64,000 nt of DNA, taken from contig JAFLBD010000003.1 of the NCBI GenBank assembly GCA_017303935.1, positions 124,001 to 188,000 on the forward strand, written 5' to 3'. The DNA is from Armatimonadota bacterium (GTDB lineage: Bacteria; Armatimonadota; Fimbriimonadia; Fimbriimonadales; Fimbriimonadaceae). Position numbers and translations under genes: made by a program. This document shows positions 1-64,000 of the stretch, piece after piece; positions within the stretch are counted from its first letter, which is position 1, and each line of letters opens with the position of its first letter. The notes beneath the pieces were generated by a model that was given only the letters and a program-made list of their open reading frames with translations, ran no database searches and was not told the origin of the DNA.

Positions 1-1034
1 TGAGCACCCTTGTTGTCTGGGTTCAAATCGTATAGCCGCTTGAAGAACGGAACGGCTTCATCGTATCGGCCTTGAGTGTAGAGCACCAAGCCGAGGTTGT
101 TCAGACTGGCTGCATCCTTTGGATCGATATCGAGTGCCCGCTTGTAAGCAGCTTCTGCGCCTTCAGCATCGTTTGCTTGCATGCAAAGAACACCTCGGTT
201 GAACCAGAAGTTCTTATCGCCGGCCATCATGTCTTCGACTTCAGCCATCATCTTCATGGCATCGTCTCGTCGACCTGCTCGGAGATAGAGATCGCTCAAA
301 GCGGCCTTAACTGACGGATCGGTTTCGCCAACGGAAAGAGCTCGCTCGAAATACGCGATTGCGTCATTGACCTTTGAGAGTCGATAGTACGAAAAGCCAG
401 CGTTGCGAGCAAAATTTGCGAGATCCGTTCGGAGATCGCTTGCTGCAGCGAACTTCGAAGCGGCCATTGCAAAGTCGCCTTTGAGTTCGTACGATGCGCC
501 CAGGTTGTTCTTGATGAACGCATCCTTTCCATCGAGCTTTTCGGCTGTTGTCAGCGCGCTGATGGCTGCATCCGCGTTCTTCTTCGCCAGTTGGAGGCTA
601 CCGATGTTGTACCAAGCCTCGACCATGTCAGGCTTCATCTTTGCAACGACGGTGTATGTTGCGAGAGCCTTATCGTCTTGCGAGGTCATCAAGTAGGCAT
701 TGCCCAAGTTGACCTTGACTTCGAGGTCGGTTGGGCGCAGCTCTTGTGCCTTTTCCAACGAAGCGACAGCCATTTCGGGCTTGCTTTGTCGGAGGTAGAT
801 GAATCCCAACCAACTGTGGGCTTCGCCGTTGGACGGGTCTGCCTTGACAACTGCTTCCAGCTTAGCGGCAGCGTCGTTCAATTGGCCGGCCTTGTAGAGC
901 TGAGCAGCTTCAAAAACTTGTGCGTTTGAAGCAGGGGCAACCGGCTCGGTTTGGGCCATTGCGGTGCCGACAATCAACATTGCGGTCAAAAAGGTGAAGC
1001 TCAGCTTTTTGATCCAATTCTTCTTTACAGTCAT
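1..1034 (-). CDS. Exported tetratricopeptide-repeat protein (3' end beyond window)
   Basis: I translated this gene by hand from the ATG at 1034, which is preceded by GGGGAAG as ribosome binding site. It begins with a basic stretch and a hydrophobic signal segment ending in a likely AMA cleavage site before QTEP. The remainder is a string of about eight TPR units with the usual small-residue pattern, for example NNLGASYELKGDF and NNLGLVLYTQGRYDEA. TPR arrays bind proteins, so a periplasmic scaffold is likely, but no partner can be read from the sequence. The frame is still open at base 1, so the C-terminus is missing. It lies 68 bases downstream of purL on the same strand. Confidence 0.88.
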   Translation of the reverse strand, partial: MTVKKNWIKKLSFTFLTAMLIVGTAMAQTEPVAPASNAQVFEAAQLYKAGQLNDAAAKLEAVVKADPSNGEAHSWLGFIYLRQSKPEMAVASLEKAQELRPTDLEVKVNLGNAYLMTSQDDKALATYTVVAKMKPDMVEAWYNIGSLQLAKKNADAAISALTTAEKLDGKDAFIKNNLGASYELKGDFAMAASKFAAASDLRTDLANFARNAGFSYYRLSKVNDAIAYFERALSVGETDPSVKAALSDLYLRAGRRDDAMKMMAEVEDMMAGDKNFWFNRGVLCMQANDAEGAEAAYKRALDIDPKDAASLNNLGLVLYTQGRYDEAVPFFKRLYDLNPDNKGA

Positions 1035-1102
1035 TTTCTTCCCCAAAATTCGCTAATTGCTAATAACGAAGTGTGACGCCACATTTGGCGCACTTCCCTT
1101 TA

Positions 1103-3364
1103 TTATCCACCGTTCACTGCAGAACCAATCGAATCTTGATAATATTCAAGCAGTTGTGCGGTGTTCAGATCGATTTTTGTAGCCAAATCGGCAGATAGTT
1201 GGAACTGCGTCCCGCCCACTGATCCGATAATCTCAACAAAAACGCCTTTTGCGTTAGCGACTCGCTTAAGATGTTCCACATTTTGAGACGAAACACCCGC
1301 AAAAACTACACCAGGAAATTCACCGAATAGCGCAGAAGTTGGGGACATTTCTGAGAAGACTTTTGAACGAGAAAGTTCCAATCTGGCTCCATGCCCCGAA
1401 GTAATCGCCATTTCGGCGAGAGCAGTGGCAGCCCCGCCTTCGCTCAAATCGTGTGCACAGGTCAATAATCCTTGCGCGGCGCATTCCACCAAAAAGGAGT
1501 GCAATCGAGCCTCAGCCGCCATATCTGGAGATTCGGGAACCCCATTTTCGATCCCGTGAACTGCGCTCAGATATCGACTAGCGCCGAGGCCCGTTCCGCT
1601 CAGCGGCCCCGGAGTGATGACCACGACTTCATCGCCCTCGCTCCAGCCGCTCCCGATCGCCTTGGAACCGTCTTCCAGCACACCGAGCATGCCGATGATC
1701 GGTGTCGGCAAGACCTCGCCGAGTTCGCTCTCGTTGTAGAAGCTCACGTTGCCGCTCACCACCGGGATGGAAAGCGCATCAGCTGCCTCTGCGATTCCTT
1801 TCACCGCGCGATCAAACTGCCAATAGACATGCGGCTGTTGTGGATTGCCAAAGTTGAGGCCGTCGGTAATCCCTGCTGGCATCGCGCCCGTGCAAGCGAC
1901 ATTTCGTGCTGCTTCGGCTACCGCCAGCATTCCCCCGCGATATGGATCGAAGTAGGTCCAAAGCGCATTGCCATCTAGCTTGATCGCAAGACCTTTCTTA
2001 GTCCCCCGGGGTAGAAGTACGGCGGCATCCGCCTTTCCAGGGTGAATCAAGGTCTGGGTTTGTACTTCTTGATCAAACTGGTTAAAAATCCATCGCTTGC
2101 TGGCGATATTGGGATCCGAAAGTATCGATAGCAACTCAGCGTTGGGATCGCGAACCGTGAACTTGGAAGCATCAAATTGCTTGGCTTCGGCGTAGTAGGC
2201 GGGCTCTTCCACCTTCGACTGATACACCGGGCAATGATCGGCAAGGTGGGTCGGATCAAGGTCTGCTTCTAGCTTCCCATGACGATAAACTCTCACCCTG
2301 CCGGAATCCGTCACGTTGCCAATGACCACCGCTTTAAGTCCCCATTTGTGGAACACGTCAAGGACCTCTTGTTCTCTGCCGGCGTGAGCCACACACAGCA
2401 TCCGCTCTTGCGATTCGCTGAGCATCAGTTCATAAGCGGTCATGTCGGATTCGCGCATTGGAACCAAGTCCAAATCGACTTCCATTCCGACGCCTTTCTT
2501 TGCACTCATTTCGATGGTGCTGCAGGTCAAACCCGCGGCTCCCATGTCTTGGATCGAATGGATCGCACCAGTTTGAAGCGCTTCCAGTGTGGCTTCGATC
2601 AAGAGTTTTTCTGCAAACGGGTCACCGATTTGCACATTCGGACGCTTTGAATCGGAGTCTTCGCTGAGGCTATCGCTTGCAAAGGTCGCGCCGTGGATGC
2701 CATCTTTTCCTGTCGCGCTTCCCATATAGATCACTGGGTTCCCAACTCCCTCTGCAGCTGAAGTTGTGATCTCGTCTAGCTTTACCATGCCTACTGCCAT
2801 TGCATTGACAAGCGGATTGCCAGAGAATCTTGGATGGAAGCCGACTTCGCCCGCAACAGTTGGAACACCAACGCAATTGCCATAGCCCGCGATACCGGCG
2901 ACCACATGTTCGAACAAGAACCGGTTGCGCGCGGCGATACTTTCGGGCGTATCGGGACCTGGCTTTACCGGGCCAAATCGTAATGAATTGAGACAGGCAA
3001 TCGGTCGCGCGCCCATCGTAAAGATATCGCGCAGGATTCCTCCTACGCCGGTTGCCGCACCTTGATACGGTTCTACCGCGCTTGGGTGATTGTGCGATTC
3101 GACCTTAAATGTAACGCCCAAGCCGTCTCCAATGGGGACAATTCCGGCGTTTTCTAGACCATCGCCATCCATAGCCTCTTTGTATTGCTTAAAATAGGCA
3201 AGGACGGGTTTGGAGTACTTGTATCCGCAGTGTTCGGACCACATGACTGCAAACATGCCTAACTCAGTTTGGTTAGGCTCCCGGCCCATGAGTTCGCATA
3301 TGCGCCCATATTCAAAACTGTTGAGCCCCATGCTGGCGGCAAGATCAATCGCGGTGGCGGCCAT
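1103..3364 (-). CDS. purL: Phosphoribosylformylglycinamidine synthase subunit PurL
   Basis: PurL makes FGAM from FGAR, ATP and ammonia delivered by PurQ, the fourth step of purine synthesis. From the ATG at 3364 the product is 753 residues, the size of the small stand-alone PurL. The N-terminal WSEHCGYK puts the catalytic His at about residue 45. Other recognisable blocks are SHNHPSAVEPYQGAATG, GITDGLNFGNP and HDLSEGGAATALAEM. The frame stays open upstream to 3502, but those residues do not look like PurL. ATGs at 3373 and 3364 both fit. The 3364 one sits 7 bases after a TATAAT and has no Shine-Dalgarno, suggesting a leaderless message. Its 5' end overlaps the opposite-strand lipoprotein gene. 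Confidence 0.95.
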   Translation of the reverse strand: MAATAIDLAASMGLNSFEYGRICELMGREPNQTELGMFAVMWSEHCGYKYSKPVLAYFKQYKEAMDGDGLENAGIVPIGDGLGVTFKVESHNHPSAVEPYQGAATGVGGILRDIFTMGARPIACLNSLRFGPVKPGPDTPESIAARNRFLFEHVVAGIAGYGNCVGVPTVAGEVGFHPRFSGNPLVNAMAVGMVKLDEITTSAAEGVGNPVIYMGSATGKDGIHGATFASDSLSEDSDSKRPNVQIGDPFAEKLLIEATLEALQTGAIHSIQDMGAAGLTCSTIEMSAKKGVGMEVDLDLVPMRESDMTAYELMLSESQERMLCVAHAGREQEVLDVFHKWGLKAVVIGNVTDSGRVRVYRHGKLEADLDPTHLADHCPVYQSKVEEPAYYAEAKQFDASKFTVRDPNAELLSILSDPNIASKRWIFNQFDQEVQTQTLIHPGKADAAVLLPRGTKKGLAIKLDGNALWTYFDPYRGGMLAVAEAARNVACTGAMPAGITDGLNFGNPQQPHVYWQFDRAVKGIAEAADALSIPVVSGNVSFYNESELGEVLPTPIIGMLGVLEDGSKAIGSGWSEGDEVVVITPGPLSGTGLGASRYLSAVHGIENGVPESPDMAAEARLHSFLVECAAQGLLTCAHDLSEGGAATALAEMAITSGHGARLELSRSKVFSEMSPTSALFGEFPGVVFAGVSSQNVEHLKRVANAKGVFVEIIGSVGGTQFQLSADLATKIDLNTAQLLEYYQDSIGSAVNGG

Positions 3365-3740
3365 TGCATGCATTATATCTGCTGGATGCGAATCTCCCCC
3401 CAATGTTGCTGGGGAGTGGGCAGGCAAAAGAAAACTGCAATACGACCACACCGTTCCCGCTGATATCGTTGCCTCGATGGAGAATGTGAACCTGAAGCTC
3501 AATGAGGACGGGACCTATGTGCTGACCTTTCAGAGTTTAGGAACTACCGGCGAGTGGGACGCTTCCGGTCAGACGGTGTGGCTGAAACCAAAACAAGTGA
3601 TGGGTCAACCGATTTCCCGGTTGACTGGTCCGGCAAAAAAACTGGGCGAACCTGTCTCGCTGAGTTTTACTGAGAATCAGTTGATTTTTCAGGATGAAAA
3701 TCCGGACATGGAAGGCGTGAAGCTCGAGCGTGAGAAGTAA
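3330..3740 (+). CDS. Small lipoprotein, unknown function
   Basis: From the ATG at 3330 the product is 136 residues. It starts with a signal peptide containing one Arg, a hydrophobic core and the lipobox ISAGC, so Cys20 would be lipidated. The mature part carries NVAGEWAGK and a TGEWDASGQTVWLKPK stretch, the look of a small beta-barrel (lipocalin- or META-like). I do not recognise a named family. The open frame extends upstream to 3210, but that part is antisense to purL and not lipoprotein-like. The first 35-44 bases overlap the 5' end of purL head to head. LemA follows 45 bases downstream. Confidence 0.78.
   Translation: MLAARSIAVAAIACIISAGCESPPNVAGEWAGKRKLQYDHTVPADIVASMENVNLKLNEDGTYVLTFQSLGTTGEWDASGQTVWLKPKQVMGQPISRLTGPAKKLGEPVSLSFTENQLIFQDENPDMEGVKLEREK
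3372..3377 (-). promoter_or_regulatory. Candidate -10 box of purL
   Basis: TATAAT on the minus strand, 7 bases before the ATG at 3364. No good -35 or Shine-Dalgarno is seen. It lies inside the coding sequence of the divergent lipoprotein gene. The position fits a leaderless transcript. Confidence 0.45.
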
Positions 3741-3785
3741 CGTGAAACCTTGAAGAATGCTGGTCCGTACCTAGCAGTAGAAACC

Positions 3786-4352
3786 ATGAACATCGGCCCA
3801 GTCGCCATCGGAATCGTCTTGATTATCGTCATTTTGGCGATCATTTTGATCGTGTGTTACAACACTCTCATCGCGAAAAAACAGGGGGTCAAAAACGCTT
3901 GGGCACAGATCGAGGTTCAACTGAATCGTCGCTACGACTTGGTTCCGAATCTGGTTGAAGTCGCGAAAAAGTACATGGCTCACGAAGCGGACACACTTAC
4001 TAAAATCGTTGAGGCGCGAAGCAAGGCTATGAGTGCCTCGGGTCCTCCGGATTCGATGGCTGCGAACAACGTTCTATCTGGAGCGCTTGCGAATCTGTTC
4101 GCGGTCGCCGAGAGCTATCCTGATCTCCGGTCTAGCGAGAACATGATCCAGCTTCAGCAAGAGCTTTCTAACACAGAAAGCAAGATTGCTTTTGCCCGGG
4201 ATTTTTACAATTCGGCGGTGATGCAGTTGAACACCGCCATTGAGCAATTTCCTACCAATTTGATGGCAGGTGCGGCGAAGGCGACTCCTGCGGCATTCTT
4301 CGAAATCGACGATCCTGCCGCATCCGAACCAGTTAAAGTCCGCTTCGATTGA
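3786..4352 (+). CDS. lemA: LemA family membrane protein
   Basis: 188 residues from the ATG at 3786. An N-terminal membrane helix at about residues 5-25 is followed by YNTLIAKKQGVKNAWAQIE and RRYDLVPNLVEVAKKY, the hallmark of LemA proteins. The rest is a long helical bundle ending in TNLMAGAAKATPAAFFEID, also typical. LemA proteins have one membrane helix with the helical domain outside the cytoplasm. Their role is not settled, although they often neighbour M48 peptidases or TPM-domain proteins, neither of which is seen here. A TTG start at 3750 would add 12 residues before the membrane helix and is less likely. Confidence 0.92.
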   Translation: MNIGPVAIGIVLIIVILAIILIVCYNTLIAKKQGVKNAWAQIEVQLNRRYDLVPNLVEVAKKYMAHEADTLTKIVEARSKAMSASGPPDSMAANNVLSGALANLFAVAESYPDLRSSENMIQLQQELSNTESKIAFARDFYNSAVMQLNTAIEQFPTNLMAGAAKATPAAFFEIDDPAASEPVKVRFD

Positions 4353-4356
4353 GCCA

Positions 4357-4362
4357 TAATTT
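4357..4362 (+). promoter_or_regulatory. Candidate -10 box of the histidine phosphatase gene
   Basis: TAATTT (overlapping CATAAT) lies 6 bases before the ATG at 4369. No Shine-Dalgarno is visible, so a leaderless start is possible. Confidence 0.3.
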
Positions 4363-4368
4363 GGCACG

Positions 4369-4992
4369 ATGCGCCTGTTTCTGATCCGGCATGGTCAAAC
4401 CGAATGGAACGTTTTACAGAAGGCACAGGGGCATTCGGACATCCCCCTAGACGACCTTGGCTTGAAGCAAGCTGAGAGCCTGGCAAAGCACTTTTCTAAC
4501 TTGTCTTTGCAGTTCGTATTCTCCTCTGATTTGGTTCGGTCTGCAGACACCGCGAGGCCGCTCGCCGAAGCAACAGGCGCCAAGCTGATCTTAACTTCCC
4601 TCCTTCGAGAACGGAGCTTTGGCGATTGGGAAGGCTTGAACTATCCCGAGATTCGCGAGCGAATCGCCACCCTTGGCCCAGATCCCGGCTATGCAGTTCC
4701 GCCCGGGGGCGAATCTATGGCGATGGTTCATGAGAGGCTCGACAAATTTCTCGATGGCCAGTTCGAAACATGCGAAGCGGCTGCAGTGGTTTCTCATGGT
4801 GGGACGAGTTCGGCTTTGCTTGCGCACTTGCTCGGCACCCCACCGGGGACAGGCCGAGCGTTCCGGTTTTCGAATACCGGAGTTAGCGAGCTACGAAAAC
4901 TTCCTACCGGCGGATGGATTTTGGAGAAGTACAACGACACTTCTCACCTAGCGCAGGAGGCGCTACAGCGCGCACATGGGATCATCGGTTAA
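4369..4992 (+). CDS. Histidine phosphatase superfamily protein (phosphoglycerate mutase-like)
   Basis: 207 residues. The N-terminal LFLIRHGQTEWN carries the phospho-accepting His of the RHG motif. SSDLVRSADTA, the acid residue in RERSFGDWEG and the second His in VVSHGG complete the active site. The class includes cofactor-dependent mutases, alpha-ribazole phosphatase and broad phosphatases, and the sequence alone does not say which. The gene overlaps lnt by 17 bases, so translation of the two is probably coupled. Confidence 0.9.
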   Translation: MRLFLIRHGQTEWNVLQKAQGHSDIPLDDLGLKQAESLAKHFSNLSLQFVFSSDLVRSADTARPLAEATGAKLILTSLLRERSFGDWEGLNYPEIRERIATLGPDPGYAVPPGGESMAMVHERLDKFLDGQFETCEAAAVVSHGGTSSALLAHLLGTPPGTGRAFRFSNTGVSELRKLPTGGWILEKYNDTSHLAQEALQRAHGIIG

Positions 4993-6436
4993 GGCGGCTA
5001 TTCCTGCCCTGCTTTCCGCGATTCTTCTCGGGCTCGCATTTCCCCCCTTGCCCACGTTCTTGTTGGTGTTTGTGGCGATAGTTCCGTGGTTGCAGTCGCT
5101 TCGTGCACCGGATTGTCGCCCGCTCAGGTCCGGTGCGCTGTTTGGAGCGATCTTTATGGGCAGCCAGATGTTCTGGCTCGTGATATTTGTAGGCAAGTGG
5201 ACCGGTTCGACAGGGCTGGCGATGTTGCCTTGGGTGATCGCGACGGGATTGTTGATCCCATTTTTCATGCTGCTGGGCTGGTTGATTCACCAATGCTACA
5301 AGCTCAATGCGCCGTGGGCGATCCCTCTCGTTTGGGCGGGGGTCGAGGTTCTGCGCAGCACACTTCCTGGCGCTGCGTTCCCTCACGCTATCGTCGCAAT
5401 CCCTCTTTACGTGGTGCCGGAGATCATTCAGCATGCGTCGATCGGCACCATGTTCTTTGTCTCTGCGAGCGTGGTGCTGGTGAACGTAGTTTTGTTGGAA
5501 GTGGCGGAACGCGCTCCAATTCGCCGCACAATTGTGATGGCGTCGATCACGGCCGGAGTCTTCATGTATTCCGTTTACCGACACGCCGAACCGCAGGGCG
5601 GAGACACCAAAACGTTAGTGATTGGTCAACTCGGCACAGACTTGGCCTTTGGCGATCCGTCCACCGAGGACATGCGCGTGGGAGAAGCAGTGAGCGAAAT
5701 CGCCGCCAAGGCCGATAGCTGGAACGCGGATCTGTTGATTTTGCCCGAGGGACTCGGTGTAGCGAGTGGAGACTCGCTCCCACAAGTTCCGTTTAGCATG
5801 CCAGCGACTCCAGTCATCTTTGGCACCCAGCGCCGTTCCGAGCACGTGTACCAAAGCGCTTATGCGTTTGATGGCACGCTCCAATCGGTTGACAAAACTC
5901 ATCTTGTGGTGTTCGGCGAGTACGTCCCATTCCGAGACAGTCTGCCGTTTTTGAAGTCGTTCAATCTCCCTTCTGGCGATCTGGTGCCCGGCGACAAAGT
6001 GGGATTGCTCAAACCTTCGGGAATTCCGGTCGGGGTATCGATCTGCTTTGAGACGCTCTTTTACGACGTTGCTGCGACTCAGGCAGACATGGGCGCCCGG
6101 CTCTTGGCTACGATCAGCATTGATGATTGGTACGCCGGCTCTGGTATGAACCAAAACCTGCTTGCTGGAACGGTTTACCGTGCCGTTGAGAACGGACTGC
6201 CGATGGCCCGTGCGGCAAGTCTGGGTGAGTCCGCGTTGATTGACAGCCGTGGGAATATGTTAGCTAGGGCACCGTTCGGCAAGAGGTTTGCCCTCAGAAC
6301 CACCGTCAAGCTGCCGGAGAAGACAGACGCCTTCGCCTATCGAAGTGCGTTCCCGATCATTGCCATGCTCACTTGTGTTGGCGTGGCGATCGCGAGCTTT
6401 GCGTCCAAACGAAAAAAGTCCGCGCCGTCCAAATGA
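4976..6436 (+). CDS. lnt: Apolipoprotein N-acyltransferase
   Basis: Lnt transfers an acyl chain to the N-terminal Cys of lipoproteins at the outer face of the inner membrane. The first 200 residues are hydrophobic with about six membrane helices. The C-terminal half is a nitrilase-type catalytic domain with the triad Glu258 (LPEGLG), Lys307 (DKTHLVVFGEY) and Cys357 (SICFET), followed by a last membrane helix. Length (486) is close to the usual 500. The basic tail KRKK is encoded by the A-run that serves as the U-tract of the opposite-strand rpsT terminator. Lnt fits a diderm envelope and the lipoproteins encoded in this window. Confidence 0.95.
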   Translation: MGSSVKAAIPALLSAILLGLAFPPLPTFLLVFVAIVPWLQSLRAPDCRPLRSGALFGAIFMGSQMFWLVIFVGKWTGSTGLAMLPWVIATGLLIPFFMLLGWLIHQCYKLNAPWAIPLVWAGVEVLRSTLPGAAFPHAIVAIPLYVVPEIIQHASIGTMFFVSASVVLVNVVLLEVAERAPIRRTIVMASITAGVFMYSVYRHAEPQGGDTKTLVIGQLGTDLAFGDPSTEDMRVGEAVSEIAAKADSWNADLLILPEGLGVASGDSLPQVPFSMPATPVIFGTQRRSEHVYQSAYAFDGTLQSVDKTHLVVFGEYVPFRDSLPFLKSFNLPSGDLVPGDKVGLLKPSGIPVGVSICFETLFYDVAATQADMGARLLATISIDDWYAGSGMNQNLLAGTVYRAVENGLPMARAASLGESALIDSRGNMLARAPFGKRFALRTTVKLPEKTDAFAYRSAFPIIAMLTCVGVAIASFASKRKKSAPSK

Positions 6437-6448
6437 ACGACGCGGACT
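6412..6448 (-). terminator. Intrinsic terminator of rpsT, inside the 3' end of lnt
   Basis: Minus strand: an 8-bp stem, AGTCCGCG with CGCGGACT, extended by two further pairs after a mismatch, then a run of six T. It overlaps the last codons and the stop codon of lnt, whose TGA lies in the loop. Confidence 0.85.
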
Positions 6449-6479
6449 CAATATTGTCCGTAAACTAAACCGGGCTAAA

Positions 6480-6752
6480 TTAGCTCTTCTTCGCCTTGTT
6501 GATGGCACTCATCAAGCGGGACTTGCGTCGAGCAGCTTGGTTCTTATGGATAACACCGTTTTGAGCGGCCTTATCGAGAGCTTTAACTGCACGCACGATC
6601 GCTTCTTCGGTTGTCGGGGCAGAAACGTCCGCTTTAGCGTTTTGCTTTGCCTTTTTGATGTAGGTCTTGAGAGCACTCTTGATGCCCTTGTTTTGCTCGG
6701 TTCGCTTTGCGATCCGTCGAAGGTCTTTCTTACTTGACTTAAGATTTGCCAT
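6480..6752 (-). CDS. rpsT: 30S ribosomal protein S20
   Basis: 90 residues, very basic and helical. It begins MANLKSSKKDLRRIAKRTEQN and ends with KNQAARRKSRLMSAINKAK, both characteristic of bacterial S20, which binds 16S rRNA in the body of the small subunit. It is a single gene facing lnt. Its terminator lies within lnt. A perfect 9-bp stem-loop lies between it and the upstream gene at 6831. Confidence 0.97.
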   Translation of the reverse strand: MANLKSSKKDLRRIAKRTEQNKGIKSALKTYIKKAKQNAKADVSAPTTEEAIVRAVKALDKAAQNGVIHKNQAARRKSRLMSAINKAKKS

Positions 6753-6785
6753 ATTTTTGGTTGCGTCGGTTTAGTTTTTGGACTG

Positions 6786-6813
6786 ACTCCGGGGGAAAAA
6801 GGTACCCCGGAGT
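6786..6813 (-). repeat. Perfect stem-loop between the 603-residue protein gene and rpsT
   Basis: ACTCCGGGG (6786-6794) pairs with CCCCGGAGT (6805-6813) around a 10-base loop. It follows the stop of the 6831-8642 gene and precedes rpsT on the minus strand. The T-run is in the loop rather than after the stem, so it is either a weak terminator of the upstream gene or part of the rpsT leader. Confidence 0.5.
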
Positions 6814-6830
6814 GCGGCCCGATTGCAATG

Positions 6831-8642
6831 CTATCGGCGAAGGATGAACTTTCGCTTGGTCTTGTCGAACCCTTGTTCGACCTTTTTGGCGTCGTAGTGC
6901 CAGACTGGCGAGCCGGATCGTTGATAGAAGCAAGCGTAGCTGCTAAGCAACGAGGCGACCAATCGGCGCGAGGATCGGCGAACGACGTTGACTTCCCACA
7001 GAAGTGTGAGATAGTCGGCGCCCTTTGGCCAGTGCGACATCACTTCGCGGAGAATGTCGTACGTGCTGAGCTCTTCGCTTCGCGATTGGAGCTCGCGCAT
7101 CTCTTCCATCCGTTGCGAGGTAATAAATACCACCGGGTCGGTTTGGTCTAGCCATGCGAATTCGTACACGTTCGGCTTCGAAGTTCGGGTCAATTGGAAA
7201 ACAGCGCCGGATTCAACTGGATTTTCGTAGAACCAGTCGATCAAACCGAAGATCAATCGATCGCGCATGTTTGCCCAGGCTTGAACTTCTCGTCCATTTG
7301 GATCGATGAAGATCAGTTCTTGGAAGTCGACGCCTTCGCCAATAAATCCGGTTGGGAGTTGGCAGGTTGGGAAGGTTCCAAGTTCGCGGTGAATCGACTT
7401 GAGGACGCATCGAACATCTTCGGCGGCAGACTTTGGTCCACCGACGGCTTCCTGATCGAGAACATCCATTGCGAGAGGGTGATTCAACAGCTTTCGCAGG
7501 GTGCTGCTAAGACCATCATCATTCAATTCGCTGTCAATGAACTCGCCTTCGTCGTCCTTGAAGTCTGTCGTTTCGAACTTGAAAATGTCTGGAACCGACA
7601 TCACCAGTTCAGGCACGACGTCCTTCTTGTTGAATCGGTCGCCGCCCACCCAAAGAACTTCGCTTCGAGTTCGGAGTGCGGCCATAACGTTCTCGAGGTC
7701 GTCTGGGAATGTCTTGACGCTCGGAGTGATTTCGTAGAAATCTTCGAGAATCTTGGTTGCGGTGATACTGGCTTCGCTCTCTTGGATTCGCTTGACCATT
7801 CGATCAACATCTTCCGATTTGACTTCGATTGGTGCGGCATCTTCGATCTCGACGGTTGGAGCGAGACGCTCTGCAACCTTGACCGCTGTCATCAGCCACT
7901 TCTTCATTCCATCCGTCGAATGGATGGTGCCGCCAGCGGCGTAAACCATGCCTTCCGCGGCGAACACGATGGCGTAGAACTTTCGCCAGTCGTATCTGAG
8001 GAATGCCTTTGGATCCTGCGGATTGAGGGCCTTCCAAGCCACTGCGCCAAACGCCTTCGCGCTCACTGGTGCGGCTTTCTGCAGTGCCTCAACGATCTCG
8101 CCAGCATCTGTGAAATTGACTTTGCCAATCTTCTTTTCGATCTCTTCGACTTCGGACGCAGAGACCTTGTTTCGAGCGAGTTCCGTTTCGACGGAGTCGT
8201 TCTTGGTCCGGAATGCCCATGCGTTGGAGAAGAGCAGATTGCCTTCGGTGATGCCCACATCAACGCCGCGTTCGATGCTCCGCAGAACGGTTTCTTCGGT
8301 CGTCAGCGGGTTGAGCAGTTGGAGTTCGCTCACCAGGAGGTTCAGCGGCATTGGGCCGCCAAATCGCTCGATGGTCATCTTGATCGCTTCTGAGAGCGGG
8401 CGACCGAAGCCTTCGAGCCGGGCAGCAGGAATCCAGCGTCGCTCGGAATAGGCAAATTTGTTGGGGTTCGATGCAAGCAACGAACGCACTGCGGCAAGAC
8501 CGAGACCATGGTTGCTGAGTCGATCAGCGATCTCGCTCAATTTGACAACAGTTTGAAGCTCCGAAAGTTCGGCAAGAATCAAACGATCGGCAAACTCACG
8601 CGCAATAGTTTCTTCTGGGTTAATTTGGATTGCTTTGGCCAA
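6831..8642 (-). CDS. Unknown cytoplasmic protein with winged-helix-like ends
   Basis: I do not recognise this family. I place the start at the TTG at 8642, preceded by GAGG seven bases upstream, giving 603 residues. The frame is open to 8813, but that extension crosses the likely mutY terminator. The protein is soluble, with no signal peptide or membrane span. The N-terminal 150 residues look like two winged-helix units (LSEIADRLSNHGLGLAAVR, then FGGPMPLNLLVSELQLL). The middle is acidic and helical. The C-terminus (TYDILREVMSHWPKGADY through WHYDAKKV) resembles another winged helix and ends in a basic tail. A nucleic-acid or transcription-related role is a guess. Confidence 0.75.
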   Translation of the reverse strand: MAKAIQINPEETIAREFADRLILAELSELQTVVKLSEIADRLSNHGLGLAAVRSLLASNPNKFAYSERRWIPAARLEGFGRPLSEAIKMTIERFGGPMPLNLLVSELQLLNPLTTEETVLRSIERGVDVGITEGNLLFSNAWAFRTKNDSVETELARNKVSASEVEEIEKKIGKVNFTDAGEIVEALQKAAPVSAKAFGAVAWKALNPQDPKAFLRYDWRKFYAIVFAAEGMVYAAGGTIHSTDGMKKWLMTAVKVAERLAPTVEIEDAAPIEVKSEDVDRMVKRIQESEASITATKILEDFYEITPSVKTFPDDLENVMAALRTRSEVLWVGGDRFNKKDVVPELVMSVPDIFKFETTDFKDDEGEFIDSELNDDGLSSTLRKLLNHPLAMDVLDQEAVGGPKSAAEDVRCVLKSIHRELGTFPTCQLPTGFIGEGVDFQELIFIDPNGREVQAWANMRDRLIFGLIDWFYENPVESGAVFQLTRTSKPNVYEFAWLDQTDPVVFITSQRMEEMRELQSRSEELSTYDILREVMSHWPKGADYLTLLWEVNVVRRSSRRLVASLLSSYACFYQRSGSPVWHYDAKKVEQGFDKTKRKFILRR

Positions 8643-8722
8643 GTGAAATCCTCGGCGCCCACTTCGGGCGCGAACCTCAATTATGGCATTTTCGCGCGGT
8701 CCTTTGCTACGGCGGCGAGTCA

Positions 8723-8766
8723 GAAAAATGGCAAAGCCCCCTTGGATGATCCAAAAGGGCATTTGC
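8723..8766 (-). terminator. Probable terminator downstream of mutY
   Basis: On the minus strand GCAAATGCCC pairs with GGGCTTTGC (one bulge). An inner helix, TTGGAT against ATCCAA, is partly paired across a mismatch, and CATTTTTC follows. It lies about 150 bases beyond the mutY stop. Confidence 0.55.
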
Positions 8767-8918
8767 GTTAGATTCCGAAGAGGCTGTGAGTTCATCACTG
8801 TCCCTGCGGACAAGTTGGTCGCTAGGCGCTAAAACCCACGACCTCCTCGGTGCGTTTTACTTGAGTACATTTTTGTTGCACCACCTCCTGTTTTTTAAGG
8901 ATTTATGAATCTTTCGAT

Positions 8919-9923
8919 TCACACTTTAGTAGACGCAACTTTCTCAGAAATCGTTTCTTGGTGCCATTTTTGGACTGCAGCAGCAATTTTTCGTTGGGGA
9001 CTTGGCATTGCGAGTTCATGAAGTTCATTGAGGGCAAACCACTCGCCCTCAGTACCCAGGTCGCTCTCTGCCAAAAAAGCATGGATGCATATTCGGTGGT
9101 GCGTGACCGAATGCGAGAAGCTGATCAGTATTGGTAGTTGAAGTTCAGACTCCGAGAGCTCTGGGAACTCATACATCCCCTCGGCCCACTTGCCGTCCGG
9201 AATCCTTACGAGTTTGACCCTCCCGTTGACCACCTGGACACCGAGGCGTCGTTGCAATCTCACTGTTTTGGGCTTGGTGGACGGGGTCGGAAGCGAAATC
9301 CCGCGTGAGCTGTGCGTTGATTTGCAAGCGGAGCTCACGGGACAATTCGGACAATTGGGAGATTTTGGAGTGCAGATGGTCGCCCCAAGTTCCATCAGGG
9401 CTTGATTCCAGTCACCTGGGGCTGAAGATTGCAGGTTCTGTGCCGCCCAGTCCCAAGCCCCCACGGTGAGCATAGGTTTTGGTTTATCGAATCCCGTCAT
9501 TCGCGCAAAGACACGTTCGACGTTACCATCCACCAGCGGCACTGGTTCACCTTGCGAAATGCTTGCGATTGCAGCCGCCGTGTACCGACCGATCCCCGGC
9601 ACATATTTCTCCAGGAATGCCGCTGTCCAGTTGGAATCGGGCTCGAGCATTCTGGACGCGCCCTTTTGTAAGTTCCTCGCTCGCGAATAGTAGCCGAGCC
9701 CTTGCCAATGTACTAAGACGTCGTCGATGTTCGCCTCGGCAAGCGATTGCAGGGTTGGGAACTTCCGCATCCATCGCTCGTAATAACCGATGACGGTGGC
9801 TACCTGAGTCTGCTGGAGCATCACTTCGCTGACCCAGATTGCATACGGGTCACTCGTACGCCGCCAAGGCAGTTCGCGCCGATTAGCTCGGTACCATCCG
9901 AGAAGCTCTTCGTGCCAACTCAA
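8919..9923 (-). CDS. mutY: A/G-specific adenine DNA glycosylase
   Basis: MutY removes adenine mispaired with 8-oxoguanine. The 334-residue protein has the helix-hairpin-helix GPD fold with Glu33 (WVSEVMLQQTQV), the hairpin VPGIGRYTAAAI and catalytic Asp132 (LVDGNVERV). A 4Fe-4S cluster ligand set follows, Cys184-x6-Cys191-x2-Cys194-x5-Cys200. The C-terminal third is the NUDIX-like domain that reads the 8-oxoG. It starts with TTG at 9923, overlapping the pyrF stop codon (TTGA), so it is co-translated with pyrF. An OGG1-type glycosylase gene lies at 25.9 kb, giving two arms of 8-oxoG repair in this window. Confidence 0.96.
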   Translation of the reverse strand: MSWHEELLGWYRANRRELPWRRTSDPYAIWVSEVMLQQTQVATVIGYYERWMRKFPTLQSLAEANIDDVLVHWQGLGYYSRARNLQKGASRMLEPDSNWTAAFLEKYVPGIGRYTAAAIASISQGEPVPLVDGNVERVFARMTGFDKPKPMLTVGAWDWAAQNLQSSAPGDWNQALMELGATICTPKSPNCPNCPVSSACKSTHSSRGISLPTPSTKPKTVRLQRRLGVQVVNGRVKLVRIPDGKWAEGMYEFPELSESELQLPILISFSHSVTHHRICIHAFLAESDLGTEGEWFALNELHELAMPSPQRKIAAAVQKWHQETISEKVASTKV

Positions 9924-10630
9924 GCCGAGGTGCTCATGAGCCCATAGGCGGCAAGAGTCGCCACCGGATCTTCGGCAGACATCAATCCTCTACCGATCAC
10001 CAAGTAGTCTGCGCCGTCACTGAGGGCCTGAGTCGCCGTCCCGGTTCTGGCGTGATCGTGGACCGACTGGTCGTCCCGGCGGATGCCTGGAGTGACAATC
10101 ACGGCGTGCCCAACTTCGCTTCGCAGGGCCTTCACTTCTTCGGCGGAGCAAACGACGCCATCAATTCCACAACTTACGGCAAGTTTGGAAAGACTCACCA
10201 TTTGGTCAGAAACCGTTCGTTGTATGCCGAGTTCTTTGCTGAGTACGTCTCCGTCCAGCGAAGTGAGGACAGACACGGCAAGTAGCTGTGGCCGTACATC
10301 TTCATCGAACATCGAGGCTTCTTCTGCCGCAGCGACCATCATCGCTTGTCCGCCGCTGGCGTGAATAGTCACCATCCACACCCCGCGCTTCCCTGCTTCT
10401 CGCACGGCGAGGGCAACGGAGTTCGGTATGTCATGGAACTTGAGATCGAGGAATATCCGGTTTGCACCCGCCTCACGAAGGCGATCGACCACGTCGAGAC
10501 CATTCGGCAGAGTTAGCGCGTGACCAATCTTGAATCCCCCCACATACGGGCTGAGTCTTTTGACTGCCAAGATCGCTTCGTCCAAGTTTCCAGTGTCCAA
10601 AGCGCAGATAATTTTGCGGTGTGCTCCCAT
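9920..10630 (-). CDS. pyrF: Orotidine 5'-phosphate decarboxylase
   Basis: PyrF makes UMP, the last step of pyrimidine synthesis. 236 residues from the ATG at 10630, preceded by AGAGG. The catalytic block DLKFHDIPN, the ALDTGN start and the C-terminal phosphate-binding VTPGIR and DYLVIGRGL are all present. The open frame extends upstream to 10879, but those 83 residues are non-PyrF and would overlap the divergent aldehyde dehydrogenase gene. The first gene of a pyrF-mutY pair. The carB halves of the same pathway lie 31 kb away. Confidence 0.96.
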   Translation of the reverse strand: MGAHRKIICALDTGNLDEAILAVKRLSPYVGGFKIGHALTLPNGLDVVDRLREAGANRIFLDLKFHDIPNSVALAVREAGKRGVWMVTIHASGGQAMMVAAAEEASMFDEDVRPQLLAVSVLTSLDGDVLSKELGIQRTVSDQMVSLSKLAVSCGIDGVVCSAEEVKALRSEVGHAVIVTPGIRRDDQSVHDHARTGTATQALSDGADYLVIGRGLMSAEDPVATLAAYGLMSTSA

Positions 10631-10698
10631 GATTTCCTCTTCAACAATTGTACGTGAGTTCGGCCCCTTTCGAACGTCCGAAATTCGATTTCTGCGAG

Positions 10699-10704
10699 TA
10701 ATCT
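10699..10704 (+). promoter_or_regulatory. Candidate -10 box of the aldehyde dehydrogenase gene
   Basis: TAATCT lies 7 bases before the ATG at 10712. No Shine-Dalgarno is visible. Confidence 0.35.
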
Positions 10705-10711
10705 TAACGGC

Positions 10712-12133
10712 ATGGTCATGACTCAAGAACTCCTCATCAATGGCGTTTTCTTTGGCGGGCCATGCGACTCTTCGGTGAGCAAGCAGGTTGTCCACTCGCC
10801 TTGGTCGGGGTCCGTCGTCGGCGTTGCGGCGGAAGCGATGTGGCCGGAAGCAGATGCTGCGATTTTCGCGGCAGTTCAAGCGTTCGCTAGTTGGAAGTCA
10901 ACTCCGCGACACGAACGTCAACACCTGTTGGTATCGGTAAGTCAGATGCTGAGGGACCGGCGGGAATTCTTCGCAGAATTGATGGCGGATGAGATTGCGA
11001 AACCATTAGAAATGGGCCGCGCTGAGGTCAACCGCGCTGCGCTAACGTTTCAACTTGCATCCGAACTCCTCAGCGGCCCTGATTTTGAGACAGCAGATGT
11101 GAGCTATGACCCTCGCAGCGAAGGCGTCACGGCAAGAATTCTGAAAGAGCCTGTCGGACCGGCCTTCTGCATCACTCCTTACAATTGGCCGATAAACTTG
11201 GCAGCGCACAAAGTTGCTCCGGCATTGGCTGCGGGTTGCACGGTTGTTGTCAAAGGCTCCGATTCAGCGAGCCTCTGCACCCTCGCACTTGGAAAATTGA
11301 TGAGTGAGTGCGGCTTCCCGCCAGGTGTGATCAACTTCCTGAATTGCGAGCCTTCGGTAGCAGAGAGAATCGCGCTCGACTCACGAATACGCGCTGTTTC
11401 TTTCACGGGCTCTCCGAAGGTCGGTTGGCATCTGAAATCGAAGGTCACCGACAAGCGAGTCTGCCTGGAACTTGGTGGCAATGCGACCGTGATCTTAGAA
11501 TCCACTCCGAACTTAGATTCAGTTCTGGATTCGCTCACCGCTTCTGCCTTTGGTTACGCCGGTCAAATCTGCATCTCAGCGCAAAATCTTTGCGTTGTCG
11601 AGGAGTTGTACGAAGACACCGTGACTGGGTTGATAGAGCGGTTACCCAAAGCCGGGAATCCGCGGGAGGAAGGCGTTTTGTGCGGCCCGCTGATCAGCAC
11701 TGGCGCGCTCCAATCCGTGCAACTTAGGATGACCTCGGCGGGCGGAACGGTTCATGGCGGTGAAGTTGTCAAGCCCAACCTGATGAATCCGGCGATTATT
11801 GACAATCCGCACCGAATGAGTGAGGCGGTTCGAGAAGAGATATTTGGCCCGGTGCTCAACGTGATACCGGTCAAGCATGTAGAAGAAGCGATCAAACTGA
11901 TCAACGGCTTTGATTACGGGATACATGCCAGCATCTTCTCGCAATCCACTGATGTCCAAGAAACGGCTGCACGCGAACTGCAGGTTGGCGGGGTCGTTAT
12001 CAACGATGTTCCGAGTCTTCGATTCGACAACCTTCCATACGGCGGGATAAAGAAGAGCGGGTTCGGGCGAGAGGGTGTTCGATATGCGTTCGACGAGTTT
12101 TCGGAATACAAGACCGTGGTCACTCGCGGTTAA
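10712..12133 (+). CDS. NAD(P)-dependent aldehyde dehydrogenase
   Basis: 473 residues of the ALDH superfamily. The oxyanion Asn is in TPYNWPIN, the general base Glu in LELGGN, the catalytic Cys in GYAGQICISAQN, and the C-terminal EEIFGPVLNV and PYGGIKKSGFGREG blocks are present. The set resembles the lactaldehyde, succinate-semialdehyde and non-phosphorylating GAPDH branches, and the substrate cannot be fixed from sequence. A second ATG at 10718 is possible. The gene is divergent from pyrF and followed 9 bases later by the ThyX-like gene. Confidence 0.92.
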   Translation: MVMTQELLINGVFFGGPCDSSVSKQVVHSPWSGSVVGVAAEAMWPEADAAIFAAVQAFASWKSTPRHERQHLLVSVSQMLRDRREFFAELMADEIAKPLEMGRAEVNRAALTFQLASELLSGPDFETADVSYDPRSEGVTARILKEPVGPAFCITPYNWPINLAAHKVAPALAAGCTVVVKGSDSASLCTLALGKLMSECGFPPGVINFLNCEPSVAERIALDSRIRAVSFTGSPKVGWHLKSKVTDKRVCLELGGNATVILESTPNLDSVLDSLTASAFGYAGQICISAQNLCVVEELYEDTVTGLIERLPKAGNPREEGVLCGPLISTGALQSVQLRMTSAGGTVHGGEVVKPNLMNPAIIDNPHRMSEAVREEIFGPVLNVIPVKHVEEAIKLINGFDYGIHASIFSQSTDVQETAARELQVGGVVINDVPSLRFDNLPYGGIKKSGFGREGVRYAFDEFSEYKTVVTRG

Positions 12134-12142
12134 ATAGAGGCA

Positions 12143-13534
12143 ATGAAGGTCACTCACGTCGCGCTACAGCCCACGGAATCCAGTCAATCGGCGGGACGGC
12201 CTGCGCTGACTCCGGAGCTATTGGCTGCATGCGGCGCACGGTATAGCCGCAACAATGAGGGCCTCGAAGCGATCCTTTCGAAGATCGATCCTTCCAATCT
12301 CGATAAGTCAGTGGACTCTATTTTTAAGATGGTCGACTATGGTCATCAGTCCATTGCAGACATGGCGCCGGTGGCGATGTTCATCGATGGAATTTCACTT
12401 TGGATGGCCTACGCTGTTTGGGGGAGAGTGCCAACCGCGGGAGGGCAGGAATCTTCGACGCGGTATTTGCGACTTGGCAAAGATGATCTGATCGACCCTG
12501 CCGTGTTGGGAATCGCGCCAAGCGAACAGAACACATGGAAGTTCTTGATGAGCGAGTCGCTGAAGGCATACGATTCGGCGATCGAGGCATGGGAAGAACT
12601 CGGCGAAGCACAGCCAGAACTCACTCGCATTCCCCGCTCGCTGCTTGACGATCCAAGCGAAAAAGCTCAAAAGGCAGTCGCGAGGATGCGCCGAAATTAT
12701 GCCTTTGACCGAGCGAGGTACTTCCTTCCAGTCGGGCTCGCCACGAACATGATGTTGGTGATGTCTGCCCGGGCATGGGTTCAGCTCTGCCAATGGCTCC
12801 TGAGTTCACCGGTCGCGGAGGCCAAGCAACTCGGAAACCTCGTAGTGGAAGAACTGGGCTTGGTCGCTCCGAGGTTGTTGCGACATGCAGTGAAGACTGA
12901 AAGTTTTGCTCAAGGCTGGCAGATGGAATTGGATTCCGCAAAGTCCGAATCTCGGCACCGCGAGCTCGCAGAAGGTGAAGCCATAGACGCTCCAACATTG
13001 GAAATTCACACGCCGAGCGATGTCAAAGAGGCGGATATCGTTCATGCCCTTTCGGCACACCCGCACCGATATTCTTACTATGGCGAGCCGCTTGCGCGAA
13101 CTGGCGTCCGATTTGGATGGGATGCGGTTGCCTTGGCCGAGCTTCGGGATTTGAATCGGCACCGAACTGGGACCAAGTATTGCCCTCCCGTTGCGCGGGG
13201 ATTCTATTGCGCGCTGGATGAGGCACCCGCAGGTTCAAAGGTTGCCGAGTTGGTCAAGCATCTTTCTCACCACGGGACGAGCACCAACAGTCTTTCTCGG
13301 CGGGCGCTGGAGTCCAACGATCCGACTTTTCCTTACTGGTTACTACTTGGAACCCAGTTCCGGTTTGAGCATTTCACCACTGCCGATAAGTTCATTTATG
13401 AAGCTGAGCTTCGGACTGGTCTTGGCGCGCATTACCGATACGCAAAGCATCTCCGAGATTCGCTAGGCTTGTGGTATCAACGATTCCCGCAGACGCGAGG
13501 AATGATCCACGAAGGCGCGGCTGAACCTGAATAA
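12143..13534 (+). CDS. Double-length ThyX-like FAD-dependent thymidylate synthase family protein
   Basis: 463 residues, about twice the usual ThyX length, reading as two related halves. Canonical ThyX has one motif, RHRxxSxNExSxRY. Here the N-terminal half has only the second part (GQESSTRYL, residues 101-109). The C-terminal half has only the first part (NRHRTGTKY, Arg339-His340-Arg341). The C-terminal FEHFTTADKFIYEAELRTG and HYRYAKHLRDSLG also look ThyX-like. ThyX makes dTMP from dUMP using methylenetetrahydrofolate and FADH2. Whether this protein is catalytic or a degenerate relative is unclear. A GAGG lies just before the start, and the gene is probably in an operon with the aldehyde dehydrogenase. 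Confidence 0.72.
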   Translation: MKVTHVALQPTESSQSAGRPALTPELLAACGARYSRNNEGLEAILSKIDPSNLDKSVDSIFKMVDYGHQSIADMAPVAMFIDGISLWMAYAVWGRVPTAGGQESSTRYLRLGKDDLIDPAVLGIAPSEQNTWKFLMSESLKAYDSAIEAWEELGEAQPELTRIPRSLLDDPSEKAQKAVARMRRNYAFDRARYFLPVGLATNMMLVMSARAWVQLCQWLLSSPVAEAKQLGNLVVEELGLVAPRLLRHAVKTESFAQGWQMELDSAKSESRHRELAEGEAIDAPTLEIHTPSDVKEADIVHALSAHPHRYSYYGEPLARTGVRFGWDAVALAELRDLNRHRTGTKYCPPVARGFYCALDEAPAGSKVAELVKHLSHHGTSTNSLSRRALESNDPTFPYWLLLGTQFRFEHFTTADKFIYEAELRTGLGAHYRYAKHLRDSLGLWYQRFPQTRGMIHEGAAEPE

Positions 13535-13543
13535 TGGATTGAC

Positions 13544-14878
13544 TTAGAGAGTGTTTGGAATCGAAGTCAAACGCATTTCGGTCGCAAACTCTTCCGCAGC
13601 CGACTTCATCTTAGATTTCTCGTCGTTGCTGACGGCGCCCATCTTGAAGATCGCAGCGGTGATTCGCAGGAGTTCTCTCGGCTCAAACTGTCGGAGAGTG
13701 ACCTGTTGTTGTTCGTTGTTTGGCCACCGGACGGTCATGTCGCCACGACCGACGCCGTACAGCTCATAGTCTTTATCTGTCGAGCCGCCGCCACCAGAAA
13801 CTCTCAGTGGATTCGTCTCTGTTGTAGCCTGCACTGAAGTCGTGATCCAGGCGACAAACTCGGCGAGCCGCTTATAACGCGCGATTGTCGCGTCGTACCG
13901 AGAATCGCCGCGCATTGCCAATCTATCGGCGGCGGTCGCGAATTCGTAGGAGGAGGCAAACTTGGCGATCTCCTCGTCAACGGGCAGATCACCTGGAGTT
14001 GGTGCACCTCCGGTCGACTGCGGCTTGCTTCCGTCAGGTTCCTTTGTTTCTTCGGTGGTGGGCTTGGTGGATTCGCGCGAAGGGTCGTTCCCTCCCACAG
14101 AAGGTCGGTGAGTTGGGGTGGTCCGGTCGTTTGATGCCACAGGCTTCTTGGAATTACCGGTGCTAGCCAATGGTTTTGAGAACTGCGTGACGATAAATGC
14201 CAGTGCGGCGACACAAATTGCGATGCCAGCGACGATCAGCACGAGTTTGCCTCCGCTTGGCGAAGGATCGCTGTGAACACTATCCAGCTCCAATCCAGAG
14301 ATCACATTGGCTTGGGGCTTGACTGCGGGCGCGGGTTCATCAATTGGCGGCACCATCCAGACGTCGACAGTCTCAATGATATGTTTCAGATTGCGTGGTC
14401 CGAGGTTCGTTGCTTTCAGGTTGACTTTGCCTTTGACGACCTCGTACACCGCGGAGGATAGGCAGATTCCGCCCGGTTTAGCTTCGGTTTGGAGCCTTGC
14501 GGCGACGTTTACGCCATCGCCCACTACATCTCCTTCCAAAATCACGACATCGCCGAGGTGGATTCCGAGCCGGTGCTTGAGCGACTCACTGGCACCAAAT
14601 TCGAGCGCGTTTGCGAACATGCGCTTTTGGACTTCGATCGCAACGTTGACTGCTTCGACGGCGCTGGAGAAGACCATGAGCAAGCCATCGCCCGTGCCTT
14701 TGATCACCAGCGCTTGGTGCGCATTCGCAATGTTTCGAATCTGATCGATGTCTCGATTCAGAAGTCGAAGCGTTTTGGCCTCGTCCATGTTGGCAAGCGT
14801 CGAAAAACCGACCACGTCGGTAAACACGATTGCTGCAAGCATCCGTTGCCCTGTTGATTTTGAATCCACGTCACTCAT
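13544..14878 (-). CDS. Class III adenylate cyclase domain protein with membrane span and C-terminal extension
   Basis: 444 residues. Residues 13-180 form a class III cyclase catalytic domain with metal Asp21 (FTDVVGFS) and Asp64 ([11 protein letters not shown]). The adenine-specifying pair is Lys60 and Asp121, and transition-state Asn124 and Arg128 lie in [11 protein letters not shown]. All key residues are present, so cAMP production is likely. A single membrane helix spans about 211-232. A Thr/Pro/Ser-rich linker follows, then a C-terminal domain of about 150 residues that I do not recognise, presumably outside the cytoplasm. It converges with the ThyX-like gene. Confidence 0.9.
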
Positions 14879-15014
14879 AGGTAGCCAGCCCTTTAACTTA
14901 GACGGTTGTCTGGTTTCATTGTTGCCGGGTTCGAGAAGTTTGTTCCATTTACTTGTGAAATTCTGGGGCTTTCACCAAACCAGTCGTGGACCAAAGTATC
15001 CTATGAGGCGGCTT

Positions 15015-16664
15015 ATGGAGATCATTCCTTCCTCGGTGAACGTGCTCGACGACGAGCACAAAGCGAACCGCGCGGCGATGGACGCAACGATGAGCGAGTA
15101 TCGCTCGGAGATGCAAAAAGCGATGTTGGGCGGCGGCGAGGAAGCCAGGCAAAAGCACACATCCCGCGGAAAGCTGCTGGCGCGAGACCGAATCGATGCG
15201 CTTGTGGATCCTGGTTCCCCATTCCTCGAATTCAGCACTCTGGCCGGACATGGCATGTACAACGGTGATGCGCCGTGCGCTGGCGTCGTTACCGGAATTG
15301 GACGAATCCACAATCGAGAGTGCGTGATCGTCGCGAACGATGCAACCGTTAAAGGCGGAACTTACTTCCCGATCACCGTCAAAAAACATCTTCGCGCCCA
15401 GGAAATCGCTCTCGAAAACCACCTTCCTTGCATTTACCTCGTTGATTCTGGTGGCGCGTTCTTGCCGTTGCAAAGCGAAGTTTTCCCGGACAGAGATCAT
15501 TTCGGAAGAATTTTCTATAACCAGGCCAACATGAGCGCGGTTGGAATTCCACAGATCGCTGCCGTGATGGGAAGTTGCACTGCGGGCGGAGCGTATGTTC
15601 CGGCAATGTCCGATGAAACGGTCATCGTGAAGAAGCAAGGCACGATTTTCTTGGGCGGTCCTCCGCTGGTGAAGGCGGCAACTGGCGAGATCGTTTCGGC
15701 AGAAGAACTCGGCGGTGCCGACGTTCACACCAAGGTCAGCGGGGTCGCCGACCACTACGCTGAAAATGATGCCCACGCCATCGAGATTCTTCGCAACATC
15801 GTGGAATCGCTCGGAAACTCTTCCCTGACCTGGAGCGCTCGCGGTCGCGGATTTGCGCCGCCTAGTGAACCGGAAGATCCGATTCACAACGTCGAAGACC
15901 TTTACTCCTTGGTGCCCAGTGATTCGAAGACTCCGATGAACATGCGTGAGGTTCTTTCGCGGCTGGTGGATGGTTCCCGATTCCAAGAGTTCAAGGCGAA
16001 TTACGGCACAACTCTGATCTGCGGATTCGCGCGATTCTACGGTCACTTGGCCGGGGTGATCGCCAACGACGGGATTCTATTCAGCGAAAGCGCGCAGAAG
16101 GGTGCTCACTTCATCGAGGTTTGTTGCCAACGCGGGATTCCGTTGGTTTTCTTGCAGAACATCACAGGATTCATGGTGGGCAAAAAGTACGAAAACGAGG
16201 GAATCGCCAAGCACGGCGCGAAGCTGGTGACTGCCGTGAGCACCGCCAACGTACCCAAGTTCTCTGTGATCGTTGGAGGCTCTTATGGTGCCGGTAACTA
16301 CGGCATGTGCGGCCGGGCGTTCCAGCCTCGCCAGCTCTGGATGTGGCCCAACGCGCGAATCAGCGTGATGGGTGGCGAGCAAGCTGCAAATGTTTTGCTA
16401 CGAGTGAAGCTCGATCAGATGGCAGCGAAAATGGGTGGCAACCCGTCGGACGAAGAGCTGATGGACTTCGCCGCTCAAGAAGAATTCCGGCGACCAACGC
16501 TCGAAAAGTATCAAGCTGAGTCGTCGTGCTACTTCTCGTCGGCACGAATCTGGGATGACGGTGTGATCGATCCGGTCGACACTCGAAAGGTCTTAGGACT
16601 TGGGATTGAGGCGAGCAAGCATAGCCCGATCGCCCCACCAAGATTCGGCATTTTCCGAATGTAA
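15015..16664 (+). CDS. Acyl-CoA carboxylase beta (carboxyltransferase) subunit, methylcrotonoyl-CoA type
   Basis: 549 residues from the ATG at 15015, preceded by GAGG. The biotin-dependent carboxyltransferase fold is clear, with [14 protein letters not shown], the long [13 protein letters not shown] block, [15 protein letters not shown] and a C-terminal [13 protein letters not shown]. This pattern is closest to the beta subunit of methylcrotonoyl-CoA carboxylase (leucine breakdown), with propionyl- or geranyl-CoA carboxylase as alternatives. It needs a biotin carboxylase alpha subunit, which is not next to it. The frame is open upstream to 14748, but that stretch is antisense to the cyclase. 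An ATG at 15003 is a second candidate. Confidence 0.9.
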
Positions 16665-16671
16665 TCCGATC

Positions 16672-17679
16672 TTACGGAATCGGATTCAGAATGCCGATCG
16701 TGCGAACGTTGGTTCCTGTATTTCGGAACGATAGCAACACGTCGCCGTTGTTGTTGATCTCTGTTGCTGCAAGCAATGTGTAGCCAGATGGAACGGTCAA
16801 CTTGCTCGACAGATCGACGAACGCGCCCGTATCTTCGTACCAAATGCAAGGTCGATCGGTACCGCTCAGCGTGTATTTGCCAACGATGTCTCCGTTGTCG
16901 TTGATGCCAAACGCGATCCCGTTCGACCCTCCTGGAGGCAGCGGAAGTCGTTGGCGAACGCCGTTCGGAAGGTTGATCTTGAACGGTCCGCTTGAGTCGT
17001 ACCCGACGGCCACATTGCTCGCGTTGGAGTCGGAATAGAATCCGGCATCTTGGAGGATAATTTCGCCAGTTGGCGTCAGAACAAAGGCCTTTGCGCTCGT
17101 TGTGCGGCCCATGACGGTTCCGTTGGCGCTGATTCCTGCGATCTGAGACACGGTTTCGCCTGTTGGCATCGCGTACGAGGTCACGACGTTTGTCGAAGAT
17201 CTTCGGAAGATAGGCTGGGTCGAAGAAGGCTGGAATCCAACCACGGTTCCCGAGTTATTGATCCCAAAGAAGGTGGTCGATTCTCCTGAAACTACTGTGA
17301 TGCCGGTTGTGTCGTAGGCTAGCGTCCCACCTGTTCCAGAAACCGGGCGAGGAGCGGTGCCGTTCAAGCTGTACCCCACGTATTTCCCGCTTGCGTTCAC
17401 GTCGGTGATCACCGTCGCACCAGAACCGCTCGGATCAGGCAACGTCGAACTTGAGCCACCGAATGTGTAGATGCCGCCTAAATTCGTGGTGATCGAAACT
17501 TGGGTGAGAACGGTGTTCGCTGGCGATGGCAAAAAGTCCACGGCGCTCACATCGTCCGAAGTCGAATTCCGGAACGTCAGAGTGTAGTTTGGAAGCTTTC
17601 CGCCCCCAGAGCCTCCGCATCCCGAGAGAATAAGCAACGCCAATGCCGCTATCGCTGTAGTGCCAACTATTTTTGCCAT
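16672..17679 (-). CDS. Lipoprotein with HAF-like repeats
   Basis: 335 residues. The signal peptide ends in the lipobox LSGCG, followed by a Gly-rich linker. The mature part contains repeats of the kind FGINNSGTVVGFQ, ISANGTVMGRTT and FGINDNGDIVGKY, with EINNNGDVLLS near the end. These resemble the HAF repeat of extracellular proteins that form propeller-like surfaces. Function unknown, likely surface exposed. A TATACT lies 9 bases before the ATG. It converges with the carboxylase gene. Confidence 0.82.
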   Translation of the reverse strand: MAKIVGTTAIAALALLILSGCGGSGGGKLPNYTLTFRNSTSDDVSAVDFLPSPANTVLTQVSITTNLGGIYTFGGSSSTLPDPSGSGATVITDVNASGKYVGYSLNGTAPRPVSGTGGTLAYDTTGITVVSGESTTFFGINNSGTVVGFQPSSTQPIFRRSSTNVVTSYAMPTGETVSQIAGISANGTVMGRTTSAKAFVLTPTGEIILQDAGFYSDSNASNVAVGYDSSGPFKINLPNGVRQRLPLPPGGSNGIAFGINDNGDIVGKYTLSGTDRPCIWYEDTGAFVDLSSKLTVPSGYTLLAATEINNNGDVLLSFRNTGTNVRTIGILNPIP

Positions 17680-17783
17680 GGTGAGTGAAGTATACGCCCA
17701 ACCTAGCGAATGTGCCAGGTGATTGAGCCAGTATCAAGTGTCAAACGTGCATCCTTTGATTCCGTTCCTCCGTTTTTGGTTAT

Positions 17784-18524
17784 GTGAGTTGGATTTCTGA
17801 CCCCTCCGCTTGGATGGGGCTTCTGGCATTAGTCGCGCTTGAGGTTGTCCTCGGGATCGACAACATCATCTTTATCTCGATTGTCAGTGGCAAGTTGCCG
17901 CCAGAGATGCGCGCCAAAGCTCGCCAGATCGGTATCGGGCTCGCGTTGATCACCCGCCTGGCTCTTCTTTTCAGCATCACCGGCATAATGAGCCTGAAAA
18001 ACGACATTTTCCACATAGGTAATCAGGGATTTAGTGGGAAAGACTTGGTCCTCATTTTTGGCGGATTGTTCCTGATTTATCATTCGGTGAAAGAGATCCA
18101 TCACAAGCTTGAAGGTGTCTCCGACGAAGAAGGCAAAAAACCTGCACCAGCAACACTCGGTCGCGCCGTTTTCGATATTCTGGTACTTGACGTCATCTTT
18201 TCTCTGGACAGCATTATCACTGCAGTCGGAATGGTGAAGCACATCGAAATCATGGTGATTTCTGTGCTCGTCTCAGTGGCGTTTATGCTCCTGTTTGCTG
18301 GCAAAGTCAGCGACTTTGTTGAGAAGCACCCAACCATCAAGATGCTCGCATTGGCGTTCCTCGTGCTGATCGGTGTCAATCTTCTTGGTGAAGGATTCGG
18401 CCAGCACATCGAAAAGGGATACACCTATTTTGCGATGGCCTTCGCCGTTGTTGTCGAAATGCTCAATATTAAGTTGCGATCTGGCAAGCCGCTGCACTTG
18501 AAAGATTCACACTTAGAAAGTTAA
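17784..18524 (+). CDS. TerC family integral membrane protein
   Basis: 246 residues starting at GTG 17784. Seven or more membrane helices carry the two family motifs LEVVLGIDNIIFISI and FDILVLDVIFSLDSIITAVG, each with paired acidic residues inside helices. TerC/Alx-type proteins are linked to manganese export, metallation of exported proteins and tellurite resistance. I looked for a yybP-ykoY manganese riboswitch in the 100 bases upstream and saw none. The gene stands alone between two lipoprotein genes. Confidence 0.93.
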   Translation: MSWISDPSAWMGLLALVALEVVLGIDNIIFISIVSGKLPPEMRAKARQIGIGLALITRLALLFSITGIMSLKNDIFHIGNQGFSGKDLVLIFGGLFLIYHSVKEIHHKLEGVSDEEGKKPAPATLGRAVFDILVLDVIFSLDSIITAVGMVKHIEIMVISVLVSVAFMLLFAGKVSDFVEKHPTIKMLALAFLVLIGVNLLGEGFGQHIEKGYTYFAMAFAVVVEMLNIKLRSGKPLHLKDSHLES

Positions 18525-18574
18525 AAATGCAAGTATTTATTTCGAGTGGCTCACTCTCAGTTCTTTTAGCCTGA

Positions 18575-18588
18575 TTGACTGCAGTCAA
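18575..18588. promoter_or_regulatory. Perfect 14-bp palindrome upstream of a lipoprotein gene
   Basis: TTGACTGCAGTCAA is fully self-complementary with no spacer. It ends immediately before the ribosome binding site AAGGAAA of the gene at 18599. A DNA operator is more likely than an RNA hairpin, as there is no loop. Confidence 0.35.
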
Positions 18589-18598
18589 AGGAAATTCC

Positions 18599-20008
18599 AT
18601 GAAAAACCTAATCTCAAAATTCGGCGTTGCCATCGCACTCGCGGCGACGCTACTGGTCCTAGCGATAGGTTGCGGTGGCGGAGGTGCGACGGGTGGCTCT
18701 ACTGGCGTCCCGCTCACCCTCTTCGTTACTGACAACTACCGTGACGGCTACGACGGCGTGTACGGCACCATCTACAAGATGGAGTTTTTGCAAGCTGACA
18801 GCACCGCAGCGACCGTGTATGAGAGCACCGAAGGCAAGACTTTCAACTTCCGCAAGCTGTGGAGTGGTTCGAGCCGATATGCATTCCTTAGCAAGGCAGA
18901 CATTCCTGCCGGAACCTACACCGCTGTTCGGTTGACCATTGCTCCAACGATGCAAGTGTTCGCCACTGGCAATACGACTGGCACAACATACCCAGTTGAA
19001 GGAACCACAAACGGCGCTGGAAAGATCGTGATCACCGCCGACTTCTCGGTCGACAAGGTGATCAACTCCCCTGACGATCTCGCAATCGACTTCGACCTGG
19101 CCAGTTTCACACTCTCGGGTGGCAAGCTGGTTCCAGTGATTCGCGACGACAACAGCAACAACGTTGACGATAGTTCTCGACACGAAGAAGACGATGTGCA
19201 CGGCACGGTCTCTGATCTGACTTCGAGCGCGGGTGCCTATACGTTCACGTTATCGATGCCACGCGGTCAAACGATGGCCGTGCGCACCAATGCTGGTACT
19301 GCGATCTTTAATTCAAACGGCACCTCAAGTCCATCGCTTTCAAACGGCGATAGAGTCGAGATTCGCGGAACCTACAACACCGCTGGCGCATACTACGATG
19401 CGGTTTCCGTGAAGATCGAAACTGGCGACGGTAGCAGCGAAGATCCACACGAGGCAAAAGGTTCGCCAAGCTCGATTGACGCAGATTCTGGCACGTTCAT
19501 GATCACGACGAACGAGACAGAAGGGTTCTTCCCTAACGCCAATCCGTTCAGCGTGCAAACGAATAGCGGCACCATCTACCGAAGCGGCTCGGGAGTCACG
19601 ATGCAAAAGGCTGACTGGTTTGCTGGCCTCTCTTCTGTCAAGTTCGTTGAAGTCGAAGGCACTTACAACTCCACTTCGGGCGTGTTCACCGCAACCAAGG
19701 TGAAGTACGAAAATGAGAGCCACGGTGGCGACGACCCAGGTTCGGAGGCCGAAGCTCGAGGCACAGCTGGTTCCTTGAATTCTGGCGCACGAACATTCTC
19801 GATCAGTCTCATCGAATGGGAAGGATTCTCGCCAACTGGCAACTCCGTTTCCGTTCAACTCGCTGGCAAGTTGGAAATCAAGAACTCTGCAAATGAGAAC
19901 ATTTCAGAGAGCACGTTCTTCAGCACAGCGAATGCCAAATCGGTGAAGGTCGAAGGCAAGTTCGACGGAACTAAGATCATCGCAAGAGAGATCAAGATTC
20001 TTAACTGA
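18599..20008 (+). CDS. Lipoprotein with DUF4382-like domain and DUF5666-like repeats
   Basis: 469 residues from the ATG at 18599 with AAGGAAA upstream. The signal peptide ends in AIGCGGGG, a lipobox followed by Gly-rich linker. Residues of about 35-190 (VPLTLFVTDNYRDGYDGVY through LASFTLSGGKLVPVIRDD) fit DUF4382, a carbohydrate-binding-like domain. Three repeats follow, each with the scheme GTVSDLTSSAGAYTF, VEIRGTYNTAGAYYDAVSV, like DUF5666. The last repeat ends with VKVEGKFDGTKIIAREIKIL. Probably a surface lipoprotein, and its ligand is unknown. A 14-bp palindrome sits just upstream. Confidence 0.85.
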   Translation: MKNLISKFGVAIALAATLLVLAIGCGGGGATGGSTGVPLTLFVTDNYRDGYDGVYGTIYKMEFLQADSTAATVYESTEGKTFNFRKLWSGSSRYAFLSKADIPAGTYTAVRLTIAPTMQVFATGNTTGTTYPVEGTTNGAGKIVITADFSVDKVINSPDDLAIDFDLASFTLSGGKLVPVIRDDNSNNVDDSSRHEEDDVHGTVSDLTSSAGAYTFTLSMPRGQTMAVRTNAGTAIFNSNGTSSPSLSNGDRVEIRGTYNTAGAYYDAVSVKIETGDGSSEDPHEAKGSPSSIDADSGTFMITTNETEGFFPNANPFSVQTNSGTIYRSGSGVTMQKADWFAGLSSVKFVEVEGTYNSTSGVFTATKVKYENESHGGDDPGSEAEARGTAGSLNSGARTFSISLIEWEGFSPTGNSVSVQLAGKLEIKNSANENISESTFFSTANAKSVKVEGKFDGTKIIAREIKILN

Positions 20009-20014
20009 TTCTTT

Positions 20015-20989
20015 CTAGATCTCTTCCCCGCCCAGGTTCAAGTTCTCTTGAATCTGGGCGTTTTCTTGACTAATCTTCGCGTTACGCTTTAGCCCAGCTG
20101 GCTTTGCTCTGGCCAATGGAGTCCCATTGGAGAATTCGATTAGCTGTTCATCTGGCGATTCAATGATCTGCTGTAGGCTGAGCATTGGCCGAGCTAAGAA
20201 TCGCTCATCTTGGGTGGATGCTGCGCGCGCTGGTTGAGATTCGCGCGGCTGGTTAAACGGGCAGACCTCTTGGCAGATGTCGCAACCAAACGTCCACGCG
20301 CCAAATTTCTGGCTGATTTCCTTCGGAATCTCGCCCTTGTGTTCGATGGTCCAAGCGCTGATGCATTTACGCGAATCCACTTGCCATCGCTCGCCGCTGA
20401 GTTCGATCGCGCCGGTCGGGCACGCGTCGATGCACGCTGAGCAATTTCCGCAGCCACCACCGCTCGGTTCAGATGCCGGAAGCACTGCGGTCGTCAGAAT
20501 CCCGCTCAACAGAAAGTACGACCCTGTTTTTGAGTCGATGAGCATCGTGTTCTTGCCAAACCAACCGAGTCCCGCGCGACGTGCCAGTTCGCGCTCTAGA
20601 ATCGGCGCGGAGTCCACGAACACTCGGAATGTGTCGTTCGGAAACGCTTTTTGGAGTCTGATCACGAGCTTCTTCAGCCTTGCGCGGAGAACGTTGTGAT
20701 AATCGCGGTTCAGGGCATACCGCGCGATGCGTGGATATCCCAGACGGTACGGATTGGGCTGAGCATAGTTCTTTGCGAATAGGATGGCCGACTGCGCGCC
20801 AGGCAGGACCGACTGGACTGATCTTCGCAACTCGACTTGCTCCTTGAGGAAATGCATGGTCGCGTGGTTGCCGTCTTCGATCCAGCGCTGAAAATGTGGA
20901 TAGCCTTCGAATTCTGCATTGACCCCGGCGATACCGACGCGCTCGAACCCAAACTCGCGGGCCAAGGACTCAAGTTCTGCGTGTTGCAT
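20015..20989 (-). CDS. queG: Epoxyqueuosine reductase
   Basis: QueG reduces epoxyqueuosine in tRNA to queuosine using cobalamin and two 4Fe-4S clusters. The 324-residue protein has the corrinoid-domain block VDSAPILERELARRAG followed by GWFGKNTML. Two cluster-binding motifs follow, CGNCSACIDACPTGAI and CDICQEVCPFN, and the C-terminal NGTPLARAKPAGLKRNA is the usual ending of the core. It lacks the longer HEAT-like tail of E. coli QueG (about 380 residues). It overlaps rsmA by 20 bases, last gene of a G5/3D-rsmA-queG operon. Confidence 0.95.
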   Translation of the reverse strand: MQHAELESLAREFGFERVGIAGVNAEFEGYPHFQRWIEDGNHATMHFLKEQVELRRSVQSVLPGAQSAILFAKNYAQPNPYRLGYPRIARYALNRDYHNVLRARLKKLVIRLQKAFPNDTFRVFVDSAPILERELARRAGLGWFGKNTMLIDSKTGSYFLLSGILTTAVLPASEPSGGGCGNCSACIDACPTGAIELSGERWQVDSRKCISAWTIEHKGEIPKEISQKFGAWTFGCDICQEVCPFNQPRESQPARAASTQDERFLARPMLSLQQIIESPDEQLIEFSNGTPLARAKPAGLKRNAKISQENAQIQENLNLGGEEI

Positions 20990-21806
20990 CCCAATCCTGC
21001 GCGAGCTTCATCCAAGCATCAAGGCTGACCTCGTGGGGCCGGATGGCGTTGTGGTAATCGTGAGCATCAAGCCAATCGGAGAAGAGCGATTGCGGTAGAT
21101 TCAACGCCTTGAGGTTGTTGGCCAAGGTCTTCCTGGGTTGACTGAACGCCTGCCTCACCAAGGACTCGTGCGACGCATCCAGCTTTTTGGGCATCGCAGG
21201 TTTGGGCACAAATTGAAGCACGAGGCTATCGACCTTTGGCGGCGGGAAGAACGCGCCAGCGGGGGCCTTGCACACGATCTCGACGTCAAATCTCGATTTG
21301 AGAAACACGGATATCGAGCCGATCTCGCGATCTCCGGGCTCGGCGAGGATCTTTTCACCGACCTCCTTTTGCATCATCAGGATGGCAACAACGTAGTCTG
21401 ATCGGAACCGGGTGAAGGCGGTCAAAAGCGGCCCAGTGATGTTGTACGGCATGTTGCTCACCACCGCTCTCGGCGAAGGAAGTTCGCGGCAGTGTTCTCC
21501 AAGATTGACTTGGAGCGCGTCCGCCTGAATCACCTTTGCAGAAGGAGCCGATTCGGTAAGAGCGCTGACTGCGACTGGATCGATTTCGACCGCAGAAACT
21601 GGCAACTGCTCGGCTAAACGGGTGGTGAGTACACCAGGGCCGGGACCGACTTCGAACACGGATTTTGCGCCAAAAGCTTCTACCCGTGAAACGATGGCTT
21701 CTACGACGTTGGGCGAGATCAAAAAATGCTGCCCGAACAGCTTGGTCGGCTTGAGGCCGTGCCGTTCGAGCAGCGATTTTAGTGTTGGAACGTCACACAG
21801 ATTCAC
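20970..21806 (-). CDS. rsmA: 16S rRNA (adenine-N6,N6)-dimethyltransferase
   Basis: RsmA/KsgA dimethylates two adjacent adenines near the 3' end of 16S rRNA. 278 residues with the expected blocks: LFGQHFL, the SAM-binding EVGPGPGVLT, the catalytic NMPYNI (usually NLPYN), and FFPPPKVDS, followed by the C-terminal helical domain. The start codon is GTG at 21806, 5 bases after the G5/3D gene. A G5/3D protein next to rsmA recalls the yabE-rnmV-ksgA order of Bacillus. Confidence 0.96.
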   Translation of the reverse strand: MNLCDVPTLKSLLERHGLKPTKLFGQHFLISPNVVEAIVSRVEAFGAKSVFEVGPGPGVLTTRLAEQLPVSAVEIDPVAVSALTESAPSAKVIQADALQVNLGEHCRELPSPRAVVSNMPYNITGPLLTAFTRFRSDYVVAILMMQKEVGEKILAEPGDREIGSISVFLKSRFDVEIVCKAPAGAFFPPPKVDSLVLQFVPKPAMPKKLDASHESLVRQAFSQPRKTLANNLKALNLPQSLFSDWLDAHDYHNAIRPHEVSLDAWMKLAQDWDATRRT

Positions 21807-21811
21807 TGTGT

Positions 21812-22453
21812 TTAGCGTTCGTTAAAGATGTGAACTTTGACCTTGCGGCGTCCCCATTGTCGGCATTCGCGTTCTGTTGGCAGGCAAACGTCAATGATGT
21901 TGCCCTTGATCGCTCCGCCTGTATCAGCGGCGATGGCGAAGCCATAGCCTTCGACAAAGCATAGTGTGCCGAGCTTGATTTGCCGGCGATCTACAGCGAT
22001 GACGCCGTACTTTGCGGGCAACCCGCTAGCGGTTTTGAAAGTTGGATTCTTTCGTCCTGCGCTTGGTGTGTATGCGGTCGAGTTCATGACTCGGACGCTG
22101 GCGCGGGTGAAGCTTCCTCGGCTGGTCGTGTGTCCTTGACGCCCCATCCCGATGATTTCTTTGGTGGGTTCGATCGTCTCGGTGTTGATCACTTGCCGGC
22201 TAATTTCTTTGCCGTCCAGATTCTTAGTGATCAGGATCGTGGTAACCAATTTTCCGTTCACACCTGGCTGAGCTACTTTGATTCGCCCTGCCGCGAGTTG
22301 TCGATCAAATCGATACTCGGTCTTAAACGGTATTTGCTTCTCGACGGTTTTGGTTTCCGTGCTAGTGGTTTTCGGTTCTTCTTGGCGAGCTTGAGCTGAG
22401 ATTGCGATCACCAGCATGCTTGCGAGAAGAACGGGAGCTTTGCTATTCATCAT
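21812..22453 (-). CDS. Exported G5 and 3D domain protein (YabE/resuscitation-factor-like)
   Basis: 213 residues from the ATG at 22453, with GGAG nine bases upstream. A signal peptide ends near SAQA. Residues of about 40-110 (EKQIPFKTEYRFD to INTETIEPTKEIIGMG) match a G5 domain, which binds cell-wall or polysaccharide material. The rest, from AYTPSAGRKNPTFKTASG through AADTGGAIKGNIIDVC, is a 3D domain with its Asp residues intact, the fold of lytic transglycosylase MltA. A peptidoglycan-cleaving or wall-remodelling role is likely. It heads the operon with rsmA and queG. Confidence 0.88.
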   Translation of the reverse strand: MMNSKAPVLLASMLVIAISAQARQEEPKTTSTETKTVEKQIPFKTEYRFDRQLAAGRIKVAQPGVNGKLVTTILITKNLDGKEISRQVINTETIEPTKEIIGMGRQGHTTSRGSFTRASVRVMNSTAYTPSAGRKNPTFKTASGLPAKYGVIAVDRRQIKLGTLCFVEGYGFAIAADTGGAIKGNIIDVCLPTERECRQWGRRKVKVHIFNER

Positions 22454-22584
22454 AGGCAGAATCTCCGGCCTTTCGACGCGGATTTGTAAGGTACCCAATT
22501 GATCCTCCAAAAGTCAATTTTGGGCCTCACGAGTGCACCTTTCGGGCACCAAACTTAGATGATCGGTAGATTCACTAGGAATCT

Positions 22585-23796
22585 TTAACGTTCGACTTGA
22601 ACTCGGTGCCTCAATGGTACAGACGGTAGTCCGAGGGTATCCGAACCGGTTGTTGTGGCAACTTTCATCACCCGCTGCAAAATCACCTTGATCGCACCGC
22701 CGATTGGGAATGCGAGCACCATCCCGGTGATGCCGAACAGCGCGCCGCCAGCGATAACCACGAACATGCTCACTAGCGGGCTTAGGCCAACCGCGCTTCC
22801 CACGAGTTTTGGATGGAAAAAGCTGTCCCAAGCCCAGGTGACAATGAACAGAGCGATGACTAGCGCGAACGCGAATGCCCAACTCGATGGCATGTGCATG
22901 AACAGATTGCCGCTAACGCCGCTGAGGCCGGTGACAACGAACAAGATGATGTAATTCAGAACGCCGCCAATAAATGGGATCAGATAGAGGGCGCCAAATA
23001 GAATCGCCAAAAGGAATCCAAACGGCGCACCGCATGCAGTCATCACCACACCCAATGTGAGCGTATAACACGCCCAACTGATTGTCAGTCCGCGCAAGTA
23101 TTTGAGGAAGACATCGCCGACATCTTGCATCAACGAAAGGGTTTGGCGACGAATTGATGGGGGAATCCAAGTCGGGCTCGTCATCTTGATCCGGTCGTAA
23201 TCCAGCAAGATAAAGAGCACCACAAACGGCGTGAGTGGAAGAAGAAGCAACAGTGTCCCAAATGAGCTCGCCGCGCCGAGGAAACTGTTGAAAAACCCTT
23301 GGACCAGTTTTGAGATTTCGGCCCTGCGAGGCTCGACGTATTGCGCCACGATCGCTGATTGCGAACTGGGCAATCCGACACGATCTAGCATCGGGCTGAA
23401 TTGGAGAAGCGCCTTGTCGAGTGGTGCGACTTGGCTGCTCGCTTCAATGCGAAGCTTTGGGTTCCACCGAACGAAATAGTTGTTGGCGTAGCTTTGCGCT
23501 TCAAGATTTCGCGTGAACCCCGTTGCGGTGTTCGTGAGTGAGACAACCTGCCGAGAAACCACCGGGATGGTCACGGCCACGAGTCCGATCAGAGCCACGA
23601 AGAAAACTGTGAAAACGAGCATCACTGCCGAATTTCGCTTCATCCCGCGTACGCGTAGCTTCCTCACGAGAGGTTCAAGCAAAACGGCAATAACGAATCC
23701 CAGGATAAACGGGAGCAAGATGCTGCGCACCGAATAGAAGAAGAAAAGCACGAGTGCCACAACAAACACCCACAGAGCAATCTTCCAACCTGTCAT
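22585..23796 (-). CDS. AI-2E family (UPF0118) transporter
   Basis: 403 residues with about seven or eight membrane helices. A cluster of helices lies at the N-terminus (LWVFVVALVLFFFYSV), followed by a soluble loop of about 120 residues, then the conserved C-terminal block FGALYLIPFIGGVLNYI and HPKLVGSAVGLSPLVSMF. Members include the AI-2 exporter TqsA and sodium/proton antiporters, so the cargo is open. A TAAACT lies 9 bases before the ATG and no Shine-Dalgarno is visible. Confidence 0.93.
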   Translation of the reverse strand: MTGWKIALWVFVVALVLFFFYSVRSILLPFILGFVIAVLLEPLVRKLRVRGMKRNSAVMLVFTVFFVALIGLVAVTIPVVSRQVVSLTNTATGFTRNLEAQSYANNYFVRWNPKLRIEASSQVAPLDKALLQFSPMLDRVGLPSSQSAIVAQYVEPRRAEISKLVQGFFNSFLGAASSFGTLLLLLPLTPFVVLFILLDYDRIKMTSPTWIPPSIRRQTLSLMQDVGDVFLKYLRGLTISWACYTLTLGVVMTACGAPFGFLLAILFGALYLIPFIGGVLNYIILFVVTGLSGVSGNLFMHMPSSWAFAFALVIALFIVTWAWDSFFHPKLVGSAVGLSPLVSMFVVIAGGALFGITGMVLAFPIGGAIKVILQRVMKVATTTGSDTLGLPSVPLRHRVQVER

Positions 23797-23837
23797 CGTT
23801 CGGCAAGTTTAACCTAAACCAGGGGGGCGATTGTTGC

Positions 23838-26695
<2,858 letters not shown>

Positions 26696-26705
26696 GATTG
26701 AACCT

Positions 26706-27569
26706 ATGCGCTGGGTACTCGCTGGCTTGATCGCCACAATTTCATTAACCATTTGGTCAAAACCTGCGAATCGGGTTGTCGGCGACGCCGTTCCGTTTGG
26801 CGAGATCAACGAGAAGTTTATTGATGAGTCATCCGGGATTGCGCAAGGCCGAGTGACGCCAAATACCTATTACACGCACAACGATAGCGGGGATACCGCG
26901 AGGTTCTTTCGGTTCAACGCGCAGCGCAAACTGACAGGCACCTTTAGCCTCAAGGGCGCCGGCGCGATCGACTGGGAAGACATGGCCAGCGCGAAGATTG
27001 GTGGAAAGTCCTACCTCTACTTTGGCGACATCGGGGACAACGCCGAGAAGCGAAAGTACGTCACGGTTTACCGCGTTCAAGAGCCTACAGGTGAAAGCCG
27101 CGAGCTCGACAAATTTGACCGATACGTCCTCACCTATCCGGACGGACCGCACAACGCCGAAACGTTGATGGTGCATCCGACCACGGGCGACATTTACATC
27201 GTCACCAAGACAAGCAAGGCACCTTCCAAAGTCTTTAAGCTCAAAAACCCATCAAAATCGAGTGATTACGAGATGACTTTGATTGGCGAAGTTGACGTAC
27301 CCATCCTGATGTCTGCCGGAAAACTGATCACGGGAGGTGCCATCTCGCCCGATGGCAAATTCGTGGCACTCCGGACCTATCTCCTGGCCTACGAATACCC
27401 CGTGAAGGGCAAATTTGACGATTGGATGAAATCGTCCCCAACGAGTATTCGTACGATCTTTGACGACCAAAACGAATCGATTTGCTATACAATCGATGGT
27501 CGAAACCTTCTTTCGAGCAGCGAAGGTTCACCTTGTAAGATTCAACGAATTCCGATCCAGTACAAATGA
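26706..27569 (+). CDS. Exported beta-propeller-like protein, unknown function
   Basis: 287 residues. An N-terminal hydrophobic segment (VLAGLIATISLTIW) is a signal peptide or anchor. The mature part has THNDSGDTARFFRFNAQRK, DWEDMAS, YFGDIGDNAEKRK and NAETLMVHPTTGDIYIVTK. Such runs are seen in SMP-30/esterase-like six-bladed propellers that read out calcium-dependent or sugar ligands. I cannot assign an activity. The stop overlaps the start of the next gene (ATGA), so the two exported proteins are co-translated and may work together. Confidence 0.8.
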   Translation: MRWVLAGLIATISLTIWSKPANRVVGDAVPFGEINEKFIDESSGIAQGRVTPNTYYTHNDSGDTARFFRFNAQRKLTGTFSLKGAGAIDWEDMASAKIGGKSYLYFGDIGDNAEKRKYVTVYRVQEPTGESRELDKFDRYVLTYPDGPHNAETLMVHPTTGDIYIVTKTSKAPSKVFKLKNPSKSSDYEMTLIGEVDVPILMSAGKLITGGAISPDGKFVALRTYLLAYEYPVKGKFDDWMKSSPTSIRTIFDDQNESICYTIDGRNLLSSSEGSPCKIQRIPIQYK

Positions 27570-29185
27570 AACTTGCTCTTCCAGTTCTGACAGCGATCGC
27601 ATTGGTCACCGTGGCATCCGCACAGCGGGTGTCGCCTGTGACTGCGCTCGCCATGAGCCAGGATGGTAAGCGCGTGGCGGCAGGATATTCAGACGGCTCG
27701 GTTCGGATGATAGAGACGGGTTCAAGATTGGCGAATTGGAAGTGCCCTGGTCCGACTTCCCCGCTTACAGTCAGCCAGCTCTCGCTTTCGCCGGTTGGTG
27801 ATTTTGTCGCTGCGAGCTATCCCGTGCAAGGGTTTTGGCAGCCTGTTCGGTTGATCGGAGCGAAAGACGGCAAACTATCGCGCACGCTATTGGCGGGCAC
27901 CAGTGCAACGTTTTCGGCCAATGGAACAACGATCTATATCGCGACCTCTAGCGGCATCGCGATGGTCGATACAAAGTCGGGAGTCAACGCGGGCTATGTT
28001 CCGAACACGAGTTCGGTGACTTCAATTGCGGTCTCGCCGGATGGATTGAAGCTAGCGACGTATTCCGCAGGAACCGTGCGAGTGTTCAAAATCGATGGCT
28101 GGGCCGTGTTGCAGACCTACCAGTTGCCGAACTATTTCCAATGTTCAGTCGCTTTTGCCTCGGACAACATCTTGTGTGCTTCGTCCGCAGAGGGTGGCGC
28201 GTTGCATCGTTGGGACATGCTGACCGGCAATCCTTTGCCTGAACTCAAAACGAGCTTAGGCGGCGTGATGACCGCGGTGTTCTCACCCGATGGGCGGAAC
28301 CTGGCGTTTCTCTCGAACCAGAATGAAGTGGAAACGATCTCTGTGCTCTCGGGGACCAAGCAGCCCAAGTTTAAGGTGAATCAGGGGTTTGTTGGAGCCA
28401 TTTCGATGAGTGCCGGGCAAGTCGTCCTCGGGATGCTGAGTGGTGAAGTGCGGTTCACTTCCAATTCTGGGATGGTAGTGAGCAAACCGGCCAAGCCAAG
28501 GCGCAAGCCCGATCCAAGCACTTTACCGACGAGCCTTGTTGCCACCACCGTTAACGGCGTGCCTTGCAAGGTGGTCAAGGTGAACCTGAACGATCCGCGC
28601 GTTCGAGTTTCGGTTGAGGTAGCAAATGGATTCCCGTTCGGTGACCAATCGTTTGCTTCATTGGTCAACGAGTCGGGCGCCGATGTCGCGGTGGTTGGCA
28701 CCTTCTTCGATACGGTCAGCCTTCGTCCCGTTGGGGATATCGTGGTGAACGGAAACGTGATCTACCAAGGTCATATGGGCACTGCCCTCACCCTAACTCC
28801 AACCAACGAGACTGGTATGAAGCGTGTTCCTTGGGGGCGTACCCAAGATTGGAGCGGATTTGAAACGGTGTTGAGTTGCGGCCCAGCGTTGGTGCTCAAT
28901 GGCCAGATTGATGTCGATCCGGTGGGCGAAGGCTTCCGCGATCCATCGATTATGGGCGCGGTTCCTCGGGTGGGAGTCGGGATTACCGCGGACAATCAGC
29001 TGATGATCGTGGCTGGCGGCTCAGGACAGACTTTCTACGGGTTCGCAAAGCTGATGAAAGCACTCGGTTGCGAGAATGCCATGAACCTTGACGCTGGATC
29101 GTCCCGTGCGCTGTATTATCGCGGACAGTATTTAATCAAGCCGGCCAGGAGGCTCACGAACATCCTGACCGTGCACATCGATTAA
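27566..29185 (+). CDS. Exported WD40-like propeller fused to an NAGPA (phosphodiester glycosidase) domain
   Basis: 539 residues. A signal peptide ends at ASAQ. Residues of about 25-310 are WD40-like blades (VTALAMSQDGKRVAAGYSDG, VTSIAVSPDGLKLATYSAG, VMTAVFSPDGRNLAFLSNQ). After a basic linker, residues of about 325-539 form an NAGPA/DUF2233 domain: VVGTFFD, LSCGPALVLNG, RVGVGITADNQL and NLDAGSSRALYY. The last usually reads LDGGGSS, so one Gly has become Ala. Family members cleave GlcNAc-phosphodiester or related bonds. The target is presumably an envelope or extracellular glycan phosphodiester. The pairing of the two folds in one chain is uncommon. Confidence 0.85.
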   Translation: MKLALPVLTAIALVTVASAQRVSPVTALAMSQDGKRVAAGYSDGSVRMIETGSRLANWKCPGPTSPLTVSQLSLSPVGDFVAASYPVQGFWQPVRLIGAKDGKLSRTLLAGTSATFSANGTTIYIATSSGIAMVDTKSGVNAGYVPNTSSVTSIAVSPDGLKLATYSAGTVRVFKIDGWAVLQTYQLPNYFQCSVAFASDNILCASSAEGGALHRWDMLTGNPLPELKTSLGGVMTAVFSPDGRNLAFLSNQNEVETISVLSGTKQPKFKVNQGFVGAISMSAGQVVLGMLSGEVRFTSNSGMVVSKPAKPRRKPDPSTLPTSLVATTVNGVPCKVVKVNLNDPRVRVSVEVANGFPFGDQSFASLVNESGADVAVVGTFFDTVSLRPVGDIVVNGNVIYQGHMGTALTLTPTNETGMKRVPWGRTQDWSGFETVLSCGPALVLNGQIDVDPVGEGFRDPSIMGAVPRVGVGITADNQLMIVAGGSGQTFYGFAKLMKALGCENAMNLDAGSSRALYYRGQYLIKPARRLTNILTVHID

Positions 29186-30660
29186 TCGTCGCGTTTCGAG
29201 CTGGGCCTTGCGCGGATGCTTGCCCAGTTTCGCAATTCATCAATCTCTTCGGCCATTGTGCGGCTGAGAGGCACTTGCGCCTTGGCTTCCGCTTCGAGAT
29301 CGTCGTTTGTGAGTTCTCGTCCCGCACCAAATGCGCTGAAAAGTGCGCCTACTACCACCTGCTCGATTTCGGCCCCGCTGAATCCATCTGCGGCCTTTGC
29401 AAGGCGAGGCAGGTCGTAATTCTTTGGATCGCGCGCGCGCTTTTTGAGGTGAATTGCGAAGATGTCAGCGCGCTCTTTTGCGTCTGGAAGATCGACGAAG
29501 AAGATGTCGTCAAAACGGCCCTTTCGCAGCAGTTCTGGCGGCAATTTGCTCACGTCGTTAGCTGTAGCAATGATCACGACGGGCTTTGTCTTTTCTTGCA
29601 TCCAACTGAGGAACGTGGCGAGAACTCGTTGACCGGTGCCGTTGTCTCCTCCTCCGCCCATGCCGCCAAATCCCTTTTCAAGCTCATCCGCCCAGAGGAT
29701 GCACGGCGCGACGCCTTCAGCAACGCGAATCGCCTTTCGCATGTTTTCTTCGCTTTGTCCGACCAGCGAGCCAAAGATTCGGCCCACGTCTAGCTTGAGG
29801 AGAGGAAGATTCCAGGAGGCGCCGACCGCCTTCGCTACAAGCGATTTTCCGCAGCCTTGAACGCCAAGCAGAAGCAATCCCTTTGGCGGCGGGATACCGA
29901 ATTCGCGAGCTTTATCGGTGAGTGCCGTTCCGCGCTTTTGGAGCCATTCTTTGAGAAGTTCTTGACCACCCACATCTTCCAGCTTGTTATTGGCGGGATA
30001 GAACTCCAGGATTCCCGACTTGCGAATGATCTGCTTCTTTTCTTCGATGACCACCGAAAGATCAAACTTTTTGTGCTCCACGAGCGACCGGGCGAAGCAG
30101 GATTCGATTTCGTCGAGCGTCAACCCCTGCGCGGCTTTGATCATTCGCTCACGATCCTCGGCGGCGAGGGTCACGTCAACCTTGTCGTTGCCACTCATGG
30201 AGGCGATGACGTCGTTGAGTTTTGCCTCAATTTCCGCCTTGTTTGGAAGCGGGAATTCGAGCACGGTGATGTCCTTTTCAACTTCTACCGGCAAAACGAG
30301 TTGCGGCGCCAACAAGCAAAGCGTGACTGATTTTCCGCGCAAACTCTCGGCGAGGTCGCGCAGCAACCGAATCACTCGAAGGTCCTTGAGGAACGGGTGA
30401 TAGTCCTTGAGGAGGAAAACGGTCTTGTCGGGGGCTTCCAGAATTTGGGTCAATACCGCGAGCTCTGGGGAGAGACTCGATCGTGATCCTGGCAATTCCG
30501 GAATCAACCCTTTGGTTAGAGACCAGACGTGTAGATTCCGCCCTAGCGACTTGCAGATTCCAGACAAGGCGGATTCTACACGGCGCTCTTCCCAACTCAC
30601 CAAATAGAGCACTGGGTACTGCGCGCGAATCAAAACTTCGATCTCTTGAATGGGATCCAT
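29182..30660 (-). CDS. Ycf46-like AAA ATPase
   Basis: 492 residues. The N-terminal 220 residues ([30 protein letters not shown]) match the first domain of Ycf46 proteins of cyanobacteria and plastids. A single AAA module follows with Walker A GVQGCGKS (266-273), Walker [11 protein letters not shown] (320-329), sensor ATANDV and the arginine-finger region [14 protein letters not shown]. Ycf46 has been linked to carbon or stress regulation in cyanobacteria, and its role elsewhere is unknown. It converges with the NAGPA gene, overlapping by 4 bases. Confidence 0.92.
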
Positions 30661-30750
30661 TTGTTACGGTTAATGCTACCCAGCCGATAGAATGGCCGTT
30701 TCGTGGTCCTGGGTGCAAACCGATCGGGTGTTCTGATCGTCGTATAGGTT

Positions 30751-31737
30751 GTGAATGCACTTGCCCTAGCAGGATTGATCGTCGCTCAGCCGCAGACTGA
30801 CTTTGTGGTTCAGCCGGTTTACTTGGTGCCATCGGATCTTCCAATCGCGAAAGAGAACGTGACCGCGATCAACCGAATCATGCAGGACATCAATACTTGG
30901 TATGAAGGCCGGGTCGGTGCCAAGTTTAAGCTGAACCCCGTTCGACAAGTCAAGGCTCGAAAGGACTGGGTTACCATGCGGCTGGGCGAAAATCCGAAGC
31001 CGGAAGATGTTGCCGACGAATCGTTTTCACCCAATTGGTATTCGTCAGTCGTCGATGAGGTGAACCCGCTTCCGAAGCAGATCACCGTGATTTTCTCTAC
31101 TGGCGGCGGCAAGTACACGATGGGCAAACAGACCGACTGCTACTCGGGCACGGTTGTCGTCGGGGACTGGGTGATGGAGCCGATCAGTGGAGTCCGGGTT
31201 TCAACGTTGCCAAAACCGCCCGCGGATGCTTGGCAGATCAAAGGAAGCGTGCCCACGGGAATCGTAGCCAATCGAATGGCGCAGGCGTTCGGACTTTTGA
31301 AGCCAGAGCGGTATGAAGGCTCAACAATTTTGACTGGATTCCAGTCCTTCCCGAACGTCGGATTGCTCGCTCATGAGGCGTTTATCTTGCGCAATTCGCC
31401 GTATTTTGGCTATGCGCCAGGAGACAAGGATGCGCCAATTCTCGATGTCGAAATGGATGATCAGGGATTCTGGGGCGAATCGATTGTGATCAAAGCTCAG
31501 GGTCTTCGGGACGGGGATCAGATTGAGCTGAATACTATTGGCCCGTATCAGTACATCACGAATAACCTACGCTCGCCGGTAAGCATGTTTGTTCCTTTCA
31601 CCTATGCCACACCCGAGCGGGGCCGAATGACGGTTCCACGCGATGTTGGACCAGGATTCTTGCGACTCTATCGCGGAGCCCTCCGGTCCAACATCGTTCC
31701 AATAAACGTTTACCCTAAGCGTTTGCCAACGCAGTAG
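30751..31737 (+). CDS. Exported metallopeptidase-like protein lacking the zinc motif
   Basis: 328 residues from GTG 30751, the first possible start after an in-frame TAG. A short hydrophobic leader precedes FVVQPVYLVPSDL and INTWYEGRVGAKFKLNPV. That opening is shared with a family of secreted zinc proteases whose active site reads AHELGHAFGLPHP. Here the matching stretch is VANRMAQAFGLLKPE (near residues 172-186), with both His and the Glu lost. TGFQSFPNVGLLAHEAFIL and NSPYF also fit that family. The last 90 residues look like a beta-sandwich domain. Probably a non-catalytic binding protein. The family link is from memory, not a search. Confidence 0.7.
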   Translation: MNALALAGLIVAQPQTDFVVQPVYLVPSDLPIAKENVTAINRIMQDINTWYEGRVGAKFKLNPVRQVKARKDWVTMRLGENPKPEDVADESFSPNWYSSVVDEVNPLPKQITVIFSTGGGKYTMGKQTDCYSGTVVVGDWVMEPISGVRVSTLPKPPADAWQIKGSVPTGIVANRMAQAFGLLKPERYEGSTILTGFQSFPNVGLLAHEAFILRNSPYFGYAPGDKDAPILDVEMDDQGFWGESIVIKAQGLRDGDQIELNTIGPYQYITNNLRSPVSMFVPFTYATPERGRMTVPRDVGPGFLRLYRGALRSNIVPINVYPKRLPTQ

Positions 31738-31740
31738 CGC

Positions 31741-32793
31741 TCAGACTTTGTAGATGTAGTCGCGCGAATGAGCGTCTTCGATGTACCTGGCTAGCAGGTC
31801 CACCGCTGCGTCCAGGTCGCCGGGATGGATCGTTTCGTTGACGGTGTGAATATAGCGGGTTGGCACCGAAAGTGTAAACGCCGGTACCCCACCATTCAAT
31901 CTCTGCACGCCACCTGCGTCTGTTCCTCCTGCCGCCAGAATTTCCATTTGGTACTTGATCTTGTGATTTTTGGCGAGATCGACGAAATGCTGGACCATCA
32001 TCGGACTGCAGATGAGCGATCCGTCGAGAATCTTGATCGCTGCGCCTTCGCCAAGTCTTGTGATAGCGTCTTGGTCTGGGATTCCTGGAATATCGTTTGC
32101 CAAGGTGACATCAATGGCGACGACCATATCGGGCTGGATTCCTGAGCCAGCTGCGGTTGCGCCGCGAAGACCGATCTCCTCTTGCACCGTAGCAACGCCA
32201 TGAACCTCGACTTCGTGGTTCTTCGCAGCCTTCATCGCCTCGATCATGGTGTACACCGCGATTCGGTTGTCCATCGCTTTCCCGGTGTAGAGGTCTCCCA
32301 TCGGCCGGAAATCGCGGTCCATCGTGACCATATCGCCGAGCGACACTGCTGCCTTTGCCGCATCGCCTTTCATTCCAAGGTCCACAAAAAAGTCTTCGAT
32401 TTTGGCAGCGCGATTCGCTTCCTCTGGCGAGAGCATGTGCTTCGGCTTGACACCCATCATCAGTGTGCCGTTGATTGGACCGTTGCTCGTGTGTACTTTG
32501 ACGCGCTGGGCGGCCATCTGCCGTGGATCCCATCCGCCGAGCGGGTGCAGTCGCAAAAATCCTTTGTCGTCGATGTACTTCACCACGAAACCGATTTCGT
32601 CCATGTGAGCAGCGATCATCAGCTTCTTGGCGTCGGTTGACTTCCCTTTCTTCAAGCAATGGAGGTTGCCCATGGCGTCGGATTTGAACTCACAGATGTC
32701 TTTGAGTTCGTCGATTACGATGGAGCGGATGGCGTCTTCTTGGCCTGGGATGCCACAGGCTTCGCTGAGTTTTTTGAGGAGTGCAACGTTCAT
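31741..32793 (-). CDS. M42 family aminopeptidase (glutamyl aminopeptidase/FrvX-like)
   Basis: 350 residues with AAGGA upstream of the ATG. Two-metal peptidase with ligands and acids in AAHMDEIGF, GKAMDNRIA, VQEEIGLRGA, VAIDVT and RYIHTVNE. M42 enzymes form tetrahedral dodecamers in the cytosol and trim N-terminal residues from peptides. Some members are cellulase-like or deblocking enzymes, so the exact specificity is open. It converges with the metallopeptidase-like gene, 3 bases apart. Confidence 0.95.
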   Translation of the reverse strand: MNVALLKKLSEACGIPGQEDAIRSIVIDELKDICEFKSDAMGNLHCLKKGKSTDAKKLMIAAHMDEIGFVVKYIDDKGFLRLHPLGGWDPRQMAAQRVKVHTSNGPINGTLMMGVKPKHMLSPEEANRAAKIEDFFVDLGMKGDAAKAAVSLGDMVTMDRDFRPMGDLYTGKAMDNRIAVYTMIEAMKAAKNHEVEVHGVATVQEEIGLRGATAAGSGIQPDMVVAIDVTLANDIPGIPDQDAITRLGEGAAIKILDGSLICSPMMVQHFVDLAKNHKIKYQMEILAAGGTDAGGVQRLNGGVPAFTLSVPTRYIHTVNETIHPGDLDAAVDLLARYIEDAHSRDYIYKV

Positions 32794-32836
32794 AAAATTC
32801 CTTTTCAGTCTACTGGTTGATCAGGTTGGAGGTTCC

Positions 32837-32877
32837 TAAAAAATGATCTCGCCTGACAGAAGTCAGGCGAGATCATT
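32837..32877 (-). terminator. Intrinsic terminator of the first prepilin gene
   Basis: A perfect 16-bp stem, AATGATCTCGCCTGAC (32842-32857) with its complement (32862-32877), loop AGAA, and a T-run on the minus strand directly after it. It lies 25 bases beyond the prepilin stop. Confidence 0.92.
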
Positions 32878-32901
32878 TCTCTTTGACAATCTTTGCGCGA
32901 A

Positions 32902-33858
32902 TTACGGCGCGTAGATGTCGCCGATACAGGTTCCAGGTACGCCATGAATGTCGCCCCAGTTTGGAGTGCTACCTGGGTGACCGACACACTCATGCTGCTT
33001 TTCTGACTTTGGATAGTCGGTGATGCCGCATTGAGTCATCTTGGCTGCAGGTACGTGGCGAGTCCAAGAATAGTAGGTCTCGCGGGTGTCCACAGAAGCC
33101 CAGGATGGGCAGCTGTCTACGATCTTGCCACCAGTTGGAAGTGCCTTAGCGTTGAATCGCTTGCTGTGTCCATCAGCGAAGCTGAGGATGACGCCATCTC
33201 GGTGTCGTGGCCAGATTTCCCACTTGTACCAGTAGTTGACCCAACCCGAAAGAGCTTCGGTGCTGTTGTATCGCTTCGGGAAATATCCGTCGGTGTACGC
33301 GATGGTTTCCGAAACAGCTTCCATTTGAGAGTTGCTGATCGGCATTGGTGTTTTGCCGTTCACGCCAGGACCCTGTGGAATCAACCCGCTTGGGCCACCA
33401 ACTCGCGTGACCATACCGAATAGGCCGATGTTCCAAGTGTAAGCGTTGTAGCGGAAGGTGCGCAACATCTGTACGCTACCGCCAACTCGCGACCGAATGG
33501 CTTCGAGAAGGCTACCGCCTGCAGCTGTCGCCGAAGCACCTGTGTAGTCTTCACCGCCGCCACCCGATGGGTACGAAGGGCACTTAAGGATATCTGGTCC
33601 CTTACGATAAGGATCGACCAAGTCGTGGACAAAAACCAGCGTGTTGCCGCCGGAAATGCTCATGCCCATTGGGTACATGTCGTCGTTGTCGCCGACATAC
33701 ATGAGCGTGGCGTAGGCGTTTTGCTTATTGTTCGAGATACAGACCGATGTTTTGGCTGCGTCCCGTGCTTGTGCAAACACCGGGAATAGAATTGCTGCGA
33801 GAATGGCGATGATCGCAATCACCACCAAAAGCTCGATCAGCGTAAATGCTTTTTTCAT
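32902..33858 (-). CDS. Prepilin-like protein with H-X9-DG motif (DUF1559-like), copy 1
   Basis: 318 residues from the ATG at 33858, with GAGGG upstream. The N-terminus [19 protein letters not shown] is a class III prepilin signal, cut and methylated at Phe5 by a prepilin peptidase, followed by LFPVFAQAR. Near the C-terminus HRDGVILSFADGH fits the H-X9-DG rule of the DUF1559 family. Such proteins are multicopy in Armatimonadota and Planctomycetes and may form pseudopili or surface fibres. No pilus assembly gene is near. The frame continues to 33903 but lacks prepilin features there. Confidence 0.92.
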   Translation of the reverse strand: MKKAFTLIELLVVIAIIAILAAILFPVFAQARDAAKTSVCISNNKQNAYATLMYVGDNDDMYPMGMSISGGNTLVFVHDLVDPYRKGPDILKCPSYPSGGGGEDYTGASATAAGGSLLEAIRSRVGGSVQMLRTFRYNAYTWNIGLFGMVTRVGGPSGLIPQGPGVNGKTPMPISNSQMEAVSETIAYTDGYFPKRYNSTEALSGWVNYWYKWEIWPRHRDGVILSFADGHSKRFNAKALPTGGKIVDSCPSWASVDTRETYYSWTRHVPAAKMTQCGITDYPKSEKQHECVGHPGSTPNWGDIHGVPGTCIGDIYAP

Positions 33859-33945
33859 AATAGCAAGCCCTCGCGCGCCAAAAGACGCACGAATGTTAAT
33901 CACATATTAGCTTACTTTTTTGAGAAGTGAAACGATTCCCAATAT

Positions 33946-34965
33946 TTATTCGATGTTGAAATCTGCAAATACTGGAAGGTGGTCGCTCGCTTTTGTACCC
34001 ATTTCTGTATAGGTCACTGAATACGGCTCTTCGACAACCTTGACCTTGCTTCCACTACCTCGTAGCGCTTCCGCTCCTGAATAGATGTCAGTCTTCACGT
34101 GCTTAGGAAATAGATTTGGTGAAACAAGTATCTGGTCAAAAAGGGTTTGAACGACCTTGACGTCATCTGGGAACTTGTGTTCTTTACCTCGGAGTTCTTC
34201 GTTGCTCTGATAGGCGCCCATGACCACTGGTGCAAGAGGTTGACCTTTGAACAATCGGTCCAGATCGAGTGAAACGTAGTTCTTTCGGTAAAGCGGTTCA
34301 CAGAGGTTGACCATGAGCGGGTTTGGCACCGATTCTTGCCCGCCTTTCACAAGTAGGTTGCCCGTTTCCAAGATGTTCATCGATCGGTCATCTGGAGTGT
34401 CGTTCATGTCACCGAGCACGATCGAATTCTCGTTCTTCTGCCCCGCGATGTATCCAGCCAGCATGCCTGCTGCCAGTTCACGTTGTTGGTCGGTGATCCA
34501 TCGACCTCCTCGGCGGCTCTTGAGGTGGCAGACGTAAAACACGAGTGTCGTGCCTTTCGGCGTCAATACTTCCGCTCGGAGGACGTCGCGTCCGCCTGGG
34601 AATGCGAAGTTCAACGCGGGGGATGTGAACAAAAGCTCGCTCTTCACGAGTTTGTACGGAGCTTTCACCGCGATGCATGGCTCTTGATATTCCTTCGGGT
34701 CATCCGCCATTCCGATAGACCACTTCGAATCGAAAATTTGCTCAAGCGCCTTCTTGCTCTGGATTTCCTCGAGCGCGACGATATTTGGCTTCACCGTATC
34801 GAGGATCTGCTTGACGTTTGCGATCCGTTCTGGATTTGAGTCCTCCGCGAACCAGTAAATGTTGTAGGTCATTACGCGCAGATTGTTCGTCGGTTGTTGT
34901 GCGAATGCACAGGAGGAAGTGACGCCCAGCGCGAGCAACGGAATGAACCAAGACAGCTTTTTCAT
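33946..34965 (-). CDS. Exported endonuclease/exonuclease/phosphatase family protein
   Basis: 339 residues with AAAAGG before the ATG. A signal peptide ends at AFAQ. The EEP fold is marked by RVMTYNIYWF, the metal Glu in VALEEIQ, CHLKSRRGG, LGDMNDTPDD, FDQILVSP and the final SDHLPVFADF. All catalytic positions are present, so it should be an active Mg-dependent hydrolase outside the cytoplasm, acting on DNA, nucleotides or phospholipids. The substrate is unknown. Divergent from aspS, 95 bases between starts. Confidence 0.92.
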   Translation of the reverse strand: MKKLSWFIPLLALGVTSSCAFAQQPTNNLRVMTYNIYWFAEDSNPERIANVKQILDTVKPNIVALEEIQSKKALEQIFDSKWSIGMADDPKEYQEPCIAVKAPYKLVKSELLFTSPALNFAFPGGRDVLRAEVLTPKGTTLVFYVCHLKSRRGGRWITDQQRELAAGMLAGYIAGQKNENSIVLGDMNDTPDDRSMNILETGNLLVKGGQESVPNPLMVNLCEPLYRKNYVSLDLDRLFKGQPLAPVVMGAYQSNEELRGKEHKFPDDVKVVQTLFDQILVSPNLFPKHVKTDIYSGAEALRGSGSKVKVVEEPYSVTYTEMGTKASDHLPVFADFNIE

Positions 34966-35060
34966 GACCTTTTCTTTTGACGATTGATTGTGGTTACTGT
35001 ACCCGTCAAGTTGCTGTTAAGGTTCAAAATTGGCCTTCGAGGTATCCTTTAGGCTCGTTT

Positions 35061-36875
35061 ATGTCGTTTTCTCAGCGCACCCATCATTGCGGAAATCTCC
35101 GCCTCGAACATTCCGGCCAGACAGTTGTTTTGAACGGATGGGCTCATCGCATTCGCGATTTGGGCGGGCTGTTCTTTGTTGATCTTCGGGATCGAACTGG
35201 CTTGGTTCAGCTGTTCCTGGATCCAGCCAAGTTCCCAGTTTCAGAAATCCGTAGCGAGACCTGCCTGAGCATCACTGGCGAAGTGAAAGAAAGACAAGAA
35301 GGCACAAAGAATGCGGCAATGGAGACGGGCGATATTGAGATCATCGTGACCTCCATGGAAGTCTTAGGTTCGGCGAAGCCTTTGCCATTCCCTGTCAGCG
35401 ATGAATCCCAGATGCGCAATGTCAACGAGGAGTTGCGAATCAAGTACCGCTACCTCGATATTCGCCGGCCGTCGATGAGCCGAAAGCTGATGTTGCGAGC
35501 GGCGGCGGTCAAGAAGATGCGCTCGTTCCTGGACGACCAAGGATTCACCGAAATTGAGACGCCAATTTTCACGAAGTCCACTCCAGAGGGTGCGCGCGAC
35601 TATCTCGTGCCTTACCGATTGGAACCGGGACTGTTTTATGCCTTGCCACAATCGCCCCAGCAGTACAAGCAGTTGCTGATGGTTGCGGGGATGGAGAAGT
35701 ATTACCAAATCGCCAAGTGCTTCCGAGACGAAGCTCAGCGATCTGACCGACAGCCAGAATTCACACAACTCGACCTTGAGATGAGCTTCGCCACCCAAGA
35801 GGACATCTTGCAATTGATGGAAGGCCTGACGCTCAAGGTGATCAACGAATTGATCGCAGAATTCGGGCTTGAGAAGGAGCCGATCACCGGATTCCAACGG
35901 CTGACCTATGACGAGTCGATGCAAAAGTACGGCTGCGACAAGCCTGACTTACGTTTTGGGCTGGAGTTGTTCGACGTCTCTGAAATCGTTGGGAAATCCG
36001 AGTTTGGTGTATTCAAATCTACCGTCGAATTGGGCGGAAAGGTACGCGGTGTTCGATTCCCGAATGGTGCCACGCTTTCGCGCAAGGACGTGGGCGAACT
36101 CGAGAACTACTGCAAGGAGTTTGGTGCGAAGGGCATGGCTTCGATTGCGGTCACTGCGGAGTCAACCGGATCGGACAATGAAGTCGTCACTTCTAGCGGA
36201 TTGGTGGCGAAGGCCAGCTTCCTCAAGTTCTTTACGCCGGAACAAGTTGGCGAAATCCTCAGTGCAGCTCATGCGGAAGCAGGCGATCTGCTGTGTTTCA
36301 TCGCTGATACCTATTCCGCTGGCAACAACGTTCTGTACCGATTGAGAAATGAGATCGGGAGCCGCGCCGGGCTGCGTGACCCTCGCAAGCTCGCGTTCTG
36401 CTTTGTGATCGACTTCCCGCTCGTCGAATGGAACGAGGCGGACAAGCGATGGGATTCGACTCACCATCCTTTCACTTCGCCAAAAGCGGCAGATATGCAT
36501 CTTTTGGACACCGATCCAGGCAAGATTCGGGCGGATTGCTACGACGTGGTTTGCAACGGAACAGAGTGGGCCAGCGGCTCCATTCGGATTCATCGCCCTG
36601 ACGTGCAATCGCGCATTTTTGCTCTGCTAGGTATTGATGAGGCGAGGCAACAAGAACGATTTGGTCACATTTTGGAGGCGTTTAGCTACGGCGCGCCGCC
36701 GCACGGAGGAATCGCTCCTGGCGTGGACCGGCTGATCATGTTCCTCTGCGACGAAGAGAACATTCGCGAAGTTATCGCCTTCCCAAAGATTGGGCTTGGA
36801 CAAGATCCTATGATGGAAGCTCCGAGCACCATCGATGCCGTTCAGTGGGCTGAAATGGGCCTTCGTTTGAGCTGA
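35061..36875 (+). CDS. aspS: Aspartyl-tRNA synthetase
   Basis: 604 residues from the ATG at 35061, the bacterial length. An N-terminal OB-fold anticodon-binding domain (GWAHRIRDLGGLFFVDLRD) leads to the class II catalytic core with motif 2 CFRDEAQRSDRQPEFTQLD. It is interrupted by the bacterial GAD insertion domain and closed by motif 3 PPHGGIAPGVDRL. Whether it is discriminating or also makes Asp-tRNA(Asn) cannot be settled here. A TATCCT lies 12 bases before the start. A bidirectional terminator follows the stop. Confidence 0.97.
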   Translation: MSFSQRTHHCGNLRLEHSGQTVVLNGWAHRIRDLGGLFFVDLRDRTGLVQLFLDPAKFPVSEIRSETCLSITGEVKERQEGTKNAAMETGDIEIIVTSMEVLGSAKPLPFPVSDESQMRNVNEELRIKYRYLDIRRPSMSRKLMLRAAAVKKMRSFLDDQGFTEIETPIFTKSTPEGARDYLVPYRLEPGLFYALPQSPQQYKQLLMVAGMEKYYQIAKCFRDEAQRSDRQPEFTQLDLEMSFATQEDILQLMEGLTLKVINELIAEFGLEKEPITGFQRLTYDESMQKYGCDKPDLRFGLELFDVSEIVGKSEFGVFKSTVELGGKVRGVRFPNGATLSRKDVGELENYCKEFGAKGMASIAVTAESTGSDNEVVTSSGLVAKASFLKFFTPEQVGEILSAAHAEAGDLLCFIADTYSAGNNVLYRLRNEIGSRAGLRDPRKLAFCFVIDFPLVEWNEADKRWDSTHHPFTSPKAADMHLLDTDPGKIRADCYDVVCNGTEWASGSIRIHRPDVQSRIFALLGIDEARQQERFGHILEAFSYGAPPHGGIAPGVDRLIMFLCDEENIREVIAFPKIGLGQDPMMEAPSTIDAVQWAEMGLRLS

Positions 36876-36887
36876 TAATCGTTGTTA

Positions 36888-36925
36888 CAAAAAAATCCCC
36901 ACCAGATCACTGGAGGGGATTTTTT
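36888..36925. terminator. Bidirectional terminator between aspS and the small peptide gene
   Basis: AAAAATCCCC pairs with GGGGATTTTT around a 14-base loop that can pair further. A run of T lies on each strand. It serves aspS (+) and the 36927-38150 genes (-). Confidence 0.88.
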
Positions 36926-36926
36926 G

Positions 36927-37148
36927 TTAGGTTCCTCGACCTTCCGGAGTACTTCCAGCAGGTGGAACACCTGACCCGCCTTGATCTGCGGGCAATGGCG
37001 CGGAATCTGGTGGTGGCGGATTCTTTTGATTGATCATGCCTTCACCGGACTTTCCAACACCGGAACTTTGGGTGAACGCGGTGATTCCCCCCGCGAGCAA
37101 GACCAACACTAGGGCAATGATCGCGAATCTTTTTTGCTTATCATCCAT
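36927..37148 (-). CDS. Small membrane-anchored Pro/Gly-rich protein
   Basis: 73 residues. A basic start (MDDKQKRF) and one hydrophobic helix (AIIALVLVLLAGGITAF) are followed by a tail rich in Pro, Gly and Ser, so the tail should be outside the cytoplasm. It resembles no family I know. The gene lies 21 bases downstream of the second prepilin gene and ends 1 base before a terminator, supporting a real two-gene unit. The only Shine-Dalgarno (AAGGAG) overlaps the prepilin stop and is about 14 bases from the ATG, longer than usual. Confidence 0.65.
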   Translation of the reverse strand: MDDKQKRFAIIALVLVLLAGGITAFTQSSGVGKSGEGMINQKNPPPPDSAPLPADQGGSGVPPAGSTPEGRGT

Positions 37149-37169
37149 GGTTTTGTAAGTACATTCTCC

Positions 37170-38150
37170 TTATCGGCAAAGAGCGTCGAGCGTCGTGTTC
37201 TCGCCAGGTCCTGGAACCCACATGCTCCATCGGACATCCGCTGGGTTGATATTGATGCAGTTCAAGACGCCGTTCGATCGGTTTGCCTGACCTGCAGCAC
37301 TCCTCAGAACTGCTGCGCGGTTTTGCACCGGCGAGAAGAAGGCCTTCGGCACTCCCATCGCGGCCGCTAGTCCTGCATCTTCGCGTGCCGGATAGAACTT
37401 TGCGTGGCTATCGGCGAACGCGAGAGCGAGACCGGATCCGAGACGATTCGTCATACCGTCCAGCGTGTTGATCGGCCGTTGTGGCGAAGCCAGATACCCT
37501 TGGGCACCGGCGGTGCAGGATGTATTTGTCGTTCCGAGCACCACAAACTTGGAGTGCTCTTGCACCAAAGTCATGGTTGGATACTGGGAAAGGCAAGCGC
37601 TGTTGACATCGGGCGTGAGCGGTTCGTCACCCCAAATGCTTGCAGTACATCCGACCTGAACGGCGTCATCGCAGACGAAGTAAGCGAGGAATGTTCGGTT
37701 GATTCCAATTGGCGCAGTGCGACGGTCCGTATTGGTGTCATTGCAAGGCGCGGGGTTAGCAGTCACACCCAGTTCGGGTGCAGCAACGTTTGCTTGGAAC
37801 CGGAACGGAGGGTGCTTTCGAGTTGCAAGAGGATCAAGATAAACATCTTTATTCTTGATGTAGTTAAAACTCAATCGTCCCCAGAGGGCGTTTACAGTTG
37901 TAGCTTCACCGGTGCATCCACCAGAAACAGCGGCTGGATACCCTTCATCGTTATCACCGGTATACATCAGCATGCCAGTGCCTTGCTGCTTCATGTTGTT
38001 CATGGTCACCGTCTTTTGGGCGGCCAATCGTGCTTGAGCAAACACAGGGAAAAGGATCGCAGCCAGGATTGCAATAATGGCAATGACAACGAGCAGCTCG
38101 ATGAGCGTAAAGCCTCGTCGCTTAATAACTCGATTCTTGAATGAATCCAT
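37170..38150 (-). CDS. Prepilin-like protein (DUF1559-like), copy 2
   Basis: 326 residues from the ATG at 38150 with AGGAG upstream. The prepilin signal [18 protein letters not shown] is followed by LFPVFAQAR. Near the C-terminus the expected H-X9-DG site reads [15 protein letters not shown], so the first His is missing and DG has become DS, a diverged version. Many Cys residues in the body suggest disulfides outside the cell. First gene of a pair with the small membrane peptide at 36927. Confidence 0.9.
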
Positions 38151-38261
38151 GACTCTAAATACTCCTAAGTACAACCTGCACCGGCGCCGTTGCCACCGCA
38201 GGAATCAAATGAGTATACGACCATTACCTGCAAAAGGTATGGGCAATTCTTAGTTTTTGAA

Positions 38262-39047
38262 CTAGCCCCGATTGGGTAATGCGTTCAAAAGCTCTGTCAA
38301 AGAGTAGATCGTCGTGGTCGGATCGGGCGAACCTTCGGGTTTTTCTTCCGGTTTGTTGGTGCTTGGCGGGATGTCGCTATCGCGGCGAATCCAAGCAGTT
38401 TTCCAACCGTGCAAGTGTGCACCAAGGATGTCGTGCCCGAAGCTGTTCCCTACCATCAAGATTTCTGATGGCAACAGATTGGGAAGCTTGCCTCGCATGT
38501 GTCGCAGAGCGATCGCATATACATCCGGTTCTGGTTTTCCAAATCCCATTTCACCTTCGATCAGTACGGGATCGAAGTAGTGCTCGATCTTTAAAGTACG
38601 TAGTTCTTGGCGCTGGATGTCTGCGGGGCCGTTCGTGATCAGCCCGAGCGGATAGAACTCTTTGAGTGTATTCAAGACATCAAGCGCATCATCAAAAAGT
38701 CGGAGATTGTCATCTCTGGTCGCGCCGTAGGTGTCGCTAAAGGCCTTCGCATGGTGCTCATCCACAGCACCGAGCTCGCTCAAGGTGAGGCGCATTTGTT
38801 CGGTCCGCGTCGGCTCGCCGAATTCGAGATAGGTCTTGTACCACGGCGTCTTCTTTAGCGTGGGTGCAAACTTACGAAATGCCTTGGCCCAAGCTTCATA
38901 CAATTCGTCGGTCGAATAGCCCGCAACCGGATGTTGATCAAAAGTCGAACGTAGGGCAGCCTTGCTCGCTTCCCAATAGTTGCAAAGGGTGTCGTCCAGA
39001 TCAAAGAAAATGGCGCGAATGTTGGCGAGTTCGGAATGCATGGCCAT
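38262..39047 (-). CDS. HAD superfamily hydrolase
   Basis: 261 residues from the ATG at 39047, which overlaps the stop of the BFN gene (TAATG). Motif I IFFDLDDTL gives the nucleophile and acid Asp, motif II is LITNG, and motifs III/IV are GKPEPDVY and MVGNSFGHDILGA. A C1-type helical cap lies between motifs I and II. This arrangement fits pyrimidine 5'-nucleotidase (YjjG)- or haloacid-dehalogenase-like phosphatases, with substrate unknown. Motif IV usually has GDs before the catalytic Asp, and here it reads GNS-FGHD. Confidence 0.92.
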   Translation of the reverse strand: MAMHSELANIRAIFFDLDDTLCNYWEASKAALRSTFDQHPVAGYSTDELYEAWAKAFRKFAPTLKKTPWYKTYLEFGEPTRTEQMRLTLSELGAVDEHHAKAFSDTYGATRDDNLRLFDDALDVLNTLKEFYPLGLITNGPADIQRQELRTLKIEHYFDPVLIEGEMGFGKPEPDVYAIALRHMRGKLPNLLPSEILMVGNSFGHDILGAHLHGWKTAWIRRDSDIPPSTNKPEEKPEGSPDPTTTIYSLTELLNALPNRG

Positions 39048-39547
39048 TAATCGTCTTGTCGGTCGAAAATCCCTTCGAGAACATAGATCGGCACATCCCA
39101 CCGCAGTGCGATCGCGATGGCATCGCTTGGGCGGGCGTCGACTTCCATCTCTTCTCCATCGAACATCAGATAAACCTTAGCGTAGTAGGTCTTGTTCCAG
39201 ATATCGTCAATCAGAATTCGGGTGACTTCGGCTTCGAGCCGTTCCACGATAACCTTCATCAGATCGTGGGTCATCGGTCGGTCGGGTTGATTGCCTTCGA
39301 GCGGGAGGCTGATGGAGGTTGCTTCGGCAAGCCCTATGACGATGGCTAACTTCTTCTCTCCGGAGCTCAGTAAAACGAAGCGCTGAACGTTGTTATTGCT
39401 CTCGGCATAGAAGACGCCTTCGACAGTGACCTCAACGGGTTCGCCTAGATCGGACTGGCGAACGAGGCGATCTTCTTCGTTTCCATAGGGGAAAAACGAA
39501 GGCGGTGATTCCAAATCATCGGGATTGTCATCCCGTTCGTCTGGCAT
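39047..39547 (-). CDS. Bifunctional nuclease (BFN/DUF151) family protein
   Basis: 166 residues if started at the ATG at 39547, which lies 7 bases after TATCTT. An ATG at 39553 would add Met-Gly. The DUF151 domain runs from VEVTVEGVFYAES through RPMTHDLM, and the hallmark YYAKVYLMFDGEEMEVDAR is followed by PSDAIAIALR. Plant and Thermotoga relatives have been studied as nucleases, but the biochemical role in bacteria is unsettled. The first 35 residues are acidic and Pro-rich. Translationally coupled to the HAD gene. Confidence 0.9.
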   Translation of the reverse strand: MPDERDDNPDDLESPPSFFPYGNEEDRLVRQSDLGEPVEVTVEGVFYAESNNNVQRFVLLSSGEKKLAIVIGLAEATSISLPLEGNQPDRPMTHDLMKVIVERLEAEVTRILIDDIWNKTYYAKVYLMFDGEEMEVDARPSDAIAIALRWDVPIYVLEGIFDRQDD

Positions 39548-39554
39548 GCCCATA

Positions 39555-39560
39555 AAGATA
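39555..39560 (-). promoter_or_regulatory. Candidate -10 box of the BFN gene
   Basis: TATCTT on the minus strand, 7 bases before the ATG at 39547. No Shine-Dalgarno is seen for either candidate start. Confidence 0.35.
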
Positions 39561-39624
39561 CCTATCTTTTTTTGATCGCAACAGGTAGGGTGGTTGAAAC
39601 GTACTGGGATTGACGAGGATTTTT

Positions 39625-41754
39625 ATGTCGAATTTGCGCTTTTCTCACAAGATGGTTTCCGGGCTGGTTCTGCTTGGATTGATGGCTGCTGCCAACGCCG
39701 CCGAACTGCCAGATGTTAAGGTTAGTTTGGAATGCCGGGCGATTCCACTTAGCGCTGTTTTGGCGGATCTTTCTGCCAAGACTGGTACTAAACTCCTAGT
39801 CGAATCTCAACTTGGAAAGCAGATTTATGTGGTGCAAGCGAAAGACGTTTCCTCAAAGGACTTGCTTGGTCGAATTGCGCTAACGTCCCACGCCGCTTGG
39901 ACTGAAGTAGACGGCGCGTTTCGGTTGGTGCTCTCGCCACAAGATGAGAAAGCAATGCGGTCTGCGGACCAAGCGATGATTGCACAGAAGCTTCGAGAAG
40001 CTATCGACGGTTCTAAAGAGTTCTTCCCGGCTGATGGCATGATGGAAGTCGAAGAAGCAACGCCCACAACGATGCCTCCAAACACCGAAGAGGAGACTGA
40101 AGAAGAGCGAAAATTCCGTGAAAACTATGTAGAGATCCAGAAGCTGCAGTCCGAACTCAAACGTGATCTGAGAGCTGCGATCGACGTAGACCGAATGGCG
40201 AGATTGAACCTGTTTGAACGCGTTGGGTATAGCACTCAACCAGGAAGCGGGCTCACAATGCTGAGCACGAAGTTTAAGACCGCTATGGTGAAGTTCAACC
40301 AGGCGAGCGCGAAGATCGGACAGGCGAGGCAACGCACGCTCTCGAGAATCGTCGTGAGCTACTCGCGCAACGACCCATACAGTTACAACTACAAATTGAC
40401 GGGCGTCTCCTCAGATAACAAAGTGATTTTCAGAGATGAATTGAAAATTGCTCTGGCCGTTTCTAATTTCTTCGGCGGGTTTGGGTCGCCGCCAAAGATC
40501 GCCGAGTTCCCACTGAAGTTGAACAAGCCTGATTCGGTGGTCGAGATGACTGAAGAACTGAAGGCGATGTCTGAAGTGATCGAGTCCATCACGAACGGAG
40601 TGCCGCCACCAGTTTTCCGCCAGACTCAGATCAAGGAGTTCTTCGGGCGGCCCGATCTGCACGATCCGCTTGGGCTATCTACGAGTTCGGCGGTTGTGGC
40701 GATGGCCAAAGATCAGGCGCTACCAACCGTGGCCAATCTCTGCGACGAAACATTCGCCATGGAAGTCCAAGCACTAGGCGAAACCGCCGCCACCAAGACC
40801 AAGCAACTTGCTGAAGCTTTTTGGAACATCGGAACTCAGAAGGTCGAGACCAAAGATGGATGGCTCTTGATCGAGCCGATGTATCCGAGTATCTCGCTCG
40901 AGGCTCGGATCAGCAGAGACGCACTGGGCGCACTGATCCGAATCGAGAACCGCGATGGTTCTGTTGGCCTGGAGCCAATGATCGGATTTGCCAATACGTA
41001 TCCAGAACTCGCGCCTGGGATCACGTTGGTTTACTTGTTCTTGGCCGCGCCCTCAGCCTTGGATTTCTCGATGATCTCGGGCGGCGAGTCCATGAGCTTT
41101 GCCCCGTATCGCTTTTATGGAGCGCTTGATGGCCGTCTACGGCCACCATTTGACCGAGGTGAGCCGATTCCATTCTCCGCGCTGAATATGCCGCAGCGGT
41201 CGCTGTACTTGCAATGCTTGACCGGAATCGACTTCGCATCTGGGCAGTTCCAGACCGACATGTTTGGCACTATCCTCAGCACGATCGAAGGTCGCGCTCG
41301 TGAAGAACAGGCCCCGCCATATGTTGACGTTGTAGAGGCAATTCCAGCGCTTGACCAGACAGGATTCGTCCGTGGCAAGTCGATGTCGGAGACCGTTGTT
41401 CGAGGAGTTGGTGAGCAGTTCGTTTTTGGGCCTTTCTCGATCCTAAACGCTGAAACTTACGCCTTTATGAAAATGTCGTTCCGGGAAGGCGAAGAAGGCG
41501 ATGGAATGATGTTCGCCAAATTTGATCGCTATCGCATCGGCATGCGGCAGAACGTGTTGATGGAATTCTTGGTTTCACCTCAATTTGGGGCGAGCAAGCA
41601 GGTCTCAGGGACGCGCATGACGGGCGATCCGGCTGGAGTACCCGAAACGGGCTTTCCTCGGGAATTCATGGCGAAGGTCCGCCAGGTCATCGAACGGATG
41701 AATCAAGCTGAGCCCGCGCAAGAAGCTCCGATGGGCGCACCTCCAACTCGTTAA
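39625..41754 (+). CDS. Large exported protein with STN-like N-terminal domain
   Basis: 709 residues from the ATG at 39625 with GAGG six bases upstream. A signal peptide ends near ANAAE. Residues of about 30-100 (VSLECRAIPLSAVLADLSA to LLGRIALTSHAAWTEVDG) resemble the short STN domain found at the N-terminus of secretins and TonB receptors. The central part is helical and charged, with an EEETEEER run. The C-terminal part has no membrane beta-barrel pattern I can see and ends in a Pro-rich tail. Function unknown. It converges with the second carB piece, overlapping by 4 bases. Confidence 0.78.
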   Translation: MSNLRFSHKMVSGLVLLGLMAAANAAELPDVKVSLECRAIPLSAVLADLSAKTGTKLLVESQLGKQIYVVQAKDVSSKDLLGRIALTSHAAWTEVDGAFRLVLSPQDEKAMRSADQAMIAQKLREAIDGSKEFFPADGMMEVEEATPTTMPPNTEEETEEERKFRENYVEIQKLQSELKRDLRAAIDVDRMARLNLFERVGYSTQPGSGLTMLSTKFKTAMVKFNQASAKIGQARQRTLSRIVVSYSRNDPYSYNYKLTGVSSDNKVIFRDELKIALAVSNFFGGFGSPPKIAEFPLKLNKPDSVVEMTEELKAMSEVIESITNGVPPPVFRQTQIKEFFGRPDLHDPLGLSTSSAVVAMAKDQALPTVANLCDETFAMEVQALGETAATKTKQLAEAFWNIGTQKVETKDGWLLIEPMYPSISLEARISRDALGALIRIENRDGSVGLEPMIGFANTYPELAPGITLVYLFLAAPSALDFSMISGGESMSFAPYRFYGALDGRLRPPFDRGEPIPFSALNMPQRSLYLQCLTGIDFASGQFQTDMFGTILSTIEGRAREEQAPPYVDVVEAIPALDQTGFVRGKSMSETVVRGVGEQFVFGPFSILNAETYAFMKMSFREGEEGDGMMFAKFDRYRIGMRQNVLMEFLVSPQFGASKQVSGTRMTGDPAGVPETGFPREFMAKVRQVIERMNQAEPAQEAPMGAPPTR

Positions 41755-43403
41755 GCTCGGAGATAGTCCGTGTACGGTTTGCACTCGGTCAATTCAGGAT
41801 TTTGAAACACCTGAATTGATCGGGTAAGCGCCCTGGCTGTATCGATACTGGTGATGCATGCCACTCCAGATTCGATGCAGGCCCGTCGAATTCGGCGAGC
41901 TTCATCGGTTTCGCGGGCACCCGATCCAGGGGTGTTGATCATCAACCCCAATTCGCCCTGTTGAATGAGGTCTAGGAAGTTTGGCGATCCTTCTTGAATC
42001 TTCTTGACTCGGTGGCATTCGATCCCGGCACTGTTCAGTTCGTTCGCCGTACCCTCCGTCGCATAGATTTCGTATCCGCCGTCGGCGAGTTGCTTGCCGA
42101 TTTCGGCGGTGTGTTCTTTGTCCAGGTGACTCAGAGTCAATGCCACTTTTTGAGATTTGAACTGGATTCCACTGGCGATGAGCGCCTTGTAGACTGCGCC
42201 CTCATACGTACGGTCAATGCCGAGCACTTCCCCTGTCGATTTCATTTCTGGTCCGAGGCTCGGCTCGACCAAAGCGAGCTTTTGGAAGCTGAATACGGGC
42301 GCTTTGACCGCGAAGATCGTGTTCTGCTTGCTTTGCGAGTCCGCGTAGTCGGTGCTGGAAATCACGCGGCCTTTGGTCCGGGGGCTAAACCCGGTTTTGG
42401 CGGGTGGATCGCCAGGTTCGGCGCACCAGATTCCACTACCATATCCCATCGACGCGAGAGTTTCACCCATCATGCAGCGGGTGGCGAGTTGGACCATCGG
42501 AATTCCTGAAACCTTGCTGAGATAGGGTACGGTGCGGCTGGCTCGCGGATTGACCTCGATGACGTAGAGCTTGCCTTCATTGAACACAAACTGAATGTTC
42601 ATGAGACCTTTGATCCCGAGTTCTTTGGCGAGCGCGCAAGCGACGTCGATCACCTGCTTTTCAAGCTCGCGAGACAGACCGATGCTTGGGTACACCGCCA
42701 TCGAGTCCCCGGAGTGGACCCCCGCCCGCTCGATGTGCTCCATGATTCCAGGCACAAGCGTATCTTCCCCGTCGCTGATAACATCGACCTCTATCTCTTG
42801 GCCCACAAGATATTTGTCGATGAGAACCGGCTTGCCGGGGTTGGCTTCATCTGCGAGCTGGTAGAAGGCGTCGAGTTCGCTGGAAGAGTAGACGATCACC
42901 ATGGCTCGTCCACCCAGAACGAAGCTGGGCCGAACGATCACCGGATAGCCGATTTCTTCTGCCACGATTCGGGCGTCTTCGACAGATTTCACCGCGCGTC
43001 CTGGAGGTTTGGGAACGCCAAGCTTGTCCAGTAGTCGCTCAAACTTCTCACGGTCTTCGGCGATGGCGATGGCTTCGTGCGATGTTCCTAGGATTTTGAC
43101 GCCGTAGTGCGCCAGGTTTTCGGCGAGGTTGATGGCGGTTTGTCCGCCAAATTGTACGACCACGCCAAGCGGTTTTTCGTGCTGAATGACTCTCTGAACA
43201 TCGCCCAGAGTCAAGGGTTCGAAGTACAGCCCATCGCCTGTATCGAAGTCGGTACTGACCGTCTCTGGGTTGTTGTTTACGATCAATGCCCGGAAACCCA
43301 TTTCCTGCAATGCCCAAACGCTATGAACACAGGAATAGTCGAATTCGATGCCTTGTCCGATGCGGATTGGGCCTGATCCAAGAACGAGTACCGACTCTTT
43401 CAC
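41751..43403 (-). CDS. carB2: Carbamoyl-phosphate synthase large chain, C-terminal half (split CarB)
   Basis: 550 residues from GTG 43403, the only start that does not run into the neighbouring gene. It opens VLVLGSGPIRIGQGIEFDY, the start of the second synthetase half of CarB. The ATP-grasp domain has IVRPSFVLGGRAMVIV and MEHIERAGVHSGDS. Residues of about 400-550 are the MGS-like allosteric domain (ATEGTANEL, INTPGSGARETDEARRIRRA). This half makes carbamoyl phosphate from carbamate in arginine and pyrimidine synthesis. The N-terminal half is a separate gene at 44187-46085, with a DUF2071 gene in between. The gap to that gene is 20 bases. Confidence 0.95.
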   Translation of the reverse strand: MKESVLVLGSGPIRIGQGIEFDYSCVHSVWALQEMGFRALIVNNNPETVSTDFDTGDGLYFEPLTLGDVQRVIQHEKPLGVVVQFGGQTAINLAENLAHYGVKILGTSHEAIAIAEDREKFERLLDKLGVPKPPGRAVKSVEDARIVAEEIGYPVIVRPSFVLGGRAMVIVYSSSELDAFYQLADEANPGKPVLIDKYLVGQEIEVDVISDGEDTLVPGIMEHIERAGVHSGDSMAVYPSIGLSRELEKQVIDVACALAKELGIKGLMNIQFVFNEGKLYVIEVNPRASRTVPYLSKVSGIPMVQLATRCMMGETLASMGYGSGIWCAEPGDPPAKTGFSPRTKGRVISSTDYADSQSKQNTIFAVKAPVFSFQKLALVEPSLGPEMKSTGEVLGIDRTYEGAVYKALIASGIQFKSQKVALTLSHLDKEHTAEIGKQLADGGYEIYATEGTANELNSAGIECHRVKKIQEGSPNFLDLIQQGELGLMINTPGSGARETDEARRIRRACIESGVACITSIDTARALTRSIQVFQNPELTECKPYTDYLRA

Positions 43404-43423
43404 CGGAGATAGAGAGTACCGCT

Positions 43424-44203
43424 TTAGGCAGGTGCAAAACCGGGAATCATCTGCGCGGCGTCGGCATTTTGTAGTGCCATCACTTCGACTTGAACTCCCG
43501 GACTCGCGCAGCAGTGGACCCAGTTTGGAGTCTCTAAACCAAGCCAAGACAGAGCGTCTGTACGGCATTCCAGAAGATTCGCTCGGTGAATGACGTACGG
43601 TTCATGGACGACTCGGCCAGCCATTAATTGTCCCTGATGGACGGAGTACAGCAGGTACCGTTCGACCAACCAGAACTCAAAAGAACCGGGATTAGCTGGC
43701 CCGATTCGCTCTCCTCGTTGGTATTCGAGCGAAGTCTGAGTGATGGGTCTTTCAATCCGTTTGCTCTTGTAACTGATCACACCGTTTTGTTGTTTGCAAC
43801 TCATCTTGGCGTGAAAATAGGGCAACCCAAAGGTCTGGCGGGCGACGATGCAGGCAATTTTACGGGCAGCATCCAGACTGAAGAACCAGACGCCCGGATT
43901 TTTTCCTTTGTGATGCACATAGGTGCGCACATTCAATTCTGGAAACGCGCAGAAATACGGCAGACTCGGGAGCCCAGGTGGACGAATTCCGGACATCGTG
44001 AACGCCACCAAACCGATGTAGGACCGCTCCTGTCCATCTTCTGTACGGAAGGTGTCTACCTGCAGCTTTGGTGGCAGTTGATCTTGAATGAGCTGTGGAT
44101 CGACTTCGGCGTGCAGAAACAAGAGGTCGTGCCACGACTGCCGCATGATCGGCCTCCCGGGCGACCTCGTTCGCACTGATTCGTAATCACTGAGCTTCAG
44201 CAT
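43424..44203 (-). CDS. DUF2071 (YqjF-like) protein between the two carB pieces
   Basis: 259 residues from the ATG at 44203, which overlaps the 3' end of the carB N-terminal piece by 17 bases. An ATG at 44227 is also possible. [17 protein letters not shown] and [10 protein letters not shown] are the typical YqjF opening. [45 protein letters not shown] and ERYLLYS follow the family throughout. YqjF/DUF2071 is an acetoacetate-decarboxylase-like fold of unknown function. No link to carbamoyl phosphate synthesis is known to me, and co-translation may only reflect where the gene was inserted. Confidence 0.9.
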
Positions 44204-46085
44204 GATGAAACTGGTCGGTTTCGTCACCTAGGGTGCAGTAGTAGTACGGCGTGTGCGATTCGAACTCGCCGGCACACGTGTCAACCATTTTGAATACGTG
44301 CCCCCGATTGTAAGACGCTAGATTAGCTCCAACGAAGATTCTTGTCGAATTGACCGTGTCTAACGGATATTTTGCAAAGAACTCATCCTGAGTTTGTTTG
44401 TATTCTGGGAATTCTTTGATCCGGTTCGCCATCGTATCGATGACGTTCTCCACTGAGGCACCTTCATCTAGATCAGATAGGTTGGCGACGAACTTGCGAG
44501 TCTGACCCGCCATCTCTTGCTGATCCTTGAGAAAAGTCGGGGAAATTCCGACCAGTTTGCAGATGTAATTGGAGGAGATTCCGAGTTGCTTAGCCCGGTC
44601 CAGCACGCTGCGCATGGTATACGCATCTTGGACCCAATCGTGCAAATTCAGGAGTTCAGTCTCGGTCTCTACCAGGGTTTTGAGCTTGGCCAAGAACCAA
44701 GGATCGACGTTGCTGAGCGACCGGACTTCTTCGATCGTCCAGCCTCTTCGCAGTCCTTCAAAAATCGCCCACATGCGCTCATCGGTTGGCTTCTTGATGG
44801 CGTGGCGCAGTTCGTCGTCCGGCATCTTCCCTTCGCCGCGTTCTGATCCCATTGGAGCGAATTTTCCAGCAAACTTCTCGTGCCAGAGGTCCTTTTCGCG
44901 AATTTCTAGCCCGCGAATCGCCTTGAGCAATGCAGACTCAAAGGTACGATCGATTGCCATCACTTCTCCGGTGGCCTTCATTTGAGTGAAAAGTGATCGA
45001 TCACCGGTGTGGAACTTGTCGAAAGGCCATCGAGGAATTTTGACGACGCAATAATCCAGCGCAGGCTCGAAGCAAGCTTTCGTTGAACCCGTGACTTCGT
45101 TTTCGATTTCGTCGAGAGTTTTGCCAATTGCGATCTTGGCAGCGACCCGCGCGATCGGATATCCGGTGGCCTTGCTCGCCAGAGCTGAGCTTCGCGACAC
45201 CCGCGGATTCACTTCGATGATGTAATAGTCGAAGCTCTCGGGAGACATCGCAAGCTGTACGTTGCAGCCACCTTCGATTCCCAGCGCGCGGATAATTTTG
45301 AGGGATGCCGAGCGCAGCATGTGGTACTCGATATCACTCAGGGTTTGGCTGGGTGCGATCACGATGGAGTCGCCCGTGTGCACACCCATCGGATCGAAAT
45401 TCTCCATATTGCAGATCGTGATGCAGTTTCCCTTACTATCGCGCATCACTTCGTATTCGACTTCCTTCCAGCCGAGAAGCGATCGCTCGACCATGATCTG
45501 TGAACGCATCGAGAGCTTCAGTCCGGTTTGGCCGATTTCCCACAACTCTTCGCGTGTGCTGGCGATTCCTCCGCCTGTTCCTCCGAGAGTGTAGGCGGGG
45601 CGGATGATACAAGGGTAAGGCACTTTGTCCAGTACGGCTTCGAGCTGTTCGGGGGACTCGATAATCCAGCTTTCTGGCACGGGTTCGCCGATCTCGTGCA
45701 TCAATGCCCTGAAAAGCTCGCGGTCTTCTGCTTTCTGAATGGCTTCGAGCTTGGTGCCGAGCAATTGAACGTTGTATTTTTCGAGAATTCCTAGCTGGGC
45801 CAGTTTGCTCGCCAGGTTGAGGCCGGTTTGACCACCCAGGGTTGGGAGCAAGCCATCTGGTCTTTCGGCGGCGATGACTCGCTCGCAAAATTCTGGCGTT
45901 AAGGGCTCGATGTACACCTTGTCCGCGGTGTCTTCATCGGTCATGATCGTCGCCGGATTGGAGTTGATGAGCACAACAGTGTGCCCTTCTTCGCGAAGAG
46001 ATTTACACGCTTGTGTTCCGGCGTAATCGAACTCCGCGGCTTGGCCGATGACAATCGGTCCACTCCCAATCACGAGGATCTTCAT
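44187..46085 (-). CDS. carB1: Carbamoyl-phosphate synthase large chain, N-terminal half (split CarB)
   Basis: 632 residues. It begins [19 protein letters not shown] and carries the first ATP-grasp domain ([49 protein letters not shown]). This half activates bicarbonate and forms carbamate with ammonia from CarA. The oligomerisation domain follows and ends with [19 protein letters not shown], then a short tail and a stop, precisely where E. coli CarB passes into its second half. Against E. coli I see an insertion of about 65 residues ([14 protein letters not shown] to IFVGANLAS) just before that ending. carA is not in the window. Confidence 0.95.
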
Positions 46086-46112
46086 TCCGCTCTTGATTGT
46101 GGCAGGTAATTC

Positions 46113-47582
46113 TTAGGGCAGAACGGGGATTCGGTCTCCGCTGAGACCAAAGTTGGTGACCACCACGTCGAAGTCCGACGATCCGACTTCCCCATCACGA
46201 TCAATGTCTGCGACCGGATTGAACCTAGGGTTACCGTACCTTGCGCCAAACGCTGCAATTACGGCGTCGTAATCGGACGATCCGATTTCGTTGTCACCAT
46301 CGATATCTCCGCCGATCAGATCGAATGAAGGAGCAAAACTTGGTGCGTTTCGGACAACTCGCGCCAAGTACCCAGGAACCCGGACGATGGCGTGAAGATT
46401 GAATCCTTGCCCCATCGTAGAGAACCAAGCAGTGATTCGGTCCATGTCGTAATGTCCAGATGGCTTCACACCTGAGCTGGCAGTGAGCGAAATCGCATGA
46501 CCCGTCCCGTCGGTCGCGTAGGTGCCTGCGTTGTTCTGCAAGAAGTACTGCATGGTGACTTGGAATGGCTGCGGAGTGCCACCAACGATTCCAGCGTCGC
46601 GATTGCCGGCCGCATTGACGAACAGCGATACTGCACTCTGCACGAATCCGTCGTTGGTGCTGGTCCAATCGTAGCTGTACAGTTCCGAGAAAGCGTTTGA
46701 CGTGGAGACCAAATTGTCGTGAACACCGTTAAACGATGGCGCCAGGATTGATCCACCGTCGTCATCCCATTGAAGAGGGCCGGACGAACTGAGGTTTTGT
46801 CCAGGGAAATTCGGGTCGATTGGCGTTGCCATCGTGTCCAGCGTTGGCTGCATCGCGAAGGTGCTCGGATTCAGAACGAACTGGCCCGAGGCGTTAATGG
46901 TGCCGATCACAACCAAGATTGCGGCTGGAGTGTTCGCGGTGGCATTTCCAGGAAGCGGGATGGAGTAGGTAGTGCTGGAAAGATTTGCGTCGTAGGTCCG
47001 CCATCCGTTTGCTTGGATGCCCCAGTCGATGACAAGGCCGTAGTACCCGGATCCGACCGGTGTACCGATTGGGCTGGTGAAGGACAGGCCGCTGTCAATG
47101 CTTCCGAAGTTTGTTGCGGTAAAGACCGCCATCGCGAGTCGTGCGCTACCAGAACGAACTTCGGTGCCGCCCGGATTCCAAACGATGTCGGTGGCGAATC
47201 GCTTCGCGCTTCCCGTGAAGACGGTCGGAGCGAGGCTTTGGATATCTTGGCAATAAAATGGGTTCTTGTAAGCGTTTGAGAATCGGAAGAAACCGCCAGT
47301 TTGACCGTAAATATTGGTATAAGCCGTTCCCGAATTCGGGTTGAAGCTCATGGTGTCAAAGGCGGGCTCCCAGACGGCTCGACCGGATTGCGCTTGTGGG
47401 CCGAAACTCTGCCAAGGACCGATGATTGTTCCGCCGGGGCCAAGCTGGGCCACCTGCCCATGGTTGACTACCTCTGGCAAGCGAAGTTCTCGGTAGATTT
47501 GACCTACCTTGGGTGTTTGGGCAAACGCCACACTAGTGGTGAGAACTAGTGAAAAAGTGAGCATTCGTCCAAGTTTCTGCAT
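46113..47582 (-). CDS. Exported protein with C-terminal dockerin-like repeats, copy 1
   Basis: 489 residues. A signal peptide ends at AFAQ. The body (about 25-420) is a beta-rich domain with QSGRAVWEPAFDTMSFNPNSG and PLQWDDDGGSI, shared in outline with the neighbour at 47622. The C-terminus has two calcium-binding repeats, GDIDGDNEIGSSDYDAVIAAFG and, after a short spacer, DIDRDGEVGSSDFDVVVTNFG, as in type I dockerins. Dockerins plug into cohesins or serve as C-terminal calcium modules in secreted proteins. No cohesin gene is seen here. AGGA and also TAGGAT lie just before the ATG. Confidence 0.85.
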   Translation of the reverse strand: MQKLGRMLTFSLVLTTSVAFAQTPKVGQIYRELRLPEVVNHGQVAQLGPGGTIIGPWQSFGPQAQSGRAVWEPAFDTMSFNPNSGTAYTNIYGQTGGFFRFSNAYKNPFYCQDIQSLAPTVFTGSAKRFATDIVWNPGGTEVRSGSARLAMAVFTATNFGSIDSGLSFTSPIGTPVGSGYYGLVIDWGIQANGWRTYDANLSSTTYSIPLPGNATANTPAAILVVIGTINASGQFVLNPSTFAMQPTLDTMATPIDPNFPGQNLSSSGPLQWDDDGGSILAPSFNGVHDNLVSTSNAFSELYSYDWTSTNDGFVQSAVSLFVNAAGNRDAGIVGGTPQPFQVTMQYFLQNNAGTYATDGTGHAISLTASSGVKPSGHYDMDRITAWFSTMGQGFNLHAIVRVPGYLARVVRNAPSFAPSFDLIGGDIDGDNEIGSSDYDAVIAAFGARYGNPRFNPVADIDRDGEVGSSDFDVVVTNFGLSGDRIPVLP

Positions 47583-47589
47583 AGTAAAT

Positions 47590-47595
47590 ATCCTA
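47590..47595 (-). promoter_or_regulatory. Candidate -10 box or ribosome binding site of dockerin gene 1
   Basis: TAGGAT on the minus strand, 7 bases before the ATG at 47582. The AGGA core could equally be a Shine-Dalgarno, so the call is ambiguous. Confidence 0.25.
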
Positions 47596-47621
47596 GCAGA
47601 AACTTGGCGTTAGTGTTAGCG

Positions 47622-49067
47622 TTATTCGTCGCCGAGACCAAAATTTGCAACGACAATATCGAAGTCGCTCGAACCTACTTCATCGTCGCGGTCCACATCG
47701 CCGTCTCCCGGGTTGGCTGGGCTGACACCAAAGTTGGCCACCACGATATCGAAGTCGGCTGATCCAATCTCTCCGTCATCATCTACGTCGCCGTTGATCA
47801 GGTTAATAGTTCCAGCCGGAACGCTGACACCAGAAGCGGTATTGATGATGCCCGACGCCTTTCGAAGCCAGGTGCTTTCTTCCACCTTGATTCGGTAGCT
47901 ACCTCCAGTCGATGGGTTTGGATCGGCTAGGACGAAACCACCCGTCGAGCTAAGTGGCAGGATCTGCGTGGAGAGCAGTGCGTTGGTTGACGAATTGTAA
48001 ACCGTGAATTTGGCTGTGCCGGGCCGATTGGCTGGGACGGCCAAGCTATTGAACACCACGGTGCCGGTGATCTGCTTCATGTTCTGGTCCACGAACAGAG
48101 CAACCGCTGGTTGCAACATTCCTCGGCTTGGCGAGGCGGTTGTGTAGTCCCCGCTGTAAAGCTCTGCGAACGGGAAGCTTTCGCTGCTCGTATTGGTGAA
48201 GTCTTGGAAGACGTAGTCGGGTTCGCCGATCGCAGCGGTGCTTCCATCATCGAGCCACATCAGTTCGCCTGACTTGCTCGGGTTGGTGCCTGCTGGAGTT
48301 GGTTCGCCGACGCTGAGCTGATTGCTAAAGAGCGGTGCGCAGATCACAAGCGGATTGAACTGTTGGAATTCGCCTGTGCCGGAGTCGTATGTGCCGAGTT
48401 CGACCTTGACCACTCCGCTGTTCGAGAGGGATGCAACTGCCGGGAGTGGGAGCGAAGCCGCCACTGTCGACATGTCGAAGAAGACTTCCTTGTTGGGTCT
48501 ATTCCCTTGCCCGGTCACAAACACATCTAGGTTCGCGCGGGTGATCATGATCGACGATGTTTCGTTCTTCAGAACGGGTCCGTCGGATGTATTATCAAAA
48601 TTGCTGCCGGTGCTGATCTTCGCGGCGAAGTTCAGCGCTCCGCTCGGAGAAGCCGCGTTGCCGCCTGGATTCCAATAGAACGCCAATCGAGCCAACTTTG
48701 CGTGACCCAAGGCAGTGCCGGTATTGAGGGCGGTAATGTCATTTGCCCACATGTAGCACTTGTATCCGGCATCGGCAATCTGATAGGCGGTTGTTGTGCC
48801 GTATTGTCCGCTGTAGGTCAGTTGGGTAATCGGATTGGTGTTCATCGAATCGAACGCCATTTTCCAGCTTGCTGCACGGCTATTGTTTTGCGGGATTGGT
48901 CGTAGCCCACCGATAATGCGGCCATTCTCATCTAGCGGCGCCCAATTCTCGGCGCGGAAGACGTGGATCGTCGCTGGATCGACCGGCTTGACGTCTCGTG
49001 GCCCAGTAGCAAATGCGACTGAGGCACTGGCTACGACAGCAATAGCAACAATACTAATTCGGGACAT
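47622..49067 (-). CDS. Exported protein with C-terminal dockerin-like repeats, copy 2
   Basis: 481 residues from the ATG at 49067 with AAGGA upstream. A signal peptide ends at AFAT. The body is beta-rich with SWKMAFDSMNTNPITQLTYSG and GELMWLDDGSTAAIG, parallel to copy 1. Before the C-terminus a short fibronectin- or CarboxypepD-like stretch (GTVVFNSLAVPANRPGTAKF) leads into GDVDDDGEIGSADFDIVVANFG and DVDRDDEVGSSDFDIVVANFG, two near-identical dockerin-like calcium repeats. It lies 39 bases upstream of copy 1 on the same strand, so the pair looks like a tandem duplication now well diverged. Confidence 0.85.
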   Translation of the reverse strand: MSRISIVAIAVVASASVAFATGPRDVKPVDPATIHVFRAENWAPLDENGRIIGGLRPIPQNNSRAASWKMAFDSMNTNPITQLTYSGQYGTTTAYQIADAGYKCYMWANDITALNTGTALGHAKLARLAFYWNPGGNAASPSGALNFAAKISTGSNFDNTSDGPVLKNETSSIMITRANLDVFVTGQGNRPNKEVFFDMSTVAASLPLPAVASLSNSGVVKVELGTYDSGTGEFQQFNPLVICAPLFSNQLSVGEPTPAGTNPSKSGELMWLDDGSTAAIGEPDYVFQDFTNTSSESFPFAELYSGDYTTASPSRGMLQPAVALFVDQNMKQITGTVVFNSLAVPANRPGTAKFTVYNSSTNALLSTQILPLSSTGGFVLADPNPSTGGSYRIKVEESTWLRKASGIINTASGVSVPAGTINLINGDVDDDGEIGSADFDIVVANFGVSPANPGDGDVDRDDEVGSSDFDIVVANFGLGDE

Positions 49068-49162
49068 GGTTTTCCTTTCTGACCTATGGGTGCCACCCAC
49101 GCTGGTGCACAACCCTTCCTATTTTACACGGGGTTACTCTAATTCGACCCCCAAATCAATTA

Positions 49163-50014
49163 CTAGGTTCGCTCCGAACGAAGAATCTCGAGTTCTTGCC
49201 TGGTGCATTCCTTAACGCTCCAGACCTCTTCGTGGAGAGCGGATTCGCCAGGGTTCAGCACCTGCAGCGGACCCACCGACTCTACTTCGAGCATGTCGTG
49301 GCGTGTGTACATTTCAAAATTGCATCCGAAATCAGGGTATTCCCCACCGTCCGAACCAAAGGACTTCGTAAACAGGAGTCCATCGATCCAATAATGCGCG
49401 ATTCCGGGTTGAACGAAGCTCCCGCACTTTTGTGGATTGGGATCATCGGACTGCTTTAGTACCGTGCAATTTTTGCGCCATTCCCATCTGGTATCGGTCA
49501 TATCGGCATAAGGCCAAAGAACTATTGGGGTGGATGGCAACTTTGGATTGCCCCCCTGTCCCTCGGAATTGTGGGAGAAATGGCATTCACCTCCCGCTCG
49601 CATGACGGTAATGGCCCATGGCGCGATGGTGATTGATTCTTCACTTGAATTCGTTATTCTGTGTTGAATCGCGAGTTGGTTATCACCTCTAGGAACTACG
49701 CGCAAGGCCCGGTTTAGTCCCAACGGGCTCTCCGCTGTGCAAAACCAATCGTCCAGGATTGTTACTGGATCGTTGTCTGGCTCATAGGTTCGGGCTGGGA
49801 CTTCTGGGGCGGTCCACAGCCGATGTCCACCATAGCCTGTGTATTCACTGAGTCCGACTTTGCCCTTCGTGGAAGGCTTGATGTAGAACAGATTTGGGCT
49901 TTCGTTATAGGTTAGCCCTATGATTCGTGGGCCGAAATCTAGTGTGATCCAAACGGTTAGCGGGCCATGTGAAATCTGGGCGCATCGCCAGCCTTCGAAC
50001 TCAACAAATTGCAT
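49163..50014 (-). CDS. DUF4380-like (aldose-epimerase-fold) protein
   Basis: 283 residues from the ATG at 50014. An ATG at 50053 is possible but would place a perfect hairpin inside the coding region. It begins with VEFEGWRCAQISHGPLTVW and LDFGPRIIGL, then GYGGHRLWTAPEVPARTY. That is the pattern of DUF4380 proteins, which share the galactose-mutarotase beta-sandwich and act on or bind sugars. No signal peptide, so cytoplasmic. The start codon lies within one arm of the stem-loop at 50011-50043, suggesting translation control. Confidence 0.72.
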   Translation of the reverse strand: MQFVEFEGWRCAQISHGPLTVWITLDFGPRIIGLTYNESPNLFYIKPSTKGKVGLSEYTGYGGHRLWTAPEVPARTYEPDNDPVTILDDWFCTAESPLGLNRALRVVPRGDNQLAIQHRITNSSEESITIAPWAITVMRAGGECHFSHNSEGQGGNPKLPSTPIVLWPYADMTDTRWEWRKNCTVLKQSDDPNPQKCGSFVQPGIAHYWIDGLLFTKSFGSDGGEYPDFGCNFEMYTRHDMLEVESVGPLQVLNPGESALHEEVWSVKECTRQELEILRSERT

Positions 50015-50043
50015 CGCCCCCAGGTTTACCCCGGAGGCGATGC
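50011..50043. repeat. Hairpin covering the start of the DUF4380-like gene
   Basis: GCATCGCC (50011-50018) and GGCGATGC (50036-50043) are perfect 8-bp arms, extended by two pairs after a bulge. In the minus-strand RNA the second arm contains the GGGGGC and the ATG at 50014. On the plus strand it is followed by TGTTTTT, as in a terminator, but no plus-strand gene precedes it. Confidence 0.55.
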
Positions 50044-50078
50044 TGTTTTTCATTTTGGGAACGAACAGTTTCTAATTG

Positions 50079-50882
50079 TTAGTTTCCGATTCCGTTGAAG
50101 TAGCGGTCCATGAGCTCTGGAGTGCTTCCGCCGGGCTTCAACTTACCGATCGAGGTGTACTTGACGTGGCCATCAAGGAATCCCACGATGACGTACTTGG
50201 CATCAAATCGACCCCAGAGTTGACCTTGACCAGTCGCATTTGGATAGGCCGAAGTGGTCCACATGGTTGGAGGAAGAATCGAGTGGTAGCCAATCGGATT
50301 CTTGATCAAGGTTGGTGCGCCGCCTACTGCTGGGACGGTGATGTCCTTCATGGTAGCTTCAGCGATGAAAACGGTGTCAGCAGTGACGTCAAAGCTGCTC
50401 ATGCTCTTACCAACTTGGTAGGTTCGACCAGGCTGGCCAGGAACAGGAAGCGAGTCGTTGATGTACACATAGTTCATGCCGTAGCTTGGCGTCAGACCCA
50501 AGATGTACATCTTGTATGGGCTCGCCATATTGAACCGTGCAGTCCCTGCCATTGTTTGGACGAACGGATCATCTGCTCGGTCGTTGGGGCAGAAGAACAG
50601 CGCGTCGTTCTTTACATACGGTTGCATAAGGTTCGACCAGAACAGTGTGCCGTTATCGGGTGGGACCGGAGCACCGTAGGTGTACCTTCGAGGAACAGTG
50701 ACCTCGTCATTGTCCGAGTGGTACATCACCGCGGCTAGGTTGATTTGTTTGACATTGTTAATGGACGCAGTTTTCTTGGCGGCATTTCGTGCTTGAGCAA
50801 AAACCGGGAAGAGGATCGCTGCGAGAATCGCGATAATCGCGATTACGACGAGAAGTTCGATAAGAGTAAAAGCGCGTCGCAT
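50079..50882 (-). CDS. Prepilin-like protein (DUF1559-like), copy 3
   Basis: 267 residues from the ATG at 50882. An ATG at 50891 is also possible. [19 protein letters not shown] and LFPVFAQAR form the prepilin signal and first helix. [16 protein letters not shown] near the end keeps the DG part of the H-X9-DG site, with no His at the expected position. Shorter than the other two copies. Divergent from sucC, with a 7-bp dyad in the region between. Confidence 0.9.
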
Positions 50883-50901
50883 GACAATCATTATTTTGTT
50901 C

Positions 50902-50916
50902 AAGCAACTGTTGCTT
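50902..50916. promoter_or_regulatory. Short dyad between prepilin copy 3 and sucC
   Basis: AAGCAAC and GTTGCTT flank a single T. With a 1-base centre it would act as a DNA site rather than an RNA hairpin. It is 11-20 bases upstream of the two candidate prepilin starts. Confidence 0.25.
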
Positions 50917-51049
50917 CCCTTTGACAATTTTGATGATTGGGATACTTTCTGACGACAACATTTTTGTGTAGATAATATGAACAATGATTCATCAAATAAG
51001 TCATGGTTTACGCCGATTTGGACTTCATCGGGTACCCTTTTGACCACTT

Positions 51050-52204
51050 ATGAAGCTTCACGAGTATCAATCGAAAGACCTCTTGGCGGCACACGGCGTA
51101 CCTGTTCCGGGCGGAAAGGTCACTGCTAATGCCGAAGAGGCCACCGAGATCGCCAAGGAATATGGCGGCAAGGTTGTGGTCAAGGCTCAGGTGTTGATGG
51201 GCGGCCGAGGAAAGGCGGGCGGCGTGAAGCTGTTTAGCGATGCGGCCGAAGCTGGAGCATTCACCAAGGAGCTGATCGGAAAGAAGCTCGTCAGTATCCA
51301 GAACCCGCAAGGCATGATCGTTGAAAAGGTTTTGGTCGCTGAGCAGATTGATATCGCTGAAGAGTATTACTTGTCCGTTTTGATGGACCGTGCGACGAGC
51401 CAGCTCGTGGTGATGATCAGCAAAGAAGGCGGGATGGAGATTGAAGAGGTCGCCGAAAAGAATCCAGATGCGATTGTCAAGCTCCAAGTGGACCCTGCAT
51501 TTGGATTAAGTGATTTCGAGATTCGTGCGGCTGTGAATCAAGCGAAAATTCCTGCGGCTGCTGCTGGCCAAATGGTGCAGATGATCAAGAAACTCGTTGC
51601 TGCATACAAGCAGTCCGACGCAGATTTGATTGAAATCAACCCATGTGCACTGACTCCGGAAGGCAAATTGATCGCTGCTGACGCCAAGGTAAGCATCGAT
51701 GAGAACGCATTGTTCCGACACAAGGATTACGCCGCGACCGCAGATGACAGCGCAGAAGATCCTATCGAAGCGGAAGCTGCTCGAAGAGGAATCGCCTATG
51801 TCCGGTTGGGTGGAGACATTGGGATCATTGGTAACGGCGCGGGTTTGGTGATGTGCTCTATGGACGAAGTGAAGGCGGCTGGCGGGAGTCCGGCTGACTT
51901 CTTGGACGTCGGAGGCGGAGCGCAGGCAGAACGCGTGAAGAGTTGCGTCGAGCTCATCCTTATGGATGACAACGTGAAGGGGATTTTGATCAATATCTTC
52001 GGCGGCATCACTCGCTGCGACGAAGTGGCGAAGGGGATTTTGGCTGCATTTGAATCCATGGAGATCAATGTGCCAGTTGTCGCCCGAATTGAAGGTACTG
52101 CTGCCGAAGAGGGCCGAAAACTACTGGAAGGCACGAAGCTGATCACGGCGGCGAGCATGCAGGAAGCTGCTCAGAAGATCGTGGCTGCCGCTTACGGTAA
52201 GTAA
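51050..52204 (+). CDS. sucC: Succinyl-CoA synthetase (ADP-forming) subunit beta
   Basis: 384 residues starting MKLHEYQSKDLLAAHGVPVP. The ATP-grasp domain has KAQVLMGGRGKAGGVK, EINPCALTPEGK and DAKVSIDENALFRH. The C-terminal CoA-ligase domain has GAGLVMCSMDEVK, LDVGGGAQAERV and NIFGGITRCDEVAKGI. The enzyme interconverts succinyl-CoA and succinate with substrate-level ATP formation in the TCA cycle. It needs SucD, usually the next gene. Here a strong terminator follows at once and sucD is not in the window. Confidence 0.97.
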   Translation: MKLHEYQSKDLLAAHGVPVPGGKVTANAEEATEIAKEYGGKVVVKAQVLMGGRGKAGGVKLFSDAAEAGAFTKELIGKKLVSIQNPQGMIVEKVLVAEQIDIAEEYYLSVLMDRATSQLVVMISKEGGMEIEEVAEKNPDAIVKLQVDPAFGLSDFEIRAAVNQAKIPAAAAGQMVQMIKKLVAAYKQSDADLIEINPCALTPEGKLIAADAKVSIDENALFRHKDYAATADDSAEDPIEAEAARRGIAYVRLGGDIGIIGNGAGLVMCSMDEVKAAGGSPADFLDVGGGAQAERVKSCVELILMDDNVKGILINIFGGITRCDEVAKGILAAFESMEINVPVVARIEGTAAEEGRKLLEGTKLITAASMQEAAQKIVAAAYGK

Positions 52205-52212
52205 TAAACTCC

Positions 52213-52258
52213 TAGGAAAAAAAAGAGTCCAGGCCAAATCCGGCCTGGACTCTTTTTT
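52213..52258. terminator. Bidirectional intrinsic terminator after sucC
   Basis: AAAAAAGAGTCCAGGCC (52219-52235) pairs perfectly with 52242-52258 around the loop AAATCC. T-runs occur on both strands. It serves sucC (+) and the exopolysaccharide cluster (-). Confidence 0.95.
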
Positions 52259-52272
52259 GTCGTTAATTCTAA

Positions 52273-53730
52273 TTAGAGCTGATCGAGTTCGGAGCGAACC
52301 AATGCTCTTTGCTTCATTCGGCTGAAGACATTATATTGCTGAGTCATTTCCGACTTGAGCTCCGAAGAGTTTGGCAAGCACATTCCACCAAAGGCGGCGA
52401 CAAGACAGTTCAACCAAATGTTGGTGAACCCGTTGTTGAGCAGCATATTGTTCCCGAGCAACATCAAAAATGTGAACGTAACAAACGCGACTTTCCTACG
52501 TTCCATCGTGTTCGACCGATTTTTGAGCACAAGAAGGGTGCTCAACAGGCCGGTGATCATGATCGGAAGGAAGAGCGCTACAGCAGGATATCCACCCCAA
52601 GAAATGAGTAGCAGCAATCCGTTATCCAAATATTGGCCCTGAGTCCATTTGTCAGGCACAATTTCCGTCACACCCCAAACCAGACCATTGTCTGGTCCAA
52701 TACCTACCCAAGGGCGCTCTGATTCGATACGAAAAGCTTGTTGCCAACCAATCTCGCTTCGATATTTGAGGGTCTTATCTTCACCTAAGTTGGTACTGAA
52801 GGCATAACTTAATCGCTCACCTCCAAATATTGCGAGGACACAAATGCTTAGGAAGAAAGCAATGAGATACACCGGGCCACGTTCTTTATCACGCTGGATT
52901 AGCATTATCAGGAAGATGATGCCGCAGATTCCGAGCGAGACATACATAATCCGCGATTGAGCCATCAGGGCGACTAGAAGAAAGAAGCTCGCGAGCACAA
53001 ATTCCCATGGTTTGAGACGCCGCTCCATGAGTCGAGACGCCAAAATCGCCCAACCACCCAAGCAGTGAAATGCGAGCCACTCTGGCCAGGCACCGAGACC
53101 AATCGCGCGAACGGAACCCGCCGCGAAGCCATCTGCGTTGAACTGAGTCGCGCCCCAAGCCGTAATGTCATTGTTTCGGTTATAGATTTGCGCGAGCCAT
53201 AAGAACGGGCCTACTTTAAGGAACTGGAAGAATCCAACTATAGCGCTTGCTGCGAAGCAAACTAACAAGATATTCGTTAGCAGTGCTCGATAGGTATGCC
53301 AGACATGAGAGATGAGTGCGGCACAGATATAGTAAATCACCGCCATGATCAAGAAGTAGTTTGATGTTTCGAAGTCGTTTGTACGTCCGAGTTGCGCACC
53401 GCTAAGGAACGAACATATCGTCAGCCAGACTTGAATCAGCAGAATGAATCGGACAGGCCAAACGAGCTTGAGTGGCACTCCAAGTCGCCACCAGGTAAAG
53501 GTTGCACAGGCGACCGCATTGAACATCAAATAGCGCAACAACTGCGCCAAGATATCGGAAACAGGAAGGAACAGAGGAACGGTCACGAAGATGATCGACA
53601 TCACGTTCCAATACAACAATCCTCGCGAACTTTGAAGGACGGAAAGCTTGGCGCCTTCGGCTAGCGCGGACTTGTCGAACGGCTTGCGTTCTTGGTCAAA
53701 TTTTCCGCCGAAGGGTTTGGAGACTGCCAT
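52273..53730 (-). CDS. O-antigen ligase/polymerase family membrane protein (Wzy-like)
   Basis: 485 residues with about ten to twelve membrane helices and a larger outside loop. That loop contains EIGWQQAFRIESERPWVGIGPDNG, the Wzy_C signature in which an Arg and the GxGPxxG turn are conserved. Such enzymes polymerise or ligate lipid-linked repeat units at the periplasmic face. Being last in the leftward exopolysaccharide cluster, just after the Wzz/Wzc-like gene, favours a polymerase role. A strong stem-loop at 53744-53781 separates the two genes. Confidence 0.88.
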   Translation of the reverse strand: MAVSKPFGGKFDQERKPFDKSALAEGAKLSVLQSSRGLLYWNVMSIIFVTVPLFLPVSDILAQLLRYLMFNAVACATFTWWRLGVPLKLVWPVRFILLIQVWLTICSFLSGAQLGRTNDFETSNYFLIMAVIYYICAALISHVWHTYRALLTNILLVCFAASAIVGFFQFLKVGPFLWLAQIYNRNNDITAWGATQFNADGFAAGSVRAIGLGAWPEWLAFHCLGGWAILASRLMERRLKPWEFVLASFFLLVALMAQSRIMYVSLGICGIIFLIMLIQRDKERGPVYLIAFFLSICVLAIFGGERLSYAFSTNLGEDKTLKYRSEIGWQQAFRIESERPWVGIGPDNGLVWGVTEIVPDKWTQGQYLDNGLLLLISWGGYPAVALFLPIMITGLLSTLLVLKNRSNTMERRKVAFVTFTFLMLLGNNMLLNNGFTNIWLNCLVAAFGGMCLPNSSELKSEMTQQYNVFSRMKQRALVRSELDQL

Positions 53731-53743
53731 AGATTTGAACTGA

Positions 53744-53781
53744 TTTGCCGAATAGGATCGAATTCAATCCTATTCGGCAAA
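53744..53781 (-). repeat. Strong stem-loop between the co-polymerase and Wzy-like genes
   Basis: TTTGCCGAATAGGAT (53744-53758) pairs perfectly with ATCCTATTCGGCAAA (53767-53781), loop of 8 bases. No T-run follows on either strand, so an mRNA-stabilising or processing element, or a Rho-assisted stop, is more likely than a classical terminator. Confidence 0.6.
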
Positions 53782-53800
53782 GGTCGCGATTCAGGTGAGT

Positions 53801-55888
53801 TTAGGCACCTCGAGAGTATTTTGTTGCATCGCCAAATGCTTCTTCGTTTGCAGAAGCATCCGTGAGCACCAAGTTAACTTCCTTAGATCCTGCGCGGTGG
53901 AGAATTTCGTAGCCGTTCGGGATCTGGTTGTAGTTTGTGGTGCTTGCCGAGACAACCATGCAGGTTTCGTCGACGAGTCCGGCAATTCGGGAGGCGTCGG
54001 CGAACATATCGCATGGTGGGCAATCGAAGATCACCACTTCGGCTTGCGACTTGAGGAAGTCCATCACGCTCTCAAGTTGAGCCACGGATCGATCAGCCAA
54101 AGTCTTGGATGGATCGGTGCCGATTGGCAACACTAAGAGGTTGTCATGGACGGTCGAAGCGAAGACATCACCGGATTCGTTCGACAAGGTGGACTTGTTG
54201 AAGATCTCGCTGAGTCCGCTTCGGGCTTCGGCGCCAAATGCCTTGGACGCCAATCCTCGGACTGGATCGCAGTCGACGATGAGCACCTTGGTTCCGGCGT
54301 TCGCCAGAGCGATTCCGAATTGAACCGCACTTGAGGTTCGACCAACCGCGTTTCCTACGGCGGTGAACATCATGGTTCGAGGGAATTCGTGATTCTTAGC
54401 AAGGAAGGTGTAGGCCATGTGGCGGAACGACTCCCCTGGTTTCGCCCCTGGCTTGGTGTACGATGCAAGACCTTTTTGCTTGCCACGTCCCAAAGCTGGG
54501 ATGGTTGCCACCACTGGAAGACCGGTGAGGTCGGCCAGTTGCTGGGAAGTATGAACCCGGAGCTTCATACCTTCGACCACGAACGAGTAGATGAGACCGA
54601 TACAAAGGCCAGCGATCAGGCCGATGAAGATGAACTTTCCTCGGTCTGGAGCAACTGGTTCGATGTATGCCTTAGCGTCCGAAAGAACTGGAGTCACGCG
54701 GATACCGGTTTGTTGGCGGCTCTTGAGCTCGTCGAGCTGAGCCTTGACACGTCGGTAGTTTCCGTCGGCAACTTCGAGTTCACGTCGGAACTGTCGAATC
54801 ATTCGCTCGTCGTTCGGGAGCGACTTCATGCGATTCTGCTGTGAAGTGTAAGCCGCTTCGGCTTCGTTGACTTGCTGTTGCAAGCTGTCTCGCTTAGACC
54901 GAGCGATGGCGAGCTGTTGCTCCATCGCTTGTCGCGTTGGGTTAATTTGGTCCGTGTTGCGGCTGACTTGCTCCAAACCGCGCGACTTGACCGACTTGAT
55001 CTCAGAGTCAATCTTTGCGATTTGGTCGTTGACTTCCTTCATTCGAGGATGGTCATCGTAGTACCGCACGCTGAGTTCTGCACGCTTTCGAATCAATTCG
55101 CCGCGTTGGCCTTCGAGCTGCTGCAACTCTGTTGGCTTTTGAACCAAAGAACCATTGCTCACTTTCGCTGGGAACGAACTCATCGACGACTCGAGCGCGG
55201 TGACTTCAGCAGAAGCACCAGCAGCCTGTGCCTTGGCTTCATTGAGCCGAGTCAGTGCGTTGGATTCAAGTTGAGTTGCGGCTTGGGTGGTGACGTCGAT
55301 GTTGACGATACCGTTGGCAGTCGCGTAATCCTTGTACTTTGTTTCTGCTTCGTCGAGTGCCTTCTTTGTTGCGGATTCTTGGGCACTCAAATAGCGCATC
55401 GCATTTTGCAGACCTTGGCGACCGTTTTGGGTTCGAAGGTCGTTATAGACTTCGGTGACGGCCTGGGCGATTTCTTCGGCGAGTTTCGCATCGTTGGCGC
55501 GGACACGAATCATCGCGACGCTACCTTGGTCTTGTTGAGTGACGCGTTGCTCAGGGGTGAGCACATCGTACATCAAGTACAAGCGAACCCAGTCTCGAAC
55601 CAGATTTTCATCGTTTCGAGCCGAAGCTGCCTTTCGCAGAGCTTGGAAGAAAATGGTTTGGGAGCGAAGAACCTGAAGTTCCGTGTTCGCGTCGCTAGCC
55701 TGACCGACTTCAAGAATTCGCTGAACGTCAGCGGTCAAGGTCATTTGCGACGACGCCACAGTGGCTTCGCCGAGCAGCATTTCAGCTGTTGCTTCGTACA
55801 CCTTTGGGGTGAACCAGGCGATCAAAAATCCTGTCAATGCGCCTAGGACACCAAAGACGAGTCCTCTTTTGAAGTGAAACTTAAACAT
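53801..55888 (-). CDS. Wzz/Wzc-like polysaccharide co-polymerase with degenerate kinase domain
   Basis: 695 residues. A Wzz-type N-terminal membrane helix (8-27) precedes a periplasmic region with long coiled coils (about 150-400). A second membrane helix (KFIFIGLIAGLCIGLIYSF) leads to a cytoplasmic BY-kinase-like domain. In that domain Walker A reads GNAVGRTSS, where BY-kinases have EGKT/S, so the catalytic Lys is Arg517. Walker A' (VLIVDCDPVRG) and Walker B (VVIFDCPPCD) are kept. Only one Tyr (ATKYSRGA) is near the C-terminus instead of a Tyr cluster. It probably sets chain length but may not autophosphorylate. Confidence 0.9.
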   Translation of the reverse strand: MFKFHFKRGLVFGVLGALTGFLIAWFTPKVYEATAEMLLGEATVASSQMTLTADVQRILEVGQASDANTELQVLRSQTIFFQALRKAASARNDENLVRDWVRLYLMYDVLTPEQRVTQQDQGSVAMIRVRANDAKLAEEIAQAVTEVYNDLRTQNGRQGLQNAMRYLSAQESATKKALDEAETKYKDYATANGIVNIDVTTQAATQLESNALTRLNEAKAQAAGASAEVTALESSMSSFPAKVSNGSLVQKPTELQQLEGQRGELIRKRAELSVRYYDDHPRMKEVNDQIAKIDSEIKSVKSRGLEQVSRNTDQINPTRQAMEQQLAIARSKRDSLQQQVNEAEAAYTSQQNRMKSLPNDERMIRQFRRELEVADGNYRRVKAQLDELKSRQQTGIRVTPVLSDAKAYIEPVAPDRGKFIFIGLIAGLCIGLIYSFVVEGMKLRVHTSQQLADLTGLPVVATIPALGRGKQKGLASYTKPGAKPGESFRHMAYTFLAKNHEFPRTMMFTAVGNAVGRTSSAVQFGIALANAGTKVLIVDCDPVRGLASKAFGAEARSGLSEIFNKSTLSNESGDVFASTVHDNLLVLPIGTDPSKTLADRSVAQLESVMDFLKSQAEVVIFDCPPCDMFADASRIAGLVDETCMVVSASTTNYNQIPNGYEILHRAGSKEVNLVLTDASANEEAFGDATKYSRGA

Positions 55889-56060
55889 AGCTTCTATTTG
55901 AATCCGCGGTATTTATGCCGAACAAGTTCGAACTTTGAACTGTTCCCAAGATTGTCAGTTTATCCTAATTTCAGGCGTAATACTGGCAACACCTAGAACA
56001 TCTTCTCGGTTCAAGACGTGCGGCAAGTCAGGTTTGGACTTAACGTTTTATCGAACTCGA
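55889..56060. other. Intergenic region upstream of the co-polymerase gene
   Basis: 172 bases without a credible gene. It is AT-richer than its flanks. I see no clear hairpin, repeat or -35/-10 pair. It may hold a promoter for the last two genes of the cluster. Confidence 0.4.
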
Positions 56061-56831
56061 CTAAGAATTTGTGGATTTTGATCGAAATGAGTCAAAAATC
56101 AGCGCCGTGACGCCGGACCAATATTCGACCAGGTAGCGCTTCCACAGTCGTCGCGGCTCGACGCAAAGTCTAAAGAGCCATTCCAGCCCAGCGCTTTGCA
56201 TCCATTCGGGTGCACGTGGCAAGAATCCCGCGAGGAGTTCGAACGTGCCACCATTCGGAATGAGGGTAGCTTCGGGGACTCTCTTTCGGAGTTCGATGGC
56301 GAAAAGGTCTTGTTTCGGAACGCCGAGTGCAAGGAAGATCAGGGTTCTTCCCTTCATCTGCTCGGCCACTCTGGCGTAGTCCGCTTCGGTAGCTTCGAGA
56401 CGCTCGTTGTTGATGGCCACTTGTTCGCGCGAATCCATGCCGATCATTTCGAGGGCTTTCATCGGGTCTTTCCCGCCGACGATGCCGATCTTGTTCCCGT
56501 CGATGGCGAGGCAGAGATCTTGAGTGAGTTCGACTCCGGTGATGCGCTGAATTTTTCGCTTGTTGGGTTGGCGTTTTCGGCTGGCCCAAACGACGGGCAT
56601 GCCGTCTGGCACGATGATATCGGCGGTGTTGAGAATCTCTTTGTAGCTCGCTTCCCGCTGGGCGCGAGCGACCATTTCCACGTTTAGCGTGACCATGCGA
56701 GCACCCTCGCCGTTTTGGATACGGCGAATGAGCTGATCTCGCACCTCTGCGTAAGATTGGGTGACGACTCGGTAGCCACACACCATTGCAGATGCGAATC
56801 CATCTTTGCTAGTTGATAATTCGCTTGTCAC
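56061..56831 (-). CDS. WecG/TagA/CpsF family glycosyltransferase
   Basis: 256 residues, GTG start. The GT26 pattern is clear: VTLNVEMVARAQREASYKE, NTADIIVPDGMPVVWASR, IGIVGGKD, then FLALGVPKQDLF, PNGGTFELLAGFLPRAPEWM and GLEWLFRLCVEPRRLWKRYL. Family members add the second sugar (ManNAc, ManNAcA or similar) to an undecaprenyl-linked GlcNAc. It acts at the cytoplasmic membrane after the sugar-phosphate transferase, whose gene is 31 bases upstream in the same direction. Confidence 0.94.
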   Translation of the reverse strand: MTSELSTSKDGFASAMVCGYRVVTQSYAEVRDQLIRRIQNGEGARMVTLNVEMVARAQREASYKEILNTADIIVPDGMPVVWASRKRQPNKRKIQRITGVELTQDLCLAIDGNKIGIVGGKDPMKALEMIGMDSREQVAINNERLEATEADYARVAEQMKGRTLIFLALGVPKQDLFAIELRKRVPEATLIPNGGTFELLAGFLPRAPEWMQSAGLEWLFRLCVEPRRLWKRYLVEYWSGVTALIFDSFRSKSTNS

Positions 56832-56862
56832 TAGAAATACGCTCTTCCTTGGCTCGGAGGCC

Positions 56863-57576
56863 TTAGTACGATCCTCTGGATTTTAGGACGGCAAATGGAG
56901 TTTTTAGTAGCAGTTTAAAATCAAGCATGAACGACATATCTTGGATGTAACGTCGATCCAGCTCCATCCATTCGTCGAACGAGAGATCGCTGCGGCCCAT
57001 GACCTGCCAGTAGCAAGTGATGCCTGGCTTGACTCGGAGCCGTTCCAAATCCTCAACTCGATATTGAAGGACTTCGTGTGGCAACGGCGGCCGTGGTCCT
57101 ACAAGGCTCATTTGCCCTGTCAACACGCTGAAAAGTTGTGGGAGTTCGTCGAGGCTCAATCGGCGAAGGTGCCGCCCGATCGGGGTGACTCGCGGGTCGT
57201 TCTTCATCTTGAAGATCGGACCATCTTTCTCGTTTTGTTGCACGAGTTCAGCCTTGAGCTTATCGGCATTCAGCACCATGGTGCGGAATTTCCAGAAGGT
57301 GAACGGTTCGCCGCAGAGTCCGATTCGGGTGCTCTTGTAGAAAACAGGGCCTCGATCGTGGAGCTTGACGAGAAGCATGACGACGAGGAAAACGGGCGAT
57401 AGTAACACGATGAGGACGGCTGCCCCGATGATGTCAAAAATCCGCTTGATGTGTGCGTACGGCACATGAACTGCGTCTAAATTGACGCAGTTTTCCAACC
57501 GGGTTTGGGTTGTTTGTGCGTCTTCTTTCAGTTCGATCACGGGTTCCTTGATATTGCTCGCGACGTTTCCTTTCAA
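56863..57576 (-). CDS. Initiating undecaprenyl-phosphate sugar phosphotransferase (short WcaJ/WbaP type)
   Basis: 237 residues from TTG 57576 with an ideal GGAGG nine bases upstream. One membrane or re-entrant helix (FDIIGAAVLIVLLSPVFLV) precedes the catalytic core: FYKSTRIGLCGEPFTFWKFRTM, DPRVTPIGRHLRRLSLDELPQ and SLVGPRPPLPHEV, ending with LKPGITCYWQV-like (here VKPGITCYWQVMGRS). It transfers a sugar phosphate from a UDP-sugar to undecaprenyl phosphate, the first step of exopolysaccharide repeat-unit assembly. The sugar cannot be told from sequence, but GlmS upstream hints at a hexosamine. Confidence 0.95.
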   Translation of the reverse strand: MKGNVASNIKEPVIELKEDAQTTQTRLENCVNLDAVHVPYAHIKRIFDIIGAAVLIVLLSPVFLVVMLLVKLHDRGPVFYKSTRIGLCGEPFTFWKFRTMVLNADKLKAELVQQNEKDGPIFKMKNDPRVTPIGRHLRRLSLDELPQLFSVLTGQMSLVGPRPPLPHEVLQYRVEDLERLRVKPGITCYWQVMGRSDLSFDEWMELDRRYIQDMSFMLDFKLLLKTPFAVLKSRGSY

Positions 57577-57721
57577 CTTGTGTTACCTCCAGGTTGAATC
57601 GACTCGTTGGCTGATCCTCAACTCGGTAGTGAGCAGTCTCGCTACACGATTGGGAGTATACAACAGCCTTTGAGGCGATCCCGGAAGAAGTTAATACAAA
57701 TTCCGTGCCAAACCAAGATGC

Positions 57722-59551
57722 TTATTCAACAGTGACACTCTTTGCGAGGTTCCTGGGTTGGTCAATCTCGAGCTCATTTAGCCGCGCGGTGTGATAAGCC
57801 AGTAATTGTAACGGCACGACGCTCAAAACAGCGGATAGGAACTCGGATTTAGAGTCTGGAATCTTGATCAACGAATCCGCGACACCGTGGAGTTGAGAAT
57901 CGGAATCGGTCGAAATTGCGATCACATCCCCGCCGCGGGCTTGAATCTCTTTGATGTTACTCGCGAGTTTGTCGCGCAGGTGCGCTTGTGTTGCTCCGAC
58001 CACGGCGAAGACACCCTTTTCGATCAGTGCCAGTGGGCCGTGCTTCATTTCTCCTGCCGGGGATTCTTGAGTTGGCACGTAAGCGATCTCCTTCATCTTC
58101 AGGGCGCCTTCGAGAGCGACAAGCGCGTCCGCACCTCGCCCAAGGAAGAAGATCAGCTTTGCATCCTTCATTCGCTCGGCGACCTTGATGATCTCGGGTT
58201 CTCGTGCGATAGTTTGGTCGATCAGATCGGGGAGTTGCTGCAAGTGGCGTGTAAGTTCTTCAACGCGCACACCGGGAGTTTCTCGGATGCTGGCAACGTG
58301 CAGGACCAGCAAGGTGAGTGCAATGACTTGCGCCACATAGGCTTTGGTGCTCGCGACGCTGATTTCGGGGCCAGCTTGGGTGATGATGCTTCGATCGCAG
58401 TCGCGGGCGATACTGGACCCTAATACGTTCACGACGCCTAAAGTCCGGATTCTCCGCTCCTTACATAGCTTGAGTGCTGCCAGCGTATCGGCGGTCTCGC
58501 CGCTCTGACTGATGAAGACGGCGAGCGATTTGGGGCTGAGCACGGGGTCGCCGTAACGAAATTCTGAACTGTAGTAGACGTCGGCGGGCAGTCGCAGCAA
58601 GTTTTCAAACAAGTGCTTTGCCATCAGTCCCGCGTGGAAACTCGTGCCGCAAGCCACCAGGACAACGCGGTCGATTTCGTTCCAAACGTGGTCGTTGAAG
58701 ATGTTCTCGAGGTGAGCGCGGCCCTTGTCGTCGATTCGGCCTGCGAGACATTGACGGACAACCTGTGCCTGCTCGTGGATCTCCTTGAGCATGAAATGCT
58801 CGTAGCCGCCCTTTTCTGCGGCTTCGATGTCCCAATCAATATGGGTGGCTTCTACCGGCATCGGCTTGCCGTCGATGTCCATGATCTTGACTTCTTCTGG
58901 AGTGAGGACGGCGATTCGGTCGTCTTCGAGAATCACGACTTCTCTGGTGTATGGCAACAGCGCAGGGATGTCACTCGCAAGCATTGTTTCGCCTGTTCCG
59001 ATGCCGATCACCAACGGGCTAGCATTTCGGGCGCAAACGATCTTGTTCGGCTCTTTGCGGCTGATCACCACAAGGGCGTATGCGCCATGTAGTCGGCGGA
59101 CGGCGCGGCGCACGGCTTCTTCCAGAGTGATTCCGTCTTGATACTCGGCTCCGATGACGTGAGCGGCGACTTCGGTGTCGGTATCGCTTTTGAATTCGCT
59201 GCCGTCCCTACTCAGGTCGGCCTTGAGTTCTAAATAGTTTTCGATGATTCCGTTGTGAATGATCGCAACTTGCTCGAATTGGTCAAAGTGCGGATGCGCG
59301 TTTTCGTCGGTCGGAGCTCCGTGGGTGGCCCAGCGGCTATGAGCAATGGCGAGATGAGCATCGTTAATGCCGTCTGCAAATGCCCCGGTGAGGTTATTGA
59401 GCTTCCCCGCGCGCTTGATGACTTCGATGCCCGCGCCATTTAAGAACGCCACTCCCGCGCTGTCATAGCCACGGTATTCGAGTCGTTTCAGTTGATCGAA
59501 AACGACTTCGATCGCTTGTTTGGGTCCTACGTATCCGGCAATTCCGCACAT
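57722..59551 (-). CDS. glmS: Glutamine--fructose-6-phosphate aminotransferase (isomerizing)
   Basis: 609 residues from the ATG at 59551, so that Cys2 (MCGIAGYVG) becomes the N-terminal nucleophile after Met removal. The glutaminase domain has HSRWATHGAPTDENAHPH and HNGIIENY. Two SIS sugar-isomerase domains follow (GTSFHAGLMAKH, FISQSGETADTLAA, then FLGRGADALVALEGALKMKE), and the end is QPRNLAKSVTVE as in most GlmS. It makes glucosamine-6-phosphate for peptidoglycan and polysaccharide. The frame is open 300 bases further upstream but that stretch is not part of GlmS. No GlmS ribozyme is evident in the 109-base divergent region. Confidence 0.97.
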   Translation of the reverse strand: MCGIAGYVGPKQAIEVVFDQLKRLEYRGYDSAGVAFLNGAGIEVIKRAGKLNNLTGAFADGINDAHLAIAHSRWATHGAPTDENAHPHFDQFEQVAIIHNGIIENYLELKADLSRDGSEFKSDTDTEVAAHVIGAEYQDGITLEEAVRRAVRRLHGAYALVVISRKEPNKIVCARNASPLVIGIGTGETMLASDIPALLPYTREVVILEDDRIAVLTPEEVKIMDIDGKPMPVEATHIDWDIEAAEKGGYEHFMLKEIHEQAQVVRQCLAGRIDDKGRAHLENIFNDHVWNEIDRVVLVACGTSFHAGLMAKHLFENLLRLPADVYYSSEFRYGDPVLSPKSLAVFISQSGETADTLAALKLCKERRIRTLGVVNVLGSSIARDCDRSIITQAGPEISVASTKAYVAQVIALTLLVLHVASIRETPGVRVEELTRHLQQLPDLIDQTIAREPEIIKVAERMKDAKLIFFLGRGADALVALEGALKMKEIAYVPTQESPAGEMKHGPLALIEKGVFAVVGATQAHLRDKLASNIKEIQARGGDVIAISTDSDSQLHGVADSLIKIPDSKSEFLSAVLSVVPLQLLAYHTARLNELEIDQPRNLAKSVTVE

Positions 59552-59660
59552 GTTATTGGGGTCTAGGATATCGCATTTTTGCGGGTGGCACTCGGTTGGC
59601 ACGTTGTATGCGGCGTCATTTGGCATCGAAACCCGTCTAAACGGGTAGAACAATTCGCTC
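59552..59660. promoter_or_regulatory. Divergent intergenic region between glmS and the UbiA operon
   Basis: 109 bases that must hold start signals for both the leftward glmS/exopolysaccharide genes and the rightward arabinose-lipid operon. TATCCT lies 13 bases before glmS. A CCCGTC/TAAACGGG-like short dyad (59629-59643) lies about 20 bases before the ATG at 59661. Confidence 0.35.
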
Positions 59661-60548
59661 ATGCCGCTTGCCGCTGTCCTCCGCCTCCTGCGTCCAAAGC
59701 AGTGGGCCAAGAATTTCTTGGTCCTGGCGGCGTATTTGTTTACGGCCAGTTGGCAGGATCCGTCACGGACGAGCTTGGTGCTAATCGCCTTCGGCGCGCT
59801 TTGTATGCTCAGCTCAGCCTCGTACGTTTTTAATGACTTAGCGGACGCCAAGGCCGACCGATTGCACCCGCGAAAGAAGCTACGGCCAATTGCGTCTGGG
59901 CAATTTTCTTCGGGCGTCGCTATCGGGATTGGAGTTGCGCTGATTGTTGGGGGATTCGCATTATCGGCACTTCTGCCGAGTGGCGCACAGGTAGCGCTTG
60001 CGTTTTTTGCGATGATCCAGCTCGCTTACAATTTGGGCCTCAAACGAGTGGCGATCCTCGATGTAATGGTCATCAGCCTGGCTTTTGTCCAACGTGCCGT
60101 GATCGGAGCGATGGCGATAGAAGTGGCGATTTCCGGCTGGCTTCTCTTCTGTACGGGAGCGTTTGCCCTGTTCCTTGCTAGTGTCAAACGACGTCAAGAG
60201 TTGCGCGCATTAGGCACAGATTCGATGACGCGAGCGACTTTGGCAGGCTATTCCGAACGGTTTTTGGATGCGATGGTCATCGTTGCTGCATCTTTTGCGG
60301 GAATTTCATACGGCATCTATTCGATCGAGAGTGACACTGCTCGGCTGCATCCTTCCCTGATTTTGACGACGCCGGTCGTGGTGTTTGGAATCTTGCGGTA
60401 CCTTTATCTTGTCTTTGGTCGCGAAGAAGGTGAGGAACCTGAATCGGTGGTGTTTAAGGACCCACAAATGGTGCTGAGCCTGATTGCGTTTTTGTTGGTT
60501 GCGGTGTTGGCAATGAGGGGATTGAAGCTAGATTTCCTAGCTTCCTAG
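59661..60548 (+). CDS. UbiA-family prenyl-phosphate phosphoribosyltransferase (DPPR synthase-like)
   Basis: 295 residues with about eight to nine membrane helices. It begins LRLLRPKQWAKNFLVLAAY. The first Asp-rich motif NDLADAKADRLHPRKKLRP (about residues 58-76) matches decaprenyl-phosphate phosphoribosyltransferase (mycobacterial Rv3806c) rather than quinone or heme UbiA enzymes. The second, YNLGLKRVAILDVMVISL, agrees. The enzyme transfers phosphoribose from PRPP to a polyprenyl phosphate. The next two genes match the epimerising oxidase/reductase pair of the same pathway, which strengthens the call. Confidence 0.88.
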   Translation: MPLAAVLRLLRPKQWAKNFLVLAAYLFTASWQDPSRTSLVLIAFGALCMLSSASYVFNDLADAKADRLHPRKKLRPIASGQFSSGVAIGIGVALIVGGFALSALLPSGAQVALAFFAMIQLAYNLGLKRVAILDVMVISLAFVQRAVIGAMAIEVAISGWLLFCTGAFALFLASVKRRQELRALGTDSMTRATLAGYSERFLDAMVIVAASFAGISYGIYSIESDTARLHPSLILTTPVVVFGILRYLYLVFGREEGEEPESVVFKDPQMVLSLIAFLLVAVLAMRGLKLDFLAS

Positions 60549-60554
60549 TTCGAC

Positions 60555-61283
60555 ATGGCAAAGTTTCGGCGCGCAATTGTGGTTGGGGGTACTTCTGGAC
60601 TGGGGTACGAACTTGTGTTACAACTGCTCCAGCGCAAGTGCCGTGTTGCTGCTATCGGACGAAACATTGATTCCCTCAAGCCATTGCAGAGAGTCCATGG
60701 CGACTTACTGATCTCTGTGGAACACGATGTTCGGGACTATTCGATGGTGCCGGAGTTGTTCCAACAGTTGTGCGGTGAGCTTGATGGGCTGGATTTGATC
60801 ATTTACTGTGCCGGCCTGATGCCTCCGGTTGCGATCAACGAGTTCGATTTTGAGAAAGATCTCGGAATGATCGAGACCAATGTCTCGGGTGCGGTTGCTT
60901 GGATCAATCAGGCAGCGCTCAGGTTTCAGAACACTCGGCGGGGGACTATCGTTGGGATCGGAAGCGTTGCGGGAGATCGAGGAAGAGCGGGTCAACCGGT
61001 TTACAATGCGAGCAAGGCGTTTTTGCATGTTTATCTCGAATCGGTTCGAAATCGGTTGGCGAAGCACCGCGTGAGAGTGACGTCCATCAAGCCTGGACCG
61101 ATGGCGACCAACATGACCGCGCATTTGGATCAGCGGAAAATGATGACGGTCGACGAAGCGGCAACCCGGGTACTGAAGTTGGCGGGCAAGCAGGGCGAAT
61201 TCTATTTGAATTGGAAGCACATGGTCGCGATGGCGATCATCAAGCGACTTCCAGGGTGGGTTTTACGGCGCATCCGTTTGTGA
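60555..61283 (+). CDS. Short-chain dehydrogenase, DprE2-like
   Basis: 242 residues. The NAD(P)-binding motif GGTSGLGYEL (11-20), YCAGLMPP, Ser137 (GIGSVAGDRG) and the YxxxK pair Tyr150/Lys154 (VYNASKAF) make it an active classical SDR. On its own the sequence would only be a generic SDR. Its place between a DPPR-synthase-like gene and a DprE1-like gene suggests it reduces the 2-keto intermediate to polyprenyl-phosphoryl-arabinose. It starts 6 bases after the UbiA gene, and its stop is within 15 bases of the next start. Confidence 0.85.
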   Translation: MAKFRRAIVVGGTSGLGYELVLQLLQRKCRVAAIGRNIDSLKPLQRVHGDLLISVEHDVRDYSMVPELFQQLCGELDGLDLIIYCAGLMPPVAINEFDFEKDLGMIETNVSGAVAWINQAALRFQNTRRGTIVGIGSVAGDRGRAGQPVYNASKAFLHVYLESVRNRLAKHRVRVTSIKPGPMATNMTAHLDQRKMMTVDEAATRVLKLAGKQGEFYLNWKHMVAMAIIKRLPGWVLRRIRL

Positions 61284-61297
61284 GTTCCGGCGAGCCG

Positions 61298-62671
61298 ATG
61301 CGGGTTTTGCCGGCAGAATCGGTGCGTTGGCTGAGCGGATTCGGAAATCCTGCCGGTTCTGCGGCGTATGTTTTCGAGCCGCGCAACGTCGAGGAACTTC
61401 GATATCTCTTGGCTTCAGCGCGGGCCGCTGGCAAGCAGGTTGTCTTGCGTGGATCGGGACGTAGTTATGGTGCTCCAAGTGTCCTCAGCGAAGGTCTCGC
61501 GATTTCTCTCGCCAAGATGAACCGATTCTTGGGGATCGAGGATGGCATTGCTCTGGTTGAAGGTGGCGCGACGCTCTCGGAACTGTGGCGCGCTTCTCTT
61601 CCCAGACAATACTGGCCCGAAATCGTGAGTGGGACTGCACTTCCGACCGTTGCTGGTGCCATCAGCATGAATATCCACGGCAAGAACGCGTTTAAGGCTG
61701 GGACTTATGGGGAGCAGCTGGTAGGGATAGAGCTTCTTCGTCCGAACGGCGAGTTGGTTCGGATGTCTCCCACTCACCCCGAGTTTTGGGCGGTTGTCGG
61801 CGGGGCGGGCCTATTTGGGATTGTTGTTCGCGCTTGGGTCAGAGTTCATGCGGTCCCGAGCGGCGGTGTGCAGGTTCATGCCCGGTCGATCAAGAGCCTG
61901 AGCGAGCAGTTTGAGGCGTTTCGAGAATTCGGTGCCAGCGCGGACTACATGGTGAGCTGGGTTGACTGTTTTGGAGGCGGTCGTGGGCTTTTTCATGCGG
62001 CGAACTACGCCGAGACAAAGATCGGATTCGATCCCGCTAAGCAGCTTCCGGCCGGACGGATTGGGAAGGTGATGCCTCGCGACCAAGCGTGGAAGTTGCT
62101 CAAGCCATTCACTAACAAGTTCGGCATGCGGACGGTCAATGCGGTGAAATATGGTCTGGGCCGCGCTTTGTCCAGTTCGAAGCCGCACGTCGAATCACTT
62201 GCCGCCTTCAATTTTTTGCTTGATTCTATGCCTGGCTGGGAGCAGAGTTACGGCGAGTCTGGGCTGATGCAAATTCAGATTTTCGTTCCTGAAGACCGCG
62301 CCGAGTTGGTCTTTGGCGAAGTGATCGAGATGCAGAATCGCATGGGACTGGTGAGTTTTCTCGGCGTGATGAAAAAGCACAAATCGAGCCCAGCGCTGCT
62401 GGATTATTCGGTGGATGGCTACTCGCTGGCGATGGACTTTCCGCGTTCATCCGATCCTCGGCTATTGCAGGAATTGGGGATCAAGATCGCCGATTTTGTT
62501 ATTGCATCGGGCGGCAAATTCTATTTGGCGAAGGATGATTTGCTGACGCCAGCACAATTCGAGAAAATGCACGGGATAGAGGCGGTTCAGCGCTTCAAAT
62601 TGATGCGCGAAATTGCTGATCCAGAGCGGCTGCTGAGTAGTGAACTCGCCAAACGATTGAACTTAGCCTAG
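61298..62671 (+). CDS. DprE1-like FAD-linked decaprenylphosphoryl-ribose 2-oxidase
   Basis: 457 residues from the ATG at 61298. A GTG at 61280 overlapping the SDR stop is an alternative. Mycobacterial DprE1 has 461. The FAD domain has RGSGRSYGAPSV and GAISMNIHGKN with His127 (His132 of M. tuberculosis). The substrate domain keeps Lys412 (LAKDDL, the counterpart of Lys418), the SGLMQIQIFVPE block and the ADPERLLSSELAKRL ending. At the Cys387 position, the covalent target of benzothiazinones, this protein has Ala378 (GYSLAMDFP). It should oxidise the ribose C2 so that the SDR can finish epimerisation to arabinose. Confidence 0.87.
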   Translation: MRVLPAESVRWLSGFGNPAGSAAYVFEPRNVEELRYLLASARAAGKQVVLRGSGRSYGAPSVLSEGLAISLAKMNRFLGIEDGIALVEGGATLSELWRASLPRQYWPEIVSGTALPTVAGAISMNIHGKNAFKAGTYGEQLVGIELLRPNGELVRMSPTHPEFWAVVGGAGLFGIVVRAWVRVHAVPSGGVQVHARSIKSLSEQFEAFREFGASADYMVSWVDCFGGGRGLFHAANYAETKIGFDPAKQLPAGRIGKVMPRDQAWKLLKPFTNKFGMRTVNAVKYGLGRALSSSKPHVESLAAFNFLLDSMPGWEQSYGESGLMQIQIFVPEDRAELVFGEVIEMQNRMGLVSFLGVMKKHKSSPALLDYSVDGYSLAMDFPRSSDPRLLQELGIKIADFVIASGGKFYLAKDDLLTPAQFEKMHGIEAVQRFKLMREIADPERLLSSELAKRLNLA

Positions 62672-62672
62672 G

Positions 62673-62678
62673 TATTCT
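62673..62678 (+). promoter_or_regulatory. Candidate -10 box of nrnA
   Basis: TATTCT lies 7 bases before the ATG at 62686, directly after the stop of the DprE1-like gene. No Shine-Dalgarno is seen. Confidence 0.35.
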
Positions 62679-62685
62679 GGATTTG

Positions 62686-63663
62686 ATGCCGTTTGATTCT
62701 ACGCTCGCAGAGCGATTTGACTTGCTCCTCAGCCAAGCTCAGCGGGTTTTTGTGGCGTGCCACCTAAACCCGGATGGTGATGCGCTGGGCTCTGCGCTTG
62801 CCATGAGTCAATACTTGCAGCATCGCGGAGTGCCGCATGAAGTGCTTTGCAACAACGATGCCCCATTTAACTTGAAGTTCCTGCCAGGCGTGACCAAGGT
62901 GACGTTGCAACCGAAGGGAGAGCAGGCAGATGTTGCGATCGTTTTGGACTTAGACAGCTTCGATCGTTTGGGGCGGGTTCGGCCCTACATCGAGGCGGCG
63001 GATACCGTTATTTTGATCGACCACCACGTTCCGCATGAAGCACAAGGCGACTTGCGGATTGTCAACGTGGAATCGCCAGCCACGGCGCTTGTCGTGCATC
63101 AACTCTTTAAGGCGGTCGGTTATCGCCCTTCCGCAGAAGCTGCCACTTGCCTGCTAACCGGGATCGTAACGGATACCGGTAGTTTTAGGTTCCGAAACAC
63201 TACTGCGGAGGCGCTTCACGCTTCGGCTGAGCTTTTGGAATGCGGTGGCGATTTGGCGTTGGTCGGGCGAGAGGTTTACATGAACCGACCGCTGAAGAGC
63301 ATTGAACTCGTCGGACGGACGCTGAGCAATATGCAGTTGGATCTGGACGGCAAACTGGCTTGGTCGGTGTTGACGATCGATGATTTTTCAGAATTTGGTG
63401 CGGAGGAGCAGCACACCGAAGGGCTCGCGAACGAACTACTTTCCATCGACACGGTTCATATTGCGGTGATTATTCGTCAGCCCACAACTGGGAAGGTTCG
63501 TGCGAGCATTCGAAGCCGGGAGCCGTATGATGTGAGTAAGGTCGCGCAGAAATTTGGTGGCGGGGGTCATCGCAATGCGGCGGGATGCACTTTTGATTTG
63601 CCCATCGAACAGGCGGAGACCGAACTTATTGAGGAGATTAAGAAATGCTTGGAATCTTGCTGA
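62686..63663 (+). CDS. nrnA: DHH/DHHA1 phosphoesterase (NrnA-like)
   Basis: 325 residues from the ATG at 62686, with a TTG just upstream. The DHH domain has HLNPDGDALGSALAMS, LDLDSFDRLG and IDHHVPHE, which hold the two metal ions. The DHHA1 domain ends with FGGGGHRNAAGCTF. NrnA degrades short oligoribonucleotides and dephosphorylates pAp. It overlaps truB by 19 bases. The nrnA-truB order is common in bacteria, usually after rbfA, which is not seen here. Confidence 0.95.
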   Translation: MPFDSTLAERFDLLLSQAQRVFVACHLNPDGDALGSALAMSQYLQHRGVPHEVLCNNDAPFNLKFLPGVTKVTLQPKGEQADVAIVLDLDSFDRLGRVRPYIEAADTVILIDHHVPHEAQGDLRIVNVESPATALVVHQLFKAVGYRPSAEAATCLLTGIVTDTGSFRFRNTTAEALHASAELLECGGDLALVGREVYMNRPLKSIELVGRTLSNMQLDLDGKLAWSVLTIDDFSEFGAEEQHTEGLANELLSIDTVHIAVIIRQPTTGKVRASIRSREPYDVSKVAQKFGGGGHRNAAGCTFDLPIEQAETELIEEIKKCLESC

Positions 63664-64000
63664 TTGATAAGGAACCTGGAATGACTTCGCATGACGTTGT
63701 GGCGAAGATTCGGCGCAAACTCAATACAAAGCGAGTGGGACATGCTGGCACTCTCGATCCGATGGCGACGGGGCTGCTGGTGATTGCTGTTGGCCCTGCG
63801 ACACGCTTTTTGCAATATCTGCCGCTTGAACCTAAAGAATACGAATTTAAGGTTAAGTTTGGGCAAGAAACCAACACTCAAGACGCTGAGGGCGAAGTGG
63901 TCGCTACCAAGGATGTGCCAGGAAACTTGCAAACTTTGGTCGATGAGTTTTTACCGAAACTGGTCGGTACGATCGAGCAGATTCCGCCGATGTTCTCTGC
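63645..64000 (+). CDS. truB: tRNA pseudouridine-55 synthase (3' end beyond window)
   Basis: Translated by hand from the ATG at 63645. The first 118 residues are present: GILLIDKEPGMTSHDVVAK, then the catalytic Asp38 in RVGHAGTLDPMATGLL, and YEFKVKFGQETNTQDAEGE. All match TruB, which makes pseudouridine 55 in the T-loop of tRNAs. The frame is open to the end of the window. Overlap with nrnA suggests translational coupling. Confidence 0.95.
   Translation, partial: MLGILLIDKEPGMTSHDVVAKIRRKLNTKRVGHAGTLDPMATGLLVIAVGPATRFLQYLPLEPKEYEFKVKFGQETNTQDAEGEVVATKDVPGNLQTLVDEFLPKLVGTIEQIPPMFS

What the first reader, a model, noticed from the sequence alone, without database searches (positions are those of the whole stretch)
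12143..13534. Tandem ThyX-like protein with the signature motif divided between its halves
Canonical ThyX needs RHRxxSxNExSxRY in one chain. This 463-residue protein has QESSTRY (102-108) in the first half without RHR, and RHR (339-341) in the second half without the Ser/Glu part. ThyX active sites form between subunits, so the two degenerate halves could build a composite site in one chain. Alternatively the protein has a new function.
Basis: partly seen in the sequence, partly recalled or inferred. Interest (0 to 1): 0.6.

Follow-up and report, generated by a model that had tools for sequence, protein, structure and literature searches.

The report
Tandem ThyX with a split active site
This gene encodes two fused, half-degenerate copies of the DNA-building enzyme ThyX whose surviving catalytic residues fit together as one working site; it is probably the bacterium's own thymidylate synthase, and the same design occurs across several bacterial phyla and in large phages.

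Summary
ORF 12143-13534 (+) encodes 463 aa with QESSTRY at 102-108 and RHR at 339-341. A predicted structure (pLDDT 91, pTM 0.89) shows a ThyX fold in each half. Folded alone, the C-half matches solved ThyX at Z 13.7; the next unrelated chains score 2.6. In solved ThyX each site uses three subunits: A gives RHR and R174, B gives S55 and R165, C gives S88, R90 and Y91 (PMC6514825). Here the C-half keeps only the A residues and the N-half only the B and C residues, invariantly in 61 aligned relatives. The motif residues hold in phage homologues down to 24% identity. So two of four sites should be complete and two dead, in a dimer of tandem chains. The genome has no thyA and no short thyX. Of 50 other tandem-bearing genomes none has thyA above cut-off and one has short thyX. 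I conclude that it is a thymidylate synthase of a split-site ThyX variant. Biochemistry is untested. In passing: the genome's second copy, and counterparts in two relatives, lie in a conserved methyltransferase/HD-CE/ORC-CDC6-like/CARF conflict-type cassette.

The parts
12143..13534 (+). tandem ThyX gene, 463 aa
   Evidence: ORF; Pfam Thy1; predicted structure
12143..12931 (+). N-terminal ThyX half, residues 1-263
   Evidence: aligns to M. tuberculosis ThyX 2af6/3gwc, Z about 13 over 211-219 residues
12344..12352 (+). H68-Q69-S70, equivalent of H53/S55 (FAD contact from subunit B in ThyX)
   Evidence: H68 and S70 invariant in 61 relatives; subunit role from PMC6514825
12446..12466 (+). QESSTRY, residues 102-108, equivalent of N85-E86-x-S88-x-R90-Y91 (subunit C contacts to dUMP and flavin)
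   Evidence: Q102, E103, S105, T106, R107, Y108 invariant in 61 relatives and in 32 viral homologues at the key positions
12707..12718 (+). D189..R192, equivalent of E144/R147
   Evidence: invariant in 61 relatives
12770..12772 (+). R210, equivalent of R165 (FAD contact from subunit B); the R174 position in this half is L219
   Evidence: R210 invariant, L219 in 60 of 61
12968..13531 (+). C-terminal ThyX half, residues 276-463
   Evidence: folded alone: pLDDT 91.9; T. maritima ThyX 3g4c at Z 13.7 over 174 residues
13145..13165 (+). R335-D336-x-x-R339-H340-R341, equivalent of R74-Q75-x-x-R78-H79-R80 (subunit A contacts)
   Evidence: R335, D336, N338, R339, H340, R341 invariant in 61 relatives; the 30 short ThyX examined have Q at the D336 position
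13412..13414 (+). R424, equivalent of catalytic R174 (subunit A); the R165 position in this half is D415
   Evidence: strand 404-413 and helix 414-424 correspond to strand 199-208 and helix 209-221 of the N-half; R424 and D415 invariant
10712..12133 (+). aldehyde dehydrogenase-like gene ending 9 bases before the tandem ThyX; neighbour conserved within the genus
   Evidence: adjacent homologue in L122, L035 and L036

Best explanation
The gene encodes the organism's flavin-dependent thymidylate synthase, in a fused-duplicate form. An ancestral ThyX was duplicated and fused, and the four equivalent three-subunit sites of the tetramer then became unequal. The C-half kept only the residues that one subunit gives from the 'A' position (RHR for FAD and dUMP, and R174 for dUMP activation). 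The N-half kept only those given from the 'B' and 'C' positions (GHxS and R165 for FAD; E86, S88, R90 and Y91 for flavin and dUMP). Two tandem chains would form a pseudo-tetramer in which two sites, each made of one C-half and two N-halves, are complete, and the other two have lost their ligand contacts. Given the two-fold symmetries of a ThyX tetramer, this works only if the true dyad of the dimer relates C-half to C-half across the interface that does not build a site. The chemistry is expected to be that of ThyX: methylene from CH2-tetrahydrofolate to flavin N5 to dUMP C5. Shown here: the two folds (predicted models), invariant split residues, genome-wide absence of other recognisable thymidylate synthases. 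Inferred: dimer, stoichiometry of one FAD per chain, activity.
For: Two ThyX folds in one chain: full model pLDDT 91, pTM 0.89; residues 1-263 match Mtb ThyX at Z about 13 and residues 279-460 match T. maritima ThyX at Z 11.8; C-half alone Z 13.7 against 2.6 for the first non-ThyX rows. Subunit roles in solved ThyX: RHR and R199(Mtb)=R174 from A; S71 and R190 from B; S105, R107, Y108 from C (PMC6514825); the PBCV-1 structure likewise takes Q75 and R182 from one monomer and S88/Q89 from another (PMC3498832). The tandem protein splits along these lines without exception in 61 relatives. In 32 viral homologues the motif residues hold in all; R210 in 27 and R192 in 31 of 32. R165 and R174 lie 9 residues apart in ordinary ThyX, yet here one survives in each half. 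Sole synthase: no PF00303 and no short ThyX in the own genome. In 205 genomes of the phylum, 15 have the tandem form, none of those has ThyA (57 of 205 overall do) and 12 of 15 lack short ThyX (Fisher p 0.013 and 5e-5, relatedness not corrected for). In 50 further tandem-bearing genomes ThyA is above cut-off in 0 and short ThyX present in 1 (a few of these are the same genomes as in the phylum survey). Phages carry it, one next to a dCMP deaminase.
Against: No biochemistry. Thymidine kinase is present in the own genome, so salvage could in principle replace de novo synthesis. Q75 is replaced by an invariant Asp (D336), although Mtb ThyX has an acidic residue (E) at the same place (alignment). 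NCBIfam TIGR02170 scores 37 bits, below its cut-off of 87.9. R210 is not universal in viral homologues (27 of 32).
Confidence: 0.8

Rival explanations
1. It is a ThyX-like methylase of another pyrimidine nucleotide (UMP, or dCMP with later deamination), as in the UMP/dUMP methylase PolB, tuned by the Q75 to Asp change.
For: Invariant D336 in place of Q75; PolB is among the structural matches; phage copies could serve base modification.
Against: It is the only recognisable thymidylate synthase in the own genome and in nearly all genomes that carry it; Mtb ThyX has Glu at the same position; PolB matches rank below ordinary ThyX, though by less than 1 Z unit.
Confidence: 0.08
2. The protein has lost ThyX catalysis and serves another or a regulatory role, with thymidine salvaged by thymidine kinase.
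For: The contiguous signature is broken; thymidine kinase is present; the equivalog model is not passed.
Against: The contact residues are invariant over several phyla and phages, which decay would not give; absence of both ThyA and short ThyX in 49 of 50 genomes.
Confidence: 0.05
3. The split residues do form active sites, but entirely within one chain or with a different oligomer from the predicted dimer.
For: pTM 0.89 for one chain means that the placing of the two halves is predicted with confidence without a partner.
Against: Published ThyX sites take contacts from three subunits, which one tandem chain (two halves) cannot supply if geometry is kept.
Confidence: 0.15

Closest known systems
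Canonical homotetrameric ThyX (EC 2.1.1.148; T. maritima TM0449, M. tuberculosis ThyX, PBCV-1 ThyX)
   Same: Fold of each half; all ligand-contact residues are present when the halves are combined; occupies the same metabolic niche.
   Different: Two fused copies; signature divided between them; Asp for Gln at position 75; two of four sites predicted dead.
Longer tandem ThyX family of about 500-580 aa in the same phylum (L128-L132, family 2)
   Same: Same division: TEKSTRY in the N-half, RDxQRHR and ELR in the C-half; N-halves clearly related (hhalign E 1.5e-25).
   Different: C-half less eroded (keeps the R165-equivalent Arg); scores much higher with Pfam Thy1.
Phage thymidylate synthases of about 490 aa (PHROG 36506; Microcystis phage Ma-LMM01 gp020, Tunturi_5 gp50)
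   Same: Same split architecture and key residues; Ma-LMM01 gp020 is described as a ThyX homologue (PMC5780444).
   Different: About 24-30% identical; the split of the motif is not mentioned in the passages read.
Chlamydial ThyX (recalled as about 530 aa; lead only, sequence not examined here)
   Same: C. trachomatis ThyX has been cloned and assayed (PMC3498832); its recalled length would suit a tandem protein.
   Different: Not tested: no chlamydial sequence could be reached with the tools.

Membership tests
ThyX | ThyX fold | tested here: met
   both halves
ThyX | Pfam Thy1 above gathering score | tested here: met
   53.8 bits, cut-off 24.8; 61 of 61 relatives match Thy1
ThyX | contiguous RHRxxSxNExSxRY signature in one domain | tested here: not met
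   motif divided between the halves in all relatives
ThyX | NCBIfam TIGR02170 equivalog cut-off | tested here: not met
   37 bits, cut-off 87.9
ThyX | FAD and dUMP contact residues present, all subunits combined | tested here: met
   S55, E86, S88, R90, Y91, R147, R165 in the N-half; R78, R80, R174 in the C-half
[quoted passage not shown]
   no multimer model or coordinates available; inferred from residue roles
ThyX | FAD/NADPH- and CH2-THF-dependent formation of dTMP | not testable with these tools
   needs an enzyme assay; only indirect genomic support
ThyA | Pfam Thymidylat_synt domain | tested here: not met
   protein matches only Thy1; none in the genome
PolB-type UMP methylase | substrate is UMP | not testable with these tools
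   fold shared with all ThyX; specificity cannot be read from the sequence

The most novel reading that the evidence does not exclude
Beyond the split-site enzyme: accessory copies of this tandem ThyX are a working part of an anti-phage-type cassette. In the window's own genome (second copy) and in two related genera, a tandem ThyX gene lies convergent to a four-gene operon of C5-cytosine methyltransferase, HD-CE protein, ORC-CDC6-like ATPase and CARF protein, whose last three proteins are only about 25-36% alike between cassettes. The enzyme might resupply dTMP, or supply an insulated synthase, when the system attacks nucleotides or DNA.
Probability: 0.4. Interest if true: 0.75.

Novelty: new variant of a known kind. 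Interest (0 to 1): 0.58.

Why it matters
If right, this is a natural experiment in subfunctionalisation of an oligomeric active site. Fusion let evolution erase two of four shared sites and assign each subunit role to one half. That makes the roles of individual ThyX residues testable one at a time in defined positions, and explains why ordinary models under-call this synthase. It also shows that genomes in Armatimonadota, Verrucomicrobiota, Kiritimatiellota and Lentisphaerota that seem to lack a standard synthase have one, and that large phages carry it.

Tried and rejected
Chance resemblance or a single ThyX domain with an unrelated extension: rejected by the C-half model. First guess that R432 was the R174 equivalent: replaced by R424 after secondary-structure and family-2 correspondence. 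Direct profile comparison of the two halves with each other gave nothing, so homology of the halves rests on structure and on comparison with canonical ThyX. Profile comparison of the C-half with canonical ThyX is weak (probability 25%, only around RHR). Plasmid search found no match. Papers on chlamydial ThyX could not be read and the original paper on the three-monomer site is not held. Coordinates of the models were not available in the Python box, so no explicit superposition with FAD and dUMP was done.

Full report
Observation. The ORF at 12143-13534 (+) encodes 463 aa with QESSTRY at 102-108 and RHR at 339-341, as reported. Pfam Thy1 matches residues 24-243 at 53.8 bits; the NCBIfam ThyX equivalog model stays below its cut-off (37 against 87.9 bits). 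By sequence alone only the N-half is recognised.

Both halves are ThyX. An alignment of 61 relatives gave an AlphaFold2 model with mean pLDDT 91 and pTM 0.89. In it residues 1-263 align to Mycobacterium tuberculosis ThyX at Z about 13, and residues 279-460 align to Thermotoga maritima ThyX at Z 11.8 over 172 residues. The C-half predicted alone matches ThyX at Z 13.7 over 174 of 188 residues, with the first unrelated chains at Z 2.6; Foldseek agrees. The high pTM of the whole chain means that the mutual placing of the halves is also predicted with confidence.

Residues. In solved ThyX each site takes RHR and the catalytic Arg174 (T. maritima numbering) from subunit A, Ser55- and Arg165-equivalents from subunit B, and the Ser88/Arg90/Tyr91 group from subunit C (PMC6514825; similar division in PMC3498832). 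Mapped on the tandem protein, the C-half carries R339-H340-R341 and R424 (A role), the N-half carries S70 and R210 (B role) and E103, S105, R107 and Y108 (C role). The same residues are missing from the other half: position 219 is Leu, position 415 is Asp, and the C-half positions of E86/S88/R90 are variable. The retained residues are invariant in 61 of 61 relatives. In 32 homologues on viral contigs, the motif residues are retained in all, R192 in 31 and R210 in 27. Two residues that sit nine apart in ordinary ThyX (R165, R174) survive in different halves, which is what a division by subunit role predicts.

Mechanism. In a D2 tetramer A-B and A-C are related by two different dyads. If the C-half takes role A, both B and C must be N-halves, so the true dyad of a dimer of tandem chains has to be the third one. 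Two sites (A = either C-half) are then complete, and the other two lack all their contacts. This is inference; the dimer was not modelled. The catalytic route is taken to be that of ThyX (methylene to flavin N5, then to dUMP; PMC8316439; PMC5954106).

Genome context. The own genome (2.56 Mb, 99% complete) holds two tandem proteins, no ThyA and no short ThyX; it does have a thymidine kinase. Most relatives in the same family have one short ThyX instead. Over 205 genomes of the phylum, 15 have the tandem form; none of these has ThyA and 12 lack short ThyX. In 50 tandem-bearing genomes reached through genome-contig loci, ThyA is above cut-off in none and short ThyX is present in one, a Rickettsiaceae MAG. 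The tandem protein therefore stands in for the synthase.

Evolution. The window copy groups with those of its genus (100/98) and shares the order mutY-pyrF-aldehyde dehydrogenase-tandem ThyX-cyclase with them. The second copy is a sister of a copy in another genus (100/100). A longer family in the same phylum has the same split with a less eroded C-half. All tandem forms examined share Asp at the Gln75 position within RDxxRHR, against Gln in 30 of 30 short ThyX from relatives, which suggests one fusion origin.

Second copy. The genome's second tandem ThyX (G000:C2:624623-626011) and copies in G133 and G093 lie convergent to a four-gene operon: cytosine methyltransferase, HD-CE, ORC-CDC6-like ATPase, CARF protein. 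Apart from the methyltransferase (61-89%) the operon proteins are only about 25-36% alike between cassettes, so the gene set is conserved, not just one recent transfer. All these ThyX copies keep the full residue set. Of five genomes in the phylum with the ORC-CDC6-like family above cut-off, these three have the tandem ThyX.

Known or new. Databases already label long phage and bacterial proteins of this kind as thymidylate synthase, and the chemistry is not expected to be new. No description of a ThyX whose signature is divided between two fused halves was found in the papers searched. Chlamydial ThyX, of which I recall a similar length, may be of the same kind but could not be checked. I file this as a new variant of ThyX, not as canonical ThyX, because the contiguous signature and the equivalog cut-off are not met.

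Noticed in passing
L173:4682-11012 (G000:C2), L174:4034-10626 (G133), L176:3910-10183 (G093): Tandem ThyX convergent to a four-gene operon of C5-cytosine methyltransferase, HD-CE, ORC-CDC6-like ATPase and CARF protein in three genomes; a conflict-type cassette that seems to include a thymidylate synthase.
   Followed up: partly
L173:11165-12139 and L173:1015-3264: Tyrosine recombinase next to the second ThyX copy and a DUF3854/Toprim protein further off, which suggests an integrated mobile element.
   Followed up: no
L138-L160 (viral contigs up to 479 kb); L170:2980-4398 (Microcystis phage Mvi-JY20, XAI95554.1): Large phages encode the tandem ThyX; the Mvi-JY20 protein is annotated as hypothetical but has the key residues.
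   Followed up: partly
L161-L169: More distant viral tandem proteins (23-28% identity) with RDxxRHR and GQESSTRY or a near variant, lacking most of the conserved ELRTG context; possibly a third branch.
   Followed up: partly
L128-L132 and genomes G044, G053-G057, G083, G084, G130, G155, G156, G160-G162: A second long ThyX family (about 470-580 aa frames) in the phylum; the five sequences examined show the same split signature with a better preserved C-half.
   Followed up: partly
L059 (Rickettsiaceae MAG, G236): Tandem ThyX that groups with phage contig L142 (100/99) in a genome with two tandem-sized copies and a short ThyX; probably phage sequence or contamination in the bin.
   Followed up: no
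L175:9174-10799 (G109): The tandem copy of G109, which also has a short ThyX, is sister to a 479 kb phage contig copy (L140, 100/100) and lies near a chaperonin gene; possible prophage or misbinned phage.
   Followed up: no
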